NCBI RefSeq assembly: GCF_022662015.1 | Contig: NZ_JAKMCM010000003.1 | Location: 248,001-312,000 of the forward strand | Origin: Aestuariivivens sediminicola | GTDB taxonomy: Bacteria; Bacteroidota; Bacteroidia; Flavobacteriales; Flavobacteriaceae | Length of the DNA stretch: 64,000 nt | Reading direction: 5' to 3' | Shown: in pieces, positions 1-64,000 of the stretch | How the letters are laid out: every line of letters starts with the position of its first letter | Position numbering within the stretch: position 1 is the first letter of the stretch | Translations under genes and position numbers: made by a program | The notes under the pieces: model-generated | Databases searched by the model: none | What the model saw: the letters and a program-made list of their open reading frames with translations, nothing else | What the model was told of the DNA's origin: nothing

Positions 1-703
1 TGCCGTAGTAATCCGGAATGTCTGCACGTTTTGGGGCGAATTGTTCAACGGTTGGACCTTGTATAAAAGCCACATTGTCCTTATAAGCTGAGACAATGGC
101 ATTAGGATGCGTTTCAGAAGTTTTCTTAATAAGCTTGAATAGTGATGTCGGTTTTTCTACACCATCAATGATAAAAGTGCCATTGAAAATTTTATGGCGG
201 CAATGCTCACTGTTCACCTGAGAAAAGCCGAAGACTTCAGAATCGGTTAACGGTCGGCCAATGTTTTGTGAGACACCTTCTAAATAGGCTATTTCCTCAT
301 CGCTTAACGACAGGCCTTCTTTAATGTTGTAGGCAGCGATGTCTTCAATATTTAAAATGGGTTCCGGGGTGATATTGATGGTAAAGGTGTCCTGATTCAA
401 TCCATTGAATTTCTCGGAAATCATAGGATCATAATTTGAGAAATCCTCGGATACGGCATGAAATTCCTCAATTCTCAGGATGTCCTGAATACCCATATTT
501 TGGGTAATTTCCACGGCGTTGGTACTCCAGGGTGTTATCATAGCGGCACGTGGACCAACAAAAAAATCCGCCAGGGCGGACTGTTCTATCTTAGGTTGAT
601 TGCCAAATAGCCAGGTTAATTTCGAAATCGTATCGTGTGATAATTCTTTTGTGGTTTGAACGGCAAACACTTTACTGTTTACGTTTCCAAAGAAATGAAT
701 CAT
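1..703 (-). CDS. purL: Phosphoribosylformylglycinamidine synthase, N-terminal part (cut by window edge)
   Basis: First 234 codons of FGAM synthase, which converts FGAR to FGAM with glutamine and ATP in purine synthesis. The rest lies left of the window. Seen: an FFGN start, GPRAAMITPWS at residues 50-60 and the hallmark NSEHCRHKIF at about 164-173, in the order found in the long single-chain enzyme (about 1,200 residues in E. coli) that carries its own glutaminase. The ATG at 703-701 is the only start that gives this N-terminus. A -7-like box reading TAATTTTG on the minus strand (742-735) lies about 32 bases upstream; no convincing -33 element was found. Glutaminase fusion is inferred from family length, not seen. 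Confidence 0.95.
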   Translation of the reverse strand, partial: MIHFFGNVNSKVFAVQTTKELSHDTISKLTWLFGNQPKIEQSALADFFVGPRAAMITPWSTNAVEITQNMGIQDILRIEEFHAVSEDFSNYDPMISEKFNGLNQDTFTINITPEPILNIEDIAAYNIKEGLSLSDEEIAYLEGVSQNIGRPLTDSEVFGFSQVNSEHCRHKIFNGTFIIDGVEKPTSLFKLIKKTSETHPNAIVSAYKDNVAFIQGPTVEQFAPKRADIPDYYG

Positions 704-881
704 TGTAGGGTTATTATGTTGTGTTTTGAAAATCCAAAATTACGTTTTTTTATGCATTTAAATGTGATTTTTTATAAAAAGGGATTGGGGTTATCAACAG
801 GATTTTTAACAAGTTGAAGTCACAGTTCTTGTGGGCTGTCACCTATTTCAAGGGGCCATCTTTATAGTCTTGACGCTCCAT

Positions 882-1742
882 TTAAAAGTATTTTCTAAAA
901 ATGGAAACCACAGATGCGCGATAGGAGGATCCGAATAGATTTAAATGGACCAATAAATAGTACAGCTGGTAGATGTCGATACGCGAAGCGGTCTGTGTAT
1001 CCTTCGGATGGACCGCCTGATAGGCTTCATAAAATGACTGGCCAAATCCACCAAACAATCTGGTCATGGCCAAATCGACCTCGTGATGCCCGTAATAGGC
1101 TGCAGGATCTATAAGGTAGGGTACCCCTTCTTTGGAGATGATGTAATTCCCGCTCCACAAATCCCCGTGAAGCAAGGATGGTTTCACTGAGGGCATCAGG
1201 GATTCTAAGGTGTTGGTCAGGGTTCCTATTGAGGGACATTCCTTGAGATCCAGTAACCCCTGTTGTGTGGCCATATGTATTTGCGGCAGGAGGCGTTCAT
1301 GTAGGTAAAACTGAATCCATTGCTCATGCGGGGTATTCCTTTGTGCTAAACTACCAATGTAGTTATCAAGTGCTAACCCGAAAGTATCCGCAGTGCAGTG
1401 ATGCAATTTTGCCAATTGCGACCCCAAACGAGCAAAGTCTTCAGCGGATGCTGATTTACTTTCAATGTACTCTAAAAGCAGGAACGCCGCATTTTCAAAG
1501 GTACCATAATGAAGCACCTCGGGTGTTTTTATGGTCTTTGTGTTATTTATGATTTGCAGTCCATTGGCCTCCATTTCAAACATGTGTAAGGCACGGGGGC
1601 TGCTATTACATTTTAGAAAATAAGTGTTATCGGCGGTCTCAATGCGGTAGGCCTCAGAAATGTCACCTCCGGAGACGGGAAGAAGGGTTCTTATGGGTTT
1701 ATCTAAAAGCTGAGACAGGTGGACTTTGAGTTGATCTTTCAC
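882..1742 (-). CDS. Fructosamine/ketosamine-3-kinase family protein
   Basis: Small kinase of the fructosamine-3-kinase (FN3K/YniA) family, which phosphorylates sugar-lysine or sugar-amine adducts and so helps remove glycation damage. 286 residues, the usual family length. Seen: a glycine-rich N-lobe loop (GGDIS near 25), a lysine in YFLK near 44, the catalytic loop HGDLWSGN at 192-199 and the metal-binding IDPAAYYG near 211-218, followed by EVDLAMTRLFGG, which is diagnostic for FN3K rather than aminoglycoside kinases. It starts 38 bases after the rRNA methyltransferase stop on the same strand, so the two are probably co-transcribed. The true substrate in this organism is unknown. Confidence 0.88.
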   Translation of the reverse strand: MKDQLKVHLSQLLDKPIRTLLPVSGGDISEAYRIETADNTYFLKCNSSPRALHMFEMEANGLQIINNTKTIKTPEVLHYGTFENAAFLLLEYIESKSASAEDFARLGSQLAKLHHCTADTFGLALDNYIGSLAQRNTPHEQWIQFYLHERLLPQIHMATQQGLLDLKECPSIGTLTNTLESLMPSVKPSLLHGDLWSGNYIISKEGVPYLIDPAAYYGHHEVDLAMTRLFGGFGQSFYEAYQAVHPKDTQTASRIDIYQLYYLLVHLNLFGSSYRASVVSIFRKYF

Positions 1743-1780
1743 AGGTTAAAAATAGGAAAGAGCATCTAATTAATAGTGAT

Positions 1781-2998
1781 CTATTTGGATTTTCGTTCCA
1801 AGAGTGCCATATAAAATCCATCAAATCCGGTTTGGTGTGCCAAGATGTTTTTCTCTTGTATGAGTTTAAAGCCTTTACCCTGTTCTGAGGCTAAAAAGGT
1901 CTCGACCTGATCCTTATTCTCTGAGGGCAATACCGAACAGGTGGCATAGACCATTTGTCCACCGATCTTAACCATTCTGGAATATTGTTGAAAGAGGTCT
2001 TGTTGTGTGTTCCTGATGGTGTCTAAGAATTCAGGTCTCAATTTCCATTTAGCATCCGGATTTCGACGTAACACCCCAAGTCCTGAGCAGGGGGCATCAA
2101 TTAAAACACGATCGGCTTTGTCATAAAGTTTTTTTATGACTTTAGTCGAATCGATGACTCGGGTTTCAACATTATGAACACCGTTGCGTTTGGCCCTGCG
2201 TTTTAATTCATTCAGTTTATTAACATAAAGGTCCAAAGCAATGATTTGACCCTTATTCTCCATCAAAGCCGCCATATGCAGTGTTTTTCCACCTGCACCT
2301 GCACAGGCATCAACAACGCGCATTCCGGGTTGCACATTTAGAAGTTCGGCTACCAGCTGCGATGAGGCATCCTGGACTTCGAACCATCCTTTTTTGAAGG
2401 TCTCTGTTGCGAATACGTTGGTGCGCTCTTTCAGTTTCAAGGCCTGCGAATAGCCTTTCAGAAATTCGGTTTCAATATCGATATCGAATAACTCCGACTG
2501 TAATTTTTCTTTGGTTGTTTTAAGCGTATTGACCCGTAATATAACGTCAGCCTGTTCATTTAATGCAGCCATTTCTTGAGTCCAAATAGCATCGCCCAAT
2601 TCTGCCTGCCCCAGGTTGTCCAACCAATCTGGAATGGACTCCCTAAATTTTCTGATTTTTGACAATTCATCAAAGCGTCCTTTAATTTTTCTGGTCGGAG
2701 TATGTTCAAAATAGTTCCAATTGGGTAGTGCAATGCCTTTTAAAGTAGCCCAAACAGCAAACATACGCCACAGGTTATCCCGATCGAATGGTGTTTTGAC
2801 TTCGGCTATTGCTGCGTATAACCGTTTCCACCGTACAATATCGTATGTGGTTTCTGCTACAAATGCGCGATCGCGAGCCCCCCAGCGTTTATCCCGTTTC
2901 AATAACTGTTGGATCACCTTATCGGCATACTGGTCGTCATTAAAAATCTGAGTGAGCCCATCGATAACGGCAAAGCATAAATTTCTGTGTAAACGCAT
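1781..2998 (-). CDS. RsmB-type rRNA (cytosine-C5) methyltransferase
   Basis: SAM-dependent RNA m5C methyltransferase of the NOL1/NOP2/Sun family; the closest bacterial reference is RsmB, which modifies 16S rRNA. About 405 residues: an N-terminal helical NusB-like region, then the Rossmann domain with DACAGAGGKT (about 230-239, SAM loop), DAPCSGLG (about 301, with one conserved Cys) and YATCSVLP (about 352, with the catalytic Cys). I chose the ATG at 2998 instead of the TTG at 3019 because a -7 promoter box (TATCTTTG) covers 3024-3017, so the TTG would lie within the promoter. The substrate position (C967 in E. coli) is inferred from family only. Likely cotranscribed with the downstream kinase gene. 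Confidence 0.9.
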   Translation of the reverse strand: MRLHRNLCFAVIDGLTQIFNDDQYADKVIQQLLKRDKRWGARDRAFVAETTYDIVRWKRLYAAIAEVKTPFDRDNLWRMFAVWATLKGIALPNWNYFEHTPTRKIKGRFDELSKIRKFRESIPDWLDNLGQAELGDAIWTQEMAALNEQADVILRVNTLKTTKEKLQSELFDIDIETEFLKGYSQALKLKERTNVFATETFKKGWFEVQDASSQLVAELLNVQPGMRVVDACAGAGGKTLHMAALMENKGQIIALDLYVNKLNELKRRAKRNGVHNVETRVIDSTKVIKKLYDKADRVLIDAPCSGLGVLRRNPDAKWKLRPEFLDTIRNTQQDLFQQYSRMVKIGGQMVYATCSVLPSENKDQVETFLASEQGKGFKLIQEKNILAHQTGFDGFYMALLERKSK

Positions 2999-3016
2999 GA
3001 ATTTAAAATAAAGGTG

Positions 3017-3024
3017 CAAAGATA
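3017..3024 (-). promoter_or_regulatory. -7 box for the rRNA methyltransferase gene
   Basis: On the minus strand the bases read TATCTTTG, matching the Bacteroidota -7 consensus TAnnTTTG. It implies a start of transcription near 3010 and a leader of about 12 bases before the ATG at 2998. No good TTG lies at the expected 19-base distance, so the assignment rests on the -7 box and its position. Confidence 0.5.
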
Positions 3025-3185
3025 ATCATAATGTGATTCAATTGATATTAAATTGATGCCTGAAAATAGTAAAAACAATCACGGGATAACCAAAACTCAG
3101 GAGCTCCGTATTCGCATGAGACGAAAGAATTGGATAAGGTGGTAAAAATGTCATCTCGCTTTCCTATTTTTATAAAAAAATTGTC

Positions 3186-4229
3186 ATGCTTCGATTATTA
3201 CCTTTTGTTTTTGTTTTGATTTGTTTTTCCTGCCATGTAAAATCTAAAAATTCGATTCGCAATATCAAGCATGTCGAGGTAATAAACATTTATGAAGATT
3301 CACTTTTAAGTGTTCGGGCCATTGAATTGCTTAATGATAAGAGTCTTGCTTTTGCTGGTAATCGTGGTGTTTTTGGCTTGTATCAACCAACAACAAAGGT
3401 ATGGCAGACCGGCATTCAGAAACTGGATTCACTTGAGCTGCATTTTCGGTCTGTGGCACATACCAGCACTGATTTTTTTATGTTGACTATTGATACCCCT
3501 GCCGTAATATTCAAGACCGGAAATAATGGTGAACTGGATGTGGTTTATTTAGAGGAGGGTGAGGGGGTATTTTACGATGCCATGACCTTTTGGAACGATC
3601 TGGAAGGGATAGCTATAGGCGACAGCGTGGATGATTGTCTATCGATAATCATAACGCGGGACGGTGGCGCGACCTGGAACAAAATACCATGCAGTGATTT
3701 GCCGCCTGGATTGGAAAATGAGGGTGCATTTGCAGCGAGTAATACCAATATTGCCGTAAAAGGAGACAAGACATGGGTGGCCACTACAAATGGCCGCATT
3801 TATTATTCAGGGGATAAGGGCGAAACGTGGGAGGTCTTTGATACACCCATGGTGAAGGCAAAACCTACGGAAGGTATTTATTCCATCGCTTTTTATGATA
3901 CGTCTCATGGCTTTGGTATTGGTGGCGATTATACCAACCCTGAGGCGAATTCCGCAAATAAAATGAAGACCTCCGATGGAGGCAGGACATGGGAACTCGT
4001 CGGAGAAAATGAAGATCCGGGTTATCGAAGCTGTGTGCAATATGTACCAGGTCGGGCAGGGACAGAGCTGGTAGCCGTTGGTTTTAAAGGTATTGATTAC
4101 AGTAATGACTATGGTGCCTCATGGCAGCATTTGAGCGATGAGAGCTTTTATACCATTCGTTTTTTAAATGATAGCGTCGCTTACGCTGCAGGAGCGGGTC
4201 GTATTTCAAAGCTGACCCTTAAAAAATAA
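3186..4229 (+). CDS. YCF48-like beta-propeller lipoprotein
   Basis: Secreted protein of 347 residues with a hydrophobic N-terminus ending in CFSC (Cys16), a probable but non-ideal lipobox. The body has four Asp-box (BNR) repeats of the form SxDGGxTW: RDGGATW near 158, SGDKGETW near 207, TSDGGRTW near 261 and SNDYGASW near 307. This is the signature of sialidase/YCF48-like propellers. Database relatives are often labelled oxidoreductase or photosystem II stability factor; nothing here shows an enzymatic site and there is no photosystem. It is a monocistronic rightward gene that converges on the ECF operon across a small hairpin. Likely a periplasmic or surface scaffold; function unknown. Confidence 0.75.
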   Translation: MLRLLPFVFVLICFSCHVKSKNSIRNIKHVEVINIYEDSLLSVRAIELLNDKSLAFAGNRGVFGLYQPTTKVWQTGIQKLDSLELHFRSVAHTSTDFFMLTIDTPAVIFKTGNNGELDVVYLEEGEGVFYDAMTFWNDLEGIAIGDSVDDCLSIIITRDGGATWNKIPCSDLPPGLENEGAFAASNTNIAVKGDKTWVATTNGRIYYSGDKGETWEVFDTPMVKAKPTEGIYSIAFYDTSHGFGIGGDYTNPEANSANKMKTSDGGRTWELVGENEDPGYRSCVQYVPGRAGTELVAVGFKGIDYSNDYGASWQHLSDESFYTIRFLNDSVAYAAGAGRISKLTLKK

Positions 4230-4231
4230 AA

Positions 4232-4251
4232 AAAGAGCGAAATGCGCTTTT
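4232..4251. terminator. Short bidirectional terminator between convergent genes
   Basis: The arms AGCG (4236-4239) and CGCT (4245-4248) are extended outward by a G-T and A-T pairs, with A-rich and T-rich flanks, between two convergent genes. The stem is weak (about 7 pairs). Confidence 0.45.
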
Positions 4252-4252
4252 A

Positions 4253-4702
4253 TTAATCTTTAGGCCGTTGCTCCCTGCGCTTTCTTTTGTATTGTTCGAA
4301 GAGCTTTCTGTTAAAGTCTTCTTCAGCTACCTTTAAAATCAACAGTTTATGAGCGGGAATAATGTCCTTTAATTTTGCATACAGCAATTTATTTTCTTGA
4401 TGCAGCCTTTCCTGTGCTTCGGCCAATGTGTTCAGCAGGGCCTGAGCCTCCATGTCGGTAAGGGTATTTAATTTTTCTCTTATTTCACGACGAATACCTC
4501 TCAACTCCTTATGCTTGATATGCATGGTTTTCTCTTCGTACGCATTATAAACCGGCCAAAATTCCTGGGCTTCTTTTTCTGTTAAGGCCAGTCGCTCGGT
4601 TAAAAATGAAATTTTAAGCGCCTTGATCTGTTCGCGTTTTGATTGCGCATAAGCAGTTGCAATAAAGAGAAAAACAAACAAGGCTAAAAAATACCGCTTC
4701 AT
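4253..4702 (-). CDS. Spy/CpxP-like periplasmic protein (sensor of ECF-type sigma factor)
   Basis: A 149-residue exported protein: signal peptide ending YAQ at about residue 20, then an almost wholly helical, charged region with FLTERLALTEKEAQEFWPVYNAYEEK near 34-59, which resembles the LTxxQ/Spy family of periplasmic chaperones and metal sensors. Flavobacterial homologues are commonly named sensor of ECF-type sigma factor because of their genomic position, which is repeated here: third gene of a sigma/anti-sigma unit, two bases after its neighbour. A role in envelope-stress sensing is inferred from family and context; no metal ligands stand out. Confidence 0.7.
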   Translation of the reverse strand: MKRYFLALFVFLFIATAYAQSKREQIKALKISFLTERLALTEKEAQEFWPVYNAYEEKTMHIKHKELRGIRREIREKLNTLTDMEAQALLNTLAEAQERLHQENKLLYAKLKDIIPAHKLLILKVAEEDFNRKLFEQYKRKRREQRPKD

Positions 4703-4704
4703 AA

Positions 4705-5217
4705 TTAATTCATGTTTTGTTCAATAAATAAGTTTTCAACATCTGAATTATCCAACAGATAGGCCTCAATAAGGTCTTCATTTAAAGAAGCATCCATAAA
4801 ATCCGCTTCTTCTATATCCTCATCCAGCAATAAATCAGCTAATTCGTAGGATCCGATATTTTCCTCAATTAAATAGTTTTCAACGGTTTCGGTATCAATA
4901 CGGTTCCAATTGTCTTTTTTGGGACTAAATATGGAAAATGTGACCAGCAAGGCAATCGCGGCTGCTATACCAGAGGCATAAATCAGCTGATGTTTCTTGA
5001 AAATTGAAATGATCTTTGGCGTTTCTTTTTCAAAGACACGTTCCATAATCCGGTCTTCAACACGATTAAAATAGGTGTCTGGTGTTTTAAAATCGGAATC
5101 ATCCAGTAATATACGGAGTTGCGTTTCACGTGTAAGGGCATCTTCCAGATTATTAAAATAATCCTCCGGAGTTTTAAACCCTGTTTCCTTAATCGTATTT
5201 ATTTTCCTTTTACCCAT
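4705..5217 (-). CDS. Anti-sigma-like single-pass membrane protein
   Basis: 170 residues with one membrane segment at about 78-97 (LIYASGIAAAIALLVTFSIF). The cytoplasmic half holds two copies of one motif, GFKTPEDYFNNLEDAL near 13-28 and DFKTPDTYFNRVEDRI near 42-57. The C-terminal half is strongly acidic and would be periplasmic. Lying directly after the sigma gene (33-base gap) and before the Spy-like gene, it is best read as the membrane anchor that holds the sigma factor inactive. No zinc-binding anti-sigma (ZAS) motif is present, so it is not a classical RseA/RsrA-type protein. Function inferred from context. Confidence 0.6.
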   Translation of the reverse strand: MGKRKINTIKETGFKTPEDYFNNLEDALTRETQLRILLDDSDFKTPDTYFNRVEDRIMERVFEKETPKIISIFKKHQLIYASGIAAAIALLVTFSIFSPKKDNWNRIDTETVENYLIEENIGSYELADLLLDEDIEEADFMDASLNEDLIEAYLLDNSDVENLFIEQNMN

Positions 5218-5250
5218 TCTTCAATTAAGACTCATTTTTCTATTAAAAGT

Positions 5251-5793
5251 TTAATTTTGAGTTAAATAGGCTTCTATTTTTTTTACCGCAATATGATAGG
5301 ATGCTTTTAATGCTCCTTCGCTCGTATCCAAAATCTCCGCCATATCTTTATATTTAATGTTCTCAAAATATTTCATATTGAAAACAAGTTGTTGCTTTTC
5401 CGGGAGGGTGGCAATGGCCTGTTGTAATTTTAATTGAATTGCGTCACCTTCAAAATAGACATCGGATGTCAATTGACTGAGAAGCAAATCATTAACTGCT
5501 TCTCCTGTGATTTGCAATCGATTCGCCTTTTTATTAATGTACGTAATGGCTTCGTTCGTTGCAATGCGGTACATCCATGAAAACAATTTGCTTTCTCCTT
5601 TAAAGTTATGAATATTTTTAAACACTTTAATAAAGGTATTTTGTAACACGTCATCGGCATCATCGTGTAGTTTCACTATATGTCTAATATGCCAATACAG
5701 ACGCTCTTTGTAGAGCTTGACTAGTGCCCTAAAAGCTTCTTCTTTGTGTTTACTGGATTGCAGTTGTTTTACTAACGCTACCTCGTCGGTCAC
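5251..5793 (-). CDS. ECF-type RNA polymerase sigma factor
   Basis: Sigma-70 family group 4 factor, 180 residues. Region 2 spans about 20-85 with DDADDVLQNTFIKVFKN and LFSWMYRIATNEAI; region 4 spans about 125-175 with LPEKQQLVFNMKYFE and YKDMAEILDTSEGALKASYHIAVKKI, a helix-turn-helix. The reading frame begins with GTG (5793-5791); no in-frame ATG lies upstream of the conserved region, so GTG is the likely start. First gene of a three-gene leftward operon. Its target promoters cannot be deduced; its own upstream region lacks the motif seen before the other ECF gene at 34085. Confidence 0.93.
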   Translation of the reverse strand: MTDEVALVKQLQSSKHKEEAFRALVKLYKERLYWHIRHIVKLHDDADDVLQNTFIKVFKNIHNFKGESKLFSWMYRIATNEAITYINKKANRLQITGEAVNDLLLSQLTSDVYFEGDAIQLKLQQAIATLPEKQQLVFNMKYFENIKYKDMAEILDTSEGALKASYHIAVKKIEAYLTQN

Positions 5794-5933
5794 TAATTTT
5801 TTCTTATTTGACTACTAAATATAGTAAAAGTTTAAATGTATGTTTTGTGATTTCATAAGTAGTTGAAAATTAGAAGCATACAACTAACTTAATCGATGAA
5901 ATGCATATTATTACGATTAAATACACATTTTTC

Positions 5934-5964
5934 TTGCCTACTTTGATGGTTTATGCTATGTTTG
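5934..5964 (+). promoter_or_regulatory. Promoter of the small-RNA candidate
   Basis: TTG at 5934-5936, a 20-base spacer, then TATGTTTG at 5957-5964, matching the Bacteroidota consensus TTG-N19/20-TAnnTTTG. No protein-coding gene follows on this strand. Confidence 0.6.
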
Positions 5965-5970
5965 TATCAG

Positions 5971-6052
5971 AAACCTACTTATGTTGTTAGTTGTCCCCAA
6001 ATCTAGCAATGAACTAAAAAAAGGATAGATGCCCAAATCTCTATCCTTTTTT
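5971..6052 (+). ncRNA. Candidate small RNA with terminator
   Basis: Predicted transcript of about 80 bases between a consensus promoter and a terminator. It could fold as two hairpins: TTAGTT (5987-5992) with AACTAA (6012-6017), and the terminator stem. The nine-base word CCCAAATCT occurs twice, at 5996-6004 in the first loop and at 6032-6040 in the terminator loop, so both copies would be single-stranded. That is the look of a base-pairing regulator with a repeated seed. No start codon with a useful frame lies inside. Family unknown; the assignment is inference from sequence layout. Confidence 0.45.
6016..6052. terminator. Strong bidirectional terminator
   Basis: Arms AAAAAAGGATAGA (6017-6029) and TCTATCCTTTTTT (6040-6052) are perfectly complementary with a 10-base loop and T-tracts in both directions. 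It can end the small-RNA candidate on the plus strand and the exporter operon on the minus strand. Confidence 0.85.
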
Positions 6053-6147
6053 GATTTTATAATCGCTTACAAATCTTTTGTCAGCGTCCTCTAGTTTGGT
6101 TGTAATCCAATGTTATTAACGGCGTATTTGGGTTATACGATTTAGAA

Positions 6148-7977
6148 CTAGTCGAAGCTCTGCATGTCCACCAGTTTTTTGTAAATGCCCTTTTTACTTA
6201 TTAATTCATTATGTTTACCCTGCTCTGCGATTTCACCTTTGTTTAGGACGACTATCTTATCTGCATTCTGTATGGTGGAAAGTCTGTGCGCTATCACAAT
6301 CGAAGTTCTGTTTTTCATCATGTTCTCCAGTGCCACCTGAACAGCGCGTTCACTTTCGGTATCCAATGCCGAGGTCGCTTCATCCAGGACCATGATTGGC
6401 GGGCTTTTTAATACAGCTCTTGCGATACTTAATCGCTGCTTTTGACCGCCGGACAAATTAATTCCGGCATCACCGATATTATAATCCAACACACCGTCAA
6501 GATCCTTAACGAATTCCCATGCATTGGCTACTTTAAGTGCTTCAATAATCTCTTCGTCAGTGGCTGAATCATTACCAAGTTTGAGATTATTCTTTATACT
6601 GTCATTAAATAAAATGGCATCCTGGGTAACAATACCGAGAAGTCCGCGAAGCGACCTGGTGGTCAGATCCCGTATATCAACACCGTCAATTAAGATTTCA
6701 CCTTTATTCACATCATAAAATCGTGTAATGAGATTGGCAATGGTGGATTTACCACTTCCGGACTGACCAACAAGGGCAACAGTTTGTCCTTTGGGAATGC
6801 TTAAGGAGAAGTTTTTCAGTACGTATTCATTATCATACTTGAATGAAATGCCGTTAAATACAATTTCTTTATCAAAACTAAGTTTTTCAATGGCATCTGC
6901 TTTATCCTTTAAAGGGTTATCAGTATCAATAATTTCCTGGATACGCTCCGCAGCTGCATTACCCTGTTTAATGTTATAAAGTCCTCTGGATATGGCTTTG
7001 GCCGGGACCATAATATTGTAAGCCAGGCCCATATAGGCAATAAAGGAGGCACCATCCAGGGTTTGATCTACAAGGACTAACTGTCCGCCATACCAGAGTA
7101 AGATGGAAATGACCAGAATACCCAGAAACTCGCTTGTCGGGGAGGCCAGGTTTTGACGATTTAATAATTTATTCGAAAAATTATAGAAGCGATGAGAGGA
7201 CGCCTTAAACCCGGAGGTGAACTTTTCCTCGGCGTTGAACCCTTTAATAATTCGGAGTCCCGTTAAGGTCTCCTCCAGTATAGAGAGAATCGTTCCCTGT
7301 TCACGTTGTACACGGTCTGATTTTCGCTTTAAACTTTTGCCAATTCGAGAGATGATCAATCCGGACAAAGGAATAAAAATAAAAACGAAAAGGGTGAGCT
7401 TAAAACTAATTATCAGCATCATGATAACAGTAAATATAATCATGAGCGGCTCCCTCGCGATCAATTCCAATACGGGTAACATGGAATATTGCAGTGTAAA
7501 CACATCATTTGTCACCCGGGACATGATATCGCCCTTTCTCTGTTCGGAGAAATACGATAAGGGCAGGGCCATGATTTTTTCATAAACACGATTCCTTAAA
7601 TCGCGAACGACCCCATTTCTTAAAAAGACCATGAAGTAATTGGCTAAATAGCCAAAAATATTTTTTAAAAGGAAGAGGGAAATAATAAGTCCAACCACTA
7701 AAAGTAAGGCTTTCTGAGGGTCGTCTTTCGCATAAATGCTGAGTTGGTAAGCCAAATAATCCTTATAAAAATCCTTGAGATTACTGATACCACTGTAGAC
7801 CGGTTTGACAAGTTGAAGGGCCTCATCCTTTTTTTCAAATAAAATATCGAGCATGGGGATTAATGCCACAAAGGACAATGCTCCAAATAAAGCAAAAAAC
7901 ACATTAGAGATAATGTGTCCTAAGGCGAAGTATTTATAAGGTTTCGCGTACCTTAATATATTTAAAAAATGGTTCAT
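6148..7977 (-). CDS. ABC exporter, fused membrane and ATPase domains (MsbA-like)
   Basis: Half-transporter of 609 residues. Membrane segments occupy about 20-330 (ABC exporter type I fold), followed by the nucleotide-binding domain: Walker A GQSGSGKS at 404-411, signature LSGGQKQR at about 508-515, Walker B IMVLDEAT at about 528-535 and the H-loop IAHRL. This is the architecture of lipid or drug exporters such as MsbA; the cargo cannot be told from sequence. The start codon overlaps the stop of the phosphohexomutase gene by one base (TAATG), implying translational coupling in a leftward operon. Confidence 0.9.
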   Translation of the reverse strand: MNHFLNILRYAKPYKYFALGHIISNVFFALFGALSFVALIPMLDILFEKKDEALQLVKPVYSGISNLKDFYKDYLAYQLSIYAKDDPQKALLLVVGLIISLFLLKNIFGYLANYFMVFLRNGVVRDLRNRVYEKIMALPLSYFSEQRKGDIMSRVTNDVFTLQYSMLPVLELIAREPLMIIFTVIMMLIISFKLTLFVFIFIPLSGLIISRIGKSLKRKSDRVQREQGTILSILEETLTGLRIIKGFNAEEKFTSGFKASSHRFYNFSNKLLNRQNLASPTSEFLGILVISILLWYGGQLVLVDQTLDGASFIAYMGLAYNIMVPAKAISRGLYNIKQGNAAAERIQEIIDTDNPLKDKADAIEKLSFDKEIVFNGISFKYDNEYVLKNFSLSIPKGQTVALVGQSGSGKSTIANLITRFYDVNKGEILIDGVDIRDLTTRSLRGLLGIVTQDAILFNDSIKNNLKLGNDSATDEEIIEALKVANAWEFVKDLDGVLDYNIGDAGINLSGGQKQRLSIARAVLKSPPIMVLDEATSALDTESERAVQVALENMMKNRTSIVIAHRLSTIQNADKIVVLNKGEIAEQGKHNELISKKGIYKKLVDMQSFD

Positions 7978-9707
7978 TAAATAAGTTTCATGTCTTTTAA
8001 TATGGCTTCAGCCTTGGCATCCAGATCAGCTTCGATCGCTTTAAAATGATCCAGAGCGTCCAATTCAGCATTAACACTCACATAAAATTTGATTTTTGGT
8101 TCCGTTCCACTTGGTCTCAATGCCACCTGGCTACCGTCTTCTGTATAATATATCAACACATTGGATTTCGGGATATCGATTGTACTGATTTCCCCACTGC
8201 GCATATCTTTCGAGGTTGAAGCATCGTAATCCTCTATTTTAATCACTCTTGAACCATTTATAACACTAAATGGGGTTTCACGCGCATCGATCATCATCTG
8301 TTTTATTTCCTGTGCCCCCTCGATGCCTTTCTTGGTCAATGACACTAATTTTTCTTTGTAAAAACCATGTTCCACGTAAAGCTTTAGTAATTCATTAAAG
8401 AAGGAACTGCCGCTCGATTTAGCGATAGCCGCTATTTCACAGGCCAACAATGTCGAAGTGACCGCATCTTTGTCGCGAACAAAATCGCCCACCATATAAC
8501 CGAAACTCTCCTCACCACCTCCAATGAATTCTAATTCCGGATGATCTTTAATCAGTTTTGCAATCCATTTAAAGCCTGTTAAAACAATTTTACTTTGGAC
8601 ACCATATGCGTCGGCGAGTTTCGTTAGCATGGGTGTCGAAACTATGGTCGAGGCTATGAATTCTTTACCTTTTAATTTATCTTCGGCCTTCCATTGTTTT
8701 AAGAGAAAATCGGTCATCATTAGCATGGTTTGATTTCCATTCAGTAATTGCAGTTCGTTGTCATTATTCCTTACAGCTACGCCCAATCTATCACAATCAG
8801 GATCTGTTCCTATGACGATATCCGCCCCTACCTTGTCGGCCAATTCCAGAGCCATTTTCAAGGCTGCCGGTTCTTCGGGATTGGGTGAGGCCACCGTTGG
8901 GAAATCTCCATTTGGAACCTCCTGTTCTGTTACAATATGAACATTCTTGTACCCGGCACCTTTCAGGGTTGCAGGAACGGCAGTGATAGATGTACCGTGT
9001 AATGAAGTAAAGACTATGCTTAAGTTGTCTTTTGCTTCCCGTGTTGCACCTACAGATCCATTTTTAATCGAGGCTTTAATAAATTCATCGTCAATTCCTT
9101 CGCCAATATAATGGATAAGGTGATCTTGCGCATTGAATTTGATATCCTCATAACGGATATCATTTATCATATTGATTACAGCACTGTCATGTGGCGGAAC
9201 CAGTTGACCTCCATCCTGCCAATAGACCTTATAACCGTTGTATTCCGGTGGATTGTGGGATGCTGTTAACACAATCCCACAGTGACAGTTGAGGTGCCTT
9301 ACAGCAAATGAAAGTTCCGGAGTAGGTCTTAAATCTTCAAATAGAAATACTTCAATACCATTGGCAGAGAATACATCGGCCACCACTTTAGCCAAGGTTT
9401 TACTGTTGTGTCTGCAATCATAGGCGATTACTGTTTTTGGTGTTTCGCCAGGGAATTGTTGCCGTAAATAACGACTTAAACCCTGGGTACTCTTACCGAG
9501 GGTATACTTATTGATTCTATTGGTGCCAACACCCATAATACCGCGCATACCCCCTGTGCCAAATTCCAGATCCTTGTAAAAGCTTTCCTGTATGTCTTTT
9601 GGACTGTTGGCTATGCTTTCTTTAATGGTATTCTGGGTGTCTTCATCAAATACAGGGGTTAACCATGTATTTATGCGCTCGAGTATTTTAGGTTCAATGT
9701 GTATCAT
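7977..9707 (-). CDS. Phospho-sugar mutase (phosphoglucomutase/phosphomannomutase)
   Basis: Alpha-D-phosphohexomutase of 576 residues that interconverts hexose 1- and 6-phosphates for glycogen, cell-wall and surface-sugar synthesis. Four domains are marked by the phosphoserine loop TASHNPPEYNGYK (Ser150), the metal loop GTDPDCDR (about 301-307), the sugar-specificity loop GGGEESFGYM and the phosphate-binding RPSGTEPKIKFY near the C-terminus. Length and the PDCDR loop fit the long bacterial PGM/PMM group. Glucose or mannose preference is not decidable here. A -7-like box reading TAATTTTG lies at 9733-9726 upstream. It forms an operon with the exporter. Confidence 0.93.
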   Translation of the reverse strand: MIHIEPKILERINTWLTPVFDEDTQNTIKESIANSPKDIQESFYKDLEFGTGGMRGIMGVGTNRINKYTLGKSTQGLSRYLRQQFPGETPKTVIAYDCRHNSKTLAKVVADVFSANGIEVFLFEDLRPTPELSFAVRHLNCHCGIVLTASHNPPEYNGYKVYWQDGGQLVPPHDSAVINMINDIRYEDIKFNAQDHLIHYIGEGIDDEFIKASIKNGSVGATREAKDNLSIVFTSLHGTSITAVPATLKGAGYKNVHIVTEQEVPNGDFPTVASPNPEEPAALKMALELADKVGADIVIGTDPDCDRLGVAVRNNDNELQLLNGNQTMLMMTDFLLKQWKAEDKLKGKEFIASTIVSTPMLTKLADAYGVQSKIVLTGFKWIAKLIKDHPELEFIGGGEESFGYMVGDFVRDKDAVTSTLLACEIAAIAKSSGSSFFNELLKLYVEHGFYKEKLVSLTKKGIEGAQEIKQMMIDARETPFSVINGSRVIKIEDYDASTSKDMRSGEISTIDIPKSNVLIYYTEDGSQVALRPSGTEPKIKFYVSVNAELDALDHFKAIEADLDAKAEAILKDMKLI

Positions 9708-9800
9708 AATATCAATAAGTATTTACAAAATTAATTATTTGTGTGTCATTAGACTTCAATGGCGCCGTTATTTTAGGTTATCTCAAACTATTTGAACACG

Positions 9801-10751
9801 TTAGATAAGGTTTAATTTATCCTTAATGAGGTAACGTTTTTTATTGTCTTTTGTCCTTAAAATAATTTCACCTAAAAAGCCGGCAACAAAAAACTGTGTA
9901 CCGATAATCATAGTTGAAAGTGCCAAATAGAATTGCGGTCGTTCTGTGATTAATCTCCCGCCAGGGTTTAAAAACAATTTATCAACGCCTAAATATACAG
10001 AAAAAGCAAATCCAATAGAAAACATGAGGACACCCAGAGCGCCAAACAAGTGCATTGGGCGCTTACCAAATCGGGAGAGAAACCAAATGGTTATGAGGTC
10101 TAAGAAACCATGAATGAACCGATCCATACCAAATTTGGTAACACCGTACTTTCTGGCCTGGTGGAGAACAACTTTTTCTCCTATTCTTGAGAACCCTGCA
10201 TTTTTAGAAAGCACAGGTATGTAGCGGTGCATTTCACCATTGACATCTATGTTTTTTATAACATCCTTATTGTAGGCCTTCAAACCACAATTAAAATCGT
10301 GTAATTTGACTCCAGACGTTTTTCTCGCAGCCCAATTGAACAACTTTGAGGGTAAATTCTTAGTAAAAAAAGCATCATAGCGTTTTTTCTTCCATCCGGA
10401 TACCAGATCGTAGCCATCGCTGACGATCATATTGTAGAGTTCAGGTATTTCGTCTGGATTATCCTGTAAATCGGCATCCATTGTAATGACAACATCGCCT
10501 TGAGCCTGTTCAAATCCGGCATGTAATGCCTGGGATTTACCATAATTTTTTAAAAAACGAATCCCCTTAATACTTGGATTTTGCTCCGATAGTTCTTTTA
10601 TAACGCTCCAGGAATTATCCGTGCTACCGTCGTCGATGAATATAATTTCATAGGAAAACTTATGGGTTGTCAGGACCTTTACAATCCAATCGTTTAATTC
10701 ATGTAAAGACTCGAATTCATTAAGTAGCGGTATAACTACGGATATATTCAT
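9801..10751 (-). CDS. Family 2 glycosyltransferase with C-terminal membrane segments
   Basis: 316 residues. An N-terminal GT-A domain has the nucleotide-binding IIFIDDGSTDNSW (about 38-50) and the DADLQDNPDEI metal motif (about 92-102); two membrane segments follow at about 230-255 and 270-300. This is the layout of dolichol-phosphate-mannose-synthase-like and GtrB/ArnC-like enzymes, which load a sugar on polyprenyl phosphate for surface glycans. The donor sugar is unknown. A -7-like box reading TAGTTTTG sits at 10783-10776. It is followed downstream by the phosphohexomutase, which could supply its sugar precursor (inference). Confidence 0.88.
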   Translation of the reverse strand: MNISVVIPLLNEFESLHELNDWIVKVLTTHKFSYEIIFIDDGSTDNSWSVIKELSEQNPSIKGIRFLKNYGKSQALHAGFEQAQGDVVITMDADLQDNPDEIPELYNMIVSDGYDLVSGWKKKRYDAFFTKNLPSKLFNWAARKTSGVKLHDFNCGLKAYNKDVIKNIDVNGEMHRYIPVLSKNAGFSRIGEKVVLHQARKYGVTKFGMDRFIHGFLDLITIWFLSRFGKRPMHLFGALGVLMFSIGFAFSVYLGVDKLFLNPGGRLITERPQFYLALSTMIIGTQFFVAGFLGEIILRTKDNKKRYLIKDKLNLI

Positions 10752-10789
10752 ATATAGGATTGAAATTTAACATTTCAAAACTACAAAAT

Positions 10790-11323
10790 TTATTGAGAGT
10801 CTGGCTTGCTTTTTTTCATAATAGCAGCAACGATTAAACCAATTATCGTGAAAAAAACAAGGCTTTGAGCAATCTGAAATATTTGGGATTTAAATGAAAA
10901 CAGGTCATTATTTTCCATGGCTTCAACCTGTTTAGCAATTTGGTCCGGAGGAGTATTAAATCCTTCCATCATTGCAATCGTTTTTTCGACGGCAATTTCC
11001 TTTATGGTTATGGCGGCCTCAGTATCAATGTAATTAAACAAAATAATACTTACGGCAAAACTGATTCCAATCCCCAAAGCAATCGTAATAAAATAGGAGG
11101 TAAAGGCCTCTTTAAAACTTAAGAATCCTCCAAGAATATGTTTGGATTTGGCTGTTGATACCACACCAAAACCAATAATGACAACGGGTAAGACTAATAA
11201 ATTAAGCCATAAATTTACCATCAGTTCTAAATCTATGACATAGGCGATGACCGTCCACAGGGTAAGAGCCAATCCTAAATACATACCGTAATCTTTTGCT
11301 GAGGACTTAAATGATTTTTCCAT
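10790..11323 (-). CDS. DUF4199 family membrane protein
   Basis: 177 residues with four predicted membrane segments (about 14-32, 35-53, 73-95 and 148-170) and a soluble loop between the third and fourth. The N-terminal pattern (YGMYLGLALTLWTVIAYV and a following SFKEAFTSYFITIALG) matches the Bacteroidota family catalogued as DUF4199, which is often found beside a polyprenyl glycosyltransferase, as here (38 bases away). No catalytic residues are evident. Function unknown; a helper of glycan or lipid handling is only a guess from position. A -7 box TATATTTG lies at 11367-11360. Confidence 0.78.
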   Translation of the reverse strand: MEKSFKSSAKDYGMYLGLALTLWTVIAYVIDLELMVNLWLNLLVLPVVIIGFGVVSTAKSKHILGGFLSFKEAFTSYFITIALGIGISFAVSIILFNYIDTEAAITIKEIAVEKTIAMMEGFNTPPDQIAKQVEAMENNDLFSFKSQIFQIAQSLVFFTIIGLIVAAIMKKSKPDSQ

Positions 11324-11412
11324 TAATTCTAATTTTATGGGTTACTAGTGGTTAGTACTCAAATATACTAAATCGTTACGTTGAAAGGGGAAATAAAAAA
11401 TATTAAAAACCA

Positions 11413-11442
11413 TTGCTGATTAATAAAAAATACTTAAATTTG
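11413..11442 (+). promoter_or_regulatory. Promoter of rpmE2
   Basis: TTG at 11413-11415, exactly 19 bases, then TAAATTTG at 11435-11442: a full match to the Bacteroidota housekeeping promoter. The leader to the ATG at 11477 would be about 28 bases. Confidence 0.8.
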
Positions 11443-11476
11443 CAGCTCGAAAATCGAAAAGAAAAAGCATTTAGCG

Positions 11477-11728
11477 ATGAGAAAAGGCATACACCCCGAA
11501 AATTACAGATTGGTTGCGTTTAAAGACATGTCTAATGACGACGTTTTCATAACAAAATCTACAGCAAACACAAATGAGACCATAGAGGTTGACGGTGTTG
11601 AGTATCCCCTGGTAAAAATGGAGATTTCGAGAACGTCACATCCCTATTATACCGGTAAATCGAAGCTTGTGGATACGGCTGGACGTATTGATAAGTTTAA
11701 AAATAAATATGCGAAGTTTAAAAAATAA
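11477..11728 (+). CDS. rpmE2: 50S ribosomal protein L31, type B
   Basis: 83 residues: a start of [11 protein letters not shown], then VFKD-like and SHPYYTG segments and a lysine-rich tail. It has no CxxC zinc pair, which makes it the zinc-independent type B (C-minus) form of L31, on the large ribosomal subunit at the central protuberance bridge. In many bacteria type B is expressed under zinc limitation, but flavobacteria often have only this form; here it has a strong housekeeping promoter and its own terminator, which suggests constitutive use. No Zur-like operator was recognised. Confidence 0.96.
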
Positions 11729-11752
11729 CCTGAACTAAGATATAAAAATTAC

Positions 11753-11787
11753 AAAAAACCTTTCGATACTTTTGAAAGGTTTTTTTT
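11753..11787 (+). terminator. Terminator of rpmE2
   Basis: Arms AAAAAACCTTTC (11753-11764) and GAAAGGTTTTTT (from 11774) with a nine-base loop and a run of eight T. Confidence 0.85.
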
Positions 11788-11855
11788 ATGATTACTTTTA
11801 AGGTTCTGAATTCATTAGAGAAGGATAGCGTTACCACAATTAGAAATTACCGCTT

Positions 11856-13031
11856 ATGAATTACATACTTTTTGATGGACCTTCCCGTAACAATTTGTTA
11901 CCCTTTACTTTTACCAGACCCGTGGCCGATCTAAGAGTTGGTATATTGACTATACGAGAAAAGTGGGAAATGTATTTAAAGACCACGACAACAACGGTTA
12001 CCGAGGATTATTTATCCGATAAATATCCCATGGTAGAAATGGATGAGAACATTATGATCAATGCATCCTTTCTGCCTAATCTTGAACTGGTTGAAATGGT
12101 CAGGGAACTTTCTGAAAACCAGGCTATTTTTAAAGGTGAAGATATCATAGCATTTTATACAAGTAAGGCTCAGGAGGATATTGATTTCAACAGATTTGAG
12201 GCCCTGGAGTACAATGCAGACATTATAAAGATTGAGTACACCTATGATATTTTTTCAAAAAATGAGGAGGCCATCCTGGAAGATTTTGGTTTGCTCACAA
12301 AAGACAGGCACTCGTGTCCAATACCATCGAGCAATAACGTTATAGGAGCCGAACATATTTTCATTGAAGATGGGGCCAGTGTCGAATATTCAACTTTGAA
12401 TGCCAGTACAGGACCCATCTATATTGGTAAGAACGCAGAACTTTTTGAAGGCACGCTTATTAGAGGGCCTTTTGCCATTTGTGAAGGTGCAGGAACAAAA
12501 CTGGGCACAAAAATCTATGGAGCCACGACCATTGGGCCTTACAGTAAGGTGGGAGGTGAGGTTAAGAACATTGTCATGTTTGCAAATTCCAATAAAGGTC
12601 ATGAAGGTTACCTGGGGAATTCCGTGATTGGCGAATGGTGCAATTTGGGCGCAGACACCAATAGTTCCAATTTAAAAAATAATTATGCCCAGGTCCGATT
12701 GTGGAATTATGAATCGGAGGGTTTTGTGAACACTGGCTTACAATTTTGTGGTTTAATGATGGGTGATCACAGTAAATGTGGCATAAATACCATGTTCAAT
12801 ACCGGGACCGTTGTTGGGGTAAGTGCCAATGTTTTTGGTTCTGGATTCCCGAGGAATTTTATTCCAAGTTTTAGCTGGGGTGGAAGCAGTGGTTTTAGCA
12901 CCTACCAGACCAAAAGGGCCTTTGAAGTTGTTGAGAGGGTTTTTTCCAGACGTCAATTAGAGTTTACGGAGCAAGAAAAAAAGATATTGGAGCAGGTCTT
13001 TGAACTTACGAGACCTTACAGAAGAGCTTAA
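11856..13031 (+). CDS. GlmU-like sugar nucleotidyltransferase/acyltransferase family protein
   Basis: 391 residues. The N-terminal part has a degenerate nucleotidyltransferase fold (LFDGPSRNNLLPFTFTRPVADLRVGI, near 4-29). The C-terminal half from about 185 is a left-handed beta-helix with hexapeptide repeats (VIGAEHIFIEDGASVEYS, IGKNAELFEGTLIRGPF, IGPYSKVGGEVKN) and a conserved GDHSKCGINTMFNTGTVVG. This matches the Bacteroidota family described as GlmU-like, thought to make UDP-GlcNAc or a related nucleotide sugar. The usual pyrophosphorylase glycine-rich GxGxRM loop is not evident. Exact reaction unproven. Confidence 0.82.
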   Translation: MNYILFDGPSRNNLLPFTFTRPVADLRVGILTIREKWEMYLKTTTTTVTEDYLSDKYPMVEMDENIMINASFLPNLELVEMVRELSENQAIFKGEDIIAFYTSKAQEDIDFNRFEALEYNADIIKIEYTYDIFSKNEEAILEDFGLLTKDRHSCPIPSSNNVIGAEHIFIEDGASVEYSTLNASTGPIYIGKNAELFEGTLIRGPFAICEGAGTKLGTKIYGATTIGPYSKVGGEVKNIVMFANSNKGHEGYLGNSVIGEWCNLGADTNSSNLKNNYAQVRLWNYESEGFVNTGLQFCGLMMGDHSKCGINTMFNTGTVVGVSANVFGSGFPRNFIPSFSWGGSSGFSTYQTKRAFEVVERVFSRRQLEFTEQEKKILEQVFELTRPYRRA

Positions 13032-13112
13032 TTTTTTGTGCCTCGACGATTATCCGCTCTCGGTTATCTGTAAAATGTTATATTTAACCTCGATCCAAAT
13101 CTCACATTCACC

Positions 13113-14021
13113 ATGAAACCTGTTTTTTTATTATTGCTCTTACTTGCAGTGCCCTGCTTGTCACAATCGCCAGAATATAATATCCTCAACTTGGACATGA
13201 ATAGTGATCATCCGCATTTTGGTTTGATGCCTATACCATCCGGTGAGATCCTATTGACATCATATGCGCTGAACAAAAGAGGGAAGGTTGAAACGGTTGG
13301 GGGTAATCCTGTATTAACAGTATATTCAGGGAAAGCAGATAATGGGAATCAACTCCATTCGTTAGCCCCTGTGGTTATTGATCCGAACGTCAATATACCG
13401 ACCATAACGAGTGCTGCGATTTCTCCTGATGGTAAACACATGATTATTACAACACTGTATACCAATAAAAACAGACCTGACGGGGAGTTTAAAGCAAGCA
13501 ATTTTCATTTGGAAATAGGCGATTACAAGACCGGTTTAGGGTGGACTAATTTTAGGGTCCTGCCCTTTTGTAAACCCAGATATTCCTACGGACATCCTGC
13601 GTTTAGTCGAGATGGAAAAACCTTGTATTTTATTTCTAATTTCAGAGGGGGCAAACATTCGACCAAAGGAGGCTCAGATATTTTTAAGGTTGCCATTTTA
13701 GATAACAACACCTATAGTGAACCTGTAAATCTGGGGAGTACAATTAATTCCTACAGTCGCGAAATGTTTCCGGTTGTCGGTCATGACAACAGCTTATATT
13801 TTGCTTCAAACCGACCGGGGTATGGTGGATTTGATATCTACAAAAGTGTAATGGATGCTGATGGGAATTTTGAAAAGGCAGAAAAGTTACCTAAACCTTT
13901 GAACAGTAACAAGGATGATTTTTCCTTGATTATGAACGCAGATAATCGTTCCGGATTTCTTGTGTCAAAACGTGGCGGAGGAAAAGGGGATGATGATATT
14001 TACTATTTTAATGAGTACTAA
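13113..14021 (+). CDS. Exported PD40/WD40-like beta-propeller protein
   Basis: 302 residues with a signal peptide ending LSQS at about residue 19. Contains PD40-type blades of the form SPDGKxMIITT (about 107-118), SRDGKTLYFISNF (about 168-180) and SLYFASNRPGYGGFDIYKS (about 230-248), as in TolB-like or OmpA-associated propellers of Bacteroidota. These proteins are typically periplasmic or outer-membrane associated and bind other envelope components. No C-terminal OmpA or type IX domain is present. Single gene with no clear operon partner. Ligand unknown. Confidence 0.78.
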   Translation: MKPVFLLLLLLAVPCLSQSPEYNILNLDMNSDHPHFGLMPIPSGEILLTSYALNKRGKVETVGGNPVLTVYSGKADNGNQLHSLAPVVIDPNVNIPTITSAAISPDGKHMIITTLYTNKNRPDGEFKASNFHLEIGDYKTGLGWTNFRVLPFCKPRYSYGHPAFSRDGKTLYFISNFRGGKHSTKGGSDIFKVAILDNNTYSEPVNLGSTINSYSREMFPVVGHDNSLYFASNRPGYGGFDIYKSVMDADGNFEKAEKLPKPLNSNKDDFSLIMNADNRSGFLVSKRGGGKGDDDIYYFNEY

Positions 14022-14069
14022 TGTCTTCAGATTCAGGTTGGTTCGAGTTTAAAAACCTTCAAGTCTCAA

Positions 14070-15689
14070 TCAATCCTTTGTGACATATCTCAAATCCAGG
14101 AGATTTATAGGATTGTTACCTAACCCCTTAACATTTTTTCGTGTAAATCGAACAACTTCATCATAATACAGCGGAACCATAATGGCATGCGCCATGGCAA
14201 TAGAATCCATTTTAGTATAAAGTAATTTACGCTTCTCGATATCGGTAATTGTGAAGGCCTTATTGTATAAGCTGTCGAATAACTGGTTTCTAAAATGAAA
14301 ATAGTTAGAACCGAAAGGTGCAAAATTTTTACTGTAAAAAATAGATAAATAGTTTTCGGCATCCAGATAATCGGCAATCCAGGAGCTTCTGAAGAGATCT
14401 ATTTTACCATTTGACCGTCCGCTGCGCAATGTGGCTTCGGGCATGACGTCGACATTGATTTTTAGACCCGCTTTTTGCAGTTCTCTTTGGATGAATTCAC
14501 AAAAGTTTAAGTAATTGCTCGTTGTATTTAGAGTGACTTCAGGATCTCGAATACCGGTTTCCTTCTTAAACTGTTCGATAAGTTGCTTCGCTTTTTCAGG
14601 TTTGTAGGTATAACCGATGTCCTTACTATATCCGGGGAGTCCGATGGGTATAAAACCACCATTGGCAGGATTTCCAATACCGTTTCGCATATAGATCATC
14701 ATTTTTTTTCTGTCGAAACCATAATTAATGGCTTTACGGATCAATTTAGAACGAATTTCAGGGACATCGGAATCTAAATAAAATCCTAGGTATTCCGTAT
14801 TTAAATAGGGACCGCGAATCATATTGATCTCTTGCGCATAAACAGTCCTTAATTTTCCGTCGGCAGTCAGTAATTCATCCTTATAGGAGGCATCCAAACT
14901 GTTTAAAAAGTCAATATTTCCTTGAGCAAATTCTAAAAATTCACTCTGTTTGTCGGGTAAAAAAGTTATGGCCACGGCCTCTAAATAGGGTAATTGCTCT
15001 CCCTTTTCGTCTTTCTCAAAATAGAGTTCGTTTTTTCGAAATACCAGTTTGATGTTTTCTTCCCACCGTTTAAATTTAAACGGACCGGTACCAATGGGGT
15101 GTGATCTGAATTCATTACCGTAATACTCGACAATCTCTCTTGGGACCACCGAGCAATATTTCATTGTTAACAAGCCTATAAATGCCGGGAAGGGTTGTTT
15201 TAACTTAATTTCAAATACACTATCGTTAATGGCTTTAAAATCGTCAACTTTATTCATAACCCAACTTCCCGGAGCAGCTAAGTCTGGGTCTCGTAAGCGG
15301 TTGAGGCTGTACGTAAAATCATCTGCTTTGACGGATCGCGTTGCATCTTCTCCAAATAATTTGTGCTTGTGAAAAAATACATCCTTTCGCAGCGTGAACC
15401 TGTAATAAAGCCCATCTTCAGAAATGGTCCAGCGTTTGGCTATTGACGGAAGAATATTGAGGTTTTCATCTAATTGAACCAAGCCATTGAACAATTGGTT
15501 GCATGCCGAATTGTCCTGTAGGGTCCTTGAAAAAGCAGGATCCAAGGTATTTAGGTTGGCATACTCGTTGAACCTGAAAACCAAATGGTCTCTATTGGAA
15601 TTGAGATCCCCGGTACATGAAAAAAGGAAAACGAAAACACAACTAATTGATGTATAGAACGTTGATTGTTTTAGGACATGTTTTAACAT
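14070..15689 (-). CDS. ABC transporter solute-binding lipoprotein (oligopeptide type)
   Basis: 539 residues of the SBP family 5 (OppA/DppA-like), which binds peptides or nickel chelates outside the membrane. A lipobox LFSCTG puts the lipidated Cys at about residue 25. The body shows typical elements: TLDPAFSRTLQDN, ADDFTYSLNRLRDP, HPIGTGPFKFKRWEEN and YLDAENYLSIFYSK. No permease or ATPase gene is next to it, so it is an orphan binding protein; in Bacteroidota such orphans may work with transporters encoded elsewhere. The ligand cannot be inferred. Confidence 0.88.
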   Translation of the reverse strand: MLKHVLKQSTFYTSISCVFVFLFSCTGDLNSNRDHLVFRFNEYANLNTLDPAFSRTLQDNSACNQLFNGLVQLDENLNILPSIAKRWTISEDGLYYRFTLRKDVFFHKHKLFGEDATRSVKADDFTYSLNRLRDPDLAAPGSWVMNKVDDFKAINDSVFEIKLKQPFPAFIGLLTMKYCSVVPREIVEYYGNEFRSHPIGTGPFKFKRWEENIKLVFRKNELYFEKDEKGEQLPYLEAVAITFLPDKQSEFLEFAQGNIDFLNSLDASYKDELLTADGKLRTVYAQEINMIRGPYLNTEYLGFYLDSDVPEIRSKLIRKAINYGFDRKKMMIYMRNGIGNPANGGFIPIGLPGYSKDIGYTYKPEKAKQLIEQFKKETGIRDPEVTLNTTSNYLNFCEFIQRELQKAGLKINVDVMPEATLRSGRSNGKIDLFRSSWIADYLDAENYLSIFYSKNFAPFGSNYFHFRNQLFDSLYNKAFTITDIEKRKLLYTKMDSIAMAHAIMVPLYYDEVVRFTRKNVKGLGNNPINLLDLRYVTKD

Positions 15690-15777
15690 ATAACTTATTA
15701 GTTGTAAATTTGCTGACTTTTAAGGGTAAATATAATTTTTATAAACTCCTGAAACAAGTTAGGGAGTAGAAAAGGTA

Positions 15778-17109
15778 ATGAACAAGAAAGTTGCATTTTA
15801 TACATTGGGTTGCAAACTCAACTTTTCTGAAACTTCTACCATTGCAAGACGTTTTACAAATGAAGGTTTTGATCGGGTGGATTTCTCCGAAAAGGCCGAT
15901 ATCTATGTCATAAATACCTGTTCTGTTACTGAAAATGCCGACAGACGTTTCAAGACAATTGTGAAACAGGCTCAAAAAGCAAATCCGAAGGCCTTCATTG
16001 CGGCGGTAGGGTGCTATGCCCAGTTAAAACCCGAGGAATTAGCGGATGTAAATGGTGTAGACTTGGTTCTTGGTGCCACAGAAAAGTTTAAAATAACCGA
16101 TTATATTAACGACTTAAGTAAAAATGATTTTGGAGAGATTCATTCTTGCGAGATTGGAGAAGCCGATTTTTATGTCGGTTCTTATTCCTTAGGAGATCGT
16201 ACACGTGCCTTTTTAAAAGTTCAGGATGGATGTGACTACAAATGTACCTATTGTACCATCCCATTGGCCAGAGGTATTTCTCGCAGTGACACCTTGAATA
16301 ACGTCCTGAAGAACGCAAGGGAGATTTCGCAACAGAACATAAAAGAAATTGTTTTAACCGGTGTCAATATTGGAGATTATGGCAAAGGTGAATTCGGAAA
16401 CAAGAGGCATGAGCATACCTTTTTAGATTTGGTTACCGAACTTGATAAGGTTCGAGGTATTGAACGTATACGGATATCTTCCATAGAACCCAATCTGTTA
16501 CAGAATGAGACCATTGATCTGGTGTCCAGATCAAGAACATTCGTACCTCATTTTCATATTCCTTTACAGTCAGGAAGTAATGTCATACTAAGGAAAATGA
16601 AGCGGCGTTATGTAAGGGAACTGTATGCTGAACGTGTCGCCAAGATTAGAGAGGTGATGCCGCATGCGTGTATTGGAGTAGATGTTATAGTTGGCTTTCC
16701 CGGGGAAACCGATGCTCATTTTTTGGAAACATTTCATTTTTTGAATGCACTTGATATTTCATATTTGCATGTTTTTACCTATTCGGAACGCGACGCTACT
16801 GAGGCTGCTGCAATGGACGGTGTTATTCCGAAACAGGTGCGCAGTAAGCGTAGTAAGATGTTGCGAGCGCTATCAGTTAAGAAACGCAGGGCCTTTTATG
16901 AGAGTCAATTAGGCACTATTAGAACCGTTTTGTTTGAAAGCGAGAATAAGGAAGGCTTTATTTATGGATTTACGGAGAATTATATTAAGGTGAAAACACC
17001 GTGGAATCCGGAATTGGTCAACACCTTACACGACATCGAACTGACAAAAATTGATGATGACGGTGCCGTTAGATTTGAATTTCTAAATGCAGAAATCTAC
17101 TCAAAATAA
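15778..17109 (+). CDS. mtaB: tRNA t6A37 methylthiotransferase MtaB
   Basis: 443 residues of the radical-SAM methylthiotransferase family, which turns t6A37 into ms2t6A37 in tRNAs decoding ANN codons. Domain order is right: N-terminal UPF0004 cluster domain (YTLGCKLNFSETS, INTCSVTENADR, VGCYAQLKPEE with three cluster cysteines), radical-SAM motif CDYKCTYCTIP near 150-160, and a C-terminal TRAM-like region. YTLGCKLN at the start favours MtaB over MiaB or RimO. A -7 box TAAATTTG at 15715-15722 lies upstream. Confidence 0.93.
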   Translation: MNKKVAFYTLGCKLNFSETSTIARRFTNEGFDRVDFSEKADIYVINTCSVTENADRRFKTIVKQAQKANPKAFIAAVGCYAQLKPEELADVNGVDLVLGATEKFKITDYINDLSKNDFGEIHSCEIGEADFYVGSYSLGDRTRAFLKVQDGCDYKCTYCTIPLARGISRSDTLNNVLKNAREISQQNIKEIVLTGVNIGDYGKGEFGNKRHEHTFLDLVTELDKVRGIERIRISSIEPNLLQNETIDLVSRSRTFVPHFHIPLQSGSNVILRKMKRRYVRELYAERVAKIREVMPHACIGVDVIVGFPGETDAHFLETFHFLNALDISYLHVFTYSERDATEAAAMDGVIPKQVRSKRSKMLRALSVKKRRAFYESQLGTIRTVLFESENKEGFIYGFTENYIKVKTPWNPELVNTLHDIELTKIDDDGAVRFEFLNAEIYSK

Positions 17110-17234
17110 GGGTATTATCGTCTTTTAGGATGGTTTTCTTGAAGTTAATCGGATTTATTTGATCTAGTCCAAAGACTAAATTAGGTTTGGAGAGAAATTA
17201 GAACTCAGTTCTAAAGAACCCAAATCTATTCGTT

Positions 17235-17603
17235 ATGAGAACCTACCTGAAATTAGTTGTTGGTATTACACTGCTCTTTTTGTTTTCTTCTTGTACCAAG
17301 GAGGATATCCATCCGGATCATAATGTACTGGGCGTTTGGGAAACCACAGTTTCCGACAATACCTATATACTGGTTTTCGGAGAAAACAATACCGGATTGC
17401 ATATCGAGACCAATGTTAATGATTCTGAAGGCGCTTCAAGTGCCGTACCCTTTAATTGGATCCGAAATAATAAGGACGTCGTCACAACCGATGCCAATGC
17501 GATGCAACGCAGCTACATTATGAATGCAGACGGACAGTTAGTTTTAAATACTGCTAACCTATCTTATTTGAAAGTTTCTAACGACTACGGGCGCTATTAC
17601 TAG
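17235..17603 (+). CDS. Small lipoprotein of unknown function
   Basis: 122 residues. Signal peptide with lipobox LFSSCTK (Cys at about residue 20), then a short domain with LGVWETTVSDNTYILVFGENNTG, which looks like the first strands of a lipocalin-like or calycin fold commonly seen in Bacteroidota lipoproteins. Followed by a strong terminator, so it is a transcription unit with or after mtaB (125-base gap). Role unknown. Confidence 0.65.
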   Translation: MRTYLKLVVGITLLFLFSSCTKEDIHPDHNVLGVWETTVSDNTYILVFGENNTGLHIETNVNDSEGASSAVPFNWIRNNKDVVTTDANAMQRSYIMNADGQLVLNTANLSYLKVSNDYGRYY

Positions 17604-17631
17604 AAGACAACATTTTAACCGAATACAAAAT

Positions 17632-17662
17632 AAAAACTCCGAAGTTTGCTTCGGAGTTTTTT
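17632..17662. terminator. Terminator between convergent genes
   Basis: Perfect nine-pair stem ACTCCGAAG (17636-17644) and CTTCGGAGT (17649-17657) with a four-base loop, A-run before and T-run after; works in both directions between the lipoprotein gene and the leftward 98-residue gene. Confidence 0.88.
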
Positions 17663-17687
17663 ATAATTTTTCAGAAAGAATTTAAGT

Positions 17688-17984
17688 TTAAATCCTTACC
17701 CCGACAGGAAGCATACGCTTATACTTTCGGTTACTTCTTACGAATCTCGCAATTTCTGGACTCGTGGGGACAATGCTAAGGTTACGCCCTTCAATTTGAT
17801 CGAAAACAGCCGCTAAAAATTCTTTTTTAAAACTATCATTGTTAATTTCATTGGGAATGACAAGCTTCGTTAAAAAGATTTTACGTTCTTGTAATGAGTA
17901 TTCAATTTTAGCTAAATGATTATCAATTTTTAATTCGTACTGGCGTAAAAAGTCATTGTCAATTAATTCATCTACATCAACCAT
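17688..17984 (-). CDS. Short GNAT-like protein without the usual acetyl-CoA loop
   Basis: 98 residues. HLAKIEYSLQERKIFLTKLVIP (about 23-44) followed by a helix and LSIVPTSPEIARFVRSNRKYKR resembles the small YjdJ/COG2388 group of GNAT folds, in which a strand pair precedes an acetyl-CoA-binding RGxGxA loop and a later VPxCPFV strand. Here the loop position reads NEINNDSFKKEF, so the pyrophosphate-binding glycines are missing. It may bind something else or be structural. Assignment to the fold is a judgement from pattern, not proof. The ATG at 17984 is followed by an acidic DVDELIDN start. It converges on the lipoprotein gene. Confidence 0.5.
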   Translation of the reverse strand: MVDVDELIDNDFLRQYELKIDNHLAKIEYSLQERKIFLTKLVIPNEINNDSFKKEFLAAVFDQIEGRNLSIVPTSPEIARFVRSNRKYKRMLPVGVRI

Positions 17985-18104
17985 GGTAAGTGTTTTTATT
18001 AATTTTCTTAGGAGTAATAAATAGTGATAACTATTTGTCTAAATTTGTTTTGCAAAAGTACAAAAAAAAACCACACAATAAAAGAGAAATTAGCTTAAAA
18101 GCTT

Positions 18105-18776
18105 ATGAGTCAAGAGTTAATACATGTGTATCTCATGCCAGGAATGGCAGCAAGTCCTGAAATTTTCGAATATATCAATTTACCAAAGGAGCAATTCAGG
18201 ATGCATTATTTGGAGTGGATATTACCTCTTGAAAATGAATCTCTTCCTGCGTATGCAAAACGAATGAATACCTTTGTGAAACATAAAAATGTCGTGTTAC
18301 TAGGGGTGTCGTTTGGTGGTGTTCTGGTTCAGGAGATGAGTAAGTATTTGAAGGTGAGAAAATTAATTATCGTTTCGAGTATCAAATCCATGTCCGAATT
18401 GCCGCGGCACATGATGATATTAAAAACCACAAAGGCTTATAAATTATTACCAACACAATGGGCGTCCAATATTGAGTTGTTCGCCAAATACGCCATTGGA
18501 GAAAACGTTCAGAAACGATTGGACCTCTATAAAAAATATTTATCGGTAAACGATCCAAGGTATTTAAATTGGGCCATTAGGGAAATGGTCTGCTGGGATC
18601 AAAAATCAGAAATTCCCCATATTGTTCATATTCATGGCGATAATGATGCCGTTTTTCCGATCAAATATATAAAGGATTGCATCTTGATTAAAGGCGGGAC
18701 TCATGTTATGATTCTGAATAAATACCGATGGTTCAATGCGAATTTACCTCGTATTATTTTGGAGGATAGTGAATAG
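18105..18776 (+). CDS. Small alpha/beta hydrolase
   Basis: 223 residues of alpha/beta hydrolase type. The nucleophile elbow GVSFGGVLVQ (Ser near 70) follows a beta strand (NVVLLGVSFGG). A possible acid lies in IHGDNDAVFPIKY (about 179-191) and a His in KGGTHVMIL (about 198-206), so the triad looks intact. There is no signal peptide, so it is cytoplasmic. The N-terminal YLMPGMAAS replaces the common HGxxG oxyanion motif. Substrate unknown. A -7 box TAAATTTG lies at 18040-18047. Confidence 0.78.
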   Translation: MSQELIHVYLMPGMAASPEIFEYINLPKEQFRMHYLEWILPLENESLPAYAKRMNTFVKHKNVVLLGVSFGGVLVQEMSKYLKVRKLIIVSSIKSMSELPRHMMILKTTKAYKLLPTQWASNIELFAKYAIGENVQKRLDLYKKYLSVNDPRYLNWAIREMVCWDQKSEIPHIVHIHGDNDAVFPIKYIKDCILIKGGTHVMILNKYRWFNANLPRIILEDSE

Positions 18777-18819
18777 TGGTTCAATTATTTTTTATAATTT
18801 TAGCAAAAACTTATTAGCA

Positions 18820-19740
18820 ATGAAGACAATACAGAAAGCTTTGGCGCTGGTGGGATTGGTAAGTTTGTGTTTCTTATTTATTCATGCCCTTCAAGATGCT
18901 CCTACAGACGAAAATTTCGAAAAGAAAGTCATTAACGATTATAATGTGTATGCCTTACAAATTCCGGACTATCTGGATTTTGCGGGAGAACCCATGCCCC
19001 TAAAGAATCCTGATATCCATGAACGTATGGATAGGGAATTGTTGGTGAATACCTATTGGCAGTCCAACGGTTTGCTCATGTTCAAACGCGCCAAAAAGTA
19101 TTTTCCAACCATCGAGCCTATTTTAGAAAAATATGGAGTACCTGACGATTTTAAATACCTTGCTGTCATTGAAAGCGGGCTCACCAATGCCGTTTCTCCT
19201 GTAGGTGCGAGAGGGGTTTGGCAAATTATGAAATCGACAGGACGCGAAAACGGGTTAGAGGTCAATACAAATGTGGATGAGCGATATCATTTGGGAAAGG
19301 CCACTGAGGTAGCTTGTAAATACCTTTTAAAATCGAAAGAGCAACTTGGATCATGGACACTGGCTGCAGCCGCTTACAATGCCGGTAATGCCGGTATTTC
19401 CCGGCGTTTAAGAGAACAGGGAGTGTCCAATTATTATGATTTGTTATTGGGTGAGGAAACGGGGCGCTATCTTTTCAGAATAGTAGCTTTAAAAGAAATT
19501 TTATCCAATCCGAACAAATACGGTTTTAACTTCAGGGATAAAGATTTATACGATAATGTCCCAACCTACACAGTGGAAGTTGACACAGCGGTTACAAATT
19601 TTACTAATTTTGCCGAACAGTTTGGGATTAATTACAAGGTCTTAAAACTTCATAATCCCTGGTTGCGAGAACCTCATTTGAACAATAAAAGCAGAAAACT
19701 ATACCACATTGAAATTCCCAAAGAAGGGTATTATCAATAA
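18820..19740 (+). CDS. Membrane-associated lytic transglycosylase (MltD-like SLT)
   Basis: Cuts the glycan chains of peptidoglycan with formation of 1,6-anhydroMurNAc. From the ATG at 18820 it has 306 residues: a signal or anchor at about 5-24, then an SLT domain with catalytic Glu118 in AVIESG, SPVGARGVWQIM (about 126-137) and AAAAYNAGNAG (about 186-196). The longer frame from 18736 would overlap the hydrolase gene by 41 bases and place 28 unrelated residues before the signal peptide, so I reject it. MltD normally carries C-terminal LysM repeats; here the protein ends with one degenerate LysM-like stretch (YTVEVDTAVTNFTNFAEQFG) at about 248-267. Confidence 0.88.
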   Translation: MKTIQKALALVGLVSLCFLFIHALQDAPTDENFEKKVINDYNVYALQIPDYLDFAGEPMPLKNPDIHERMDRELLVNTYWQSNGLLMFKRAKKYFPTIEPILEKYGVPDDFKYLAVIESGLTNAVSPVGARGVWQIMKSTGRENGLEVNTNVDERYHLGKATEVACKYLLKSKEQLGSWTLAAAAYNAGNAGISRRLREQGVSNYYDLLLGEETGRYLFRIVALKEILSNPNKYGFNFRDKDLYDNVPTYTVEVDTAVTNFTNFAEQFGINYKVLKLHNPWLREPHLNNKSRKLYHIEIPKEGYYQ

Positions 19741-19756
19741 CAGTTTGCCAGATGAG

Positions 19757-20335
19757 TTACTTGGACCTGCGTTTTTGAGCTCTTAAAGAACCGCTTGCTC
19801 CATAATGCTGATTTGGCATCTGGGCGCGTTTCATATTCTGTTTCATCATTTTTATTTGCTCCGTTAACATGCCCTGTTTGTCTAGTTTTTGCGCCTCTGT
19901 AAGTAATTTTTGAGCCTCCTGCTTCCTACGCTTCGAAAACGCGATGCCAGCCAGATTTAACTTTGCCATAGCCAAATCGTGTTTCATATTTAAACCTAAA
20001 CTAACCGCTTTTTTAAAATATTTTTCGGCCTCGTTCATGTTGTCTTGAGACACCATAATACCATGAAGATAATTGTAATAACCCACCTGTTTTTTTACGA
20101 GTGCACTTTCAGGATTTTTTATTTTTCCGAGCCATTTTTTTGCGCCTTCAAAGTCTTGTTTACGCAACCTTAAAAATGCCAACAGGATGAATTCATTTTT
20201 AAAGTAAAGAAAAATAAATATGGAGCTTAAAAGAATATACATGATACCGTTACCAATATAGCCTTCGGTAAACTGATATATGGCATAAGCAAATATGCCA
20301 ATAGCGATGATAAGTTTTATTATTTTATTGTACAT
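19757..20335 (-). CDS. Membrane protein with TPR-like repeats
   Basis: 192 residues. Two membrane segments at about 5-20 and 28-46, then helical TPR-like repeats (FEGAKKWLGKIKNPESALVK, MNEAEKYFKKAVSLGLNM, KQEAQKLLTEAQKLDKQ) and a very basic C-terminal tail ending RAQKRRSK. Probably anchored with the TPR part in the cytoplasm. TPRs usually mediate protein contacts; the partner is unknown. A -7 box reading TAACTTTG lies at 20367-20360, giving a leader of about 18 bases. Single leftward gene converging on the transglycosylase gene. Confidence 0.68.
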   Translation of the reverse strand: MYNKIIKLIIAIGIFAYAIYQFTEGYIGNGIMYILLSSIFIFLYFKNEFILLAFLRLRKQDFEGAKKWLGKIKNPESALVKKQVGYYNYLHGIMVSQDNMNEAEKYFKKAVSLGLNMKHDLAMAKLNLAGIAFSKRRKQEAQKLLTEAQKLDKQGMLTEQIKMMKQNMKRAQMPNQHYGASGSLRAQKRRSK

Positions 20336-20639
20336 GGCGTTCTGTTTGATGCAATTTCACAAAGTTACATATTGAAATTAGAAACTTAAAGCATAAGTTA
20401 GACTGCAAATAAACTAAAATTTAATCAAAACAGTAGCATATTATTTCAACAAAAAAACGCTTTACATCAAATAAACAAAGGGATTATGGTATTTGATCTG
20501 ATAATAAAATAATTGAAAAATATTTTACAGAAATGATTTGCAAAGTAATAAAGGGTTCGTATATTTGCCCTCAGTTTTGGAAAAGCATCATGCGAACGAC
20601 AAAACCGTAGAAATTTTAGATTTTTAAAGACATAAGATA
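20336..20639. other. Gap between divergent genes with the rpmH promoter
   Basis: 304 bases. Holds a -7 box for the leftward TPR gene at its left end and the rpmH promoter at its right end. The rpmH leader of about 65 bases contains no riboswitch-like structure that I can recognise. Confidence 0.6.
20538..20567 (+). promoter_or_regulatory. Promoter of rpmH
   Basis: TTG at 20538-20540, exactly 19 bases, then TATATTTG at 20560-20567. Full match to the Bacteroidota consensus. Leader to the ATG at 20640 is about 65 bases. Confidence 0.8.
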
Positions 20640-20801
20640 ATGAGTAAAAGAACATTTCAGCCTTCGAAAAGAAAGAGAAGAAATAAGCATGGCTTTAGAG
20701 AAAGAATGGCTTCTGCTAATGGTAGAAAAGTCTTAGCCCGTCGAAGAGCTAAGGGAAGAAAAAAATTATCTGTGTCATCTGAAACAAGACATAAGAGATA
20801 A
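20640..20801 (+). CDS. rpmH: 50S ribosomal protein L34
   Basis: 53 residues, a short gene easily missed by length filters. Starts [19 protein letters not shown], followed by [23 protein letters not shown], the universal L34 pattern, with a small family-typical C-terminal extension [11 protein letters not shown]. It is a basic protein of the large subunit. It has its own promoter and terminator, so it is not in the classical rpmH-rnpA-dnaA arrangement; dnaA is 31 kb away. Confidence 0.97.
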
Positions 20802-20824
20802 TGATTAACAATTGTTAATAATAT

Positions 20825-20857
20825 AAAGGTGTTACTTAAGCGTAACGCCTTTTTTTA
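20825..20857 (+). terminator. Terminator of rpmH
   Basis: Arms AAAGGTGTTAC (20825-20835) and GTAACGCCTTT (20842-20852) with one G-T pair, a six-base loop and a seven-T run. Confidence 0.85.
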
Positions 20858-20913
20858 TATCTAGTGATTACTATTTTTGTAGCGAATTTTTACACCATAT
20901 ATAACCTATTAAA

Positions 20914-23769
20914 ATGCCAAAAAACACGAAATTAAAATCTATTCTCATTATTGGTTCGGGGCCTATCATTATTGGTCAGGCATGTGAATTTGATTATTCA
21001 GGTTCTCAAGCGCTGAGGTCGTTGAAGGAAGATGGTATCGAAACCATACTTATTAATTCTAACCCTGCAACCATCATGACTGATCCCTCTATGGCGGATC
21101 ATGTTTATTTATTGCCTCTCAATACAAAATCAATTATTCAGGTTTTAAAGGAACATCCGCAAATCGATGCGGTACTGCCAACAATGGGTGGTCAAACGGC
21201 TTTGAATTTATGTATAGAGGCCGATGAAAAAGGTATATGGGAAGATTTTGGAGTGGAATTAATTGGAGTGGATATTAATGCCATTAATATAACCGAAGAT
21301 CGGGAACAATTTAGGGGATTAATGGAGAAAATAGGTGTTGCCATGGCCCCTCAGGCGACGGCTACATCATTCTTACAAGGTAAGGAAATTGCCCAGGAGT
21401 TTGGATATCCCTTATGTATACGATCTTCATTTACCTTAGGGGGTGCGGGTGCTGCTATTGTTCATGATGAAAAGGACTTTGACAAATTGTTACGCAGAGG
21501 ATTGGAAATCTCTCCAATTCACGAAGTGATGATCGACAAGGCCATGATGGGATGGAAGGAATACGAATTGGAGCTGCTTCGGGACAGGAATGATAATGTC
21601 GTTATCATTTGTTCGATCGAAAATATGGATCCAATGGGCATTCATACAGGTGATTCCATTACAGTAGCTCCGGCCATGACGCTGAGCGACAGGACCTATC
21701 AAAAGATGCGGGACATGGCCATTAAAATGATGCGCAGTATTGGAGATTTTGAAGGTGGATGTAATGTGCAGTTTGCTGTGAGTCCTGATGAAAAGGAAGA
21801 TATCATTGCTATTGAAATCAATCCCAGGGTATCCCGTTCATCGGCCTTGGCAAGTAAGGCCACAGGATATCCCATTGCGAAAGTAGCGACTAAATTGGCC
21901 ATTGGGTATACACTTGATGAATTGGATAATCAAATCACCAAGTCGACATCCGCATTGTTCGAGCCTACCTTAGACTATGTTATTGTTAAAATTCCGCGAT
22001 GGAATTTTGACAAGTTTGAAGGATCCGACCGAACACTAGGGTTACAGATGAAGGCCGTAGGTGAGGTTATGGGTATTGGACGTTCATTTCAGGAAGCCCT
22101 TCATAAAGCAACGCAGTCCTTAGAAATAAAGCGAAATGGTTTGGGTGCAGATGGTAAGGGCTACAAAGACTATAATCAGATTATTGATAAACTGACCCAT
22201 GCGTCATGGGATCGCGTATTTGTTATTTACGATGCCATAGCCATGGGGATCCCCTTAAGTCAAATTTATGATATCACAAAGATAGATATGTGGTATTTAA
22301 AGCAATATGAGGAACTCTTTCAACTGGAAAAGGAAATTTCGAAGTACACGATTGATACCCTGGATAAAGAACTACTATTGGAGGCCAAACAGAAAGGTTA
22401 TGGTGACAGACAGATTGCCCATATGCTTGGATGTCTGGAAAGTCAGGTGTATAACAAAAGAGATGAATTAAATATTCAGCGCGTCTTTAAACTGGTCGAT
22501 ACCTGTGCGGCAGAATTCAGGGCTCAGACACCATATTATTATTCTACTTTTGAGAGCGATATGGAATTGGCAGATGGTACGCGCTATGCCGATAATGAGA
22601 GTAAAGTCTCGGATAAGAAAAAAATTGTCGTATTGGGTTCGGGCCCAAATAGAATAGGACAGGGAATTGAGTTCGATTATTGTTGTGTCCACGGGGTTTT
22701 GGCGGCAGCCGAATGCGGTTATGAAACCATTATGATAAATTGTAACCCGGAGACGGTATCGACAGATTTTGATACGGCAGACAAGTTATATTTCGAACCC
22801 GTTTTTTGGGAGCATATTTATGATATTATTCGACATGAAAAACCAGAAGGGGTTATCGTTCAATTAGGTGGTCAGACGGCCTTAAAGCTGGCGGAGAAAC
22901 TGACGAAGTATGGTATTAAAATTATAGGCACCAGTTTTGAATCTCTGGATCTGGCGGAAGATCGGGGTAGTTTTTCCACTTTGCTGAAAGAACACAACAT
23001 ACCCTATCCGGAATTTGGCGTTGCGGAAAATGCAGATGAGGCGCTGGCCCTGGCAGATCAATTGAATTTTCCGATTTTGGTCAGGCCGAGTTATGTACTC
23101 GGGGGACAAGGGATGAAGATTGTAATCAATAAGGAGGAACTGGTTGAACATGTGGTTGATTTGCTCCGAAAAATACCCAATAACAAGCTGTTATTGGACC
23201 ATTATCTTGATGGGGCGATAGAAGCCGAGGCAGATGCCATTTGCGATGCAGATGGAAATGTATACATCATCGGTATTATGGAACATATCGAACCTTGCGG
23301 TGTGCATTCGGGAGATTCAAATGCCACATTACCAGCGTTTAATTTAGGGGATCTCGTTATGCAACAGATTATTGATCATACCCATACCATCGCAAGGGCA
23401 TTGAATACAAAAGGTCTCATAAATATCCAGTTCGCGATCAAGGATGATATTGTTTACATCATTGAGGCGAATCCAAGAGCCTCCAGAACCGTACCGTTTA
23501 TAGCTAAGGCCTACAAAGAACCTTATGTCAATTATGCTACAAAAGTGATGTTGGGAGTGAATAAGGTTACGGATTTTGATTTCAATCCGCATTTGGAAGG
23601 CTATGCGATAAAACAACCGGTGTTCTCATTTAATAAATTCCCTAACGTGGATAAACGATTGGGGCCGGAGATGAAAAGTACAGGTGAGAGTATACTGTTT
23701 ATAGATAGTTTAAAAGACGATCAGTTTTACGATTTATATTCCAGACGAAAAATGTATTTGAGTAAATAA
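20914..23769 (+). CDS. carB: Carbamoyl-phosphate synthase large subunit, lacking the C-terminal regulatory domain
   Basis: Makes carbamoyl phosphate from ammonia (supplied by CarA), bicarbonate and two ATP, for pyrimidines and arginine. 951 residues with two homologous ATP-grasp halves. The first begins KSILIIGSGPIIIGQACEFDYSG; the second begins KKIVVLGSGPNRIGQGIEFDYCC near 570. Both contain NPRxSR-type metal sites (INPRVSRSSALASK and EANPRASRTVPF). The chain ends directly after LGPEMKSTGES plus about 25 residues; the E. coli enzyme continues about 130 residues as the MGS-like domain binding UMP, IMP and ornithine. That domain is absent and no separate gene for it follows. A -7 box TATTTTTG lies at 20872-20879. 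Confidence 0.95.
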   Translation: MPKNTKLKSILIIGSGPIIIGQACEFDYSGSQALRSLKEDGIETILINSNPATIMTDPSMADHVYLLPLNTKSIIQVLKEHPQIDAVLPTMGGQTALNLCIEADEKGIWEDFGVELIGVDINAINITEDREQFRGLMEKIGVAMAPQATATSFLQGKEIAQEFGYPLCIRSSFTLGGAGAAIVHDEKDFDKLLRRGLEISPIHEVMIDKAMMGWKEYELELLRDRNDNVVIICSIENMDPMGIHTGDSITVAPAMTLSDRTYQKMRDMAIKMMRSIGDFEGGCNVQFAVSPDEKEDIIAIEINPRVSRSSALASKATGYPIAKVATKLAIGYTLDELDNQITKSTSALFEPTLDYVIVKIPRWNFDKFEGSDRTLGLQMKAVGEVMGIGRSFQEALHKATQSLEIKRNGLGADGKGYKDYNQIIDKLTHASWDRVFVIYDAIAMGIPLSQIYDITKIDMWYLKQYEELFQLEKEISKYTIDTLDKELLLEAKQKGYGDRQIAHMLGCLESQVYNKRDELNIQRVFKLVDTCAAEFRAQTPYYYSTFESDMELADGTRYADNESKVSDKKKIVVLGSGPNRIGQGIEFDYCCVHGVLAAAECGYETIMINCNPETVSTDFDTADKLYFEPVFWEHIYDIIRHEKPEGVIVQLGGQTALKLAEKLTKYGIKIIGTSFESLDLAEDRGSFSTLLKEHNIPYPEFGVAENADEALALADQLNFPILVRPSYVLGGQGMKIVINKEELVEHVVDLLRKIPNNKLLLDHYLDGAIEAEADAICDADGNVYIIGIMEHIEPCGVHSGDSNATLPAFNLGDLVMQQIIDHTHTIARALNTKGLINIQFAIKDDIVYIIEANPRASRTVPFIAKAYKEPYVNYATKVMLGVNKVTDFDFNPHLEGYAIKQPVFSFNKFPNVDKRLGPEMKSTGESILFIDSLKDDQFYDLYSRRKMYLSK

Positions 23770-23790
23770 TTCTGTAAAACATTAATCTTA

Positions 23791-23827
23791 AAAAGAGCAC
23801 TTATTTAAATAAGTGCTCTTTTTATTT
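23791..23827 (+). terminator. Terminator of carB
   Basis: A perfect 32-base palindrome at 23791-23822 (arm AAAAGAGCACTTAT) followed by T-rich sequence. Confidence 0.88.
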
Positions 23828-24121
23828 TATTTCATGAGGCGAATGTTCAATATACCATATTTATATTACCAATACTTTTTTTGGAGTTGTAATTGCGATT
23901 CCCATTTGTTCATATGATGTATTATTAAAAATTACAATATTTAGGCTGAATTGTCAGCCATTGCGTTTTTGTGCAGAAACTTGGATAGATTTGTGATATT
24001 CAATTGAATAATCGCTCTTAGTATATTTCAAACACCTTTTTGTAATAGTTTAATGCACAAAATATAAGATTCTGATATGTACTTTGATTAACAATTAAAC
24101 AATCGTTAATTTTAAGATACA
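23828..24121. other. AT-rich gap between carB and the YceI operon
   Basis: No gene, promoter or RNA recognised. A weak hairpin (TTAACAATT with AATCGTTAA, about 24089-24110) near the end of the leftward YceI gene could be its terminator, with one mismatch. Confidence 0.5.
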
Positions 24122-24664
24122 TTATTTCATTTTCAATTCGAAATCAAAAGAAACTTCAACGGTTTCAGCAATTTTATTTCTGACTATTTTTGGGATTTCA
24201 ATATCGAAATCAGATGCTTGCGCAGTGAATTCACCTATAGTTTTTAACGTATCATTCGTTCTAGATAGGGTAACCTCAACATCTTCAATTTGCTTTGTCT
24301 TTCCATGGAAACTCAATTCTCCAGTTAATATAAACTTAGATTTCTGGTCTAATTTCGACAAGTCAAAGTCTTGAATTTTTCCTTTAAATGTTGCCTTTGG
24401 GAATTTATGCGATTCTGCATAATTTTCATTAAAATGCTCCTCCATTAAGGCATTTTTAAAACGAAATCCCTTAACTAAAACCAAGGCAGCAAACTCGCCG
24501 TTTTCAATATTAAGAATTGCGGTAACGTTATTTGCACTTGCCTTAACTTCTTCGAAAGAGGGTACCGAGGCCTCAAAACCAACCGTTCCAGTTTTTGTTA
24601 GGTATTTAGTTTGTGCCATAAGGGTGGCACTTATTAAGAATAAACAATAAGCTAAAGGTTTCAT
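24122..24664 (-). CDS. YceI family exported lipid-binding protein
   Basis: About 180 residues from the ATG at 24664: a signal peptide ending LMAQ at residue 17 and then a YceI domain, recognisable by FAALVLVKGFRFKNALMEEHFNENY, KFPKATFKGKI and LTGELSFHGKTKQIE. YceI proteins are lipocalin-like barrels in the periplasm that hold isoprenoid quinones or similar lipids. The longer frame to 24703 adds 13 residues before the signal peptide and is unlikely. Last gene of a five-gene leftward unit; 48 bases from the haem c gene. A quinone-binding role beside a cytochrome would fit but is inference. Confidence 0.88.
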   Translation of the reverse strand: MKPLAYCLFLISATLMAQTKYLTKTGTVGFEASVPSFEEVKASANNVTAILNIENGEFAALVLVKGFRFKNALMEEHFNENYAESHKFPKATFKGKIQDFDLSKLDQKSKFILTGELSFHGKTKQIEDVEVTLSRTNDTLKTIGEFTAQASDFDIEIPKIVRNKIAETVEVSFDFELKMK

Positions 24665-24712
24665 ATCTGCTGTTTTTATAAAGGTAAGCAAAAGTCTTAC
24701 CAAAAATTGAAT

Positions 24713-25078
24713 TTAATTTTCCAATAAGCCATCATCTTTCCATTGCTGAACTAATTCACGCGTTGACTGTGGCATAAGTCCGGAGGGCGGCATAGGATTA
24801 GAGGTGTTATTAATGCGACTTATAATGGAATTTACCCGAGTACTTACTTCGGTAAAAGTGGTTAATGAAAAAGGGGCGCTTTGTGTTGGTGGATTACCGT
24901 GACATGCCGTACAGTTATTACTCATTATCGTCGAAATATGCATATCATAAGTAATTGGATTTGGATTGGGATCCGGATCCGGTTCCGGATCGTTTGATAG
25001 ATCGTCACTGCTGCTGCTGGAGCAGGAAAAAGCCAAAAGAACGGAGGCAAACAAGAAGATAAAATTTTTAAAATTCAT
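24713..25078 (-). CDS. Small c-type cytochrome lipoprotein
   Basis: 121 residues. Lipobox LLAFSCSS (Cys at about 19) followed by a serine run, a flexible DPEPDPDPNPNP linker and a mini cytochrome c domain with a single haem site CTACHG (about 56-61) and candidate axial Met residues in NPMPPSGLMPQS. It would be anchored to the outer membrane by lipid with the haem held out on the linker. Resembles one-haem domains fused in planctomycete-type cytochromes. Part of a leftward operon between the DUF5777 barrel and YceI. Redox partners unknown. Confidence 0.85.
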   Translation of the reverse strand: MNFKNFIFLFASVLLAFSCSSSSSDDLSNDPEPDPDPNPNPITYDMHISTIMSNNCTACHGNPPTQSAPFSLTTFTEVSTRVNSIISRINNTSNPMPPSGLMPQSTRELVQQWKDDGLLEN

Positions 25079-25113
25079 AGCGTTATTTATTTAAATTAAT
25101 AAAATTTTCAATT

Positions 25114-25962
25114 CTAAAAGCGTCTACTGAGATTAAATCCGAAATAAATGTCACCCTCGCCCCAATCCCCTGATGCCTGTCCCAAATAGGTATTGGTATT
25201 CATACCTTGTGCATTGGAAAAATGCATCTGGAATACGTGGCCACCGGTTTCTAAATCGAATCCTATCGAAAAAGGATTTTTAAAAGGGGAATTGTCGGCT
25301 CTGTTCATATGCCAGCCGTAGTCCGCATTGATAGACCATCGCTTTCCTAATTTATAGCGCCCGCCGAGCCCGAGAGCAAATTGCGAATTATCCTGTTCGT
25401 CTAATAAAACAAAATTATCATGGAAGAATGTCGGGGCCAGTTCAAAGGAAAAATTCGGACTCACCTTTCTTGAAATTAAAAGTTGTGCAACATAACTCAA
25501 CCTGTGTTTGAATTCCAATAGGGGTAGGTCAATCTTATCGAGTGCCGTGTTAATGAGTACTTCGTTAAAACCCACTATTGTAAATGGAAATCCATTTTCT
25601 TGTTGTCTTAAGAGTCGATACTTTAAAGAGGCCTCATAGATTTTTTGAAAAGAACTTCTGGAAACACCAATGTTTATGCCGTCTGAAATCCCATACACAA
25701 AATTCAGTCGGGTCACCGCTTCATCCAGTCCGAAAAAATTGTCAAATCCATTTTCCAAGCTTCCAAATCGATGCGACACAATGAACGTAAACTCTTTTTT
25801 GGCGACTAGCTTGGTGGATTCAAAATTCACAATCTTTAAACCCTTAAAGGCTGCAATGGTATAGCCATTACTCTCGGTATCAATATCAATTTCATTCAAC
25901 AGATCGTTTTGACTAAAGAGCGATAACGGAATTAAGCATAAAATGTACTTCAAGTATTTCAT
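25114..25962 (-). CDS. DUF5777 family outer-membrane beta-barrel protein
   Basis: 282 residues with a signal peptide ending LFSQ, then alternating beta strands typical of an outer-membrane barrel, ending in Phe (NLSRRF), the usual C-terminal sorting signal for barrels. The segments KEFTFIVSHRFGSLENGFDNFFGLDE and INIGVSRSSFQKIYEASLKYRLLRQ match the Bacteroidota family DUF5777. Such genes often neighbour cytochrome c and YceI genes, as here. Might be a porin-like partner of the haem lipoprotein (inference); no channel specificity can be seen. Confidence 0.82.
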   Translation of the reverse strand: MKYLKYILCLIPLSLFSQNDLLNEIDIDTESNGYTIAAFKGLKIVNFESTKLVAKKEFTFIVSHRFGSLENGFDNFFGLDEAVTRLNFVYGISDGINIGVSRSSFQKIYEASLKYRLLRQQENGFPFTIVGFNEVLINTALDKIDLPLLEFKHRLSYVAQLLISRKVSPNFSFELAPTFFHDNFVLLDEQDNSQFALGLGGRYKLGKRWSINADYGWHMNRADNSPFKNPFSIGFDLETGGHVFQMHFSNAQGMNTNTYLGQASGDWGEGDIYFGFNLSRRF

Positions 25963-25974
25963 ATCTTATATTGG

Positions 25975-26817
25975 TTATAGTTTAATAAACGGTATTATGT
26001 CATAGTTTTTATCAGTGTTTATACGCAAAAAATACATGCCTTTTAACAGATTAGAGACATCTATGGCAGCATCAATAAGAGCGTAATCAACAATTTGTTT
26101 ACCCAAAATGTCTGTTACTTGAATGGATTGGATATCCAACATATTCGGGTTTTTAAGACGAATATACTTGGTGGTAGGATTAGGGTATATACCAAATGAA
26201 ATAATATTTGTTATTCGGGTACTAAGAGTTGTAAGGGCCTCAATATTATCAATTTGTAAAGTGGCCTCAACAGAATCACCGCGCCAAGAAGGTACAGAAC
26301 TACTCAAAATTCTCATAGCAGTTACGTTTTGAAGGGTATTGTTAATACTGGTTCCTCCTGCTAGAAGTGTAAAATCTGAAGCGCTTATTGGAATAATAAA
26401 TTCTTCCCAAGAATTTCCGGCCGTTATTAAAATAGCATCCGAAGTACAAATTTGACCACCATCACCATCAAATGCGATTCTTAAATTTAAATTATTGGTT
26501 ATGGCTTTGGCAAAACATTTTATAGCTACAATTCCTTGGCTATTAAAATTACCGGTCCATTGTGAGGTATTGTACATCACCATTCTACTTCCAGCACCGG
26601 TACCTCCACTTGAGACATTTTGTAAATAATTATCATTTATTCCATCAGGACCTCCAGTTGAAATATTTGTTGGAGGATTGGGTGATATTGTGAAGCCACC
26701 TTCTTGCCATGATTGTACGGTTCCATTTTCGAAATCATCCACCTGATTTGCAGTAATTTGTGAAGATATTGTGGTGGATACTAGAATAAATAATGATAAC
26801 AAAACTAACTTTTTCAT
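25975..26817 (-). CDS. Type IX secretion cargo with a carbohydrate-binding-like domain
   Basis: 280 residues: a signal peptide ending ISSQ (about 20), a beta-sandwich region of about 180 residues (VDDFENGTVQSWQEGG, LQNVSSGGTGAGSRMVMY, IDNIEALTT) like CBM/galactose-binding folds, and a C-terminal type A sorting domain of about 75 residues (FGIYPNPTTKYIRLKNP, VTDILGKQIVDYALI, VSNLLKGMYFLRI). The sorting domain directs export across the outer membrane by the gliding-linked type IX machinery and surface attachment. No catalytic domain is present, so it is a surface binding or adhesive protein. It lies between the OB-fold and DUF5777 genes. Confidence 0.85.
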   Translation of the reverse strand: MKKLVLLSLFILVSTTISSQITANQVDDFENGTVQSWQEGGFTISPNPPTNISTGGPDGINDNYLQNVSSGGTGAGSRMVMYNTSQWTGNFNSQGIVAIKCFAKAITNNLNLRIAFDGDGGQICTSDAILITAGNSWEEFIIPISASDFTLLAGGTSINNTLQNVTAMRILSSSVPSWRGDSVEATLQIDNIEALTTLSTRITNIISFGIYPNPTTKYIRLKNPNMLDIQSIQVTDILGKQIVDYALIDAAIDVSNLLKGMYFLRINTDKNYDIIPFIKL

Positions 26818-26832
26818 AAGGTTTGATTGACT

Positions 26833-27210
26833 TTAGTTCGACATACTGCACTGGTCTAATTTGATTTCTTCTAACAAATCATCATAGCCTATAAAACGAC
26901 CCTTCACCTTTATTGAATTATCTTTTTGGAGTGCCACTATATCTTCAGAAAATTGACAAAACACTTTGTTGTCCAAAATAATTGTATTCTCATTGATCGC
27001 AGTAACAATACCAGAAATTTCCATAGTTTGATTAAGGTATTTCGTTTCAGAACTTACAGGATCTATTTCAAATTGCTCTGCAAGTATTTTGGCATCTATT
27101 ACAAAGGCTGGTTTTTCTTTTTCTATGTTCCTGTGGTCCTGATAAATATAATTATAACCAATGATGAAAATTATAATACCGATGATTAGAATGAAAGCAA
27201 ATTTCTTCAT
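26833..27210 (-). CDS. Membrane-anchored OB-fold (tRNA_anti-like) protein
   Basis: 125 residues. One membrane segment at about 4-22, then a domain of about 95 residues with MEISGIVTAINENTIILDNKVFCQFSEDI and SIKVKGRFIGYDDLLEEIKLDQC, which fits the OB-fold family called tRNA_anti-like. In exported form it would face the periplasm, where nucleic-acid binding is unlikely; other OB folds bind sugars or proteins. Two cysteines, one in VFCQF and one in LDQC, could form a disulfide. First gene of the five-gene leftward unit. Function unknown. Confidence 0.65.
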   Translation of the reverse strand: MKKFAFILIIGIIIFIIGYNYIYQDHRNIEKEKPAFVIDAKILAEQFEIDPVSSETKYLNQTMEISGIVTAINENTIILDNKVFCQFSEDIVALQKDNSIKVKGRFIGYDDLLEEIKLDQCSMSN

Positions 27211-27525
27211 ATTAATTTTAATTTAAAAAACAGCCTCAGCTCCAACATCGCAGCCGTTCTGAGCTAGTTTCAAATTCATACTTGGGAATTTTGTATTCTA
27301 AGATAGAGATTTTTTGTTAATCTATTTTTTCTATATGGAATTTATGAGAGAGAAACAACGAGATTAATAATTTTTATGTCATTAGAGACAATGTTACTGT
27401 TCAGACCTTACGACGGTCTTTAGGGTTTACTCCGAACGCGTTTTTACGATATAACTTTTAAACCTTATACTTATAAACAAGGTGTTTTGTTTTAAATGAA
27501 AAAGTGAATGTATAAAATGGGCGAA
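27211..27525. other. Gap upstream of the five-gene operon
   Basis: 315 bases. Expected to hold the promoter of the leftward OB-fold gene, but no TAnnTTTG box is convincing on the minus strand. An imperfect inverted repeat around 27281-27302 (CTTGGGAAT and ATTCTAAG with two G-T pairs) and a five-pair stem AGACC/GGTCT near 27413-27429 are the only structures noted. Confidence 0.4.
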
Positions 27526-28062
27526 TTACAAATCGATTTTAGCATTATGTTTTTTAATTACTGCCAGATGCTCCTCAATTTTAAATTCAGATGATTTAAA
27601 TTTAGTGGTTCGATGCCTGGCTTGTTCCTGTCTTGCTATGCTTCTCGAGAATCGTCTAATACTCTGTTCGTCTTCCAGTATTAAACCAGGTACAGGTGCA
27701 TTTCTTCCATTGTCATCCTTTGCTACCATGGTAAAATAGGATGAATTGCAGTGTTTTGTAATTCCAGTCTGAATGTTTTCGGCTTCAACTCTAACGCCAA
27801 TCACCATGGACGTGCGTCCCGTATAATTTACAGAGGCTTTTAAAGTAACGAGTTCGCCAACATCGATAGGCTCTAAAAAATCGACCCTGTTCACCGATGC
27901 GGTAACACAATAGTGTTGTGAATGACGAGATGCACAGGCAAAAGCAATCTGATCCATTAAATTTAAGATGTAGCCACCATGTATTTTGCCACTAAAATTA
28001 GAATTGGCCGGCAGCATGAGTTCCGTAATGGACACCTGAGAGTCTTTTACACTTTTAAACAT
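27526..28062 (-). CDS. Acyl-CoA thioesterase (YciA/BFIT-like hotdog)
   Basis: 178 residues with one hotdog domain: GKIHGGYILNLMDQIAFACA (about 25-44, with the catalytic Asp in LMDQ) and VELL-like strand VTLKASVNYTGRTSMVIGVRVEAE. Hydrolyses acyl-CoA thioesters in the cytoplasm. The C-terminal charged helix after about 130 (RRFSRSIARQEQARHR) is longer than in E. coli YciA (about 132 residues). Chain-length specificity unknown. Single leftward gene. Confidence 0.88.
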   Translation of the reverse strand: MFKSVKDSQVSITELMLPANSNFSGKIHGGYILNLMDQIAFACASRHSQHYCVTASVNRVDFLEPIDVGELVTLKASVNYTGRTSMVIGVRVEAENIQTGITKHCNSSYFTMVAKDDNGRNAPVPGLILEDEQSIRRFSRSIARQEQARHRTTKFKSSEFKIEEHLAVIKKHNAKIDL

Positions 28063-28212
28063 GGAATTTTAGAATTTGAAATTATTAAGTACTGTTTGAT
28101 TCGGAAATTTAAAAACGATGGAGTGTTTTTTATGTTGTATTCTTTAAACGGTATATGTTTGATTTTCAATCGTCTAATCCAGTAAAGGTACTTCTTAAAC
28201 ACAAGAGGCACC

Positions 28213-29532
28213 TTACTCTTCTTCATCAGCACGCTTAATAATGGCCTCAGGAAGTGATTTTTTGGCTTTGGCCCCCATTTTTTTGAGTTTTTCAATGCTC
28301 ACGATTATGTTACCTCTTCCTTCAACTAATTTATTCATAGCAGCTGAATAGTTTGATTTTGCTCGGTCTATATCTTTACCAACACCCGTCAAATCCTTTA
28401 CCAAACCTTCGAATTTGTCATACAAGGCACCCGCCTGACGCGCAATTTCAATCGCGTTACGCTGTTGTTTTTCATTATTCCACATAGTATCTATGGTGCG
28501 TAGTGTAGCCAAGAGCGTAGAAGGTGTAACGATGACAATATTCTTCTCGAATGCTTTATTATAAATGCTGTTGTCCTCGTTTACTACAATAGCAAAGGCA
28601 GGTTCAATGGGAATAAACATGAGTACAAAATCGGGTGATTCAATGTCGTATAAATCCTGATAGTTCTTTTCCGAAAGCTGATCCACATGTTTTCGAACCG
28701 AGTTAATATGAGCCTTTAAAAATGGTAACTTGTTGTCCTCATCGGCATTTGAAAATCGTTCGTAATCGGTCAAAGATACTTTCGAATCGATAATCATTTT
28801 TTTGTTATCCGGAAGATACAGCACCACATCCGGCATAACACGGGAACCATCAGACCGCGTAAAACTTTGTTGTACAAAATATTCTCGGTCTTTCTCCAGG
28901 CCTGATTTTTCCAGAACACGTTCGAGAACCAATTCACCCCAGTTACCCTGCATTTTGCTATCGCCTTTCAAAGCGCGTGTCAGGTTTGTAGCTTCTTTGG
29001 CCATCTGTTGATTGAGGTCTTTTAATCCCAATAACTGCTCTTTCAATGCAGAATGCATACTTATACTCTCCTTTTGCGATTCATTCACTTTTTTCTCGAA
29101 ATCTTCAATTCGCTTTTGAAGAGGATTTAAAATATTCTTAATGTTTTCTTTATTCTGTTCGGTAAACTTGCTTGATTTTTCCTCCAGGATTTTACTTGCC
29201 AAAAGTTCAAAATCCTTGCGCAGTTGTTCTTGGCGTGCTTCTAATTCTTTTTCTTGTTTTAAAAATTGCTGTTTTAGATTATCGTGTTCAGTACTTTTCT
29301 TTACAAATTCAGTATTCAAGAGCTCCTTTTCATCCCTCAGGGTATCCCGTTCAATTTCTGTTTTTGTTAAGTTCTTTTTAAATTCCTCTAAAGTCAATCC
29401 CAGCTGATTTTGTCGCTCCTGTAAAGTGCTTTTTTCACTTTTACTTTTTAATTTACCATAAATTAAACCGAGGAAACCTCCAATAAAAGCAGAAACTAAA
29501 ATGGTTAGAATTAAAATGAGGTTATCGTTCAT
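28213..29532 (-). CDS. rmuC: DNA recombination protein RmuC
   Basis: 439 residues. One N-terminal membrane segment (about 4-24), a coiled coil from about 30 to 190, then the RmuC nuclease-like domain: GNWGELVLERVLEKSGLEKD, MPDVVLYLPDNKKMIIDSKVSL and FVLMFIPIEPAFAIV, where the DV..D.K pattern resembles the PD-(D/E)xK fold. RmuC limits inversions between inverted repeats in E. coli and has been proposed to be anti-phage related. No operon partner is evident; the next leftward gene upstream ends at a strong terminator. Confidence 0.93.
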   Translation of the reverse strand: MNDNLILILTILVSAFIGGFLGLIYGKLKSKSEKSTLQERQNQLGLTLEEFKKNLTKTEIERDTLRDEKELLNTEFVKKSTEHDNLKQQFLKQEKELEARQEQLRKDFELLASKILEEKSSKFTEQNKENIKNILNPLQKRIEDFEKKVNESQKESISMHSALKEQLLGLKDLNQQMAKEATNLTRALKGDSKMQGNWGELVLERVLEKSGLEKDREYFVQQSFTRSDGSRVMPDVVLYLPDNKKMIIDSKVSLTDYERFSNADEDNKLPFLKAHINSVRKHVDQLSEKNYQDLYDIESPDFVLMFIPIEPAFAIVVNEDNSIYNKAFEKNIVIVTPSTLLATLRTIDTMWNNEKQQRNAIEIARQAGALYDKFEGLVKDLTGVGKDIDRAKSNYSAAMNKLVEGRGNIIVSIEKLKKMGAKAKKSLPEAIIKRADEEE

Positions 29533-29581
29533 TTCTTAGAGACAATTATCGTAGCTCATAAAATTACTACTTTAAAAATAA

Positions 29582-29605
29582 AAAAACGCCTTCAAGGCGT
29601 TTTTA
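29582..29605 (-). terminator. Terminator of the DUF6580 gene
   Basis: Perfect nine-pair stem AAAAACGCC (29582-29590) and GGCGTTTTT (29596-29604) with loop TTCAA. On the minus strand it is followed by a long T-rich run, so it ends leftward transcription from 29631. Confidence 0.85.
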
Positions 29606-29630
29606 AAATCATAAATTGGTGAATGTTTTC

Positions 29631-30125
29631 TCAGGCTGTTTTAACGATACGTTTCGAGACAAACTCATATCCGTAATACATGACTCCAGCAAAAAATAAA
29701 TCACCAATCAAAGCATTTCTGAAAAAGGGAATGGCCAGCGTGTAACATTCGATAATACCACTAATGGATTTTGGATATGACAATAGCCAAACTCCAAAAT
29801 TGGTAATTAAGAAAAATAAAATACTGCTTAGCAGGATGGATTTTAGATTCATTTTCCTGGTGATCATACCTATCACGCCAACTAAAACAAACCCTAAGTA
29901 TACAAATATGCTAATTGTTGTTAGTCCCAAAAATAAATCCGACAAAAACATAGCCGATAAGGGGACTATAAACGCTAATTTTCTATTGCTGAAATAAACA
30001 CCGGAAAAAAGGGCCATAGCTGTAATTGGGGTCACATTCGGAATGTGTGGAACCAATCTAAAAAAGGCGGCTACCACGACAAATAAAATAATAATCCACT
30101 GTGTTTTATTGCGTAACATATCCAT
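29631..30125 (-). CDS. DUF6580 family membrane protein, putative vitamin transporter component
   Basis: 164 residues with five to six membrane segments spread over the whole chain. The motif FRLVPHIPNVTPITAMALFSGVYF at about 22-45 (PNxTPI) is characteristic of DUF6580 and resembles S-components of ECF vitamin transporters. In Bacteroidota these genes are often linked to cobalamin riboswitches or receptors; here the gene is divergent from a riboswitch-controlled BtuB-like gene. A -7 box reading TATTTTTG lies at 30150-30143, giving a leader of about 10 bases, so the gene itself is not downstream of the riboswitch. Substrate (B12 or precursor) is inferred from context. Confidence 0.75.
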   Translation of the reverse strand: MDMLRNKTQWIIILFVVVAAFFRLVPHIPNVTPITAMALFSGVYFSNRKLAFIVPLSAMFLSDLFLGLTTISIFVYLGFVLVGVIGMITRKMNLKSILLSSILFFLITNFGVWLLSYPKSISGIIECYTLAIPFFRNALIGDLFFAGVMYYGYEFVSKRIVKTA

Positions 30126-30187
30126 GTTTTTTTATTTATGTTCAAAAATAATATTAATTGTTCTAACAGTAAAATAAAAATGATGAT

Positions 30188-30195
30188 TACATTTG
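30188..30195 (+). promoter_or_regulatory. -7 box for the riboswitch/receptor transcript
   Basis: TACATTTG matches TAnnTTTG and lies about 70 bases before the riboswitch core. The nearest TTG (30158-30160) is 27 bases away, too far, so the -33 element is uncertain. Confidence 0.5.
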
Positions 30196-30261
30196 TACTG
30201 AAATTTGGTTCGGTAATTCATAAAGAAACTTTAAGGCTTAGGAATTATGCTTACTTAAAGA

Positions 30262-30442
30262 TTTTTGACGTTACCGATTAAAAGGGAATTCGGTGTAAAT
30301 CCGGAACTGTTCCCGCAACTGTAATTTTCATGCACATCGTATTGCGCATCTCCTTAATGGAGACCTTATTTCTTCAAGACCACTGTTACAATTGGTAATG
30401 GGAAGGTTTGATAAGTGTGTTATAAGTCAGGAGACCTGCCAT
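30262..30442 (+). ncRNA. Cobalamin riboswitch
   Basis: Carries the conserved core in order: AAAGGGAA (30283-30289), GGTGTAAATCC (30293-30303), CCCGCAACTGTAA (30313-30325), variable P7-P10 hairpins, then the B12 box AGTCAGGAGACCTGCC (30426-30441). Binding of adenosyl- or aquocobalamin folds the RNA and shuts off the gene downstream. The switch ends 84 bases before the receptor start, leaving room for an expression platform; AAACTTT and AAAGTTT (about 30462-30482) could pair there. No intrinsic terminator was found, so control of translation is more likely (inference). Confidence 0.94.
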
Positions 30443-30525
30443 TTTCAAAACAATGAAGTTAAACTTTCGGGATAAAAGTTTGCGTATGAATGCACATGCA
30501 ATTCTCGAACAATTTGTCGTTTAAA

Positions 30526-32382
30526 ATGAATAAAAGAACAACTGTTTTTGGTGTATTGTATATGTGTATATCCCTAATTGGAATTGCACAGCAGCAAGTC
30601 GACTCAACCACAGTGGAGCAACTCAGTGAAATTGTTGTTACTGATTCTCGATTTAACCTAAAAAGGGAAAATTCTGGAAAAACGGTCATTAAAATTTCAA
30701 AACAGGACATTGAAAGACATCAGGGTAAGACAGTTTCGGAATTAATTAACACCAAGTCTGGCATTGAAATTAATGGTAGTCGAAGTGTAGAAGGACAAAA
30801 TTTGGGTTATTTTGTCCGAGGCGGAAACAATAGACAGGTGCTTGTACTTATTGATGGTGTGCAAGTTAACGACCCTTCCCTTGTTGCTAATGAATTCGAT
30901 TTAAGGCTTATGGATTTAAATTCCGTAGAGTCTATAGAAATAATTAAAGGTGCTGCCAGTACGCTTTATGGGAATGCCGCAGCCACAGCAGTTATTAATA
31001 TTACGAGTAAAAGGCCTTCGAATGAATCTATTTCGGGTCAATTTTTAACGGTTGTAGGGACCAATCAATCACAGGATAATCTAAATTATAATGTTTCCAG
31101 TTTTAGCAATAATGTAACTGTCAGCGGTACTATAAATAAATTTAATTATCTGGCCAGTTTTGGAAATCGGTTTGTTGATGGGTTATCGGCAGCGCAATCA
31201 GATACCCCGGAAATTGACCCATTTTCGAGATATCATACCAATGTCCGAATCGGGTATGACTTTAATTCAGGTTTTAGTGTTAAGGGTTTTTTAAGTTATG
31301 ATGATCTTAAAACTGATATCGATGGATACCCGGCACCTTCTTATACCTTTTCAGATACCGATGATCGTTATTATGCCAAGCAAAAGAGAGTAGGACTATC
31401 CCCTCAATATGTATATGAAAAAGGGAGTTTTCACATTAATGCCGCTTTTACTGACATAGATCGGGAAACAGTTTCGGATTTCAGCTCTTACCATAAGGCT
31501 AAAAGTTATATCGTGGATGGCTATAACAAATATATCTTTAATAAGACGTTTTATACCATTGTGGGTTTGAATTATGGCCATTATAGCAGTTTGTTTTCTG
31601 AAGAGGAAAGTTTTACCAATGCAGATCCCTATTTGAACGTGGTTTATATTTCGGGCCATGGTTTAAATTTTAACATGGGGGGCAGGTTGAATAATCACAG
31701 TGAATATGGATCACATTTTGTGTATAGCGTCAATCCTTCTTATTCGGTTACTTTGAATAAGGGCTATATTAAAGCCTTTGGATCCTACGCCACCTCGTTT
31801 ATCGCGCCTAATTTATCTCAACTTTATGGTTTTTTTGGAGCAAATCCCGATTTGGCCCCGGAAGAAAATGCCACTTTGGAGGGTGGATTGGAATACGATA
31901 CTAAAAGGGGTTTTAAATTGAATGGGGTATATTTTAACCGAACAGAGAAGAATACGATTATTTATACAACGGGATATGAAAATGCAGATACTGAAGCAGA
32001 GGTACACGGCGTTGAAATTGAAGGTCAGTTTGATGTTTGGGAAGGAGTTGACCTCACTGCAAATTACACCTTCACCGAATTAAAAAATGGAATTCGGCTG
32101 CGTGTTCCTAAACATAAAATTAATACAGGTATTGGCTATAATTTTTCTGAGAGGACATATGTTTCCCTCCAATATCAATTCGTGGGTGATAGAGTTGATG
32201 TTGGGGACGTTAAGTTGAAATCCTTTTCTTTAGTTGATCTCTATGTTAGCCAGAGGATCATTAACAATAAAGTAAAACTCTTTGCGAATGTTACCAATTT
32301 GCTGAATGAAGACTATTTTGAAATTTTTGGATTTATGACTAGAGGAAGAAATATTAATTTCGGTTTACAAATTAACCTTTAA
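30526..32382 (+). CDS. btuB: TonB-dependent receptor for cobalamin (BtuB-like)
   Basis: 618 residues from the ATG at 30526: signal peptide ending GIAQ (about 21), plug domain with a TonB-box-like EIVVTDSRF near 35-43, VSELINTKSGIEI, DGVQVNDPS and IEIIKGAASTLYGNAAATAVINI, then a 22-strand barrel ending in ...RNINFGLQINL. Takes up vitamin B12 or related corrinoids across the outer membrane using TonB energy. Ligand assignment rests on the cobalamin riboswitch directly upstream. The track frame from 30490 would add 12 residues ahead of the signal peptide and is rejected. Confidence 0.92.
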   Translation: MNKRTTVFGVLYMCISLIGIAQQQVDSTTVEQLSEIVVTDSRFNLKRENSGKTVIKISKQDIERHQGKTVSELINTKSGIEINGSRSVEGQNLGYFVRGGNNRQVLVLIDGVQVNDPSLVANEFDLRLMDLNSVESIEIIKGAASTLYGNAAATAVINITSKRPSNESISGQFLTVVGTNQSQDNLNYNVSSFSNNVTVSGTINKFNYLASFGNRFVDGLSAAQSDTPEIDPFSRYHTNVRIGYDFNSGFSVKGFLSYDDLKTDIDGYPAPSYTFSDTDDRYYAKQKRVGLSPQYVYEKGSFHINAAFTDIDRETVSDFSSYHKAKSYIVDGYNKYIFNKTFYTIVGLNYGHYSSLFSEEESFTNADPYLNVVYISGHGLNFNMGGRLNNHSEYGSHFVYSVNPSYSVTLNKGYIKAFGSYATSFIAPNLSQLYGFFGANPDLAPEENATLEGGLEYDTKRGFKLNGVYFNRTEKNTIIYTTGYENADTEAEVHGVEIEGQFDVWEGVDLTANYTFTELKNGIRLRVPKHKINTGIGYNFSERTYVSLQYQFVGDRVDVGDVKLKSFSLVDLYVSQRIINNKVKLFANVTNLLNEDYFEIFGFMTRGRNINFGLQINL

Positions 32383-32426
32383 ATCACATTGCTGAATCCT
32401 TAATAGTTTTCATATTAAAATAAGTT

Positions 32427-33935
32427 TTAATAGTGTTCAAATAAGAATCTATTTATCAATTCAGACGGAATTTTTTTATCTATGTACATCCCATTATCAA
32501 ACCGAGGTCCATTTTTGATTTTTTTGACTAATGTTAATGGAATAGGGGCTTGAGATTTGATGTTCGAAAGTTTTCCGGTGGCATTTTCAATTTCAGACAA
32601 TGCCGCCGCTAATAAGGGTTCATCAGGATCGCCTAAAACACCAAGATTCAGATAATCTTCTTCTAGAGTGATGTCCGGTGTAAGACCATTAAAATAATCG
32701 GTAAAACCGCTGCTATTTACAGATTTAAAGATGAGAGGTTGCATCGCATAGGAATGACTCGGATTAACCCCTTGCCTCGTGAAATCTTCGGAATCATAAA
32801 GTGTAGTTGAAGCTTGATATTTCCCTTCCGTATTTTCGCCTATATGAATCACATCGATATACGGGTCCAGACTATTTATAACCAATTCACTTGCTGAAGC
32901 TGAAAAATCGGTTGCCAGAATATAGACCTTATCCAGGTTGAGACTGTTCAGGCCCGCCCCATCATCATTATTGACAAATCTATTGATCAGCAATTCCGGA
33001 TCTTCATTTTCAAAAGCTTGTTGAAATTCACTGTTCCATTCCTCGGTACTGAATATTTCTCCAGTAAACTGACCAGTAATCATGCTGGCCAGCAAAATTG
33101 CGGAATTTACAGAGCCCCCTGGATTATACCTTAAATCCAATACAAGATCAGTAATATTATTGGATTTAAAATTTCCGAATACTGCATTCAATTCCGAATC
33201 GAAATCGGCAGTAAATCCATTGTACATGAGATATCCTGCTTTTTTATTTCCAACATCAAAAATAGAAGTGTTGAAGATAGGGTCTTCGCACAATTCAAGC
33301 TTGTTAAGCGTAATGGTTTCATTTCTTGGATCTATTGTATCATCCGAAGTTTCTGAAGTTCCCTGATCATTATAAGTGCCAAGTGTTATGGAATAGGAGT
33401 TTGTATTGAATAAATTAAAATTGTTATCCGTTTCCGAATTGTAATAGAGCTGAACACCATTAACTTCATAAAACAAATCACCACGCTTAATACCTTTGTT
33501 TTCAGCATCACTACCCGCCAAAACCATGCGAACAATACCGAACACATTATTCGTACTATTTGGTGCCATAAAAATGCTAAATTCCATACCATTTATAATG
33601 GTACATCCCTCAAAAAAACGTTCTAAGGCAATATAATCATCAACAATCCAGCTATAGCGATCAACAGTTTGTCGCTGATATATCAGGCTTTCAAATAATT
33701 CCTCTGGTTTAGAAAAGGAATTTAAGTAATCCGCATATTCGGCATCACTGCTAAACCTGTTATTTGAAAGGGCTGAAACGTTATCCTTATAGAGATAAAA
33801 TAGGTTCATCCCTTTCCAGATGAAATCATTTATTTCATTGGCGCTGATGGTGTTATCATCATTATCTTCAAAACAACTTTGGGTAATTAAAAATAAACAA
33901 AGCAGTAAAAGTGGGGCTTTCAAGCAATTTTTCAT
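32427..33935 (-). CDS. S41 family peptidase lipoprotein
   Basis: 502 residues. Lipobox ITQSCFED (Cys about 21). A PDZ-like region (FGIVRMVLAGSDAENKGIKRGDLFYEVNG, about 130-158) precedes the tail-specific protease core: VLDLRYNPGGSVNSAILLASMI (about 255-276) and the serine motif DFSASASELVINSL (about 338-351), followed by a downstream TEGKYQASTTLY segment. It is a member of the C-terminal processing peptidase group, held on the outer membrane by lipid. Substrate unknown. Single leftward gene, converging on btuB with a 44-base gap. Confidence 0.9.
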   Translation of the reverse strand: MKNCLKAPLLLLCLFLITQSCFEDNDDNTISANEINDFIWKGMNLFYLYKDNVSALSNNRFSSDAEYADYLNSFSKPEELFESLIYQRQTVDRYSWIVDDYIALERFFEGCTIINGMEFSIFMAPNSTNNVFGIVRMVLAGSDAENKGIKRGDLFYEVNGVQLYYNSETDNNFNLFNTNSYSITLGTYNDQGTSETSDDTIDPRNETITLNKLELCEDPIFNTSIFDVGNKKAGYLMYNGFTADFDSELNAVFGNFKSNNITDLVLDLRYNPGGSVNSAILLASMITGQFTGEIFSTEEWNSEFQQAFENEDPELLINRFVNNDDGAGLNSLNLDKVYILATDFSASASELVINSLDPYIDVIHIGENTEGKYQASTTLYDSEDFTRQGVNPSHSYAMQPLIFKSVNSSGFTDYFNGLTPDITLEEDYLNLGVLGDPDEPLLAAALSEIENATGKLSNIKSQAPIPLTLVKKIKNGPRFDNGMYIDKKIPSELINRFLFEHY

Positions 33936-34008
33936 AACAATATATTTTGATACAAGTAGTCTATAAAACCCTAAATTTACTTACAATATTGTACAATAAA
34001 AATTTTTT

Positions 34009-34034
34009 TGTAACAAATTAGATCATCGTTCGTC
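34009..34034 (+). promoter_or_regulatory. Candidate ECF-type promoter of the sigma/DUF4252 operon
   Basis: TGTAAC (34009-34014), a 16-base spacer, then CGTC (34031-34034). This has the AAC/CGTC form of promoters read by ECF sigma factors and differs from the TAnnTTTG housekeeping type. It lies 51 bases before the sigma gene, so the operon may be under its own sigma factor. Confidence 0.5.
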
Positions 34035-34084
34035 GTAATTTCAAAGAGCAGTAAATAGCTTAATAACCAAACCATAACCAAAGT

Positions 34085-34594
34085 ATGACTCAGCGAGAGT
34101 TTTTAAATATTGTAATGCCCTTCAAGGATAAAGTCTTTCGCTTAGCTAAAAGGATATTGATATCTACGGAAGAAGCTGAAGATGCTACGCAAGAGGTTAT
34201 GTTGAAGTTATGGAACAACAAAGCTAAAATAGCCGAGTATAGAAATGTTGAAGCGTTTTCTATGACCATGACCAAGAATTATTGTTTTGATAAACTGAAA
34301 TCGAAGCAATCTCAGAACTTGAAAATTGTTCATAGCAATTATGAAGATAAGCATACAACACTTCAAAGGCAGGTTGAATTGAACGATAGTGTGAGTTGGG
34401 TAGCAAAAATTATAGAAGAGCTCCCGGAACAACAAAAATTAATTATTCAGCTCAGGGATATTGAAGAATATGATTATGACGAAATAGCGGATATGCTCAA
34501 TATGAATCAGACTGCAGTCCGTGTGAATTTATCGCGAGCCAGAAAAACAATACGAGAAAAATTAACTAATACTCATAATTATGGTATTAAATAG
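34085..34594 (+). CDS. ECF-type RNA polymerase sigma factor
   Basis: 169 residues. Region 2 at about 10-75 (FRLAKRILISTEEAEDATQEVMLKLWNNK, MTMTKNYCFDKL) and region 4 at about 110-160 (ELPEQQKLIIQLRDIEEYDYDEIADMLNMNQTAVRVNLSRARKTI). First gene of a rightward operon with an anti-sigma-like protein and two DUF4252 proteins. The next gene begins inside its last 14 bases, a sign of coupled translation. It probably reads its own upstream TGTAAC/CGTC promoter (inference). Confidence 0.94.
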   Translation: MTQREFLNIVMPFKDKVFRLAKRILISTEEAEDATQEVMLKLWNNKAKIAEYRNVEAFSMTMTKNYCFDKLKSKQSQNLKIVHSNYEDKHTTLQRQVELNDSVSWVAKIIEELPEQQKLIIQLRDIEEYDYDEIADMLNMNQTAVRVNLSRARKTIREKLTNTHNYGIK

Positions 34595-35051
34595 TATAGA
34601 AAAATTATTAGAGAAGTACGAAATGGGTGAAACATCGCTTAAAGAAGAGCAAGTGTTGAAAAACTATTTTACCAGCGACAGCGTTGCCCCGCATTTAGAA
34701 ATGTATAAACCCATGTTTGCGTATTTTTTAGTAAGTCAACAGGAAGAGTTTACCAAAGCGATTCCGTTAAAATCGAAACGAATATTCGATTACAAGTGGA
34801 TTTCTGTTGCAGCAGTTGCCATTCTGATGTTAGGGATTTATTTCAATAACCCTAGGGATGTTGGTACTATAAATGACCCCGAGGTTGCTTTTAACGAAGT
34901 GTCAAAATCATTAGCTATGATTTCGAACCATATGAACAAAGGAACTTCGACAGTAAGTTATCTAGATGAGGTTAATAAAGGAACTTCAACCTTAGAATAT
35001 CTTACTGAGATTGAAAATACAACACGTATAATATTTAAACCGAACAAATAA
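34581..35051 (+). CDS. Anti-sigma-like membrane protein with a tandem 13-residue repeat
   Basis: 156 residues with one membrane segment at about 73-88 (WISVAAVAILMLGIYF). The N-terminal cytoplasmic part begins with SIEKLLEKYEMGETSLKEEQVLKNYF, a pattern seen in flavobacterial proteins placed after ECF sigma genes. The periplasmic end holds two copies of NKGTSTxxYLxEx at 119-131 and 132-144. No zinc-binding anti-sigma motif is present. It overlaps the sigma gene by 14 bases. Inferred role: holds the sigma factor at the membrane until a periplasmic signal is received. Confidence 0.65.
   Translation: MVLNSIEKLLEKYEMGETSLKEEQVLKNYFTSDSVAPHLEMYKPMFAYFLVSQQEEFTKAIPLKSKRIFDYKWISVAAVAILMLGIYFNNPRDVGTINDPEVAFNEVSKSLAMISNHMNKGTSTVSYLDEVNKGTSTLEYLTEIENTTRIIFKPNK
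34935..35012 (+). repeat. Tandem 39-base coding repeat
   Basis: Two head-to-tail 39-base units (34935-34973, 34974-35012) inside the anti-sigma-like gene; they encode the two NKGTST-containing 13-mers. The units have diverged in the last third, so the duplication is not recent. Confidence 0.8.
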
Positions 35052-35084
35052 AAATTTAACACAGTAACCTTAAAAACAAATAAC

Positions 35085-35645
35085 ATGAAAAATAGATTAT
35101 TAATATTGATAATGGCAATGATGATTTTGCCTTTAACAGGAGTAGCACAAAATAGTGTTTTCGAAAAGTATAGCGAAAACCCTGATGTGACCTATGTGAA
35201 CATTAAACCGAAAATGTTTCAAATGATAGCTAAAATAGGTATTGAAACAGATGATGCTGAAGCCAAAGCCTATATGGATATGGTAAAAAGCATTACCAGT
35301 TTCAAAACAATTGTAACAGATAATCAATCGATATCTGCTGATATTTCAAAATGGGTAAAATCACGATCCGGTGCCTTAGAAGAACTTATGGAAGTCAAGG
35401 ACGATGGAAGTGAAGTGAAATTTTATGTGAAAGAAGGTAAGGATTCAGATCACGTCGAAGAACTTTTAATTTTTGTGAATGGTATAGATAAGGTGATGGA
35501 CGATAAAATTGAAATTAATGGTAAAGAAAGAAAAATTGAAACCGTTGTCGTATCACTTACTGGAAATATAGATTTAAATGAAATTTCTAAGCTCACTCAA
35601 AAAATGAACATACCGGGTGGACAGCATTTAGAAAAAGATAAATAA
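35085..35645 (+). CDS. DUF4252 protein, exported
   Basis: 186 residues with signal peptide ending GVAQ (about 22) and no lipobox. The domain has the DUF4252 pattern: SVFEKYSENPDVTYVNIKPKMFQMIAKI, MVKSITSFKTIVTDN, DDGSEVKFYVKEGKDSDHVEELLIFVNGI. A periplasmic protein of unknown function, found in Bacteroidota mostly beside ECF sigma genes. It has a paralogue immediately downstream (10 bases). Might be the effector or sensor output of the sigma regulon (inference). Confidence 0.85.
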   Translation: MKNRLLILIMAMMILPLTGVAQNSVFEKYSENPDVTYVNIKPKMFQMIAKIGIETDDAEAKAYMDMVKSITSFKTIVTDNQSISADISKWVKSRSGALEELMEVKDDGSEVKFYVKEGKDSDHVEELLIFVNGIDKVMDDKIEINGKERKIETVVVSLTGNIDLNEISKLTQKMNIPGGQHLEKDK

Positions 35646-35655
35646 TTCATCAATC

Positions 35656-36198
35656 ATGAAACCAGCAGTTAAACATATATTTTTAACGCTAATCGCCGCA
35701 GTTTGGATGACAAGCTGCGGCGAAGGTGTAAGCCTTCAACGCTATTTTGTAGATAACCAGGAGGCAGCTCATTTTATCTCACAAGATATTCCCTTATCCA
35801 TGGTTAAGCTAGACAAGTCTAATTTTAACAACGATCAGTTGGAAGCATATGAATCTGTAAAACGATTAAATTTTTTAGGTTTTAAAGCTACTGAGACCAA
35901 TATGGATTCGTATAATTTAGAGTTAACCAAAGTGAAATCTATTTTAAACAATAAGAAATACAACGACTTAATTGAATTCAATGACAAGGGGAATAAAATT
36001 ATTGTGAAATATATAGGTGATGAGGATGAAGCCGACGAGGTAGTTGTTTTTGGTAATTCGAAGGATTTGGGCTTTGCTATAGTTCGTGTACTAGGAAATG
36101 ATATGAGTCCTGATAAGATGGTGACGCTGGGAAGCGCATTAAAAGATAGTAACTTTGAGGCATCTCAGGTTGGGGATATTATGAGTTTCTTTCAATAA
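35656..36198 (+). CDS. DUF4252 lipoprotein
   Basis: 180 residues. Lipobox MTSCGEG (Cys at about 21). The domain aligns with its upstream neighbour: LQRYFVDNQEAAHFISQDIPLSMVKL, VKRLNFLGFKATETN, NKIIVKYIGDEDEADEVVVFGNSKDLGFAIVRVLG. Thus the pair comprises one soluble and one lipid-anchored form of the same family, which suggests they act on both sides of a gap or form a heterodimer (inference). Last gene of the sigma operon, ended by a strong hairpin. Confidence 0.82.
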   Translation: MKPAVKHIFLTLIAAVWMTSCGEGVSLQRYFVDNQEAAHFISQDIPLSMVKLDKSNFNNDQLEAYESVKRLNFLGFKATETNMDSYNLELTKVKSILNNKKYNDLIEFNDKGNKIIVKYIGDEDEADEVVVFGNSKDLGFAIVRVLGNDMSPDKMVTLGSALKDSNFEASQVGDIMSFFQ

Positions 36199-36220
36199 TA
36201 ATCTATATATCTTAAATATT

Positions 36221-36255
36221 AAAGCTCCTCATAGTTGCTATGAGGAGTTTTTTTG
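36221..36255 (+). terminator. Terminator of the sigma/DUF4252 operon
   Basis: Nine-pair stem CTCCTCATA (36225-36233) and TATGAGGAG (36239-36247), five-base loop, seven-T run. Confidence 0.87.
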
Positions 36256-36278
36256 TTCATTCGGTTTGAATGTCTTTC

Positions 36279-36461
36279 CTAGTTAACTACAGATTTACTT
36301 TTGGTATAAATAATATTGCCTAAAATTAGCAAGTACATTACTACTAAAATAGTTATAACAATAAAATGATCTAAAACATCAAATATTCCTGAAAAGAAAA
36401 TTCCTGATACTAAAATCCCACAAAGAAGTAACGATTGTTTACTATTTATTATTGACCTCAA
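36279..36461 (-). CDS. Small two-span membrane protein overlapping purB
   Basis: 60 residues with two hydrophobic segments (about 8-26 and 31-51) and basic ends. The only start available is TTG at 36461-36459, which overlaps the purB TGA stop (36460-36458) by three bases, so it would be translated by coupling. Not a recognised family. It could be a real small membrane protein or a chance frame; hydrophobic continuity and tight coupling favour real. Confidence 0.45.
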   Translation of the reverse strand: MRSIINSKQSLLLCGILVSGIFFSGIFDVLDHFIVITILVVMYLLILGNIIYTKSKSVVN

Positions 36462-37801
36462 ATTCCAGTGTAATTTTGTGGTGTTATTAATTTTAATTCG
36501 TCTTTTATTTTCTTAGATACCTCTAAAGTATCAATAAAGTTAGAAATGGACTTTTGGTTTATTTTTTCATTTGTTCGTGTTAAACCTTTTAAGGCTTCAT
36601 ATGGATTGGGATATCCCTCACGGCGTAAGATGGTTTGTATGGCTTCAGCTACCACAGCCCAGTTATTTTCCAGATCTTCCGCAAATTTAGCCTCATTTAA
36701 TAATAATTTATTTAATCCTTGCAATGTTGATTTAAAACCGATAAGGGTATGGGCAAAAGGAACACCTATATTCCTCAAAACGGTGCTATCGGTTAAATCA
36801 CGCTGTAATCGAGAAACAGGTAACTTTGCAGAGAGATGTTCAAAAATGGCGTTTGCTATACCTAGATTCCCTTCGCTATTTTCAAAATCGATGGGATTTA
36901 CTTTATGGGGCATGGCGCTACTGCCAACTTCACCTTTCTTAATTTTTTGTTTGAAATAATCCATCGAAACATAGGTCCAAATATCACGATCGAGATCAAT
37001 GATGATAGTATTAATACGTTTTAGCGCATCAAATAAAGCAGCGATATGGTCGTAATGTTCTATCTGGGTGGTTGGAAACGAGTGTTTTAGTCCCAATTTA
37101 TCGTTCACAAATGCGGTTCCAAATGCTTTCCAGTCAATTTTTGGGTAAGCAACATCATGCGCATTAAAGTTTCCTGTGGCACCTCCAAATTTAGCGGCAT
37201 GAGGAATACTATTCAACAGGTTAAATTGCTCTTCCATACGTACAACAAACACCTCAATTTCTTTTCCGAGACGGGTAGGTGATGCCGGTTGCCCATGTGT
37301 TCTGGCCAACATTGAAACTTGAGACCATTCTTCAGCCAATTCCTTTAATTTACCTAGGAGATTTTTAAATTCAGGAATGTAAACGGCGTCAAGAGCCGCT
37401 CTAAGGCTTAAAGGAATAGCAGTGTTATTTATATCTTGGGAAGTTAGACCGAAATGAATGAATTCCTTGAAATCGGATAATCCTAGTGTATCGAACTTCT
37501 TTTTTAAAAAATATTCTACGGCCTTTACGTCATGATTGGTGATTTTCTCTATATCCTTTATGACCATAGCGTCACTACCGGAAAAGTTTGTATAAATTCC
37601 TCTTAAACCCTCAAGAAGTTCAGCATCAATATGCTTTAGTTGAGGCAATGGTAATTCACATAGTGCAATAAAATATTCAATTTCTACTAAAACGCGATAT
37701 TTAATAAGAGCCTCTTCAGAAAAGAAGCCTGCTAATTCCTTCACTTTATTTCGATATCGTCCATCAATTGGAGAAATGGCATTTAGAACAGATAATGACA
37801 T
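36458..37801 (-). CDS. purB: Adenylosuccinate lyase
   Basis: 447 residues. Cleaves SAICAR and adenylosuccinate in purine synthesis. Starts NAISPIDGRYRNK, as in the E. coli-type enzyme; contains the catalytic His region TSQDINNTAIPLS, the general base loop RTHGQPASPTRLGKE and the fumarase/lyase signature GSSAMPHKVNPIDFENSEGN. A -7 box reading TATCTTTG lies at 37832-37825, so the leader is about 18 bases. The small membrane protein gene follows with a 3-4 base overlap. Confidence 0.96.
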   Translation of the reverse strand: MSLSVLNAISPIDGRYRNKVKELAGFFSEEALIKYRVLVEIEYFIALCELPLPQLKHIDAELLEGLRGIYTNFSGSDAMVIKDIEKITNHDVKAVEYFLKKKFDTLGLSDFKEFIHFGLTSQDINNTAIPLSLRAALDAVYIPEFKNLLGKLKELAEEWSQVSMLARTHGQPASPTRLGKEIEVFVVRMEEQFNLLNSIPHAAKFGGATGNFNAHDVAYPKIDWKAFGTAFVNDKLGLKHSFPTTQIEHYDHIAALFDALKRINTIIIDLDRDIWTYVSMDYFKQKIKKGEVGSSAMPHKVNPIDFENSEGNLGIANAIFEHLSAKLPVSRLQRDLTDSTVLRNIGVPFAHTLIGFKSTLQGLNKLLLNEAKFAEDLENNWAVVAEAIQTILRREGYPNPYEALKGLTRTNEKINQKSISNFIDTLEVSKKIKDELKLITPQNYTGI

Positions 37802-37824
37802 ATTATGTGCTATTGTTGAAGTTG

Positions 37825-37832
37825 CAAAGATA
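37825..37832 (-). promoter_or_regulatory. -7 box for purB
   Basis: Minus strand reads TATCTTTG (TAnnTTTG); the ATG lies about 24 bases downstream. No clear TTG at 19 bases. No PurR-like operator is recognised. Confidence 0.5.
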
Positions 37833-37924
37833 GTTTTTTTGTACTGAAGATATTAGGAATTGAAAGGAAGTTTATTAACCAGGTTCTTACTTTAAATTGT
37901 ATATTTAGTTTAAATTAAAACAAT

Positions 37925-38905
37925 ATGAAACTTATCAGAATTTTATTGCCATTTCTGATTTCTCAAGGTCTAATGGCCCAGTTTTATAAGAAATCAGATC
38001 CATTCGTACATACCTATTCTGTAGTGGCTATGGATTCGATAACTGGCGATATGGCCGTGGCGGTCCAGAGTCATTGGTTTAGTGTTGGCAGTGTGGTGAC
38101 CTATGGGAAGGCGGGGGTTGGTGTTGTGGCAACACAGTCTTTAGTCAATCCGAGTTATGGGCCAAAGGGATTGGCCTTGATGGAACAGGGATTATCCCCG
38201 GATCAGGCCTTAAAGTCGCTTTTGGATAACGATCCTGGAGAGATGTACAGGCAGGTTGCATTTTTAAACCATGAAGGTCAAGTCGCAACTCACACGGGAA
38301 GTCTATGCATTGATGAGGCAGGGCATTTCCAAGGACCCTATTTTTCTGTTCAGGCTAACATGATGTTGAATCCTACCGTTTGGGATGCTATGGCACGGGC
38401 TTTTCAAATTACAGAAGGCGATTTGAGTACTCGGGTTATGGCAGCTTTAAAGGCTGCTGAACTTGAAAAGGGAGATATTAGAGGAAAACAATCCGCTGCT
38501 ATTTTAATTGTAAAAGGAGAAGCCACGGGCCATATTTGGGAAGATGTGATTATGGACCTTCGTGTTGAAGACCATAACAATCCCTTACAAGAATTAGAAC
38601 GGCTTATAAAAATGCATTCTGCTTATGATTTTATGAATAAAGGCGATCTCGCTATGGAAGAAGGGGATTCAAAAAAAGCAGAAAACTTGTATATGCAAGC
38701 TCAAAATCTTTTTCCGGGAAATATAGAAATGACCTATTGGTATGCTATTAATTTATTGAACAATAAGGATTATAATAGGGCATTTCCCATATTAAAGTCC
38801 GTTTTCCAAAAAGATAAAAACTGGAAAACATTGACCGGTAGACTGGTCAAAAGTAAGTTACTTCTCATTGGGGAGAACAAGTTAAAAGAAGTAATGGCCT
38901 TATAA
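37925..38905 (+). CDS. DUF1028 family exported protein with C-terminal TPR-like region
   Basis: 326 residues with a signal peptide ending LMAQ (about 19). The DUF1028 domain (about 25-225) shows HTYSVVAMDSITGDMAVAVQSHWFSVGSVVTYGKAGVGVVATQ, typical of this Ntn-hydrolase-like family, with conserved acidic and THTGS segments. The last 100 residues hold TPR-like helices (AYDFMNKGDLAMEEGDSKKAENLYMQAQ). Members are putative secreted hydrolases acting on amides or peptides; the substrate is unproven. It overlaps the 3' end of the leftward next gene by six bases. Confidence 0.85.
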   Translation: MKLIRILLPFLISQGLMAQFYKKSDPFVHTYSVVAMDSITGDMAVAVQSHWFSVGSVVTYGKAGVGVVATQSLVNPSYGPKGLALMEQGLSPDQALKSLLDNDPGEMYRQVAFLNHEGQVATHTGSLCIDEAGHFQGPYFSVQANMMLNPTVWDAMARAFQITEGDLSTRVMAALKAAELEKGDIRGKQSAAILIVKGEATGHIWEDVIMDLRVEDHNNPLQELERLIKMHSAYDFMNKGDLAMEEGDSKKAENLYMQAQNLFPGNIEMTYWYAINLLNNKDYNRAFPILKSVFQKDKNWKTLTGRLVKSKLLLIGENKLKEVMAL

Positions 38906-39469
38906 GGTGGACTTAATTTTTCTCAAAATACGTTTTGCTCTGGCCTGAAATCCTGCACTTTGAGTTTGGTAATCGCGTACTAATATGTTGACAAGTTCCT
39001 TGTGGATCCAGTTACTGTCTTTTCCTAAAAGAAATAAGCTTTCCATGGCATGTACTTTGGTCGCAACTTTCTGCTCATTAATCAACCAATCAAAGCACGA
39101 TTCAATAATGTATTCCTTATACCTTGGGAGTAATGCTTTTTTCAAGGGATTGGGATCATTTGAATTGTGGGCACGGGCGATTAATGCGCAAATTTTTGAT
39201 ATACTTCTCATGGCAGAATCAAAATGGACCTTATGAAGATTTTGGGTAAATTTTTCTAAGCATGGTATTATTGCATATACATATTTAACACAAACAAATT
39301 CTAAAACCCAGGCTGCACGACAAGATATTTTATCATCAACCCAGAACATGATGTCAATCAGTAGGGGTAAAAGAGTTAAATCGTTTAAAATTATTTCGCT
39401 ATATTTTAAACGGCTTTCACGAGATGCGTTCACATTATGTAATTCTTTATACAGTTCCTCTATTCCCAT
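38900..39469 (-). CDS. HEAT-like helical repeat protein
   Basis: 189 residues, all helical by composition, with repeated LxxLLxxMFWVDDKISCRAAWVLEFVC-like units, a run of cysteines and an armadillo/HEAT feel (ESLFLLGKDSNWIHKELVNIL). No enzyme motif. Similar short flavobacterial proteins beside purB sometimes carry the name adenylosuccinate lyase; none of that enzyme's motifs are here, so the name should not be used. Probably a protein-binding scaffold in the cytoplasm. Confidence 0.6.
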   Translation of the reverse strand: MGIEELYKELHNVNASRESRLKYSEIILNDLTLLPLLIDIMFWVDDKISCRAAWVLEFVCVKYVYAIIPCLEKFTQNLHKVHFDSAMRSISKICALIARAHNSNDPNPLKKALLPRYKEYIIESCFDWLINEQKVATKVHAMESLFLLGKDSNWIHKELVNILVRDYQTQSAGFQARAKRILRKIKSTL

Positions 39470-40048
39470 GCACTAAAATCATTAATTTTATTCATCAAAA
39501 GCGATTAAAATTAAATTAAAAGAGCTAAGAATCATAAAAAATATTGGATTGATTTTATTCTTGATATTGCGAGTTGTACAATTTTTTGGAGCTGAAAAAA
39601 ATCAGAAGGATTTAAGTTAAATAGAGTCTTTTTTAAATAAATCCCAACGACGAAATTTGTGTCACTTTTTTTAAAAGAATCCGAATAAGGACTGTTACGA
39701 AGGTTATACCAGATACCCATGGTATAATGAGACAGCAATAGTAAACTATCGGTTGACTGGATATATCGTAAATAGTAAGAAACAGTTTAATATGTTTGTT
39801 ATGGAAGGGAATTGGAAGAAATGAAAAGTGTGTAATTTTGAGGAACTGTCAGAATTGGTCAAAATAGCCATACCAAAACGTTCATATATAAGGGCACACC
39901 TGGAGTCCATGCTCAGAGGTAAGCATATTATAAGTGTGATTAATTGGATTAAATTAGTACGCATAAAATATGCCTTGATTACAGAGTCTGAGTGTACTGT
40001 AATGCCTATTAAACCCAAGAATATATTCTAGAAACACATCAAAAATTT
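39470..40048. other. 579-base gap with promoter-like sites but no supported gene
   Basis: Two -7-like boxes face right: TATGTTTG (39791-39798) and TAATTTTG (39833-39840), the latter 18 bases after a TTG at 39812-39814. A seven-pair inverted repeat TTATACC/GGTATAA sits at 39704-39727. A 67-codon rightward frame (39828-40031) and a 90-codon leftward frame (39746-40018) overlap each other; neither resembles a known protein. The glycosyltransferase gene at 40049 would have a long leader of about 200 bases if the second box is its promoter. Confidence 0.5.
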
Positions 40049-41308
40049 ATGTACCCATCTCTTTTGTCTAAAAAAATTTTAATCATAGGCTCTGTATGGC
40101 CGGAACCTAAAAGTTCTGCTGCTGGTAGCAGGATGTTACAACTCATTGAAACATTTCTCTCCCTAAACTATCGGGTTATTTTTGCAAGTGCAAGCACAAA
40201 AACGACCAATTCATTTAACTTAGAGGATCTTGGTGTTACAGAGCAGGCGATAAAATTGAATCATTCCAGCTTTGATACTTTTATCAAACCGTTAAATCCC
40301 CATATCGTTATGTTTGATCGTTTCATGACTGAAGAGCAATTTGGTTGGCGCGTTGCGACATGTTGTCCGAATGCCTTACGCATATTAGATACTGAAGATC
40401 TGCATGGATTAAGAAAAGGGCGCCAGCAAGCTCATAAAGACGGCAAACCTTTTAGTTTAAAGTATTTATTTAATGACACATCAAAACGAGAAATTGCAAG
40501 TATATTAAGGAGCGACTTGAGTTTAATTATTTCGGAGACTGAAATGGAAATTTTAAAAAATCATTTCAATGTCGACGATCAATTATTATGTTATTTGCCA
40601 TTTATGATGGATCGTATTTCCAATGTCGAAATAAAAAATTTACCTAAATATTCGGAGCGAGACCATTTTATATTCATAGGTAACTTTTTACACGATCCAA
40701 ATTATCATGCAGCCCTTTATTTAAAAAAATACATATGGCCCTTAATAAAAAGAAAACTGCCAAAATCGGAATTACATATCTACGGTGCTTATATATCTGG
40801 GAAAGTTCAGCAATTACATAACGAAAAAGAAGGATTTAGGGTAAAAGGTTTTATTGAAGATGTCAGTCATGTAATGAAGAATACTAGGGTTGCGTTGGTG
40901 CCATTAAGCTACGGAGCGGGATTAAAAGGTAAAATTGTGGATGCTATGATCAATGGAACACCAAATATAATGACACCTATAGCGGCTGAAGGCATGTTTG
41001 GAGATATGAGACCCTGTGGTTTCATTGAAGATAGTCCCGAGCAATTCGCTCATATAGCAATTCAATTATTTGAAAGTGAAGGCATTTGGAATGATTGTCA
41101 AAGTCATGGTTTTGAGGTTATAAATAAGCGATTCTTAAAATCACATCATCAGAAAAAGTTCGCAGAATTGATAAATCAGGCCCTATTGGATATAGACATA
41201 AACAGAGAAAATAATTTTATAGGACAACTGTTGCAACATCAGACGATGCAAAGTACCAAGTACATGAGTCTGTGGATTGAAGAGAAGAATAGAAATCAAA
41301 TAGACTAA
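40049..41308 (+). CDS. Glycosyltransferase family 4-like protein
   Basis: 419 residues with a GT-B layout. N-terminal Rossmann domain starts KKILIIGSVWPEPKSSAAGSRMLQLIETFLSLNYRVIFAS. The C-terminal donor domain carries HFIFIGNFLHDPNYHA, the sugar-nucleotide loop VALVPLSYGAGLKGKIVDAMINGTPNIMTPIAAEGMFG and a following acidic EDSPEQFA, as in GT4 retaining transferases. Donor and acceptor unknown. It has 11 bases to alkB downstream and a 579-base gene-free gap upstream. There is no polysaccharide cluster nearby, so it is an isolated transferase. Confidence 0.82.
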   Translation: MYPSLLSKKILIIGSVWPEPKSSAAGSRMLQLIETFLSLNYRVIFASASTKTTNSFNLEDLGVTEQAIKLNHSSFDTFIKPLNPHIVMFDRFMTEEQFGWRVATCCPNALRILDTEDLHGLRKGRQQAHKDGKPFSLKYLFNDTSKREIASILRSDLSLIISETEMEILKNHFNVDDQLLCYLPFMMDRISNVEIKNLPKYSERDHFIFIGNFLHDPNYHAALYLKKYIWPLIKRKLPKSELHIYGAYISGKVQQLHNEKEGFRVKGFIEDVSHVMKNTRVALVPLSYGAGLKGKIVDAMINGTPNIMTPIAAEGMFGDMRPCGFIEDSPEQFAHIAIQLFESEGIWNDCQSHGFEVINKRFLKSHHQKKFAELINQALLDIDINRENNFIGQLLQHQTMQSTKYMSLWIEEKNRNQID

Positions 41309-41319
41309 AAGCATTTAAT

Positions 41320-41928
41320 TTGTTTCAGGAAGAATTAATTACACACAATTTTGATTTGCCGGATGCTGATATCATACTGTTTGATAATGTATTTGGTATT
41401 ACCGAGAGTGAAAAACTCTATAGCAGATTATATCAAACCATAAGCTGGCAACAGGATATCATTAGATTTTTTGGTAAAGTATATAATGTACCCAGGTTAA
41501 CAGCGCTTTATGGTGATGCCGATAAGACCTACACTTATTCAGGTATATCAATGTATCCAAAACCATGGACTAAAGAATTATTAATCATAAAGAACAGAAT
41601 AGAAGAAATCACAGGAGTTACCTTCACAACGTGTCTATTAAACCTTTATAGAACTGGAAGCGACAGTAATGACTGGCATCAGGATAATGAGAAGGAATTG
41701 GGATTAAATCCCATAATAGCTTCTGTCTCCTTTGGAGGATTGAGATTATTTAAGCTCAAACACATTAATAATTCTCAATTAAAAACTGTAGATATCCCAT
41801 TAAGGTCCGGGAGCCTTTTACTGATGAAGAGGACAACCCAACATTTTTGGAAACATAAAATTCCAAAAACCACTAAAAAAGTAAACCCACGAATTAACCT
41901 GACTTTTCGCGTTATTAAAGCGACTTAA
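41320..41928 (+). CDS. alkB: AlkB-type alpha-ketoglutarate-dependent dioxygenase
   Basis: Oxidative demethylase that repairs 1-methyladenine and 3-methylcytosine in DNA or RNA using Fe(II) and 2-oxoglutarate. 202 residues; core with iron ligands in WHQDNEKE (His120, Asp122) and HFWKHKIPK (His179), and the 2-oxoglutarate arginines in NPRINLTFR (Arg191, Arg197). The SFGGLRLFKLKH segment is the usual nucleotide-recognition strand. Starts with TTG at 41320; no ATG lies between the upstream in-frame TAG and the conserved core, so TTG is the likely start. Confidence 0.92.
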   Translation: MFQEELITHNFDLPDADIILFDNVFGITESEKLYSRLYQTISWQQDIIRFFGKVYNVPRLTALYGDADKTYTYSGISMYPKPWTKELLIIKNRIEEITGVTFTTCLLNLYRTGSDSNDWHQDNEKELGLNPIIASVSFGGLRLFKLKHINNSQLKTVDIPLRSGSLLLMKRTTQHFWKHKIPKTTKKVNPRINLTFRVIKAT

Positions 41929-42044
41929 TAATAATAAGGCATATGTATTGAAATGAATTGAACTATATGGATCCTTGGTATTCATTATGTTTATTTCTTG
42001 GAATATTGAAACACATTCAGGAGCATAACAAAGGAAGTTAGGGA

Positions 42045-42725
42045 TTACCCAGTTATAAGGTTAATCGCTCTTTGAATACCCGTGGTAGCCTTTTCCGATA
42101 TCACCGTTAAATAATTATGGCCACTAATATTAGGATTTGGATCAATAAAATAAATTGGTGTATTTTCAGGTATGTAATGTATTAATCCCGCTGCAGGATA
42201 GACCTTCATAGAAGTACCAATAATTATTAATATATCTGCTGTTTGGGATATTTCAATGGCATTTTTCATCATTGGGACATCCTCTCCAAACCATACGACA
42301 TGTGGTCTTAATTGATAGCCATTTTTACATTTATCACCCAAAAAGAGGTCTGTTTTCCATTCGAGTATATCAGTGTCATCAAAAGTACTTCTCACTTTCA
42401 ATAATTCCCCATGTAAATGAATAATATTACTGCTTCCCGCACGTTCGTGAAGGTCATCTATATTCTGTGTGATAATTGATATTCGAAAGTCCTGTTCCAG
42501 TTGAGCCAGAGTATAGTGGGCACTATTCGGTTCAACAGTAAGAAGTTGTCTTCTTCTCTGGTTGTAAAAGTCCAATACTAATTCAGGATTTGTTTTAAAA
42601 CCATATGGTGAGGCCACTTGCATGACATCGTGCCCTTCCCAAAGACCATCTGCATCACGAAATGTTTTGAGGCCACTTTCAGCACTCATTCCTGCCCCTG
42701 TAAGTACAACGATATGTTTGGTCAT
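42045..42725 (-). CDS. cobB: NAD-dependent protein deacylase (sirtuin, CobB/SIRT5 type)
   Basis: 226 residues. NAD-binding GAGMSAESGLKTFR (10-23), QNIDDLHERAG (87-97) and the catalytic His105 in HLHGELLK. Tyr54 and Arg57 (FYNQRRRQ) are the pair that recognises acidic acyl groups in SIRT5/CobB, so succinyl- or glutaryl-lysine removal is likely. The zinc site is stripped: between 107 and 140 only one Cys remains (DKCKNGYQL), where E. coli CobB has four. Cytoplasmic. It lies 12 bases after trmD on the same strand, so probably one transcript. Confidence 0.9.
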   Translation of the reverse strand: MTKHIVVLTGAGMSAESGLKTFRDADGLWEGHDVMQVASPYGFKTNPELVLDFYNQRRRQLLTVEPNSAHYTLAQLEQDFRISIITQNIDDLHERAGSSNIIHLHGELLKVRSTFDDTDILEWKTDLFLGDKCKNGYQLRPHVVWFGEDVPMMKNAIEISQTADILIIIGTSMKVYPAAGLIHYIPENTPIYFIDPNPNISGHNYLTVISEKATTGIQRAINLITG

Positions 42726-42737
42726 CCTCAGGATTTC

Positions 42738-43415
42738 TTAGTTGTCCAATAAATCTGGTCGGCGTTCTTTTGTACGCAAGTAAGCCTGGTCCTCTCGCCA
42801 TTTTTCAATTTCAGGAAAATTTCCGCTAAAAAGTACCTCTGGTACTTTCCACCCCTTGTAATCTCTTGGACGTGTATATATCGGAGGAGCTAATAAGTTG
42901 TCCTGAAAAGAATCGGTCAGTGCCGATGTCTCATTTCCCAAAACACCGGGAATTAACCTGATAACAGCGTCACACAGCACAGCTGCACCTAACTCACCAC
43001 CGGACAAAACGTAATCGCCTATAGAAATTTCTCGAGTAACAAAATGATCACGAACGCGTTGATCGACACCTTTGTAATGACCACAAAGAATTATTAAATT
43101 CTCTTTAAGGGATAATTGATTTGCTATACCTTGATTTAAAGTTTCTCCATCTGGTGTCATATAAATAACCTCATCGTAGCTTCGTTCTTTTTTCAGTTTA
43201 GAAATGCATTTATCTATAGGTTCAATTAACATGACCATACCAGAACCACCTCCAAACTGATAGTCATCTATGCTTTTATAGCGGTCTGATGTATAATCTC
43301 TCAAATTGTGAAAGTAGACCTCGACTATATTGGCTTCAATGGCACGATGCAAAATAGAGTCTTGGAAAGGACTTTTTAATAGATCGGGTAATGCCGTAAT
43401 AATATCTATTCTCAT
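42738..43415 (-). CDS. trmD: tRNA (guanine-N1)-methyltransferase TrmD
   Basis: 225 residues of the SPOUT knotted fold. Methylates G37 next to the anticodon of tRNAs reading CNN codons, preventing frameshifts. Seen: [17 protein letters not shown] start, [15 protein letters not shown], the SAM-binding knot [29 protein letters not shown] and [12 protein letters not shown] with the catalytic region. Not in the classical rpsP-rimM-trmD-rplS operon here; its neighbour is a sirtuin. Confidence 0.96.
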
Positions 43416-43490
43416 AAAGCAAAGATACTTTCTAGAGACTTAAAGAAAAAAATATAAAGTCCTAGATATAAAAAACGTAAGTTAGTTTTA

Positions 43491-44120
43491 CTAAACCCCT
43501 TTTTGTTTATTTATTTCATCTTGAAGTTGCCGCCTTACTTTTTGTTCCCTTTCTAAAGCTGTTTTACGGTGTTCTTCAAATTCATCCTCAATTTCAGATA
43601 GGGCGAGTTTTGCCTTTCTTGTAATTGTATTGCTGCTTCTAAATTTGTAAATGAAGAAAATTAGTAGAGCCATCAGCCCTGCAATTATTGACCACATGAG
43701 AACATTATAACCAGTTTTACTCATCTGTAAGCCAAAAAGGGCCATACTGTTTTTTTCGGCATTTGTTTTATCTAAATCGTTTTGCGTGGTTAAAAGTCTT
43801 TCTTTTAAATTTGAGATTTCCACTGTTTGATTTTGAACTATAGCCTGGGTGTCGGATAATTCTTTATGAAACGTTTTTAGTGAATCTACTGTATGAGCTT
43901 TAAGGGTTAGAAGCATACTAAGTTTCACAGCTTCATACATTTGTCCATTCGTTCCTCTAAAATTACCTGATTTTTTCAGAACGTATTCAAATTGGTCATT
44001 TATGGTACTGCTGTCCAATGACAATTCAGTTTCTTGAACATCATTGGTATTCTGACCATACGCTAGCAGGGAGAATAAACACAGTAGTATTAAGTTGGGT
44101 AAATTTGCGATAGGTTTCAT
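43491..44120 (-). CDS. Exported coiled-coil protein with one membrane segment
   Basis: 209 residues. Signal peptide ending AYGQ (about 22), then a domain with FRGTNGQMYEAVKLSMLLTLKAHTVDSLKTFHKEL, a short coiled coil (about 85-118), a membrane segment (about 136-157) and a basic cytoplasmic coiled coil (LEREQKVRRQLQDEIN). Homologues next to trmD are sometimes labelled tRNA (guanine-N1) methyltransferase by carry-over; no SPOUT motif is present. Role unknown; a membrane-linked scaffold is possible. It ends 75 bases before trmD. Confidence 0.6.
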   Translation of the reverse strand: MKPIANLPNLILLCLFSLLAYGQNTNDVQETELSLDSSTINDQFEYVLKKSGNFRGTNGQMYEAVKLSMLLTLKAHTVDSLKTFHKELSDTQAIVQNQTVEISNLKERLLTTQNDLDKTNAEKNSMALFGLQMSKTGYNVLMWSIIAGLMALLIFFIYKFRSSNTITRKAKLALSEIEDEFEEHRKTALEREQKVRRQLQDEINKQKGV

Positions 44121-44677
44121 TTAAGATTGGTTTAAATTGAGATGTTAGATATTACGAATTTAAAAAATATTTTAAGATTCAACCATGAATCAATGAAAAG
44201 CCTCACTTTTTGTGAGGCTCAACTATATACGTTATAGCAGTAAAAAAGGATGTTTACTTTTTGCAATTGGCATGACCCTAAGTTTGACAATATTTTGCAT
44301 ACTTGTTGACTCAATAACTATAACTGTATTCCTTTCATAACGGACATACCTGAGTAAATTTAGAATTTGATTTGTGGTACTGTCTATTAGTTGATTTCTA
44401 AAAAGCACCAATTCTAAGTACTTACTTTACCATAAATAATTTACTCTGATTATATATTGGACTTAGGCTATCACAGGAATTACCAGAAAGGCTAACTCGT
44501 TTATACGCGTCTAAAAATGCATTTTTTGGAGGTTTAATAGTTTTGGTAAAAGTACTTTTTACAAATAATTTCCTAAGTTACTATTATCAGTAAAACGTGT
44601 ATTTTGTTGAAAAATAAATGGTTGGTTAATACTATGGATTTTCTTGGCTTATCGAATCAATATAATGAGCGGACAAA
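44121..44677. other. Gap between trmD-linked gene and degP with a possible decayed frame
   Basis: Between two terminators. The minus strand carries two adjacent open frames without an ATG: 52 codons (44577-44422, rich in KPPKNAFLDAYKRV-like sequence) and 64 codons (44426-44232, with QILNLLRYVRYERN and IESTSMQNIVKLR). They join into one frame of about 115 codons if four bases are removed at an AAGT tandem near 44427-44420. A hairpin just after the second stop could end such a transcript. Not recognised; may be chance. Confidence 0.3.
44197..44222 (-). terminator. Hairpin ending a minus-strand transcript
   Basis: Seven-pair stem GCCTCAC (44200-44206) and GTGAGGC (44212-44218), loop of five T on the plus strand; on the minus strand it is followed by TTTTC. 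The only minus-strand sequence it could terminate lies in the gap between 44232 and about 44600, since degP has its own terminator. Confidence 0.55.
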
Positions 44678-44716
44678 AAAAATCCCATCAATCATTTCTA
44701 TTTTGATGGGATTTTT
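44678..44716. terminator. Terminator of the degP-type gene
   Basis: Arms AAAAATCCCATCAA (44678-44691) and TTGATGGGATTTTT (44703-44716), an 11-base loop, T-runs in both directions. It lies just after the leftward protease gene. Confidence 0.87.
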
Positions 44717-44734
44717 AAATGTTAAGCTGCTATT

Positions 44735-46141
44735 TTATCGAAAAATCACTTCTTTATGTTCACCTCGAAGATTAATGTACTCCAATTTTTCAATGTTATC
44801 ATCCAGGTTCTCACCATATTTTTGTTTTAATCTAGAGATATCTTCAAGATTCTCGATTTTCACGTCATTAATACCTGTAATAATATAACCATCAGTAATT
44901 CCTAAATTAGAATATAACCATTTGTTTTGAGAATTTTTTACCCTGACCCCATAATCAATATTTAATTTATCCTTTACGGTGTCCGGAACATCTTGCAACT
45001 CCATATTCATAAAATACACGGAAAACACATCTGGTTTGGTAAGCATAACGGTAAATTTTTTGAATTCATTATCTCGAAGTAATTCCACATTAACCATGTC
45101 ATTAGGACGTTTTGTCTTGATGTAACCACTCAAGTCTTCAAATTTTGATATTTCAATATTATCCAAACGTTTTATAATATCTCCTTTTATAATCCCAGCT
45201 CTTTCTGCGCCGGAATTTCTAATAACCTCGGCCACATATACGCCTTTGGTGTAATCAATCCCAATTTCTTCTGCAGCTTCACTGCTAAATGTACCTCCTT
45301 TAATTCCTAAAACTCCGTTTTGAACATTACCATATTCCATGATGTCTTCAACAACCTTACGAGCAATATTACTTGGTACCGCAAATGAATAACCAATGTA
45401 AGAACCGGTTTGAGAGGTTATGGCAGTATTAATACCTATTAACTCACCGTTGGTATTCACTAAGGCCCCTCCGGAATTACCTGGGTTTACCGCGGCATCA
45501 GTTTGAATAAAGGACTGGGAGGATCTTCCCGTTAAATCTCTCGATTTTGCACTTATGATTCCCGCTGTTACTGTTGATGTTAAATTGAAAGGATTACCAA
45601 CAGCAAGTACCCATTCACCAACTTTGGCGTTGTCAGAATCCCCAAACGTTACATAAGGTAAATCTTCATCGGCATCTATCTTTAACAAGGCAATGTCCGT
45701 TTTCGGATCTGTACCAATAATTTCTGCATCGTAGGTTTCATTATTATTCAAGGTAACAGATAATTTGTGAGCATTATTTATGACATGGTTGTTTGTGATA
45801 ATATACCCATCTGCATTTATAATAACACCAGAACCGGTACCTAACTGGGCTCTTTGAGGACTTCTGCCAAAAAATAAATCTTCGAAAGTCATTTGTCCGG
45901 AGCTAATGGTTACATTTTTAACGTGGACTACTGCGTGAACAGTATTTTCGGCTGCAATTGTAAAATCCGGGGCCTCCAAAATATTGTTAATGGAACTTAA
46001 ATTGGTTGTTGGAAAAAATGCTGTTGTTTCGGAAGGAGTGACCACCATTTTATTGTCGTCTTCCAAAAAGAGTTTATAGGCTCCCAAGGTCATGATACCA
46101 CCTAGAGCCGAGACTAAAACAAGTGATAAAATCTTCTTCAT
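44735..46141 (-). CDS. degP: DegP/DegQ-type periplasmic serine protease
   Basis: 468 residues. An N-terminal signal or anchor (about 4-22), trypsin-like domain with the triad His119 (TNNHVINN), Asp149 (KTDIALLKI) and Ser223 (NPGNSGGAL), then two PDZ domains (about 270-360: GVYVAEVIRNSGAERAGIIKGDIIKRLDNIEI; about 375-465: GYIITGINDVKIENLEDI). Degrades and refolds damaged envelope proteins. Acts in the periplasm. Ends at a strong terminator; single leftward gene. Confidence 0.94.
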   Translation of the reverse strand: MKKILSLVLVSALGGIMTLGAYKLFLEDDNKMVVTPSETTAFFPTTNLSSINNILEAPDFTIAAENTVHAVVHVKNVTISSGQMTFEDLFFGRSPQRAQLGTGSGVIINADGYIITNNHVINNAHKLSVTLNNNETYDAEIIGTDPKTDIALLKIDADEDLPYVTFGDSDNAKVGEWVLAVGNPFNLTSTVTAGIISAKSRDLTGRSSQSFIQTDAAVNPGNSGGALVNTNGELIGINTAITSQTGSYIGYSFAVPSNIARKVVEDIMEYGNVQNGVLGIKGGTFSSEAAEEIGIDYTKGVYVAEVIRNSGAERAGIIKGDIIKRLDNIEISKFEDLSGYIKTKRPNDMVNVELLRDNEFKKFTVMLTKPDVFSVYFMNMELQDVPDTVKDKLNIDYGVRVKNSQNKWLYSNLGITDGYIITGINDVKIENLEDISRLKQKYGENLDDNIEKLEYINLRGEHKEVIFR

Positions 46142-46307
46142 GATAATTCTTATTTAAATTTTATTAACAACGATTAAAATTAACTATTTATTGAGCTTAC
46201 AATTCTCTTTTAACGATTTTTAACGTCTAATTTAACGACTATTTAACACTCGAATAGAGTTTCAATACCTTTCAAATGGGACCCGTTTTAAAATGAAAAA
46301 TTTCATG

Positions 46308-46315
46308 TACTTTTG
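46308..46315 (+). promoter_or_regulatory. -7 box for dapF with almost no leader
   Basis: TACTTTTG matches TAnnTTTG. Transcription would begin near 46322, only about four bases before the ATG at 46326. The -33 position (46286-46288) reads TTT. Confidence 0.55.
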
Positions 46316-46325
46316 TGCTTTAAAA

Positions 46326-47102
46326 ATGCGACAAACCTTTTACAAATATCAAGGAACAGGAAACGATTTTGTGATGATTGATAATCGTCTACAAACGTTT
46401 AACAAAAAGAATACCAAATTGGTCAAGGAGCTCTGTGACAGACGATTTGGCATAGGTGCTGATGGCCTCATTCTTCTTGAAGGTCATGATACATTGGATT
46501 TTAAAATGGTCTATTACAATTCTGATGGTAATGAAAGTTCAATGTGTGGTAATGGAGGCAGGTGTATTGTTGCTTTTGCCAAACATTTAGGTGTTATTAG
46601 CGATAAAGCGGTATTTGAGGCCACTGATGGCGTGCACCATGCGGAAATCATTGATGACGGGATTGTAAAGTTGCAGATGCAAAATGTGTATGCTATTGAA
46701 AAATATCCGAATCATGTATTTCTGAACACTGGATCGCCACATCATGTGCAGTTTGAGGATAAAATAGAGGATTTTGATCTTAAAAAGACCGGATCTAGAA
46801 TTCGATATGGAACTCCTTACAATGAGACCGGGAGTAATGTTAATTTTGTAAAGAAAATATCGGATTCCCTATTTCGGGTTAGAACCTATGAGCGCGGAGT
46901 AGAAGATGAAACTTTGTCATGCGGAACCGGTGTTACTGCTGTGGCAATAGCGATGAATGCCATAGGGGAGACCTCTAAAAATAAGATAACCCTGGAATCT
47001 GAAGGGGGTCCATTACAAGTCATGTTTGATGTTAAAGACGGCTCCTATGAGAACGTTTGGCTAATTGGTCCGGCAACATTTGTTTTTAAGGGTGTTATAT
47101 GA
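46326..47102 (+). CDS. dapF: Diaminopimelate epimerase
   Basis: 258 residues. Interconverts LL- and meso-diaminopimelate for lysine and peptidoglycan. The two catalytic cysteines are seen in NESSMCGNGGRC (proton donor) and TLSCGTGVTAVA. The start at 46326 (MRQTFYKYQGTGNDF) is preferred to 46293, because the earlier ATG lies upstream of and within the promoter region and its 11 extra residues (MKNFMYFCALK) are not part of the family. The next gene overlaps by four bases (ATGA), which suggests coupling. Confidence 0.95.
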   Translation: MRQTFYKYQGTGNDFVMIDNRLQTFNKKNTKLVKELCDRRFGIGADGLILLEGHDTLDFKMVYYNSDGNESSMCGNGGRCIVAFAKHLGVISDKAVFEATDGVHHAEIIDDGIVKLQMQNVYAIEKYPNHVFLNTGSPHHVQFEDKIEDFDLKKTGSRIRYGTPYNETGSNVNFVKKISDSLFRVRTYERGVEDETLSCGTGVTAVAIAMNAIGETSKNKITLESEGGPLQVMFDVKDGSYENVWLIGPATFVFKGVI

Positions 47103-47623
47103 TTACTTTAAAAGGCGAACATATTTTTTTACGTGCTTTAGAGCCCGAGGATTTAGAACTTATTTTTAGTATTGAAAACAATGAAACATTTTGGGAAATC
47201 AGTAATACCCAAACTCCGTATTCAAGATATATTATCAAACAATATTTAGATCAGGCACATAAGGATATATTTGAGGTTAAACAGCTTCGATTGGTTATTT
47301 CAAATTACGACCGTGAGGCCATGGGGTTAATTGATATATTTGACTATGATTTTAAAAATGCCAGGGCTGGAGTTGGTATTTTGATAAAGGACGAAAAGAA
47401 CAGATCTAGAGGGTATGGTAAAGAAGCCCTTAAAATACTCATGAATTATTGTTTTTCACATTTAAATCTTCATCAGTTATACTGCAATGTTTCGGAAGAC
47501 AATGAGGCTAGTTTAAAATTGTTTGCGAGTCTTGGTTTTCGTAAGGTTGGTTTAAAAAGAGACTGGAATAGGACAGAAGGTTACTTTAAAAATGAATATA
47601 TGTTCCAATTTATTAATAGTTAG
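47099..47623 (+). CDS. GNAT acetyltransferase (RimJ/RimL-like)
   Basis: 174 residues of the GNAT_3 group. N-terminal FLRALEPEDLELIFSIENNETFWEISNT, acetyl-CoA loop RSRGYGKEALKILMNYCF (about 99-116) and C-terminal HLNLHQLYCNVSEDNEASLKLFASLGFRKVG. Such enzymes acetylate the N-terminus or amino groups of ribosomal proteins, polyamines or small molecules. Substrate unknown. It sits in an operon dapF-GNAT-mltG with an ATGA overlap before and no gap after. Confidence 0.87.
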   Translation: MITLKGEHIFLRALEPEDLELIFSIENNETFWEISNTQTPYSRYIIKQYLDQAHKDIFEVKQLRLVISNYDREAMGLIDIFDYDFKNARAGVGILIKDEKNRSRGYGKEALKILMNYCFSHLNLHQLYCNVSEDNEASLKLFASLGFRKVGLKRDWNRTEGYFKNEYMFQFINS

Positions 47624-48667
47624 ATGTACATAAAAAAAATACTTTGGACTTTGGCCATATTGGGATTGTTTGTATCTGCAATATTCGCATATTTTGTTTA
47701 TAATGCTATGTTAAGACCAAATACGGCTTTTAATAACGACAAGGCATACATTTACATACCTACCGGCGCTAACTTTGATGACGTGGCCAACCAATTGGAA
47801 CCGTTGTTAAATGATTTAGGATCCTTTCATACCTTGGCAAAACAAAAAAAATATATTGATAATGTAAGACCCGGTAAATATGCTATTAAAAAGGGTATGA
47901 GCAATAATGATATTATTAATTCCATCCGGATTAACAATTTGCCGGTTAAGGTTTCATTTAACAATCAAGTCTCTCTCGAAAAATTGGCTGGAAGAATTGC
48001 CAATCAGATTGAAGCCGATAGTTTGTCTTTAATTGAGGCCATGAAGGATGCTGATTTTTTGAATAAGAATAACTTTAATGAAGCTACAGCTTTAGGAATG
48101 TACCTTCCCAATAGTTATGAATTTTTTTGGAATACGTCGGCAAATGGATTTAGAGATAGAATGTTAAAGGAATTTAATCGTTTCTGGAATGAAGACAGAA
48201 CAAATAAGGCCCATGAGATAGGTTTGTCTCCAAATCAGGTTATTACTTTGGCGTCAATCGTTTATGAAGAATCTAAGCAGGCAAATGAGCAATTGCGAAT
48301 TGCTGGGGTGTATATGAATAGGTTAAAAATAGGCATGCCATTGCAGGCGGATCCAACCATTAAATTTGCAGCGTATCAATTGCCAAAATATAAAAATACA
48401 ATCATTAAAAGGGTCCTAAATGTGCATAAGGAAATAGAGTCGCCATACAATACATATAAAAGATTAGGGTTGCCACCCGGACTTATAACGATGCCCGATA
48501 TATCTGCAATAGATGCTGTTTTAAATTTTGAAAAGCATAAATTCTTGTATTTTGTTGCCGATGCCGAGAGATTAGGATACCATAAATTCGCTAGGACCCT
48601 TTCAGAACACAATAAAAACGCCAGAGAATATCATAGATATCTTTCTTCACAAGGAATTATCAGGTAG
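47624..48667 (+). CDS. mltG: Endolytic murein transglycosylase MltG
   Basis: 347 residues with an N-terminal membrane anchor (about 7-28). The YceG-like domain has VRPGKYAIKKGMSNNDII (LysM-like part) and the catalytic core ITLASIVYEESKQANEQLRIAGVYMNRL (about 207-234), with Glu215 or 216 as acid, then GMPLQADPTIKFA and SPYNTYKRLGLPPGLI. Cuts nascent glycan strands to set their length. Follows a GNAT gene directly (stop then ATG, no gap). Confidence 0.94.
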   Translation: MYIKKILWTLAILGLFVSAIFAYFVYNAMLRPNTAFNNDKAYIYIPTGANFDDVANQLEPLLNDLGSFHTLAKQKKYIDNVRPGKYAIKKGMSNNDIINSIRINNLPVKVSFNNQVSLEKLAGRIANQIEADSLSLIEAMKDADFLNKNNFNEATALGMYLPNSYEFFWNTSANGFRDRMLKEFNRFWNEDRTNKAHEIGLSPNQVITLASIVYEESKQANEQLRIAGVYMNRLKIGMPLQADPTIKFAAYQLPKYKNTIIKRVLNVHKEIESPYNTYKRLGLPPGLITMPDISAIDAVLNFEKHKFLYFVADAERLGYHKFARTLSEHNKNAREYHRYLSSQGIIR

Positions 48668-48670
48668 CAT

Positions 48671-49573
48671 ATGACCAAAAAGCTAATATATGGTCTTTAC
48701 CTGTTTGTTTCCCTCACATATTCTCAATCAAAGGTTAATGGTTTTTTAAAACCTTCTGACACACTTAACACTTCAAGAGTAAAGTCTTTAGTAATTACTG
48801 AAGCATCTCTTGCAGCGGTTTCTTTGATTGCATTAGATCAATTGTGGTATGCAGATTACAGACGGTCTAAATTTCATACAGTTAATGATAATAATGAATG
48901 GTTGCAAATGGATAAGATGGGACATGTTTTTGCTTCCTATCAAATAGGGAGGGTCGGCGCTGATCTTCTAAATTGGTCTGGAGTATCAAAAAAAGACCAA
49001 CTAATTTATGGTGCCACATTGGGTTTTGGATTTTTAACTGCAGTAGAAATTTTTGATGGTTATTCTAAGGAATGGGGTTATTCATGGGGTGACGTTATGG
49101 CTAATGCAGCAGGTACGGGTCTATTTGTAGGTCAGGAATTACTTTGGAAGGAACAACGTATTCTTTTTAAATATTCTTATCATCAGACGAGGTACCCCTC
49201 TTTAAATCCAGATAAACTTGGTCATGGTTTATTAGAACAAATGTTAAAGGATTACAATGGGCAATCCTATTGGCTCAGTATCAATATAAATGATTTTTTT
49301 GGGGAGACTGGTTTACCTGAATGGCTAAATTTCGCCTTAGGTTACAGTGCTGATGGGATGTTAAGGGGTTCGGGAGATATTGACAGTAATTTGTTGACAA
49401 ATACGGTGAGGAAGCGACAGATCTTATTCAGTTTCGATGTAAATTTGAACAAAATTAGAACGGATTCTCGTTTTTTAAGGACTGTTTTTAGTGTTTTAAA
49501 CGTATTTAAAGTGCCATTTCCTGCTTTTGAAATAAGCAAAAAAGGGAGTGCATTTCATCTATTGTACATCTAA
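48671..49573 (+). CDS. DUF2279 family exported protein (YfiM-like)
   Basis: 300 residues. A short signal peptide ending TYSQ (about 18). The conserved DUF2279 core is DKMGHVFASYQIGRVGADLL, ATLGFGFLTAVEIFDGYSKEWGYSWGDVMANAAGTGLFVGQE (about 93-160), with several membrane-like stretches, probably an outer- or inner-membrane protein. E. coli YfiM is a lipoprotein of unknown function. Three bases after mltG, so translated from the same transcript; a role in the envelope is inferred. Confidence 0.85.
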   Translation: MTKKLIYGLYLFVSLTYSQSKVNGFLKPSDTLNTSRVKSLVITEASLAAVSLIALDQLWYADYRRSKFHTVNDNNEWLQMDKMGHVFASYQIGRVGADLLNWSGVSKKDQLIYGATLGFGFLTAVEIFDGYSKEWGYSWGDVMANAAGTGLFVGQELLWKEQRILFKYSYHQTRYPSLNPDKLGHGLLEQMLKDYNGQSYWLSININDFFGETGLPEWLNFALGYSADGMLRGSGDIDSNLLTNTVRKRQILFSFDVNLNKIRTDSRFLRTVFSVLNVFKVPFPAFEISKKGSAFHLLYI

Positions 49574-49596
49574 AAATGACACATAATCGAGTAATT

Positions 49597-49626
49597 TTGA
49601 AATTATAAAAAAAATATCTAATTTTG
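49597..49626 (+). promoter_or_regulatory. Promoter of the lysozyme-like gene
   Basis: TTG at 49597-49599, exactly 19 bases, then TAATTTTG at 49619-49626. Leader about 50 bases. Confidence 0.78.
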
Positions 49627-49684
49627 CACGCTCAAATTTTCAGGTGAAATTCCATTGGAAATTCACTGAAGAAATTTAGAAATT

Positions 49685-50344
49685 ATGGTAAAGAATATTG
49701 CAAGTTATTCAGCCCTAACGCTTACAATTTCTATATTATTGTACGCATCGTTTTCAGTAAATGAAACGATAGATTTGAGTGAATATTCAACCGAAGGCCT
49801 AGAGTTAAATTACAGTGTTGGCCTTGATGAAGATATTGCAGGCAATATCGATGTATCGAAAGAGAACTCCCAAACGTTTTCCCCTTATTTAGGAAAATCA
49901 TTTGTTGGATTTAAAGAGGCACTGGCCTTTAAAGAATCCAGAGGTAACTATGCGTGTGTGAATACTTTTGGTTATCTGGGTAAATACCAATTTGGTAAGG
50001 AAACCTTAAAATTAATTGGAATACATAATCCAAATAATTTTTTAAAGGATGCAAAGTTGCAGGAACGTGCTTTTATAGCAAATGCGCAACGGAATAAATG
50101 GATTTTAAGAAAAGATATCAAGAATTTTGTAGGTAAACGTATCAATGGCGTGATAGTTACAGAATCTGGAATTTTGGCAGCGGCCCATTTAGCCGGACCA
50201 GGTAGTGTTAAAAAATACCTTCGGAGTTATGGCTTAAATAATTTTGCCGATGGTTATGGTACTACGATATCGTATTATATGAAGAAATTTTCCGGTTATG
50301 ATACCTCATTTCTGAAACCTGAAAGAAAAGCTAAGGCTATATAA
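49685..50344 (+). CDS. Lysozyme-like (transglycosylase-fold) exported protein
   Basis: 219 residues. N-terminal membrane anchor or signal (about 8-24), a linker of about 45 residues, then a lysozyme-like domain with FKEALAFKESRGNYACVNTFGYLGKYQFGKETLK (Glu84 in FKESRGN as the likely acid) and ILAAAHLAGPGSVKKYL near 160-176. Relatives are sometimes called LysM or peptidoglycan-binding proteins; no LysM is seen. Third muralytic protein in the window. It has its own consensus promoter and a terminator that lies within the convergent next gene. Confidence 0.82.
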   Translation: MVKNIASYSALTLTISILLYASFSVNETIDLSEYSTEGLELNYSVGLDEDIAGNIDVSKENSQTFSPYLGKSFVGFKEALAFKESRGNYACVNTFGYLGKYQFGKETLKLIGIHNPNNFLKDAKLQERAFIANAQRNKWILRKDIKNFVGKRINGVIVTESGILAAAHLAGPGSVKKYLRSYGLNNFADGYGTTISYYMKKFSGYDTSFLKPERKAKAI

Positions 50345-50353
50345 TTTAGCGAG

Positions 50354-51070
50354 TTAGCTTTTATGTATAATAAATATGGTAGGTCTTTTATGAAGATCTA
50401 CCATATTTTTTTTCCAATAACCTACACTATGCGTCTGAATGAATTCTGTAGGTAAACTTATTTCACAGGCGATGCATAATTGGGTGCTAATAGATAAAAC
50501 ATTGATTAAATCCTTCAATAAATTGTTATTTCTATAAGGTGTTTCAATAAAAATCTGTGATTGGTTGGTGTCGAGGGATAATTTTTCAAGTCGTTTTAAT
50601 TCTTTTTTACGGGCATCCTTATCAATGGGCAAATAACCATTAAATGCGAAATTTTGCCCGTTCATACCCGAACTCATTAATGCCATAAGTATAGAAGAAG
50701 GGCCTACCATCGGAACTACCTTAATACCTTTTTCATGTGCCAGTTTAACTATTTCCGCACCGGGATCAGCTACACCCGGACATCCAGCCTCCGAGAGTAA
50801 ACCGATATTAATTCCTTTTAAGCAGGGTTCCAAAAATTCGGGAAGTTCAATTGGGTTAGTAAATTTATTTAAATGGAATATTTGAAGAGCCGATTGTTGT
50901 TTACCTGCACTAACCTTTTTTATAAATCTTCTCGCAGTTTTTTCGTTTTCGACTATGAATACATTGGTTTCTTCAATAATTTTCTTTACTGAAATGGGTA
51001 ATACCTCCAATGGGGCCGTCTCCCCTAGAGTTGAGGGTATTAAATATAATTTACCGGGATTAATTTCCAT
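50354..51070 (-). CDS. RsmI-like SAM-dependent methyltransferase
   Basis: 238 residues of the tetrapyrrole-methylase fold. N-terminal LYLIPSTLGETAPLEVLP, the SAM-binding GLLSEAGCPGVADPGAEIV (about 92-110) and VPMVGPSSILMALMSSGM (about 118-135), then FIETPYRNNNLLKDL. The full-length RsmI is about 286 residues and methylates the ribose of C1402 in 16S rRNA; this shorter group lacks its C-terminal domain and is common in Bacteroidota alongside a true RsmI, so its target may differ. Its last 40 bases form the terminator of the facing gene. It is downstream of the tyrosine phosphatase. Confidence 0.83.
   Translation of the reverse strand: MEINPGKLYLIPSTLGETAPLEVLPISVKKIIEETNVFIVENEKTARRFIKKVSAGKQQSALQIFHLNKFTNPIELPEFLEPCLKGINIGLLSEAGCPGVADPGAEIVKLAHEKGIKVVPMVGPSSILMALMSSGMNGQNFAFNGYLPIDKDARKKELKRLEKLSLDTNQSQIFIETPYRNNNLLKDLINVLSISTQLCIACEISLPTEFIQTHSVGYWKKNMVDLHKRPTIFIIHKS
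50373..50413 (+). terminator. Plus-strand terminator embedded in the facing coding region
   Basis: Stem of 15 pairs (50373-50387 with 50393-50407), one G-T pair, loop TTATG, then eight T. It terminates the lysozyme-like gene but its bases encode the last dozen residues of the leftward methyltransferase. Confidence 0.82.
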
Positions 51071-51103
51071 TTCCGTGCTTTGAATAGATATGGAACTAAA
51101 ATA

Positions 51104-51562
51104 CTAAATTTCAATCAACTGATTGGCTATTGTAGTACAGGCTTCGTCCAGCATTTTATATACATTTTCAAAACCGAGATCTCCACCGTAATAAGGATCG
51201 GGTACACTGTAGTTTTGATTAGGGTACACCGCGTTTAGAATAAAGTTAACTTTATTCGTATCATTTTCATTTCTCGCGAGAGAAATAACATTATTATAAT
51301 TGGATTCATCCATTACAAATATATAATCGAATAAATCAAAATCATGAATACCAAATTGACGTCCTCGGAGACTAGAGATATCTAAACCATATTTTTTTGC
51401 AACACGGATTGATCGATTATCCGGGCGATCTCCAACATGATAATTTGCGGTACCTGCCGAATCAACCAAAAAGTTTTCAGATGGCAGTTTTGATCGCAAT
51501 ATGCCTTCAGCAAGGGGTGAACGACAAATGTTACCCAGGCATACCATTAAAACTTTTGTCAT
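51104..51562 (-). CDS. Low-molecular-weight protein tyrosine phosphatase
   Basis: 152 residues. P-loop VCLGNICRSPLAEGI (about 7-21) and the acid VPDPYYGGD near 125-133 complete the Cys-Arg-Asp active site. Dephosphorylates tyrosines of proteins such as capsule kinases in other bacteria. Eleven bases after dnaA on the same strand, and 33 before the RsmI-like gene; likely a dnaA operon in this lineage. Confidence 0.92.
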   Translation of the reverse strand: MTKVLMVCLGNICRSPLAEGILRSKLPSENFLVDSAGTANYHVGDRPDNRSIRVAKKYGLDISSLRGRQFGIHDFDLFDYIFVMDESNYNNVISLARNENDTNKVNFILNAVYPNQNYSVPDPYYGGDLGFENVYKMLDEACTTIANQLIEI

Positions 51563-51573
51563 TGTTCTTGTTT

Positions 51574-53001
51574 TTAAACAGATAATTTTTTTGTGATATC
51601 TTCAACATACTTTCTGAATTGTTTGTCGGTTGAGGATAAATTGTCAACTGTTTTACAAGCGTGTAGTACGGTAGCATGATCGCGCTTTCCAATTTGAGAA
51701 CCAATGCTTGCTAAAGAAGCTTTTGTGAATTTTTTGGCAAAAAACATCGCCAATTGTCGCGCCTGTACAATATGACGTTTTCTTGTCTTGGATTGGAGCG
51801 TGTCAATATCCATTTGGAAATAATCTGATACGACCTTTTGAATATAATCTATTGAAACTTCCCTTTTGGTATTTTTTACAAACTTTTCTACAATCTGCTT
51901 AGCAAGGTCTAGGGTAATTTCTTTTTTGTTGAACGATGATTGTGCAATAAGGGAAATGATAGCGCCTTCCAATTCCCGAACATTCGTTTTTATGTTTTTG
52001 GCAACATATTCAATAATATCATCAGGCATTTCAACCCCATCACGATAGAGTTTGTTCTTTAATATGGAAACTCGAGTCTCAAAATCAGGATGCTGCAATT
52101 CAGCAGACAATCCCCATTTAAATCGAGACAGTAGTCGTTGTTCAATGTCCTGCATGTCAACAGGGGCCTTATCGCTGGTTAAAACGACTTGTTTTCCATT
52201 CTGATGTAAATGATTGAAAATATGAAAGAAAACATCTTGGGTTCCAGACTTGCCTGAAAAGAATTGTACATCGTCAATAATGAGCACATCAATGATTTGA
52301 TAAAAATGAATAAAATCATTTCTGTTATTCTTCTTTACAGATTCTATATATTGCTGAGTAAATTTCTCTGCTGAAATATACAATACAGTTTTTTCAGGAT
52401 ACTTGTCTTTTATTTCGACACCAATGGCATGTGCCAAATGAGTTTTACCCAATCCAACCCCTCCAAAAATTAATAAAGGATTAAAAGATGTGCCTCCCGG
52501 TTTTACTGCTACTGCCAATCCCGCACTTCTAGCTAAACGGTTGGAATCGCCTTCCAAAAAATTTTCAAAGCTGTAATTCGGATTGAGCTGTGATTCAATT
52601 TTTACATTCCTGATGCCAGGGATAACAAAGGGATTTCTTAGTTCTGGACTCTTATTATTTAAAGGAATATCGACATCTTGCGACTTTACGGCTGTCCTGT
52701 TTGAACTTGGTATTTTTTCTGTGAAAGGTTGTTTGTTGCCATAGGTGTTCTCCATTTTAATAATGTATACTAATTTGGCTGAATCTCCTAGCTCCTTCGT
52801 AAGTGAAACTTTTAATATTTTAACGTAATGCTCTTCAAGCCATTCATAGAAGAATTTACTCGGCACCTGAATGCTTAAGGCATTATCTGTAAGTTTAACT
52901 GCAACAATGGGTTCAAACCATGTTTTGTAAGCTTGCGGTTGAATATTATCTTTTATAAATTCCAGACAATTATTCCATACCGATTGCGCAGTCTTACCCA
53001 T
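51574..53001 (-). CDS. dnaA: Chromosomal replication initiator DnaA
   Basis: 475 residues, four domains: N-terminal oligomerisation (about 1-80, SVWNNCLEFIKDNIQPQAYKTWFEP), linker, AAA+ ATPase with Walker A FGGVGLGKTHLA (about 179-190) and Walker B LIIDDVQFFSGK, and the C-terminal DNA-binding domain with the signature GKRDHATVLHACKTV. Opens oriC. The usual dnaN and recF neighbours are absent. No clear cluster of TTATCCACA boxes is seen within the 191-base upstream gap, so oriC is probably elsewhere. Confidence 0.97.
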   Translation of the reverse strand: MGKTAQSVWNNCLEFIKDNIQPQAYKTWFEPIVAVKLTDNALSIQVPSKFFYEWLEEHYVKILKVSLTKELGDSAKLVYIIKMENTYGNKQPFTEKIPSSNRTAVKSQDVDIPLNNKSPELRNPFVIPGIRNVKIESQLNPNYSFENFLEGDSNRLARSAGLAVAVKPGGTSFNPLLIFGGVGLGKTHLAHAIGVEIKDKYPEKTVLYISAEKFTQQYIESVKKNNRNDFIHFYQIIDVLIIDDVQFFSGKSGTQDVFFHIFNHLHQNGKQVVLTSDKAPVDMQDIEQRLLSRFKWGLSAELQHPDFETRVSILKNKLYRDGVEMPDDIIEYVAKNIKTNVRELEGAIISLIAQSSFNKKEITLDLAKQIVEKFVKNTKREVSIDYIQKVVSDYFQMDIDTLQSKTRKRHIVQARQLAMFFAKKFTKASLASIGSQIGKRDHATVLHACKTVDNLSSTDKQFRKYVEDITKKLSV

Positions 53002-53192
53002 TTTTTAGTATTATTTGGTTTTTAGTTAGTTAGAATTCGAATGAAAAATGGCTTTTCGAATTACCCTTTAATAGCAAGGCAAATATGTGAACAAAATTCT
53101 TAAAAAAAAAATCATTTACTATTGAATTTCTAGAATTTTTTCTGCATGTTTAAGCACTAGCCGAAGCTACAAAAAATTATTTAAATATTCCC

Positions 53193-53591
53193 ATGAAATT
53201 CGATGAAATACAAATTAGAGTGAGATATGGTGAAACTGATCAAATGGGAGTGGTTTATCATGGTAATTATGTGCTATATCTTGAGATGGGACGTATTGAA
53301 TGGCTCCGAAATTTAGGAATTTCATATAAAAAAATGGAAGAAAATGGCATTATGCTTCCTGTAATTTCTCTTAATATAAATTATAAAAAATCAGCGAGTT
53401 ACGACGACCTAATTTATGTTAAAACTGAACTTAAAAAAATGCCTACTGCAAAGATCGAATTTGCCTATGAAATTACAAACGAGATAGGTGAAATTTTAAG
53501 TACAGCTTCAACGACACTTGTTTTTTTAGATAAAGTAACCAACAAACCTATTCGTGCTCCAAAATATTTGATCGAAGCTATTAAAGTCTAA
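53193..53591 (+). CDS. Acyl-CoA thioesterase (YbgC-like hotdog)
   Basis: 132 residues. Contains RVRYGETDQMGVVYHGNYVLYLEMGRIEWLRNLG (about 8-40), where Asp16 in ETDQMGVVYHGNY is the catalytic residue of the 4HBT family; then an ISLNINYKKSASYDDLIYVKTEL strand. Hydrolyses short or aromatic acyl-CoA. Divergent from dnaA; its last four bases overlap the 3' end of the convergent YigZ gene. Confidence 0.9.
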   Translation: MKFDEIQIRVRYGETDQMGVVYHGNYVLYLEMGRIEWLRNLGISYKKMEENGIMLPVISLNINYKKSASYDDLIYVKTELKKMPTAKIEFAYEITNEIGEILSTASTTLVFLDKVTNKPIRAPKYLIEAIKV

Positions 53592-54196
53592 ATTTTTGCT
53601 ATTTGAATTTTTTGTGAGGTGTTGAATAATCGAAAAACAGTTGCAGCATCCCTCTTTCTTACTGATAGTTTAATTTTGCAATCAATTTGGAGATTCTGAT
53701 CCAATATTTTAAGACGATTCTCCTTTATAATTCTCATGACTCTGTTTATTTCCTCATAAGGAAAGGAAACAAGAAAGGTAATTTTTAAAGTCCTTGTAAC
53801 AATTTGACATTGTTCTAATGTTAATCTGGCTGCTGTTTTATACGCTTGGGCTAAACCACCAACCCCTAATTTCACGCCGCCAAAATAGCGCACCACAACC
53901 ACTAAAACATTCGTAATTCCAAAGGACTGAATTTGACCATATATTGGCAGACCAGCAGAATTATTAGGTTCTCCGTCGTCATTAGTTCTGAAAGTAGTAT
54001 TTTCAATTCCAATTTGATAGGCGTAGCAAAAATGACTTGCAGTATGGTGTTCTTTTCTTATTTTCTCAAGATGTGTTTTCAAAGTTTCTTCATTCGACAA
54101 TGGAAAAGCATATCCATAAAACTTACTTTTTTTTTCTTTAAAAAGAGTCATCTCAGAGGCGGTTATTATTGTTTTATACTGGTCCCTAGGGCTCAT
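53588..54196 (-). CDS. YigZ/IMPACT family protein
   Basis: 202 residues. N-terminal IMPACT domain with KKSKFYGYAFPLSNEE, EHHTASHFCYAYQIG and NDDGEPNNSAGLPIYGQI (about 70-95, the family signature), RYFGGVKLGVGGLAQAYK, and a C-terminal DUF1949 domain. Role uncertain; the IMPACT/YIH1 fold in yeast modulates Gcn2, and E. coli YigZ is studied mainly as a structure. Its ATG overlaps the HAD gene stop by four bases, third gene of a ribD-HAD-yigZ unit. Confidence 0.9.
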   Translation of the reverse strand: MSPRDQYKTIITASEMTLFKEKKSKFYGYAFPLSNEETLKTHLEKIRKEHHTASHFCYAYQIGIENTTFRTNDDGEPNNSAGLPIYGQIQSFGITNVLVVVVRYFGGVKLGVGGLAQAYKTAARLTLEQCQIVTRTLKITFLVSFPYEEINRVMRIIKENRLKILDQNLQIDCKIKLSVRKRDAATVFRLFNTSQKIQIAKI

Positions 54197-54813
54197 GAAT
54201 TCTCGAATAAACTGGATTTTTTTTCTAACATCTGAGTGATATCTTCTGTATGAGGGTCAATGTTCCAGGTGTATAACCCTATATTCTGTGCTGTATTTAT
54301 GTTATCCTTACTATCATCAATGAAGAAACATTCTGATGGATCCAGATTATTCTCAGACAAAACATATTCAAAAATATCCCGGTTTGGCTTTCTTAAGTGA
54401 ATTTCATGAGATAGATAAAAGGAATCAAAACAATTTTTAAATTCATTATAAAATGGCACATGTTCTCTAATCCAATTGATATGAAGTTCGTTGGTGTTAC
54501 TCAATAAAATAAGTTGATATAGATTAGACAATTTTAATCTTTTTAAAAACTCCAGTCGGTATTTTGGAAAATCCTTAAGCATAAAATTCCAAATATTCAT
54601 TACCTCTATTTTGGTAAGGTTCGGAAAATAATCTAAATAAGCGGCAATGAATTCCTCGGTAGAGATTAATCCCATTTCGTATGAATGATTAATATTTACC
54701 AATGAACTGGAATACTTGTCGTAAGGGATTAGGTTCTTTGTTTTTCTTAAGGCCCCTTCTATATCCAAATCTATAAAGACATTTCCAAAATCAAATATAA
54801 TGGCTTGAATCAT
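54193..54813 (-). CDS. HAD superfamily phosphatase
   Basis: 206 residues. HAD motif I IIFDFGNVFIDLD (about 5-17; note DFGN instead of DxD, with the second Asp displaced), motif II LILLSNTNE (Ser/Thr), Lys in LRKPNRDIF and motif IV FFIDDSKDN. This is close to the epoxide hydrolase-like/YihX alpha-D-glucose-1-phosphatase group, where the second residue of motif I is commonly not Asp. Substrate unknown, but a place in the ribD unit hints at riboflavin-pathway dephosphorylation (inference). Confidence 0.82.
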   Translation of the reverse strand: MIQAIIFDFGNVFIDLDIEGALRKTKNLIPYDKYSSSLVNINHSYEMGLISTEEFIAAYLDYFPNLTKIEVMNIWNFMLKDFPKYRLEFLKRLKLSNLYQLILLSNTNELHINWIREHVPFYNEFKNCFDSFYLSHEIHLRKPNRDIFEYVLSENNLDPSECFFIDDSKDNINTAQNIGLYTWNIDPHTEDITQMLEKKSSLFENS

Positions 54814-55789
54814 TCTTAAAGATTTTAAGAGTGTCTGTAATTATTTTTTTTTCTGTTATTGATGTTCCGGATAATTTTGGTGCTTTAACGCCATTTTCAA
54901 AAGAAACATCACCAATGAACAATCTGGCTTCATCCCATAAATTGGCATCGATAAACATTTGTAAGCTTTTGGTTCCACCCTCTATTAGGACAGAATTGAT
55001 ATTATTTTCGAACAACTTGTCACAAATCGCCTGAGCAGTATCTTCTTTCAGAACTAAAGTTTTGGCACTGGTATCAAAAACTTTAAAGTTGTTAGATAAA
55101 ACGTTCTTTTTGTCTAAAATAATGCGAATTGGTTGCTCTCCGGACCAATCTCTGACTGTAAGGCTTGGATTGTCCTGCAAAACTGTATTTAAACCAACTA
55201 AGATAGCGTGTTCTTCTGAACGCCACTTATGTACTAATTGTCTTGAAAATTTATTCGTTATCCAAACCGGACCTTGTCCTTTTCTTAATTTGGGTGCAAC
55301 AAAGCCATCCTTAGTTTCAGCCCATTTTAAAATAATATAGGGACGTTTATTATTATAAAAGGTCAAAAATCTTTTATGATGATTTTTGCAACTTTCTTCA
55401 TTGATTCCTACGACTACTTGGCACCCTGCTTCAATTAACTTTTTAACTCCTTTTCCAGATACCTTTGGGTCCTTATCCAAACAACCTATAACTACTTTAG
55501 GAATACCGTAATGGATAATCAGGTCGGTGCATGGAGGTGTTTTACCATAGTGAGAACACGGTTCCAAAGTAACATATAGGGTCGAATGTTTTAATAGATC
55601 TTTGTTAGCAATTGCATTTATGGCGTTCACTTCAGCATGGTTACCTCCGTAAGCACTCGTGAATCCTTCAGATAATATGGAATTGTCATAAACAATTACA
55701 CATCCCACCATTGGATTTGGTCGGGTCGAGCCAAGACCATTTTTAGCAATTTCAATACAACGATTTATATATTTTTCATGTATATTCAT
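54791..55789 (-). CDS. ribD: Riboflavin biosynthesis bifunctional deaminase/reductase RibD
   Basis: 332 residues. Deaminase domain: NHAEVNAINAI (His-Ala-Glu zinc ligand/base) and LEPCSHYGKTPPCTD (Cys zinc ligands). Reductase domain from about 150: KWAETKDGFVAPKL, VGLNTVLQDNPSLTVRDW, IEGGTKSLQMFI. Catalyses steps two and three of riboflavin synthesis. No FMN riboswitch: only 36 bases separate it from the divergent GNAT gene. It overlaps the HAD gene by 23 bases. Confidence 0.95.
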   Translation of the reverse strand: MNIHEKYINRCIEIAKNGLGSTRPNPMVGCVIVYDNSILSEGFTSAYGGNHAEVNAINAIANKDLLKHSTLYVTLEPCSHYGKTPPCTDLIIHYGIPKVVIGCLDKDPKVSGKGVKKLIEAGCQVVVGINEESCKNHHKRFLTFYNNKRPYIILKWAETKDGFVAPKLRKGQGPVWITNKFSRQLVHKWRSEEHAILVGLNTVLQDNPSLTVRDWSGEQPIRIILDKKNVLSNNFKVFDTSAKTLVLKEDTAQAICDKLFENNINSVLIEGGTKSLQMFIDANLWDEARLFIGDVSFENGVKAPKLSGTSITEKKIITDTLKIFKNDSSHYI

Positions 55790-55825
55790 CCCGGATAAAA
55801 GTCATCACAAAATTAAGGCTTTAAA

Positions 55826-56313
55826 ATGAGTAATGACCATATCATAATTCGGAAAATTGAATCCCGAGATAATAAGGCAATTGAAGCTATAATTCGCGGA
55901 TGTTTCCTTGAGTTTAATATACCACTTGAAGGCACAGCCTATGCAGATGAAGAAACCCCACGTATGTATGAATCCTATCAAAATAACAATGATATCTATT
56001 ATGTTTTAGATTTCAATGGTGAAATCCTTGGTGGTGGTGGTTTAAAGCCTTTAAAAGGATTCAAAGGTAAGGTGTGTGAAATTCAGAAAATGTATTTCTC
56101 TCCTAAAATTAGAGGAAAAGGCTATGGAAGGCGACTTCTGGAGAAGTGTATTAACAAGGCAGCGGAACTTGGTTATAAAAGATGCTATTTAGAATCTGCT
56201 TCTCAACTTAAGGCCGCAATCCATATTTATGAACAATTTGGATTTAATCATCTAAAGAGTGCTTTGGGAAATACCGGACATTATGCCTGTGGTGTTTGGA
56301 TGATAAAGGATTT

Positions 56314-56317
<4 letters not shown>
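55826..56317 (+). CDS. GNAT acetyltransferase
   Basis: 163 residues. Acetyl-CoA loop SPKIRGKGYGRRLLEKCI (about 91-108), preceded by GEILGGGGLKPLKGFKGKVCEIQKMYF and followed by YLESASQLKAAIHIYEQFGFNHL. The upstream GGGGL strand is typical of small-molecule acetylating GNATs. Substrate unknown. Operon with prmC and ligA: its stop overlaps the prmC ATG (ATGA). Confidence 0.88.
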
Positions 56318-59186
<2,869 letters not shown>

Positions 59187-59349
59187 ATCTATTGAAGAAG
59201 CATCACTTTTTGTAAGTATAATAAAAAATATAAAATAAAAATTCCTACAAAAATAAATAAATATTTAAATTTAATCGATAAAAAGTAAAAATAATACGTT
59301 TAATTGCATTTTTTTTTATATGTTTGTCACATAACTTTAAACCTACGTT

Positions 59350-60066
59350 ATGTACAAGTCGAAAGTCTTGATGAGTTTTGTGCCAATTATCTACATTTCT
59401 TTTATTGTATGTTTGCTATTTAATAAGGCGGATTTGGCATTAAAAATAAGTGCTTTACTTAGTCCAGCCATAACGGTATTATATTTTTCATTTGTTAAAA
59501 AGAGAACGATTCCGGTTTCCCTATTTTTAATATTTTTTTCTACATCGGATATAATGGTACTTTTTGCAGATTATATTTCTTATGAGCTAAATTATTTTAT
59601 AGGGAATGCTTTATATGTTTGTGCCTATTTTTCCTTAATTTTCGAAATATGTAAAAGTACTTGTATCGCTCATATTCTTCAAAATCTTAAGGTACATGTG
59701 TTCGTTTTAACGGCACTGAATATTTATATTGTCTACGTGTTACAAGTTATTGTTACACCTCATTTGTCACCATTGTCAGGAGAATATATAATGGAATTAA
59801 TATACAATGTTGTCATGTTAGTTTTGCTATCACTATCCTTACTTAATTTCTTTCATAGAGATGACAAAAAATCCTTATTGTTATTCATAGGTTCATTGTG
59901 TATTGTCTTTGCAGAAGTTCTTGGAGTGGCTTATTTATATGTGACAAATGAAGGGTTGTTAAATTTTATATCAACTACCTTATTTTTATTAGCCTTCTAT
60001 ATTTTGTTTTGGCAGTCAAAGGTCAGAGCAGAGGAGCCAAGAAAATTATTGATTGAAGAATTTTAA
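59350..60066 (+). CDS. Multi-span membrane protein, YhhN-like
   Basis: 238 residues with seven or eight hydrophobic segments and short loops, and few polar residues within membranes except FFSTSDIMVLFAD at about 75-87 (a D in the membrane). The layout resembles the YhhN/lysoplasmalogenase family, but identity is not clear. A -7 box TATGTTTG at 59319-59326 lies upstream, 23 bases from the start. It is followed by DoxX on the opposite strand, overlapping by 21 bases at the 3' ends. Confidence 0.6.
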   Translation: MYKSKVLMSFVPIIYISFIVCLLFNKADLALKISALLSPAITVLYFSFVKKRTIPVSLFLIFFSTSDIMVLFADYISYELNYFIGNALYVCAYFSLIFEICKSTCIAHILQNLKVHVFVLTALNIYIVYVLQVIVTPHLSPLSGEYIMELIYNVVMLVLLSLSLLNFFHRDDKKSLLLFIGSLCIVFAEVLGVAYLYVTNEGLLNFISTTLFLLAFYILFWQSKVRAEEPRKLLIEEF

Positions 60067-60432
60067 TAACGGGATATCCTTTCTATGTAAATAAAATATT
60101 ACACAAGACATTGTAAAGGAAATAACACCTGTATAGAACAACAGTCCAGCATCATTATTTATTTCTACACCCAATACGGTTAAATGTGCAATGATTGCAC
60201 CGGCTAATACCCCAATACTTAATAATGCCCCAGCCCAGGCAGTTTTTCTAATTATCAGCAACACCCCTGCGATTAGCTCTATTATACCGGTTGCAATTCT
60301 ACCAATGGGTTCCATACCTAGCGATTCAAAAATAAATACGCTGTCTGGATGTGCTGCAAATTTAAATCGAAGAGTTTGAATTAAAATAATCGCAACAAAA
60401 ATTCTCAAAAGCAGGGGAAAGTGTCTTTTCAT
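60046..60432 (-). CDS. DoxX family membrane protein
   Basis: 128 residues with four membrane segments: about 7-22, 40-60, 65-85 and 97-117. The pattern LLRIFVAIILIQTLRFKFAAHPDSVFIFESLGM, then GIIELIAGVLLIIRKTAWAGALLSIG, fits the DoxX/SURF4-like family. DoxX proteins interact with thiosulfate:quinone or superoxide-linked partners in other bacteria; here none are near. It converges on the YhhN-like gene. Confidence 0.8.
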   Translation of the reverse strand: MKRHFPLLLRIFVAIILIQTLRFKFAAHPDSVFIFESLGMEPIGRIATGIIELIAGVLLIIRKTAWAGALLSIGVLAGAIIAHLTVLGVEINNDAGLLFYTGVISFTMSCVIFYLHRKDIPLLKFFNQ

Positions 60433-60497
60433 AATTCTGAACTATAATTTTGAGATTAGACGGACAACACGCGCCTACATTTCAAAAAAATTATAAA

Positions 60498-61412
60498 TTA
60501 AACACGAATGGATACCCCATTTGCAGATTTATTGTTTTCAGAATCAAAATAAAAGTCTATTCTTCCCAGGTTAATCCCATAACATCCGACTTGATTTACC
60601 AATACATTCTCACCATCTTTGTTCTTAACTACAGTTGGTTTTGGGAGAAAAGTATGGGTATGTCCTCCTATGATTAAATCAATACCACTAGTGGCTTCTG
60701 CGAGACGCAAATCACTTATCTTTTTCGGATTATTTCTGTAATGGTAGCCTAGGTGCGATAAGCATACAATCAGGTCGCACTGCTCTATTGTTTTTAAAAC
60801 TCTTACCATTTCTTGACTCGTTTCTACAGGATCTAGGTAAAGGGTTTCTTTGTAAAGTGAAGATTCTACAAGTCCATTTAATTCAATACCAAGTCCAAAA
60901 ACACCTATTTTAATTCCATCCTTAACGAATACCTTGTATGGTTTGGTATGTGAGTCCATTATCGTATTAGTAAAATCATAATTTGCAGAAATAAACTCAA
61001 ATTCTGCATGCGGAAGTTGGGCATAAAGTCCGTCAATACCATTATCGAAATCATGATTTCCGATCGTAGCGGCATCATACTGCATTTTACTCATTAATTT
61101 AAACTCCAATTCACCACCATAGTAATTGAAATATGGAGTACCTTGAAAAATATCGCCGGCATCCAATAAAAGCGTATTTGGATTCTCATTTTTAATAGAT
61201 TCTATCAAACTTGCTCTTCTAGACACGCCTCCCTTGTTGGGATTTCTCCCATCTTCTGGTCCAAACGGATCGATATGACTATGGACGTCATTCGTATGAA
61301 GAATTGTTATCTTTTTCGTTTTAGACGTACTGCAGGATTGAAAACTAAGTTGCCCTAATGCCGTTGCAGCAGCACCGGCTGATGCGCGCTGTATAAAATC
61401 TCTTCGATTCAT
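60498..61412 (-). CDS. 5'-nucleotidase, metallophosphatase half
   Basis: 304 residues. A twin-arginine-like start (MNRRDFIQRASAGAAATA) with a lipobox-like SCSTS at about residue 28. Calcineurin-type metal motifs: LHTNDVHSH (about 36-44), LLDAGDIFQGTP (about 81-92), TIGNHDFDN (about 115-123) and IIGGHTHTFLPKP (about 250-262). This is the N-terminal catalytic half of UshA-like nucleotidases. The second half is encoded by the gene upstream, whose stop overlaps this ATG by one base. Nucleotide or UDP-sugar hydrolysis is the family role. Confidence 0.9.
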   Translation of the reverse strand: MNRRDFIQRASAGAAATALGQLSFQSCSTSKTKKITILHTNDVHSHIDPFGPEDGRNPNKGGVSRRASLIESIKNENPNTLLLDAGDIFQGTPYFNYYGGELEFKLMSKMQYDAATIGNHDFDNGIDGLYAQLPHAEFEFISANYDFTNTIMDSHTKPYKVFVKDGIKIGVFGLGIELNGLVESSLYKETLYLDPVETSQEMVRVLKTIEQCDLIVCLSHLGYHYRNNPKKISDLRLAEATSGIDLIIGGHTHTFLPKPTVVKNKDGENVLVNQVGCYGINLGRIDFYFDSENNKSANGVSIRV

Positions 61413-62176
61413 TATTTTGTATGGATTTGAGTAAACCTATCATCAATGATCGGTTTTAAAGTATCGATTTTTTTCAGGTAGTCAATTAATGCATTACGTA
61501 TTTTGTAGTTTAAGTCGAACACACTGTCATTTGGTCTAAAGAATCTCATGTTATCACCGCTGTTGTACAGATAATCATTAGTTGCAACAAAATAGGTGTT
61601 ATTTTTAATTATTGGTTTGCCATTTATCAGGGCTTCAACTGGTTTGAAGTCGTTATCAATTGTTAGTTTAAGGTTGGAGACAGGGTTTGCTCTTCTTGAA
61701 TTACAAAGATAATCTACCATACTATCCATCTGTTGCCCTTTCAATGCAACTATTACGATTTTGTTTTCAAAAGGCATGAGTTCAAACATATTTCTAACGG
61801 TAACATCGCCTTTCGAAATAATTGAACGTATACCACCGTGGTTTAATAAAACCATATCAATATTATTACCGGTTCTGCGATTAAAAATAGGGTTTGCCTG
61901 CTTAAAGATTGCATCAGCCATGAAATTCCCTATAGCCGTATTAAGCGTTCCATCTGACTTTGAATAAGTGTCCTTGGCATAAGCAATAACACTATCTAAA
62001 TCTTTTTCGAGATGAGTTCTGAAAGGTTCTATAAAAGACTCAATGTCATTTTTCTTGGGGATGGAATCATTTATTTCAATTAATTTACCTTCAATTGTTG
62101 TAAGTGTGAATGATTGTTTTTTGCAGCTTAAAAAAATTAAAAAATTTAACAAAAAAATCAAATGTGTAATCCTCAT
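61412..62176 (-). CDS. 5'-nucleotidase, C-terminal substrate-binding half
   Basis: 254 residues from the ATG at 62176, where a signal peptide and lipobox LIFLSCKK (Cys about 13) make sense; the longer frame to 62431 gives 85 non-family residues and is rejected. Seen: NFMADAIFKQ (about 83-92), NHGGIRSIISKGDVTVRNMFELMPFENKIV (about 110-140) and FVATNDYLYNSGDN, which match the UshA C-terminal domain. It lacks the metal domain, which follows as a separate gene (TAATG overlap). Confidence 0.88.
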   Translation of the reverse strand: MRITHLIFLLNFLIFLSCKKQSFTLTTIEGKLIEINDSIPKKNDIESFIEPFRTHLEKDLDSVIAYAKDTYSKSDGTLNTAIGNFMADAIFKQANPIFNRRTGNNIDMVLLNHGGIRSIISKGDVTVRNMFELMPFENKIVIVALKGQQMDSMVDYLCNSRRANPVSNLKLTIDNDFKPVEALINGKPIIKNNTYFVATNDYLYNSGDNMRFFRPNDSVFDLNYKIRNALIDYLKKIDTLKPIIDDRFTQIHTK

Positions 62177-62234
62177 ATCTAATGCAAAAATGTTGATGGT
62201 ACTTTTGCTACCTTTGTCCAAAGTATAAATATAG

Positions 62235-62762
62235 ATGATTTTAAAAGGTTTCAAGGAAAAATCTATTAAAAAGTATTTAAACAAAATATTATCTGAGCGT
62301 AAAATATATGTTGACGATAGCAAGGTTGAAAGTTTAGGAGTTATTTTGAATATTGATGAGGTTGAGGATTTTGAATTATTCAGAAATCTAGCGACTTTTT
62401 TGCGAGTGCGTCCGAATAAGTTTAAGATCATAGCCTATTCCCCTACAAAAAGTGAAAAACCTAACTTTTGGGAGGTCTGTTTCAATTCCAGGGATATTGG
62501 TTGGTATGGTTCGATTAAGAAAATAGAATTACAATCGTTTTTAGATAGGCCATTTGATGCTCTAATTAGTTATTACACCAGTGATGAAGTAGAGCTTAGG
62601 TTACTCACAGGGTTATCCAAAGCCCAATTTAAGATTGGTATTTTACAGAAAGATGAAAGGTTAAACGATCTCATAATCAAAACCAATAAGGAAGAATTTG
62701 AAGTGTTTAAAAAAGAAATTTTTAAATACTTAACCATTTTAAACAAATTAAATAATGAATAG
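62235..62762 (+). CDS. DUF6913 family protein
   Basis: 175 residues, cytoplasmic, no enzyme motif I recognise. The strand-rich segment [24 protein letters not shown] and [31 protein letters not shown] fit the Bacteroidota family DUF6913. It overlaps the dapA start by eight bases, so it is coupled with dapA. Tandem -7 boxes TACTTTTG (62200-62207) and TACCTTTG (62209-62216) lie upstream. Function unknown. Confidence 0.7.
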
Positions 62763-63633
62763 AAAGTTTGTAGGAACTGGAGTGGCTTTAGTAACGCCAT
62801 TTAATTCAGATTTGAGCATTGACCACGAAGCTCTAAAAAACATTGTGGAATTTAATATTGAAAATGGTACAGATTACCTGGTAATTTCAGGTACTACCGG
62901 AGAAAGTGTAACGATATCGCGGCAAGAAAAAAAAGATATCATTAAGACCATTTCAGATGCCAACAATGGAAGAGTACCTATGGTTTTGGGTATTGGGGGA
63001 AATAATACAGCTTCGATAATTGAAGAAATTAAAACTACGGATTTAAGTGAAATGGACGCTATTTTGTCGGTCGCACCCTATTATAGTAAGCCAACCCAGG
63101 AAGGGCTCTACCAGCATTTTAAAGCCATTTCAGAAGTATGTCCCATTGATGTTATCCTTTATAATGTTCCTGGTCGAACCTCCAAAAATATGGAACCTTC
63201 AACTACCGTGCGATTGGCAAAAGACTTCAAAAACATCATCGCAGTAAAAGAGGCTGGGAACAATGTGGCCCAGTATTTACAGCTTATAAAGGACAAACCC
63301 GAAGATTTTTTAGTTATATCTGGAGACGACGATTTGGCCCTTGGGGTTGTGTTAGCAGGAGGAGCAGGTGTTATTTCAGTTATTGGTCAGGCATTTCCGA
63401 AACCATTTTCTGATATGATTCGATTGGGTCTTCAAGGTAAAGCTAAAGAAGCTTATGCCTTACATTACAAGCTTATGGATGTCATAGGTTATATTTTTGA
63501 AGAGAATAATCCCGCAGGAATTAAAGCCGTTTTTGAAGCCTTAAGTTTATGCAGTGACAAGGTAAGATTACCTTTAGTTCCGGCATCCTTGCAATTAAAA
63601 GCAAAGATTGAACGTTTTGTTAAGGAGTTCTAA
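62755..63633 (+). CDS. dapA: 4-hydroxy-tetrahydrodipicolinate synthase
   Basis: 292 residues, the family size. Condenses pyruvate with aspartate semialdehyde, the first committed step to lysine and DAP. Seen: [16 protein letters not shown] start, [10 protein letters not shown] (about 43-52), [21 protein letters not shown] (about 104-124), YNVPGRTS (about 133-140) with the catalytic Tyr, and the Schiff-base lysine in IAVKEAGNN (about 160-168). Works with dapF, elsewhere in the window. Confidence 0.96.
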
Positions 63634-63725
63634 TAGTGTTAAATATAACTTAATCCTTACAATTCCTATATTACAGGGATTAATTTAGCACTTAAAATAT
63701 ATTTTTAAAATCCATATTATTACAT

Positions 63726-63733
63726 TAATTTTG
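63726..63733 (+). promoter_or_regulatory. Promoter -7 box of bamD
   Basis: TAATTTTG at 63726-63733, preceded by TTT at the 19-base -33 position (63704-63706), with the ATG at 63751, about 18 bases downstream. Confidence 0.5.
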
Positions 63734-63750
63734 CATCCTGTTTTTTAGTT

Positions 63751-64000
63751 ATGAGGACTCTTGCTTACATATTATTGGTATTCATATCCTTAAGCTCTTG
63801 TAGCGAATATCAAAAGGTGTTGAAAAATGAGGATATTGCCCCTAAATTCAAAATGGGTGAAGCCTTATATGATGAAGGTAAATTTGACAAGGCTAATCGT
63901 CTTTTTGCTCAGATTGTTCCCAATTACAGAGGGAAACCTCAAGCAGAAAAATTGATGTATCTGTATTCTAATTCCTTTTACAAAATGAAGGATTTTTATG
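63751..64000 (+). CDS. bamD: Outer-membrane protein assembly factor BamD, N-terminal part (cut by window edge)
   Basis: First 83 codons. Lipobox SLSSCSEYQ (Cys at about 16) after a short signal, then the first TPR-like helices: KMGEALYDEGKFDKANRLFAQIVPNYRGKPQAEKLMYLYSNSFYKMKDF. BamD is the essential lipoprotein partner of BamA in folding outer-membrane barrels; its target BamA is not in view. The length beyond the window is unknown. In flavobacteria, dapA next to bamD is a common order, as here. Confidence 0.92.
   Translation, partial: MRTLAYILLVFISLSSCSEYQKVLKNEDIAPKFKMGEALYDEGKFDKANRLFAQIVPNYRGKPQAEKLMYLYSNSFYKMKDFY

Follow-up and report, generated by a model that had tools for sequence, protein, structure and literature searches.

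A conserved DUF5777 barrel operon encodes a candidate quinone-linked electron-transfer module of the Bacteroidota outer membrane

Pairing of an outer-membrane barrel with c-type haem is known from Cyc2, a fused cytochrome-porin of Fe(II) oxidisers that joins one c-type haem to a small barrel, and from the porin-cytochrome complexes MtrABC, PioAB and Geobacter OmbB/OmaB/OmcB that combine a barrel with a c-type cytochrome, as described in excerpts of PMC6344600. YceI-family proteins in other bacteria bind UQ-8 and pair with cytochromes (excerpts of PMC8981238 and PMC9113575), and in Cbp2D and Cbp2E of Cellvibrio japonicus a YceI domain (X158) shares one protein with a carbohydrate-binding module, with Cbp2D also carrying small c cytochromes (X183) (PMC8981238, in part). 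Here we analyse a 64,000-nucleotide stretch of the Aestuariivivens sediminicola genome (hereafter the window) and describe a conserved outer-membrane unit encoded by five neighbouring genes that is apparently undescribed so far; within the literature collection searched, to which this statement is confined, we found no paper using the word DUF5777.

The original prediction of a five-gene operon proved correct, with five open reading frames (ORFs) on one strand from 27210 to 24122 (−) separated by gaps that the coordinates set at 15, 12, 35 and 48 bases (11–48 had been given). Listed in order of transcription and named by Pfam profile search, the genes, all on the minus strand, encode an OB protein of tRNA_anti-like type with an N-terminal hydrophobic anchor (26833..27210; PF12869, E 1.8e-9), a type IX secretion cargo that occupies an optional, exchangeable surface-protein slot (25975..26817; Por_Secre_tail, PF18962, E 5.6e-12), a predicted DUF5777 outer-membrane β-barrel (25114..25962; PF19089, E 5e-91), a one-haem c-type cytochrome lipoprotein with an acidic Pro/Asp-rich linker (24713..25078) and a YceI-family periplasmic lipocalin (24122..24664; PF04264, E 1.3e-13, 52 bits against a cut-off of 23.7). 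ORF starts are mechanical calls, and for YceI we prefer the alternative ATG at 24664 over the mechanical TTG start at 24703 because a more usual signal peptide results. Judged by eye from their N-terminal sequences, all five products appear to be exported. A palindromic terminator-like hairpin (23789..23824, strand unassigned) lies between the operon and a convergent carB gene as one of four such consensus matches in the region, compared to 2.6 in shuffled sequences, and a promoter scan recognised no promoter, with sigma-70-like matches at chance level (16 versus 16.8 in shuffles).

The barrel matches PF19089 over its full length (positions 1–247 of 247) at 304.8 bits against a cut-off of 23.1, and a model of its 282 residues predicts 12 strands (pLDDT 88.6, pTM 0.81). 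We attempted to read a function from fold comparison and rejected the approach, as the closest folds are KdgM, NanC, FapF and FadL-type barrels that share 6–14% identity and point to no function. One collection scan confirmed at least 583 DUF5777 relatives, and the family occurs in 71 of 149 same-family genomes and in 115 of 296 phylum genomes, five of the latter through weak matches only. Neighbourhoods were compared for 251 barrel copies in three samples comprising 100 copies from same-family genomes, 94 from a second Flavobacteriaceae-type sample and 57 from across the phylum. The phylum copies derive from 60 loci chosen by the author, not at random, among matches outside the family of the window, three of which (L278, L300 and L305) have no DUF5777 ORF in the calls and so were excluded. 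A named sample holds the best 80 of the at least 583 relatives and overlaps the 149-genome sample, and partial DUF5777 matches of two genomes (G008 and G046) and a weak third match of another (G062) were not fetched. Protein kinds beyond those named by Pfam were assigned using the author's own profiles.

The lipoprotein beside the barrel carries a CTACH haem-binding motif at residues 56–60 (24899..24913, minus strand), where C56, C59 and H60 are invariant in 14 of 14 sequences, as is Met 96, the likely second haem ligand. Its Cytochrome_CBB3 match reaches E 0.001, under the family cut-off, and a Protein Data Bank sequence search returned weak c6/CcoP-type matches only; for YceI such a search yielded no match. 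Counting as a haem carrier any ORF of fewer than 180 residues that contains CxxCH or CxxxxCH, we find a redox carrier no more than four genes away from 92/100, 88/94 and 53/57 barrel copies in the three samples compared to 5/296 control genes, counts that stay the same when type IX cupredoxins are dropped. Per neighbour and with those cupredoxins left out, the figures are 297/1,910 for the 251 barrel copies and 5/1,555 for the 296 controls, which were taken at least six genes from the core genes toward locus ends and therefore have fewer neighbours. For 14/194 copies of the two Flavobacteriaceae-type samples and 4/57 of the phylum sample, the four-gene range held no recognised carrier. The usual carrier is the one-haem lipoprotein, and substitutes in the same slot include a Rieske protein (L263, L268, L281, L282 and L299), a cupredoxin lipoprotein (L292; PF00127, E 8.3e-14) and a Lipoprotein_15 lipoprotein (L150). 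At one further locus, L289, a single ORF encodes both a haem domain with the motif CxxxxCH and DUF5777, preceded by a shared signal peptide; its haem part matches the author's cassette-cytochrome profile in a one-sequence search (E 1.3e-7), Pfam search names no haem domain in it, and the fusion occurs in one genome, the sole family relative matching just partially, over the barrel.

We also considered whether the cytochrome bears the published surface-export signal of lipoproteins (LES), which places its acidic motif between +2 and +6 relative to the lipid-bearing Cys (PMC5080379, in part). The window protein reads C-SSSSS-DD with acid at +7/+8, across the family acidity is highest at +6 to +8, and at least two acidic residues at +2 to +6 are present in 30% of cassette cytochromes versus 48% of other lipoproteins. 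The signal was therefore rejected for this protein, and surface exposure of the lipoprotein is unproven.

Across the 149 genomes, cytochrome and DUF5777 are both present in 61 and both absent from 77 at E 1e-14, with one genome holding the cytochrome alone and 10 holding DUF5777 alone; relaxing the threshold to E 1e-8 gives 15 genomes with a cytochrome match but no DUF5777. Pairwise distances of barrel, cytochrome, YceI and OB proteins remain correlated after removal of the carB signal (partial r 0.37–0.75, 30 loci; 0/500 in a permutation test), and these four proteins co-evolve beyond the species signal. The core remains clustered under several gene orders, and also elsewhere in genomes and in further families, with an OB gene within five genes of DUF5777 in 79/100 and 88/94 copies and YceI near 217/251. 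The expectation that the partners recur in other genomes was thus upheld for barrel, cytochrome, YceI and OB, which co-occur, co-localise and co-evolve.

A second version of the unit occurs at 15 of 251 copies, where Fe-S and NrfD subunits are present instead and YceI is not recognised by the author's profile. Pfam confirms Fer4_11 and NrfD at L108, the nearest NCBIfam families of these subunits are DsrO/DsrP and QrcC/QrcD, all under cut-off, and the same layout is found at L073, the second DUF5777 copy of the window's own genome. With the author's profiles no copy (0/251) has both YceI and NrfD; however, a divergent YceI beside an NrfD-type cluster at L254 (Pfam, E 3.8e-8) is an exception to this rule, and strict exclusion was rejected. 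Multihaem cytochromes lie near 10/100 copies in the family sample, those of L108 and L073 are weakly MtrC/MtrF-like, and several NrfD-type DUF5777 clusters carry an added six-haem cytochrome.

The type IX cargo behaves differently from this core. In the window protein, residues 22–206 (26200..26754, minus strand) form a predicted jelly-roll domain resembling CBM11, CBM22 and CBM30, an assignment of fold only, and residues 210–280 (25978..26190, minus strand; PF18962, E 5.6e-12) form the C-terminal sorting domain, which aligns with 8glk (Z 11.3, 1.7 Å over 73 residues). The AlphaFold2 model is of moderate quality (mean pLDDT 74, pTM 0.58) and its closest solved fold is CBM11 (Z 13.7, 3.3 Å over 151 residues), while Pfam search names no CBM in the protein, so that the predicted "sugar-binding-like" character holds at the level of fold only. 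A type IX cargo lies within four genes of 39/100, 41/94 and 9/57 barrel copies, its kind differs from genus to genus, and CBM-like cargos are found near just 5/100 and 8/94. Other cargos include a DOMON-domain protein (L091) and blue-copper proteins whose four copper ligands are invariant (15/15). Full-length blue-copper cargos number at least 35 in the 149 genomes, chosen by eye among the matches listed with one partial second domain excluded; 19 of those listed are in genomes with DUF5777, 17 of the 19 adjoining it, and 16 are in genomes without DUF5777. These counts led us to reject the cargo as an obligate partner. At 18 cargo places fetched away from DUF5777 (the 16 and two more), a carB-sized ORF (948–957 residues) lies within two genes at 17, and one place (L244) retains an OB gene. 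The type IX cargo is thus a passenger, optional and exchangeable, and of the original proposal of an electron-transfer or quinone unit joined to a surface binding protein, co-occurrence, co-evolution and carrier exchange largely sustain the redox unit and only in part its link to the surface protein, which is not a fixed part.

Gene content, conservation, co-evolution and carrier exchange together make it, by a slim balance, more likely than not that the operon encodes a quinone-linked module for electron transfer at the outer membrane. Most probably the unit works with electrons one at a time, perhaps passing them between quinones of the envelope and the surface of the cell. The DUF5777 barrel would sit in the outer membrane and hold or dock the small one-haem lipoprotein, which would accept and release electrons singly; YceI, from a family with members that bind ubiquinone-8 and further polyisoprenoids, may bring a quinone-type or isoprenoid partner from the inner membrane to the carrier, perhaps assisted by the membrane-anchored OB protein. 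In the most likely course, the quinone pool would supply electrons to the carrier, which would hand them to an acceptor located at the outer membrane or outside it, and in some genera a type IX-delivered blue-copper or DOMON protein could be the surface partner. Against this reading, a 12-strand barrel with a single haem is unlikely on its own to provide redox centres across the whole membrane, and the window cargo has a sugar-binding-like rather than redox fold and belongs to a dispensable class.

The best-surviving alternative, which we regard as a minority prospect, is an outer-membrane antioxidant resembling BcnA/LcoA, in which YceI would carry an isoprenoid quinone in reduced form to quench lipid peroxyl radicals, the haem lipoprotein would re-reduce or drain the quinone, and nothing would cross the membrane. 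The YceI lipocalin BcnA is linked to cytochrome b561, and loss of BcnA raises lipid peroxidation (PMC9113575, in part). The prevalence of YceI among DUF5777 copies agrees with such a role. However, the window operon holds no cytochrome b561 gene, the only match in the genome to PF01292, which we take to be the bacterial cytochrome b561 family, is on another contig, and the barrel, the blue-copper type IX cargos and the NrfD-bearing version in which YceI is not recognised are left unexplained. Electron supply for a surface enzyme, an LPMO or similar, after the manner of Cbp2D/Cbp2E is improbable: CBM-like, YceI and small cytochrome c proteins are encoded here by neighbouring genes, the same three domain types, and CjX183 reduces LPMOs (excerpt of PMC8981238), yet LPMO_10 (PF03067) occurs in 3/149 family genomes, the search of the window genome was negative, leading us to reject an LPMO reductant role, and CBM-like cargos are rare. 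Slightly less probable still is metal or haem uptake or copper handling, with the barrel admitting metal or haem and the cupredoxins and HMA-like neighbours handling copper; blue-copper cargos, small HMA-like proteins next to certain second cassettes (HMA E 0.031, under cut-off) and apparent FecCD/BtuCD-like ABC-transporter genes near the cassette at L057, L091 and L099 fit this idea, while DUF5777 has no TonB-dependent plug by Pfam and the carriers include Rieske and haem c proteins. That unrelated exported proteins without joint function gathered at a hot spot beside carB is very improbable: exchangeable type IX cargos do occur around carB even where the cassette is absent, but the constancy of the core across gene orders, places and families and its co-evolution beyond the carB signal contradict the idea for barrel, carrier and YceI, a contradiction that does not extend to the cargo.

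A quinone-linked electron-transfer module thus remains our preferred reading, and a bolder form of it, which we advance tentatively and with greater reserve, is that DUF5777 represents a new class of electron conduit across the outer membrane, spread throughout the phylum, in which a narrow barrel would hold an exchangeable carrier with one redox centre (haem c, Rieske or blue copper) fed by YceI-borne quinone or a dedicated NrfD module, with hand-over in some genera to type IX-secreted surface redox proteins. If so, common Bacteroidota would have a means of trading electrons with their surroundings that needs no large multihaem cytochromes. Searches for outer-membrane electron transfer that look for multihaem cytochromes or Cyc2, of the kind described in excerpts of PMC6344600, would miss the arrangement. 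DUF5777, so far a family without a function, gains a testable role and YceI a defined partner in Bacteroidota, and the natural carrier swaps make the electron-transfer claim directly testable.

Comparison with the described systems sets out what this unit shares with each. Compared by description, Cyc2 likewise combines one c-type haem with a small barrel, and the DUF5777 relative at L289 is such a fusion; the window, however, has one gene for the barrel and another for the haem protein, which is a lipoprotein, and genes for YceI and OB proteins accompany them. Porin-cytochrome complexes similarly encode barrel and c-type cytochrome in one operon, whereas the window operon has one CxxCH and no 8- to 12-haem cytochrome. 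The MtrB barrel is wide enough for a multihaem core, and the 12-strand DUF5777 barrel, as modelled, appears too narrow for one. In Cbp2D/Cbp2E the corresponding domains share a protein, while those of the window lie on separate genes, a barrel is present and the genome has no LPMO_10. BcnA/LcoA resemble the unit in that the gene for a YceI lipocalin adjoins one for a redox protein (PMC9113575, in part), and DUF5777 units differ from them in using a c-haem lipoprotein, Rieske or blue-copper carrier together with an outer-membrane barrel.

Five minus-strand genes, from 27210 to 24122, make up the operon. The first encodes an anchored OB-fold protein (PF12869) and the second a type IX cargo bearing a C-terminal sorting tail; the genes for the DUF5777 barrel, a lipoprotein with one haem and the YceI lipocalin follow in that order. 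The intergenic gaps are 15, 12, 35 and 48 bases. We recognised no promoter for the operon; carB is convergent with it, and a palindromic terminator-like hairpin lies in between. As we read the sequence, the upstream thioesterase and RmuC genes (window 27526-29532) also adjoin the cassette in other genera (comparison loci L057, L091 and L099). The same genome (G000) holds three more YceI genes, at C15:58329-58808, C15:349543-350022 and C10:912562-913053, all with Pfam scores above that of the cassette YceI.

In the family to which the window belongs, 71 of 149 genomes carry DUF5777; across the phylum 115 of 296 do, 5 of these with no more than weak matches, and all 14 control genomes lack it. 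Among the 100 copies of the family sample, which includes the window, the OB protein lies within five genes of the barrel in 79, YceI in 83, a matching cytochrome in 85 and all three in 68; the named loci, the best 80 of at least 583 relatives, hold 94 copies, for which these counts are 88, 93, 77 and 73. The outcome that the original note named as refuting, partners that do not co-occur in other genomes, was thus looked for and not found. Gene order varies between OB-cargo-barrel-cytochrome-YceI, cytochrome-YceI-OB-barrel, OB-YceI-barrel and two divergent arms. The presence of cytochrome follows that of barrel and vice versa: of the 149 genomes, 61 carry the two together at E 1e-14, 1 has a cytochrome without a barrel, 10 have a barrel without a cytochrome and 77 lack both; loosening the cut-off to E 1e-8 turns these counts into 65, 15, 6 and 63. 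In 30 carB-holding loci, the barrel, cytochrome, YceI and OB distances correlate after removal of the carB signal (partial r 0.37 to 0.75), a result reached by 0 of 500 label permutations.

The barrel has a redox carrier no more than four genes away in 92/100, 88/94 and 53/57 copies of the family, named-locus and phylum samples, compared with 5/296 control genes in those loci, and the carrier counts are unchanged without type IX blue-copper cargos. The commonest carrier is the haem lipoprotein. Its conserved methionine is probably, from sequence, the second haem ligand: Met-Pro or Met-Lys follows the haem motif by 20-60 residues in 161/167 proteins, and Met 96 of the window cytochrome is invariant (14/14). 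Many Flavobacteriaceae carry second cassettes with a Lipoprotein_15 protein in the carrier position (PF03640 in L150, others by motif); a Rieske protein occupies it elsewhere in the phylum, and a blue-copper lipoprotein in L292. Which carrier replaces which is most informative about core function. The tandem second cassettes of L150, L154, L163, L164 and L176 comprise an HMA-like small protein, a SCO0930-like Lipoprotein_15 lipoprotein, OB, YceI and DUF5777.

The modelled barrel has 12 strands at good confidence (pLDDT 88.6, pTM 0.81), and its closest solved folds include FapF (Z 18.2, 4.0 Å over 213) and the small porin KdgM (Z 18.0, 2.1 Å over 166 residues). In L289, a single 421-residue ORF with one signal peptide joins a CxxxxCH haem domain to the DUF5777 barrel, and a haem lipoprotein is encoded separately after it. 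Pfam names the barrel but no haem domain in the fusion and gives the adjoining haem protein no name; our cassette-cytochrome profile recognises the fused haem part (E 1.3e-7, one-sequence search), which is 43% identical to the adjoining protein. The fusion is known from one genome, since its sole family relative matched only partially. In cassette cytochromes, positions +6 to +8 past the lipid cysteine hold a conserved acidic motif, which we read as C-S/T-x-x-S-E/D-D-D-L. Compared with the published export signal, this stretch is set farther from the cysteine, and it may be a different sorting signal; because of this displacement, the haem lipoprotein may face the periplasm.

The window cargo, modelled at moderate confidence (pLDDT 74), combines a CBM11-like jelly roll (Z 13.7) with a type IX tail (Z 11.3), so its description as sugar-binding-like holds at the level of fold. 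In other genera the cargo slot contains a blue-copper protein (PF00127 in both tested, with the copper ligands of this kind of cargo unchanged in 15/15), a DOMON protein (PF03351 in the one tested) or a lamin-tail-like protein (Pfam score under cut-off), or is empty. A type IX cargo lies within four genes of the barrel in 39/100, 41/94 and 9/57 copies, and the proposed surface binding protein is thus not a fixed part of the unit. Because the blue-copper cargo also lies near carB-sized ORFs at places without a cassette, we regard the type IX cargo as a resident of the locus rather than a defining part, one that may cooperate with the cassette. The type IX blue-copper family occurs near carB throughout Flavobacteriaceae with or without a DUF5777 cassette (L230-L247, also L034, L099 and others). 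At L091:3875-5180, beside the cassette, an ankyrin-repeat protein (by Pfam) directly precedes a type IX DOMON protein, and ORF pairs of like size occur in L129, L166, L184 and L200.

YceI lies near 217 of the 251 DUF5777 copies in the three samples, Fe-S and NrfD subunits take its place in 15, and 19 have neither. Custom profiles found YceI and the NrfD module together in 0/251, yet Pfam shows a divergent YceI in the NrfD-type locus L254. NrfD-type clusters run 6-haem cytochrome, haem lipoprotein, barrel, small Tat-like protein, Fe-S, NrfD, a further protein and cytochrome c, and some add an ethylbenzene-dehydrogenase-type domain (PF09459), which we take to be a haem b domain. Pfam confirmation of the Fe-S and NrfD proteins comes from those of L108, whose nearest named models, DsrO/DsrP and QrcC/QrcD, fall under their cut-offs. 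The second DUF5777 copy of the window genome (L073, G000:C10:574001-592000; barrel G000:C10:584208-584984) is of NrfD type by layout and profile; its cluster suggests a route to the outer membrane that is linked to menaquinone. In both L108 and L073 the 6-haem protein weakly resembles MtrC/MtrF. What accompanies barrel and carrier is either a membrane module of quinone-reactive type or else a lipocalin from a quinone-holding family. The best explanation is therefore an outer-membrane one-electron redox module linked to quinones, with an exchangeable carrier, a reading we hold with slightly better than even confidence; for it we infer the part locations, docking, YceI ligand, membrane crossing and electron direction. 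In L078 a Haem_bd and cytochrome P460 protein (7956-8966) directly precedes the DUF5777 cassette, and in L261 (6316-8101) the genes for a cytochrome c and a protein of the COX1 family (ccoN nearest, far under its cut-off) lie a few genes past the cluster.

Parts of this arrangement have precedents, which we compare using excerpts of the cited papers. In Cbp2D a single protein carries YceI, a CBM and c cytochromes (PMC8981238), and the BcnA/LcoA system joins YceI with cytochrome b561 (PMC9113575); these excerpts show the pairing of YceI and cytochrome to be a redox theme. Cyc2, one haem with a barrel, serves outer-membrane electron transfer, as do porin-cytochrome complexes, and putative new genes of the porin-cytochrome kind, together with homologues of Cyc2, are already reported in Bacteroidetes (PMC6344600), so outer-membrane electron transfer there is in itself no new idea. 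The cassette differs from Cbp2D, BcnA/LcoA, Cyc2 and porin-cytochrome complexes, as those excerpts describe them, in its set of parts, and the window operon departs from porin-cytochrome complexes in two of their defining features, haem number and barrel width.
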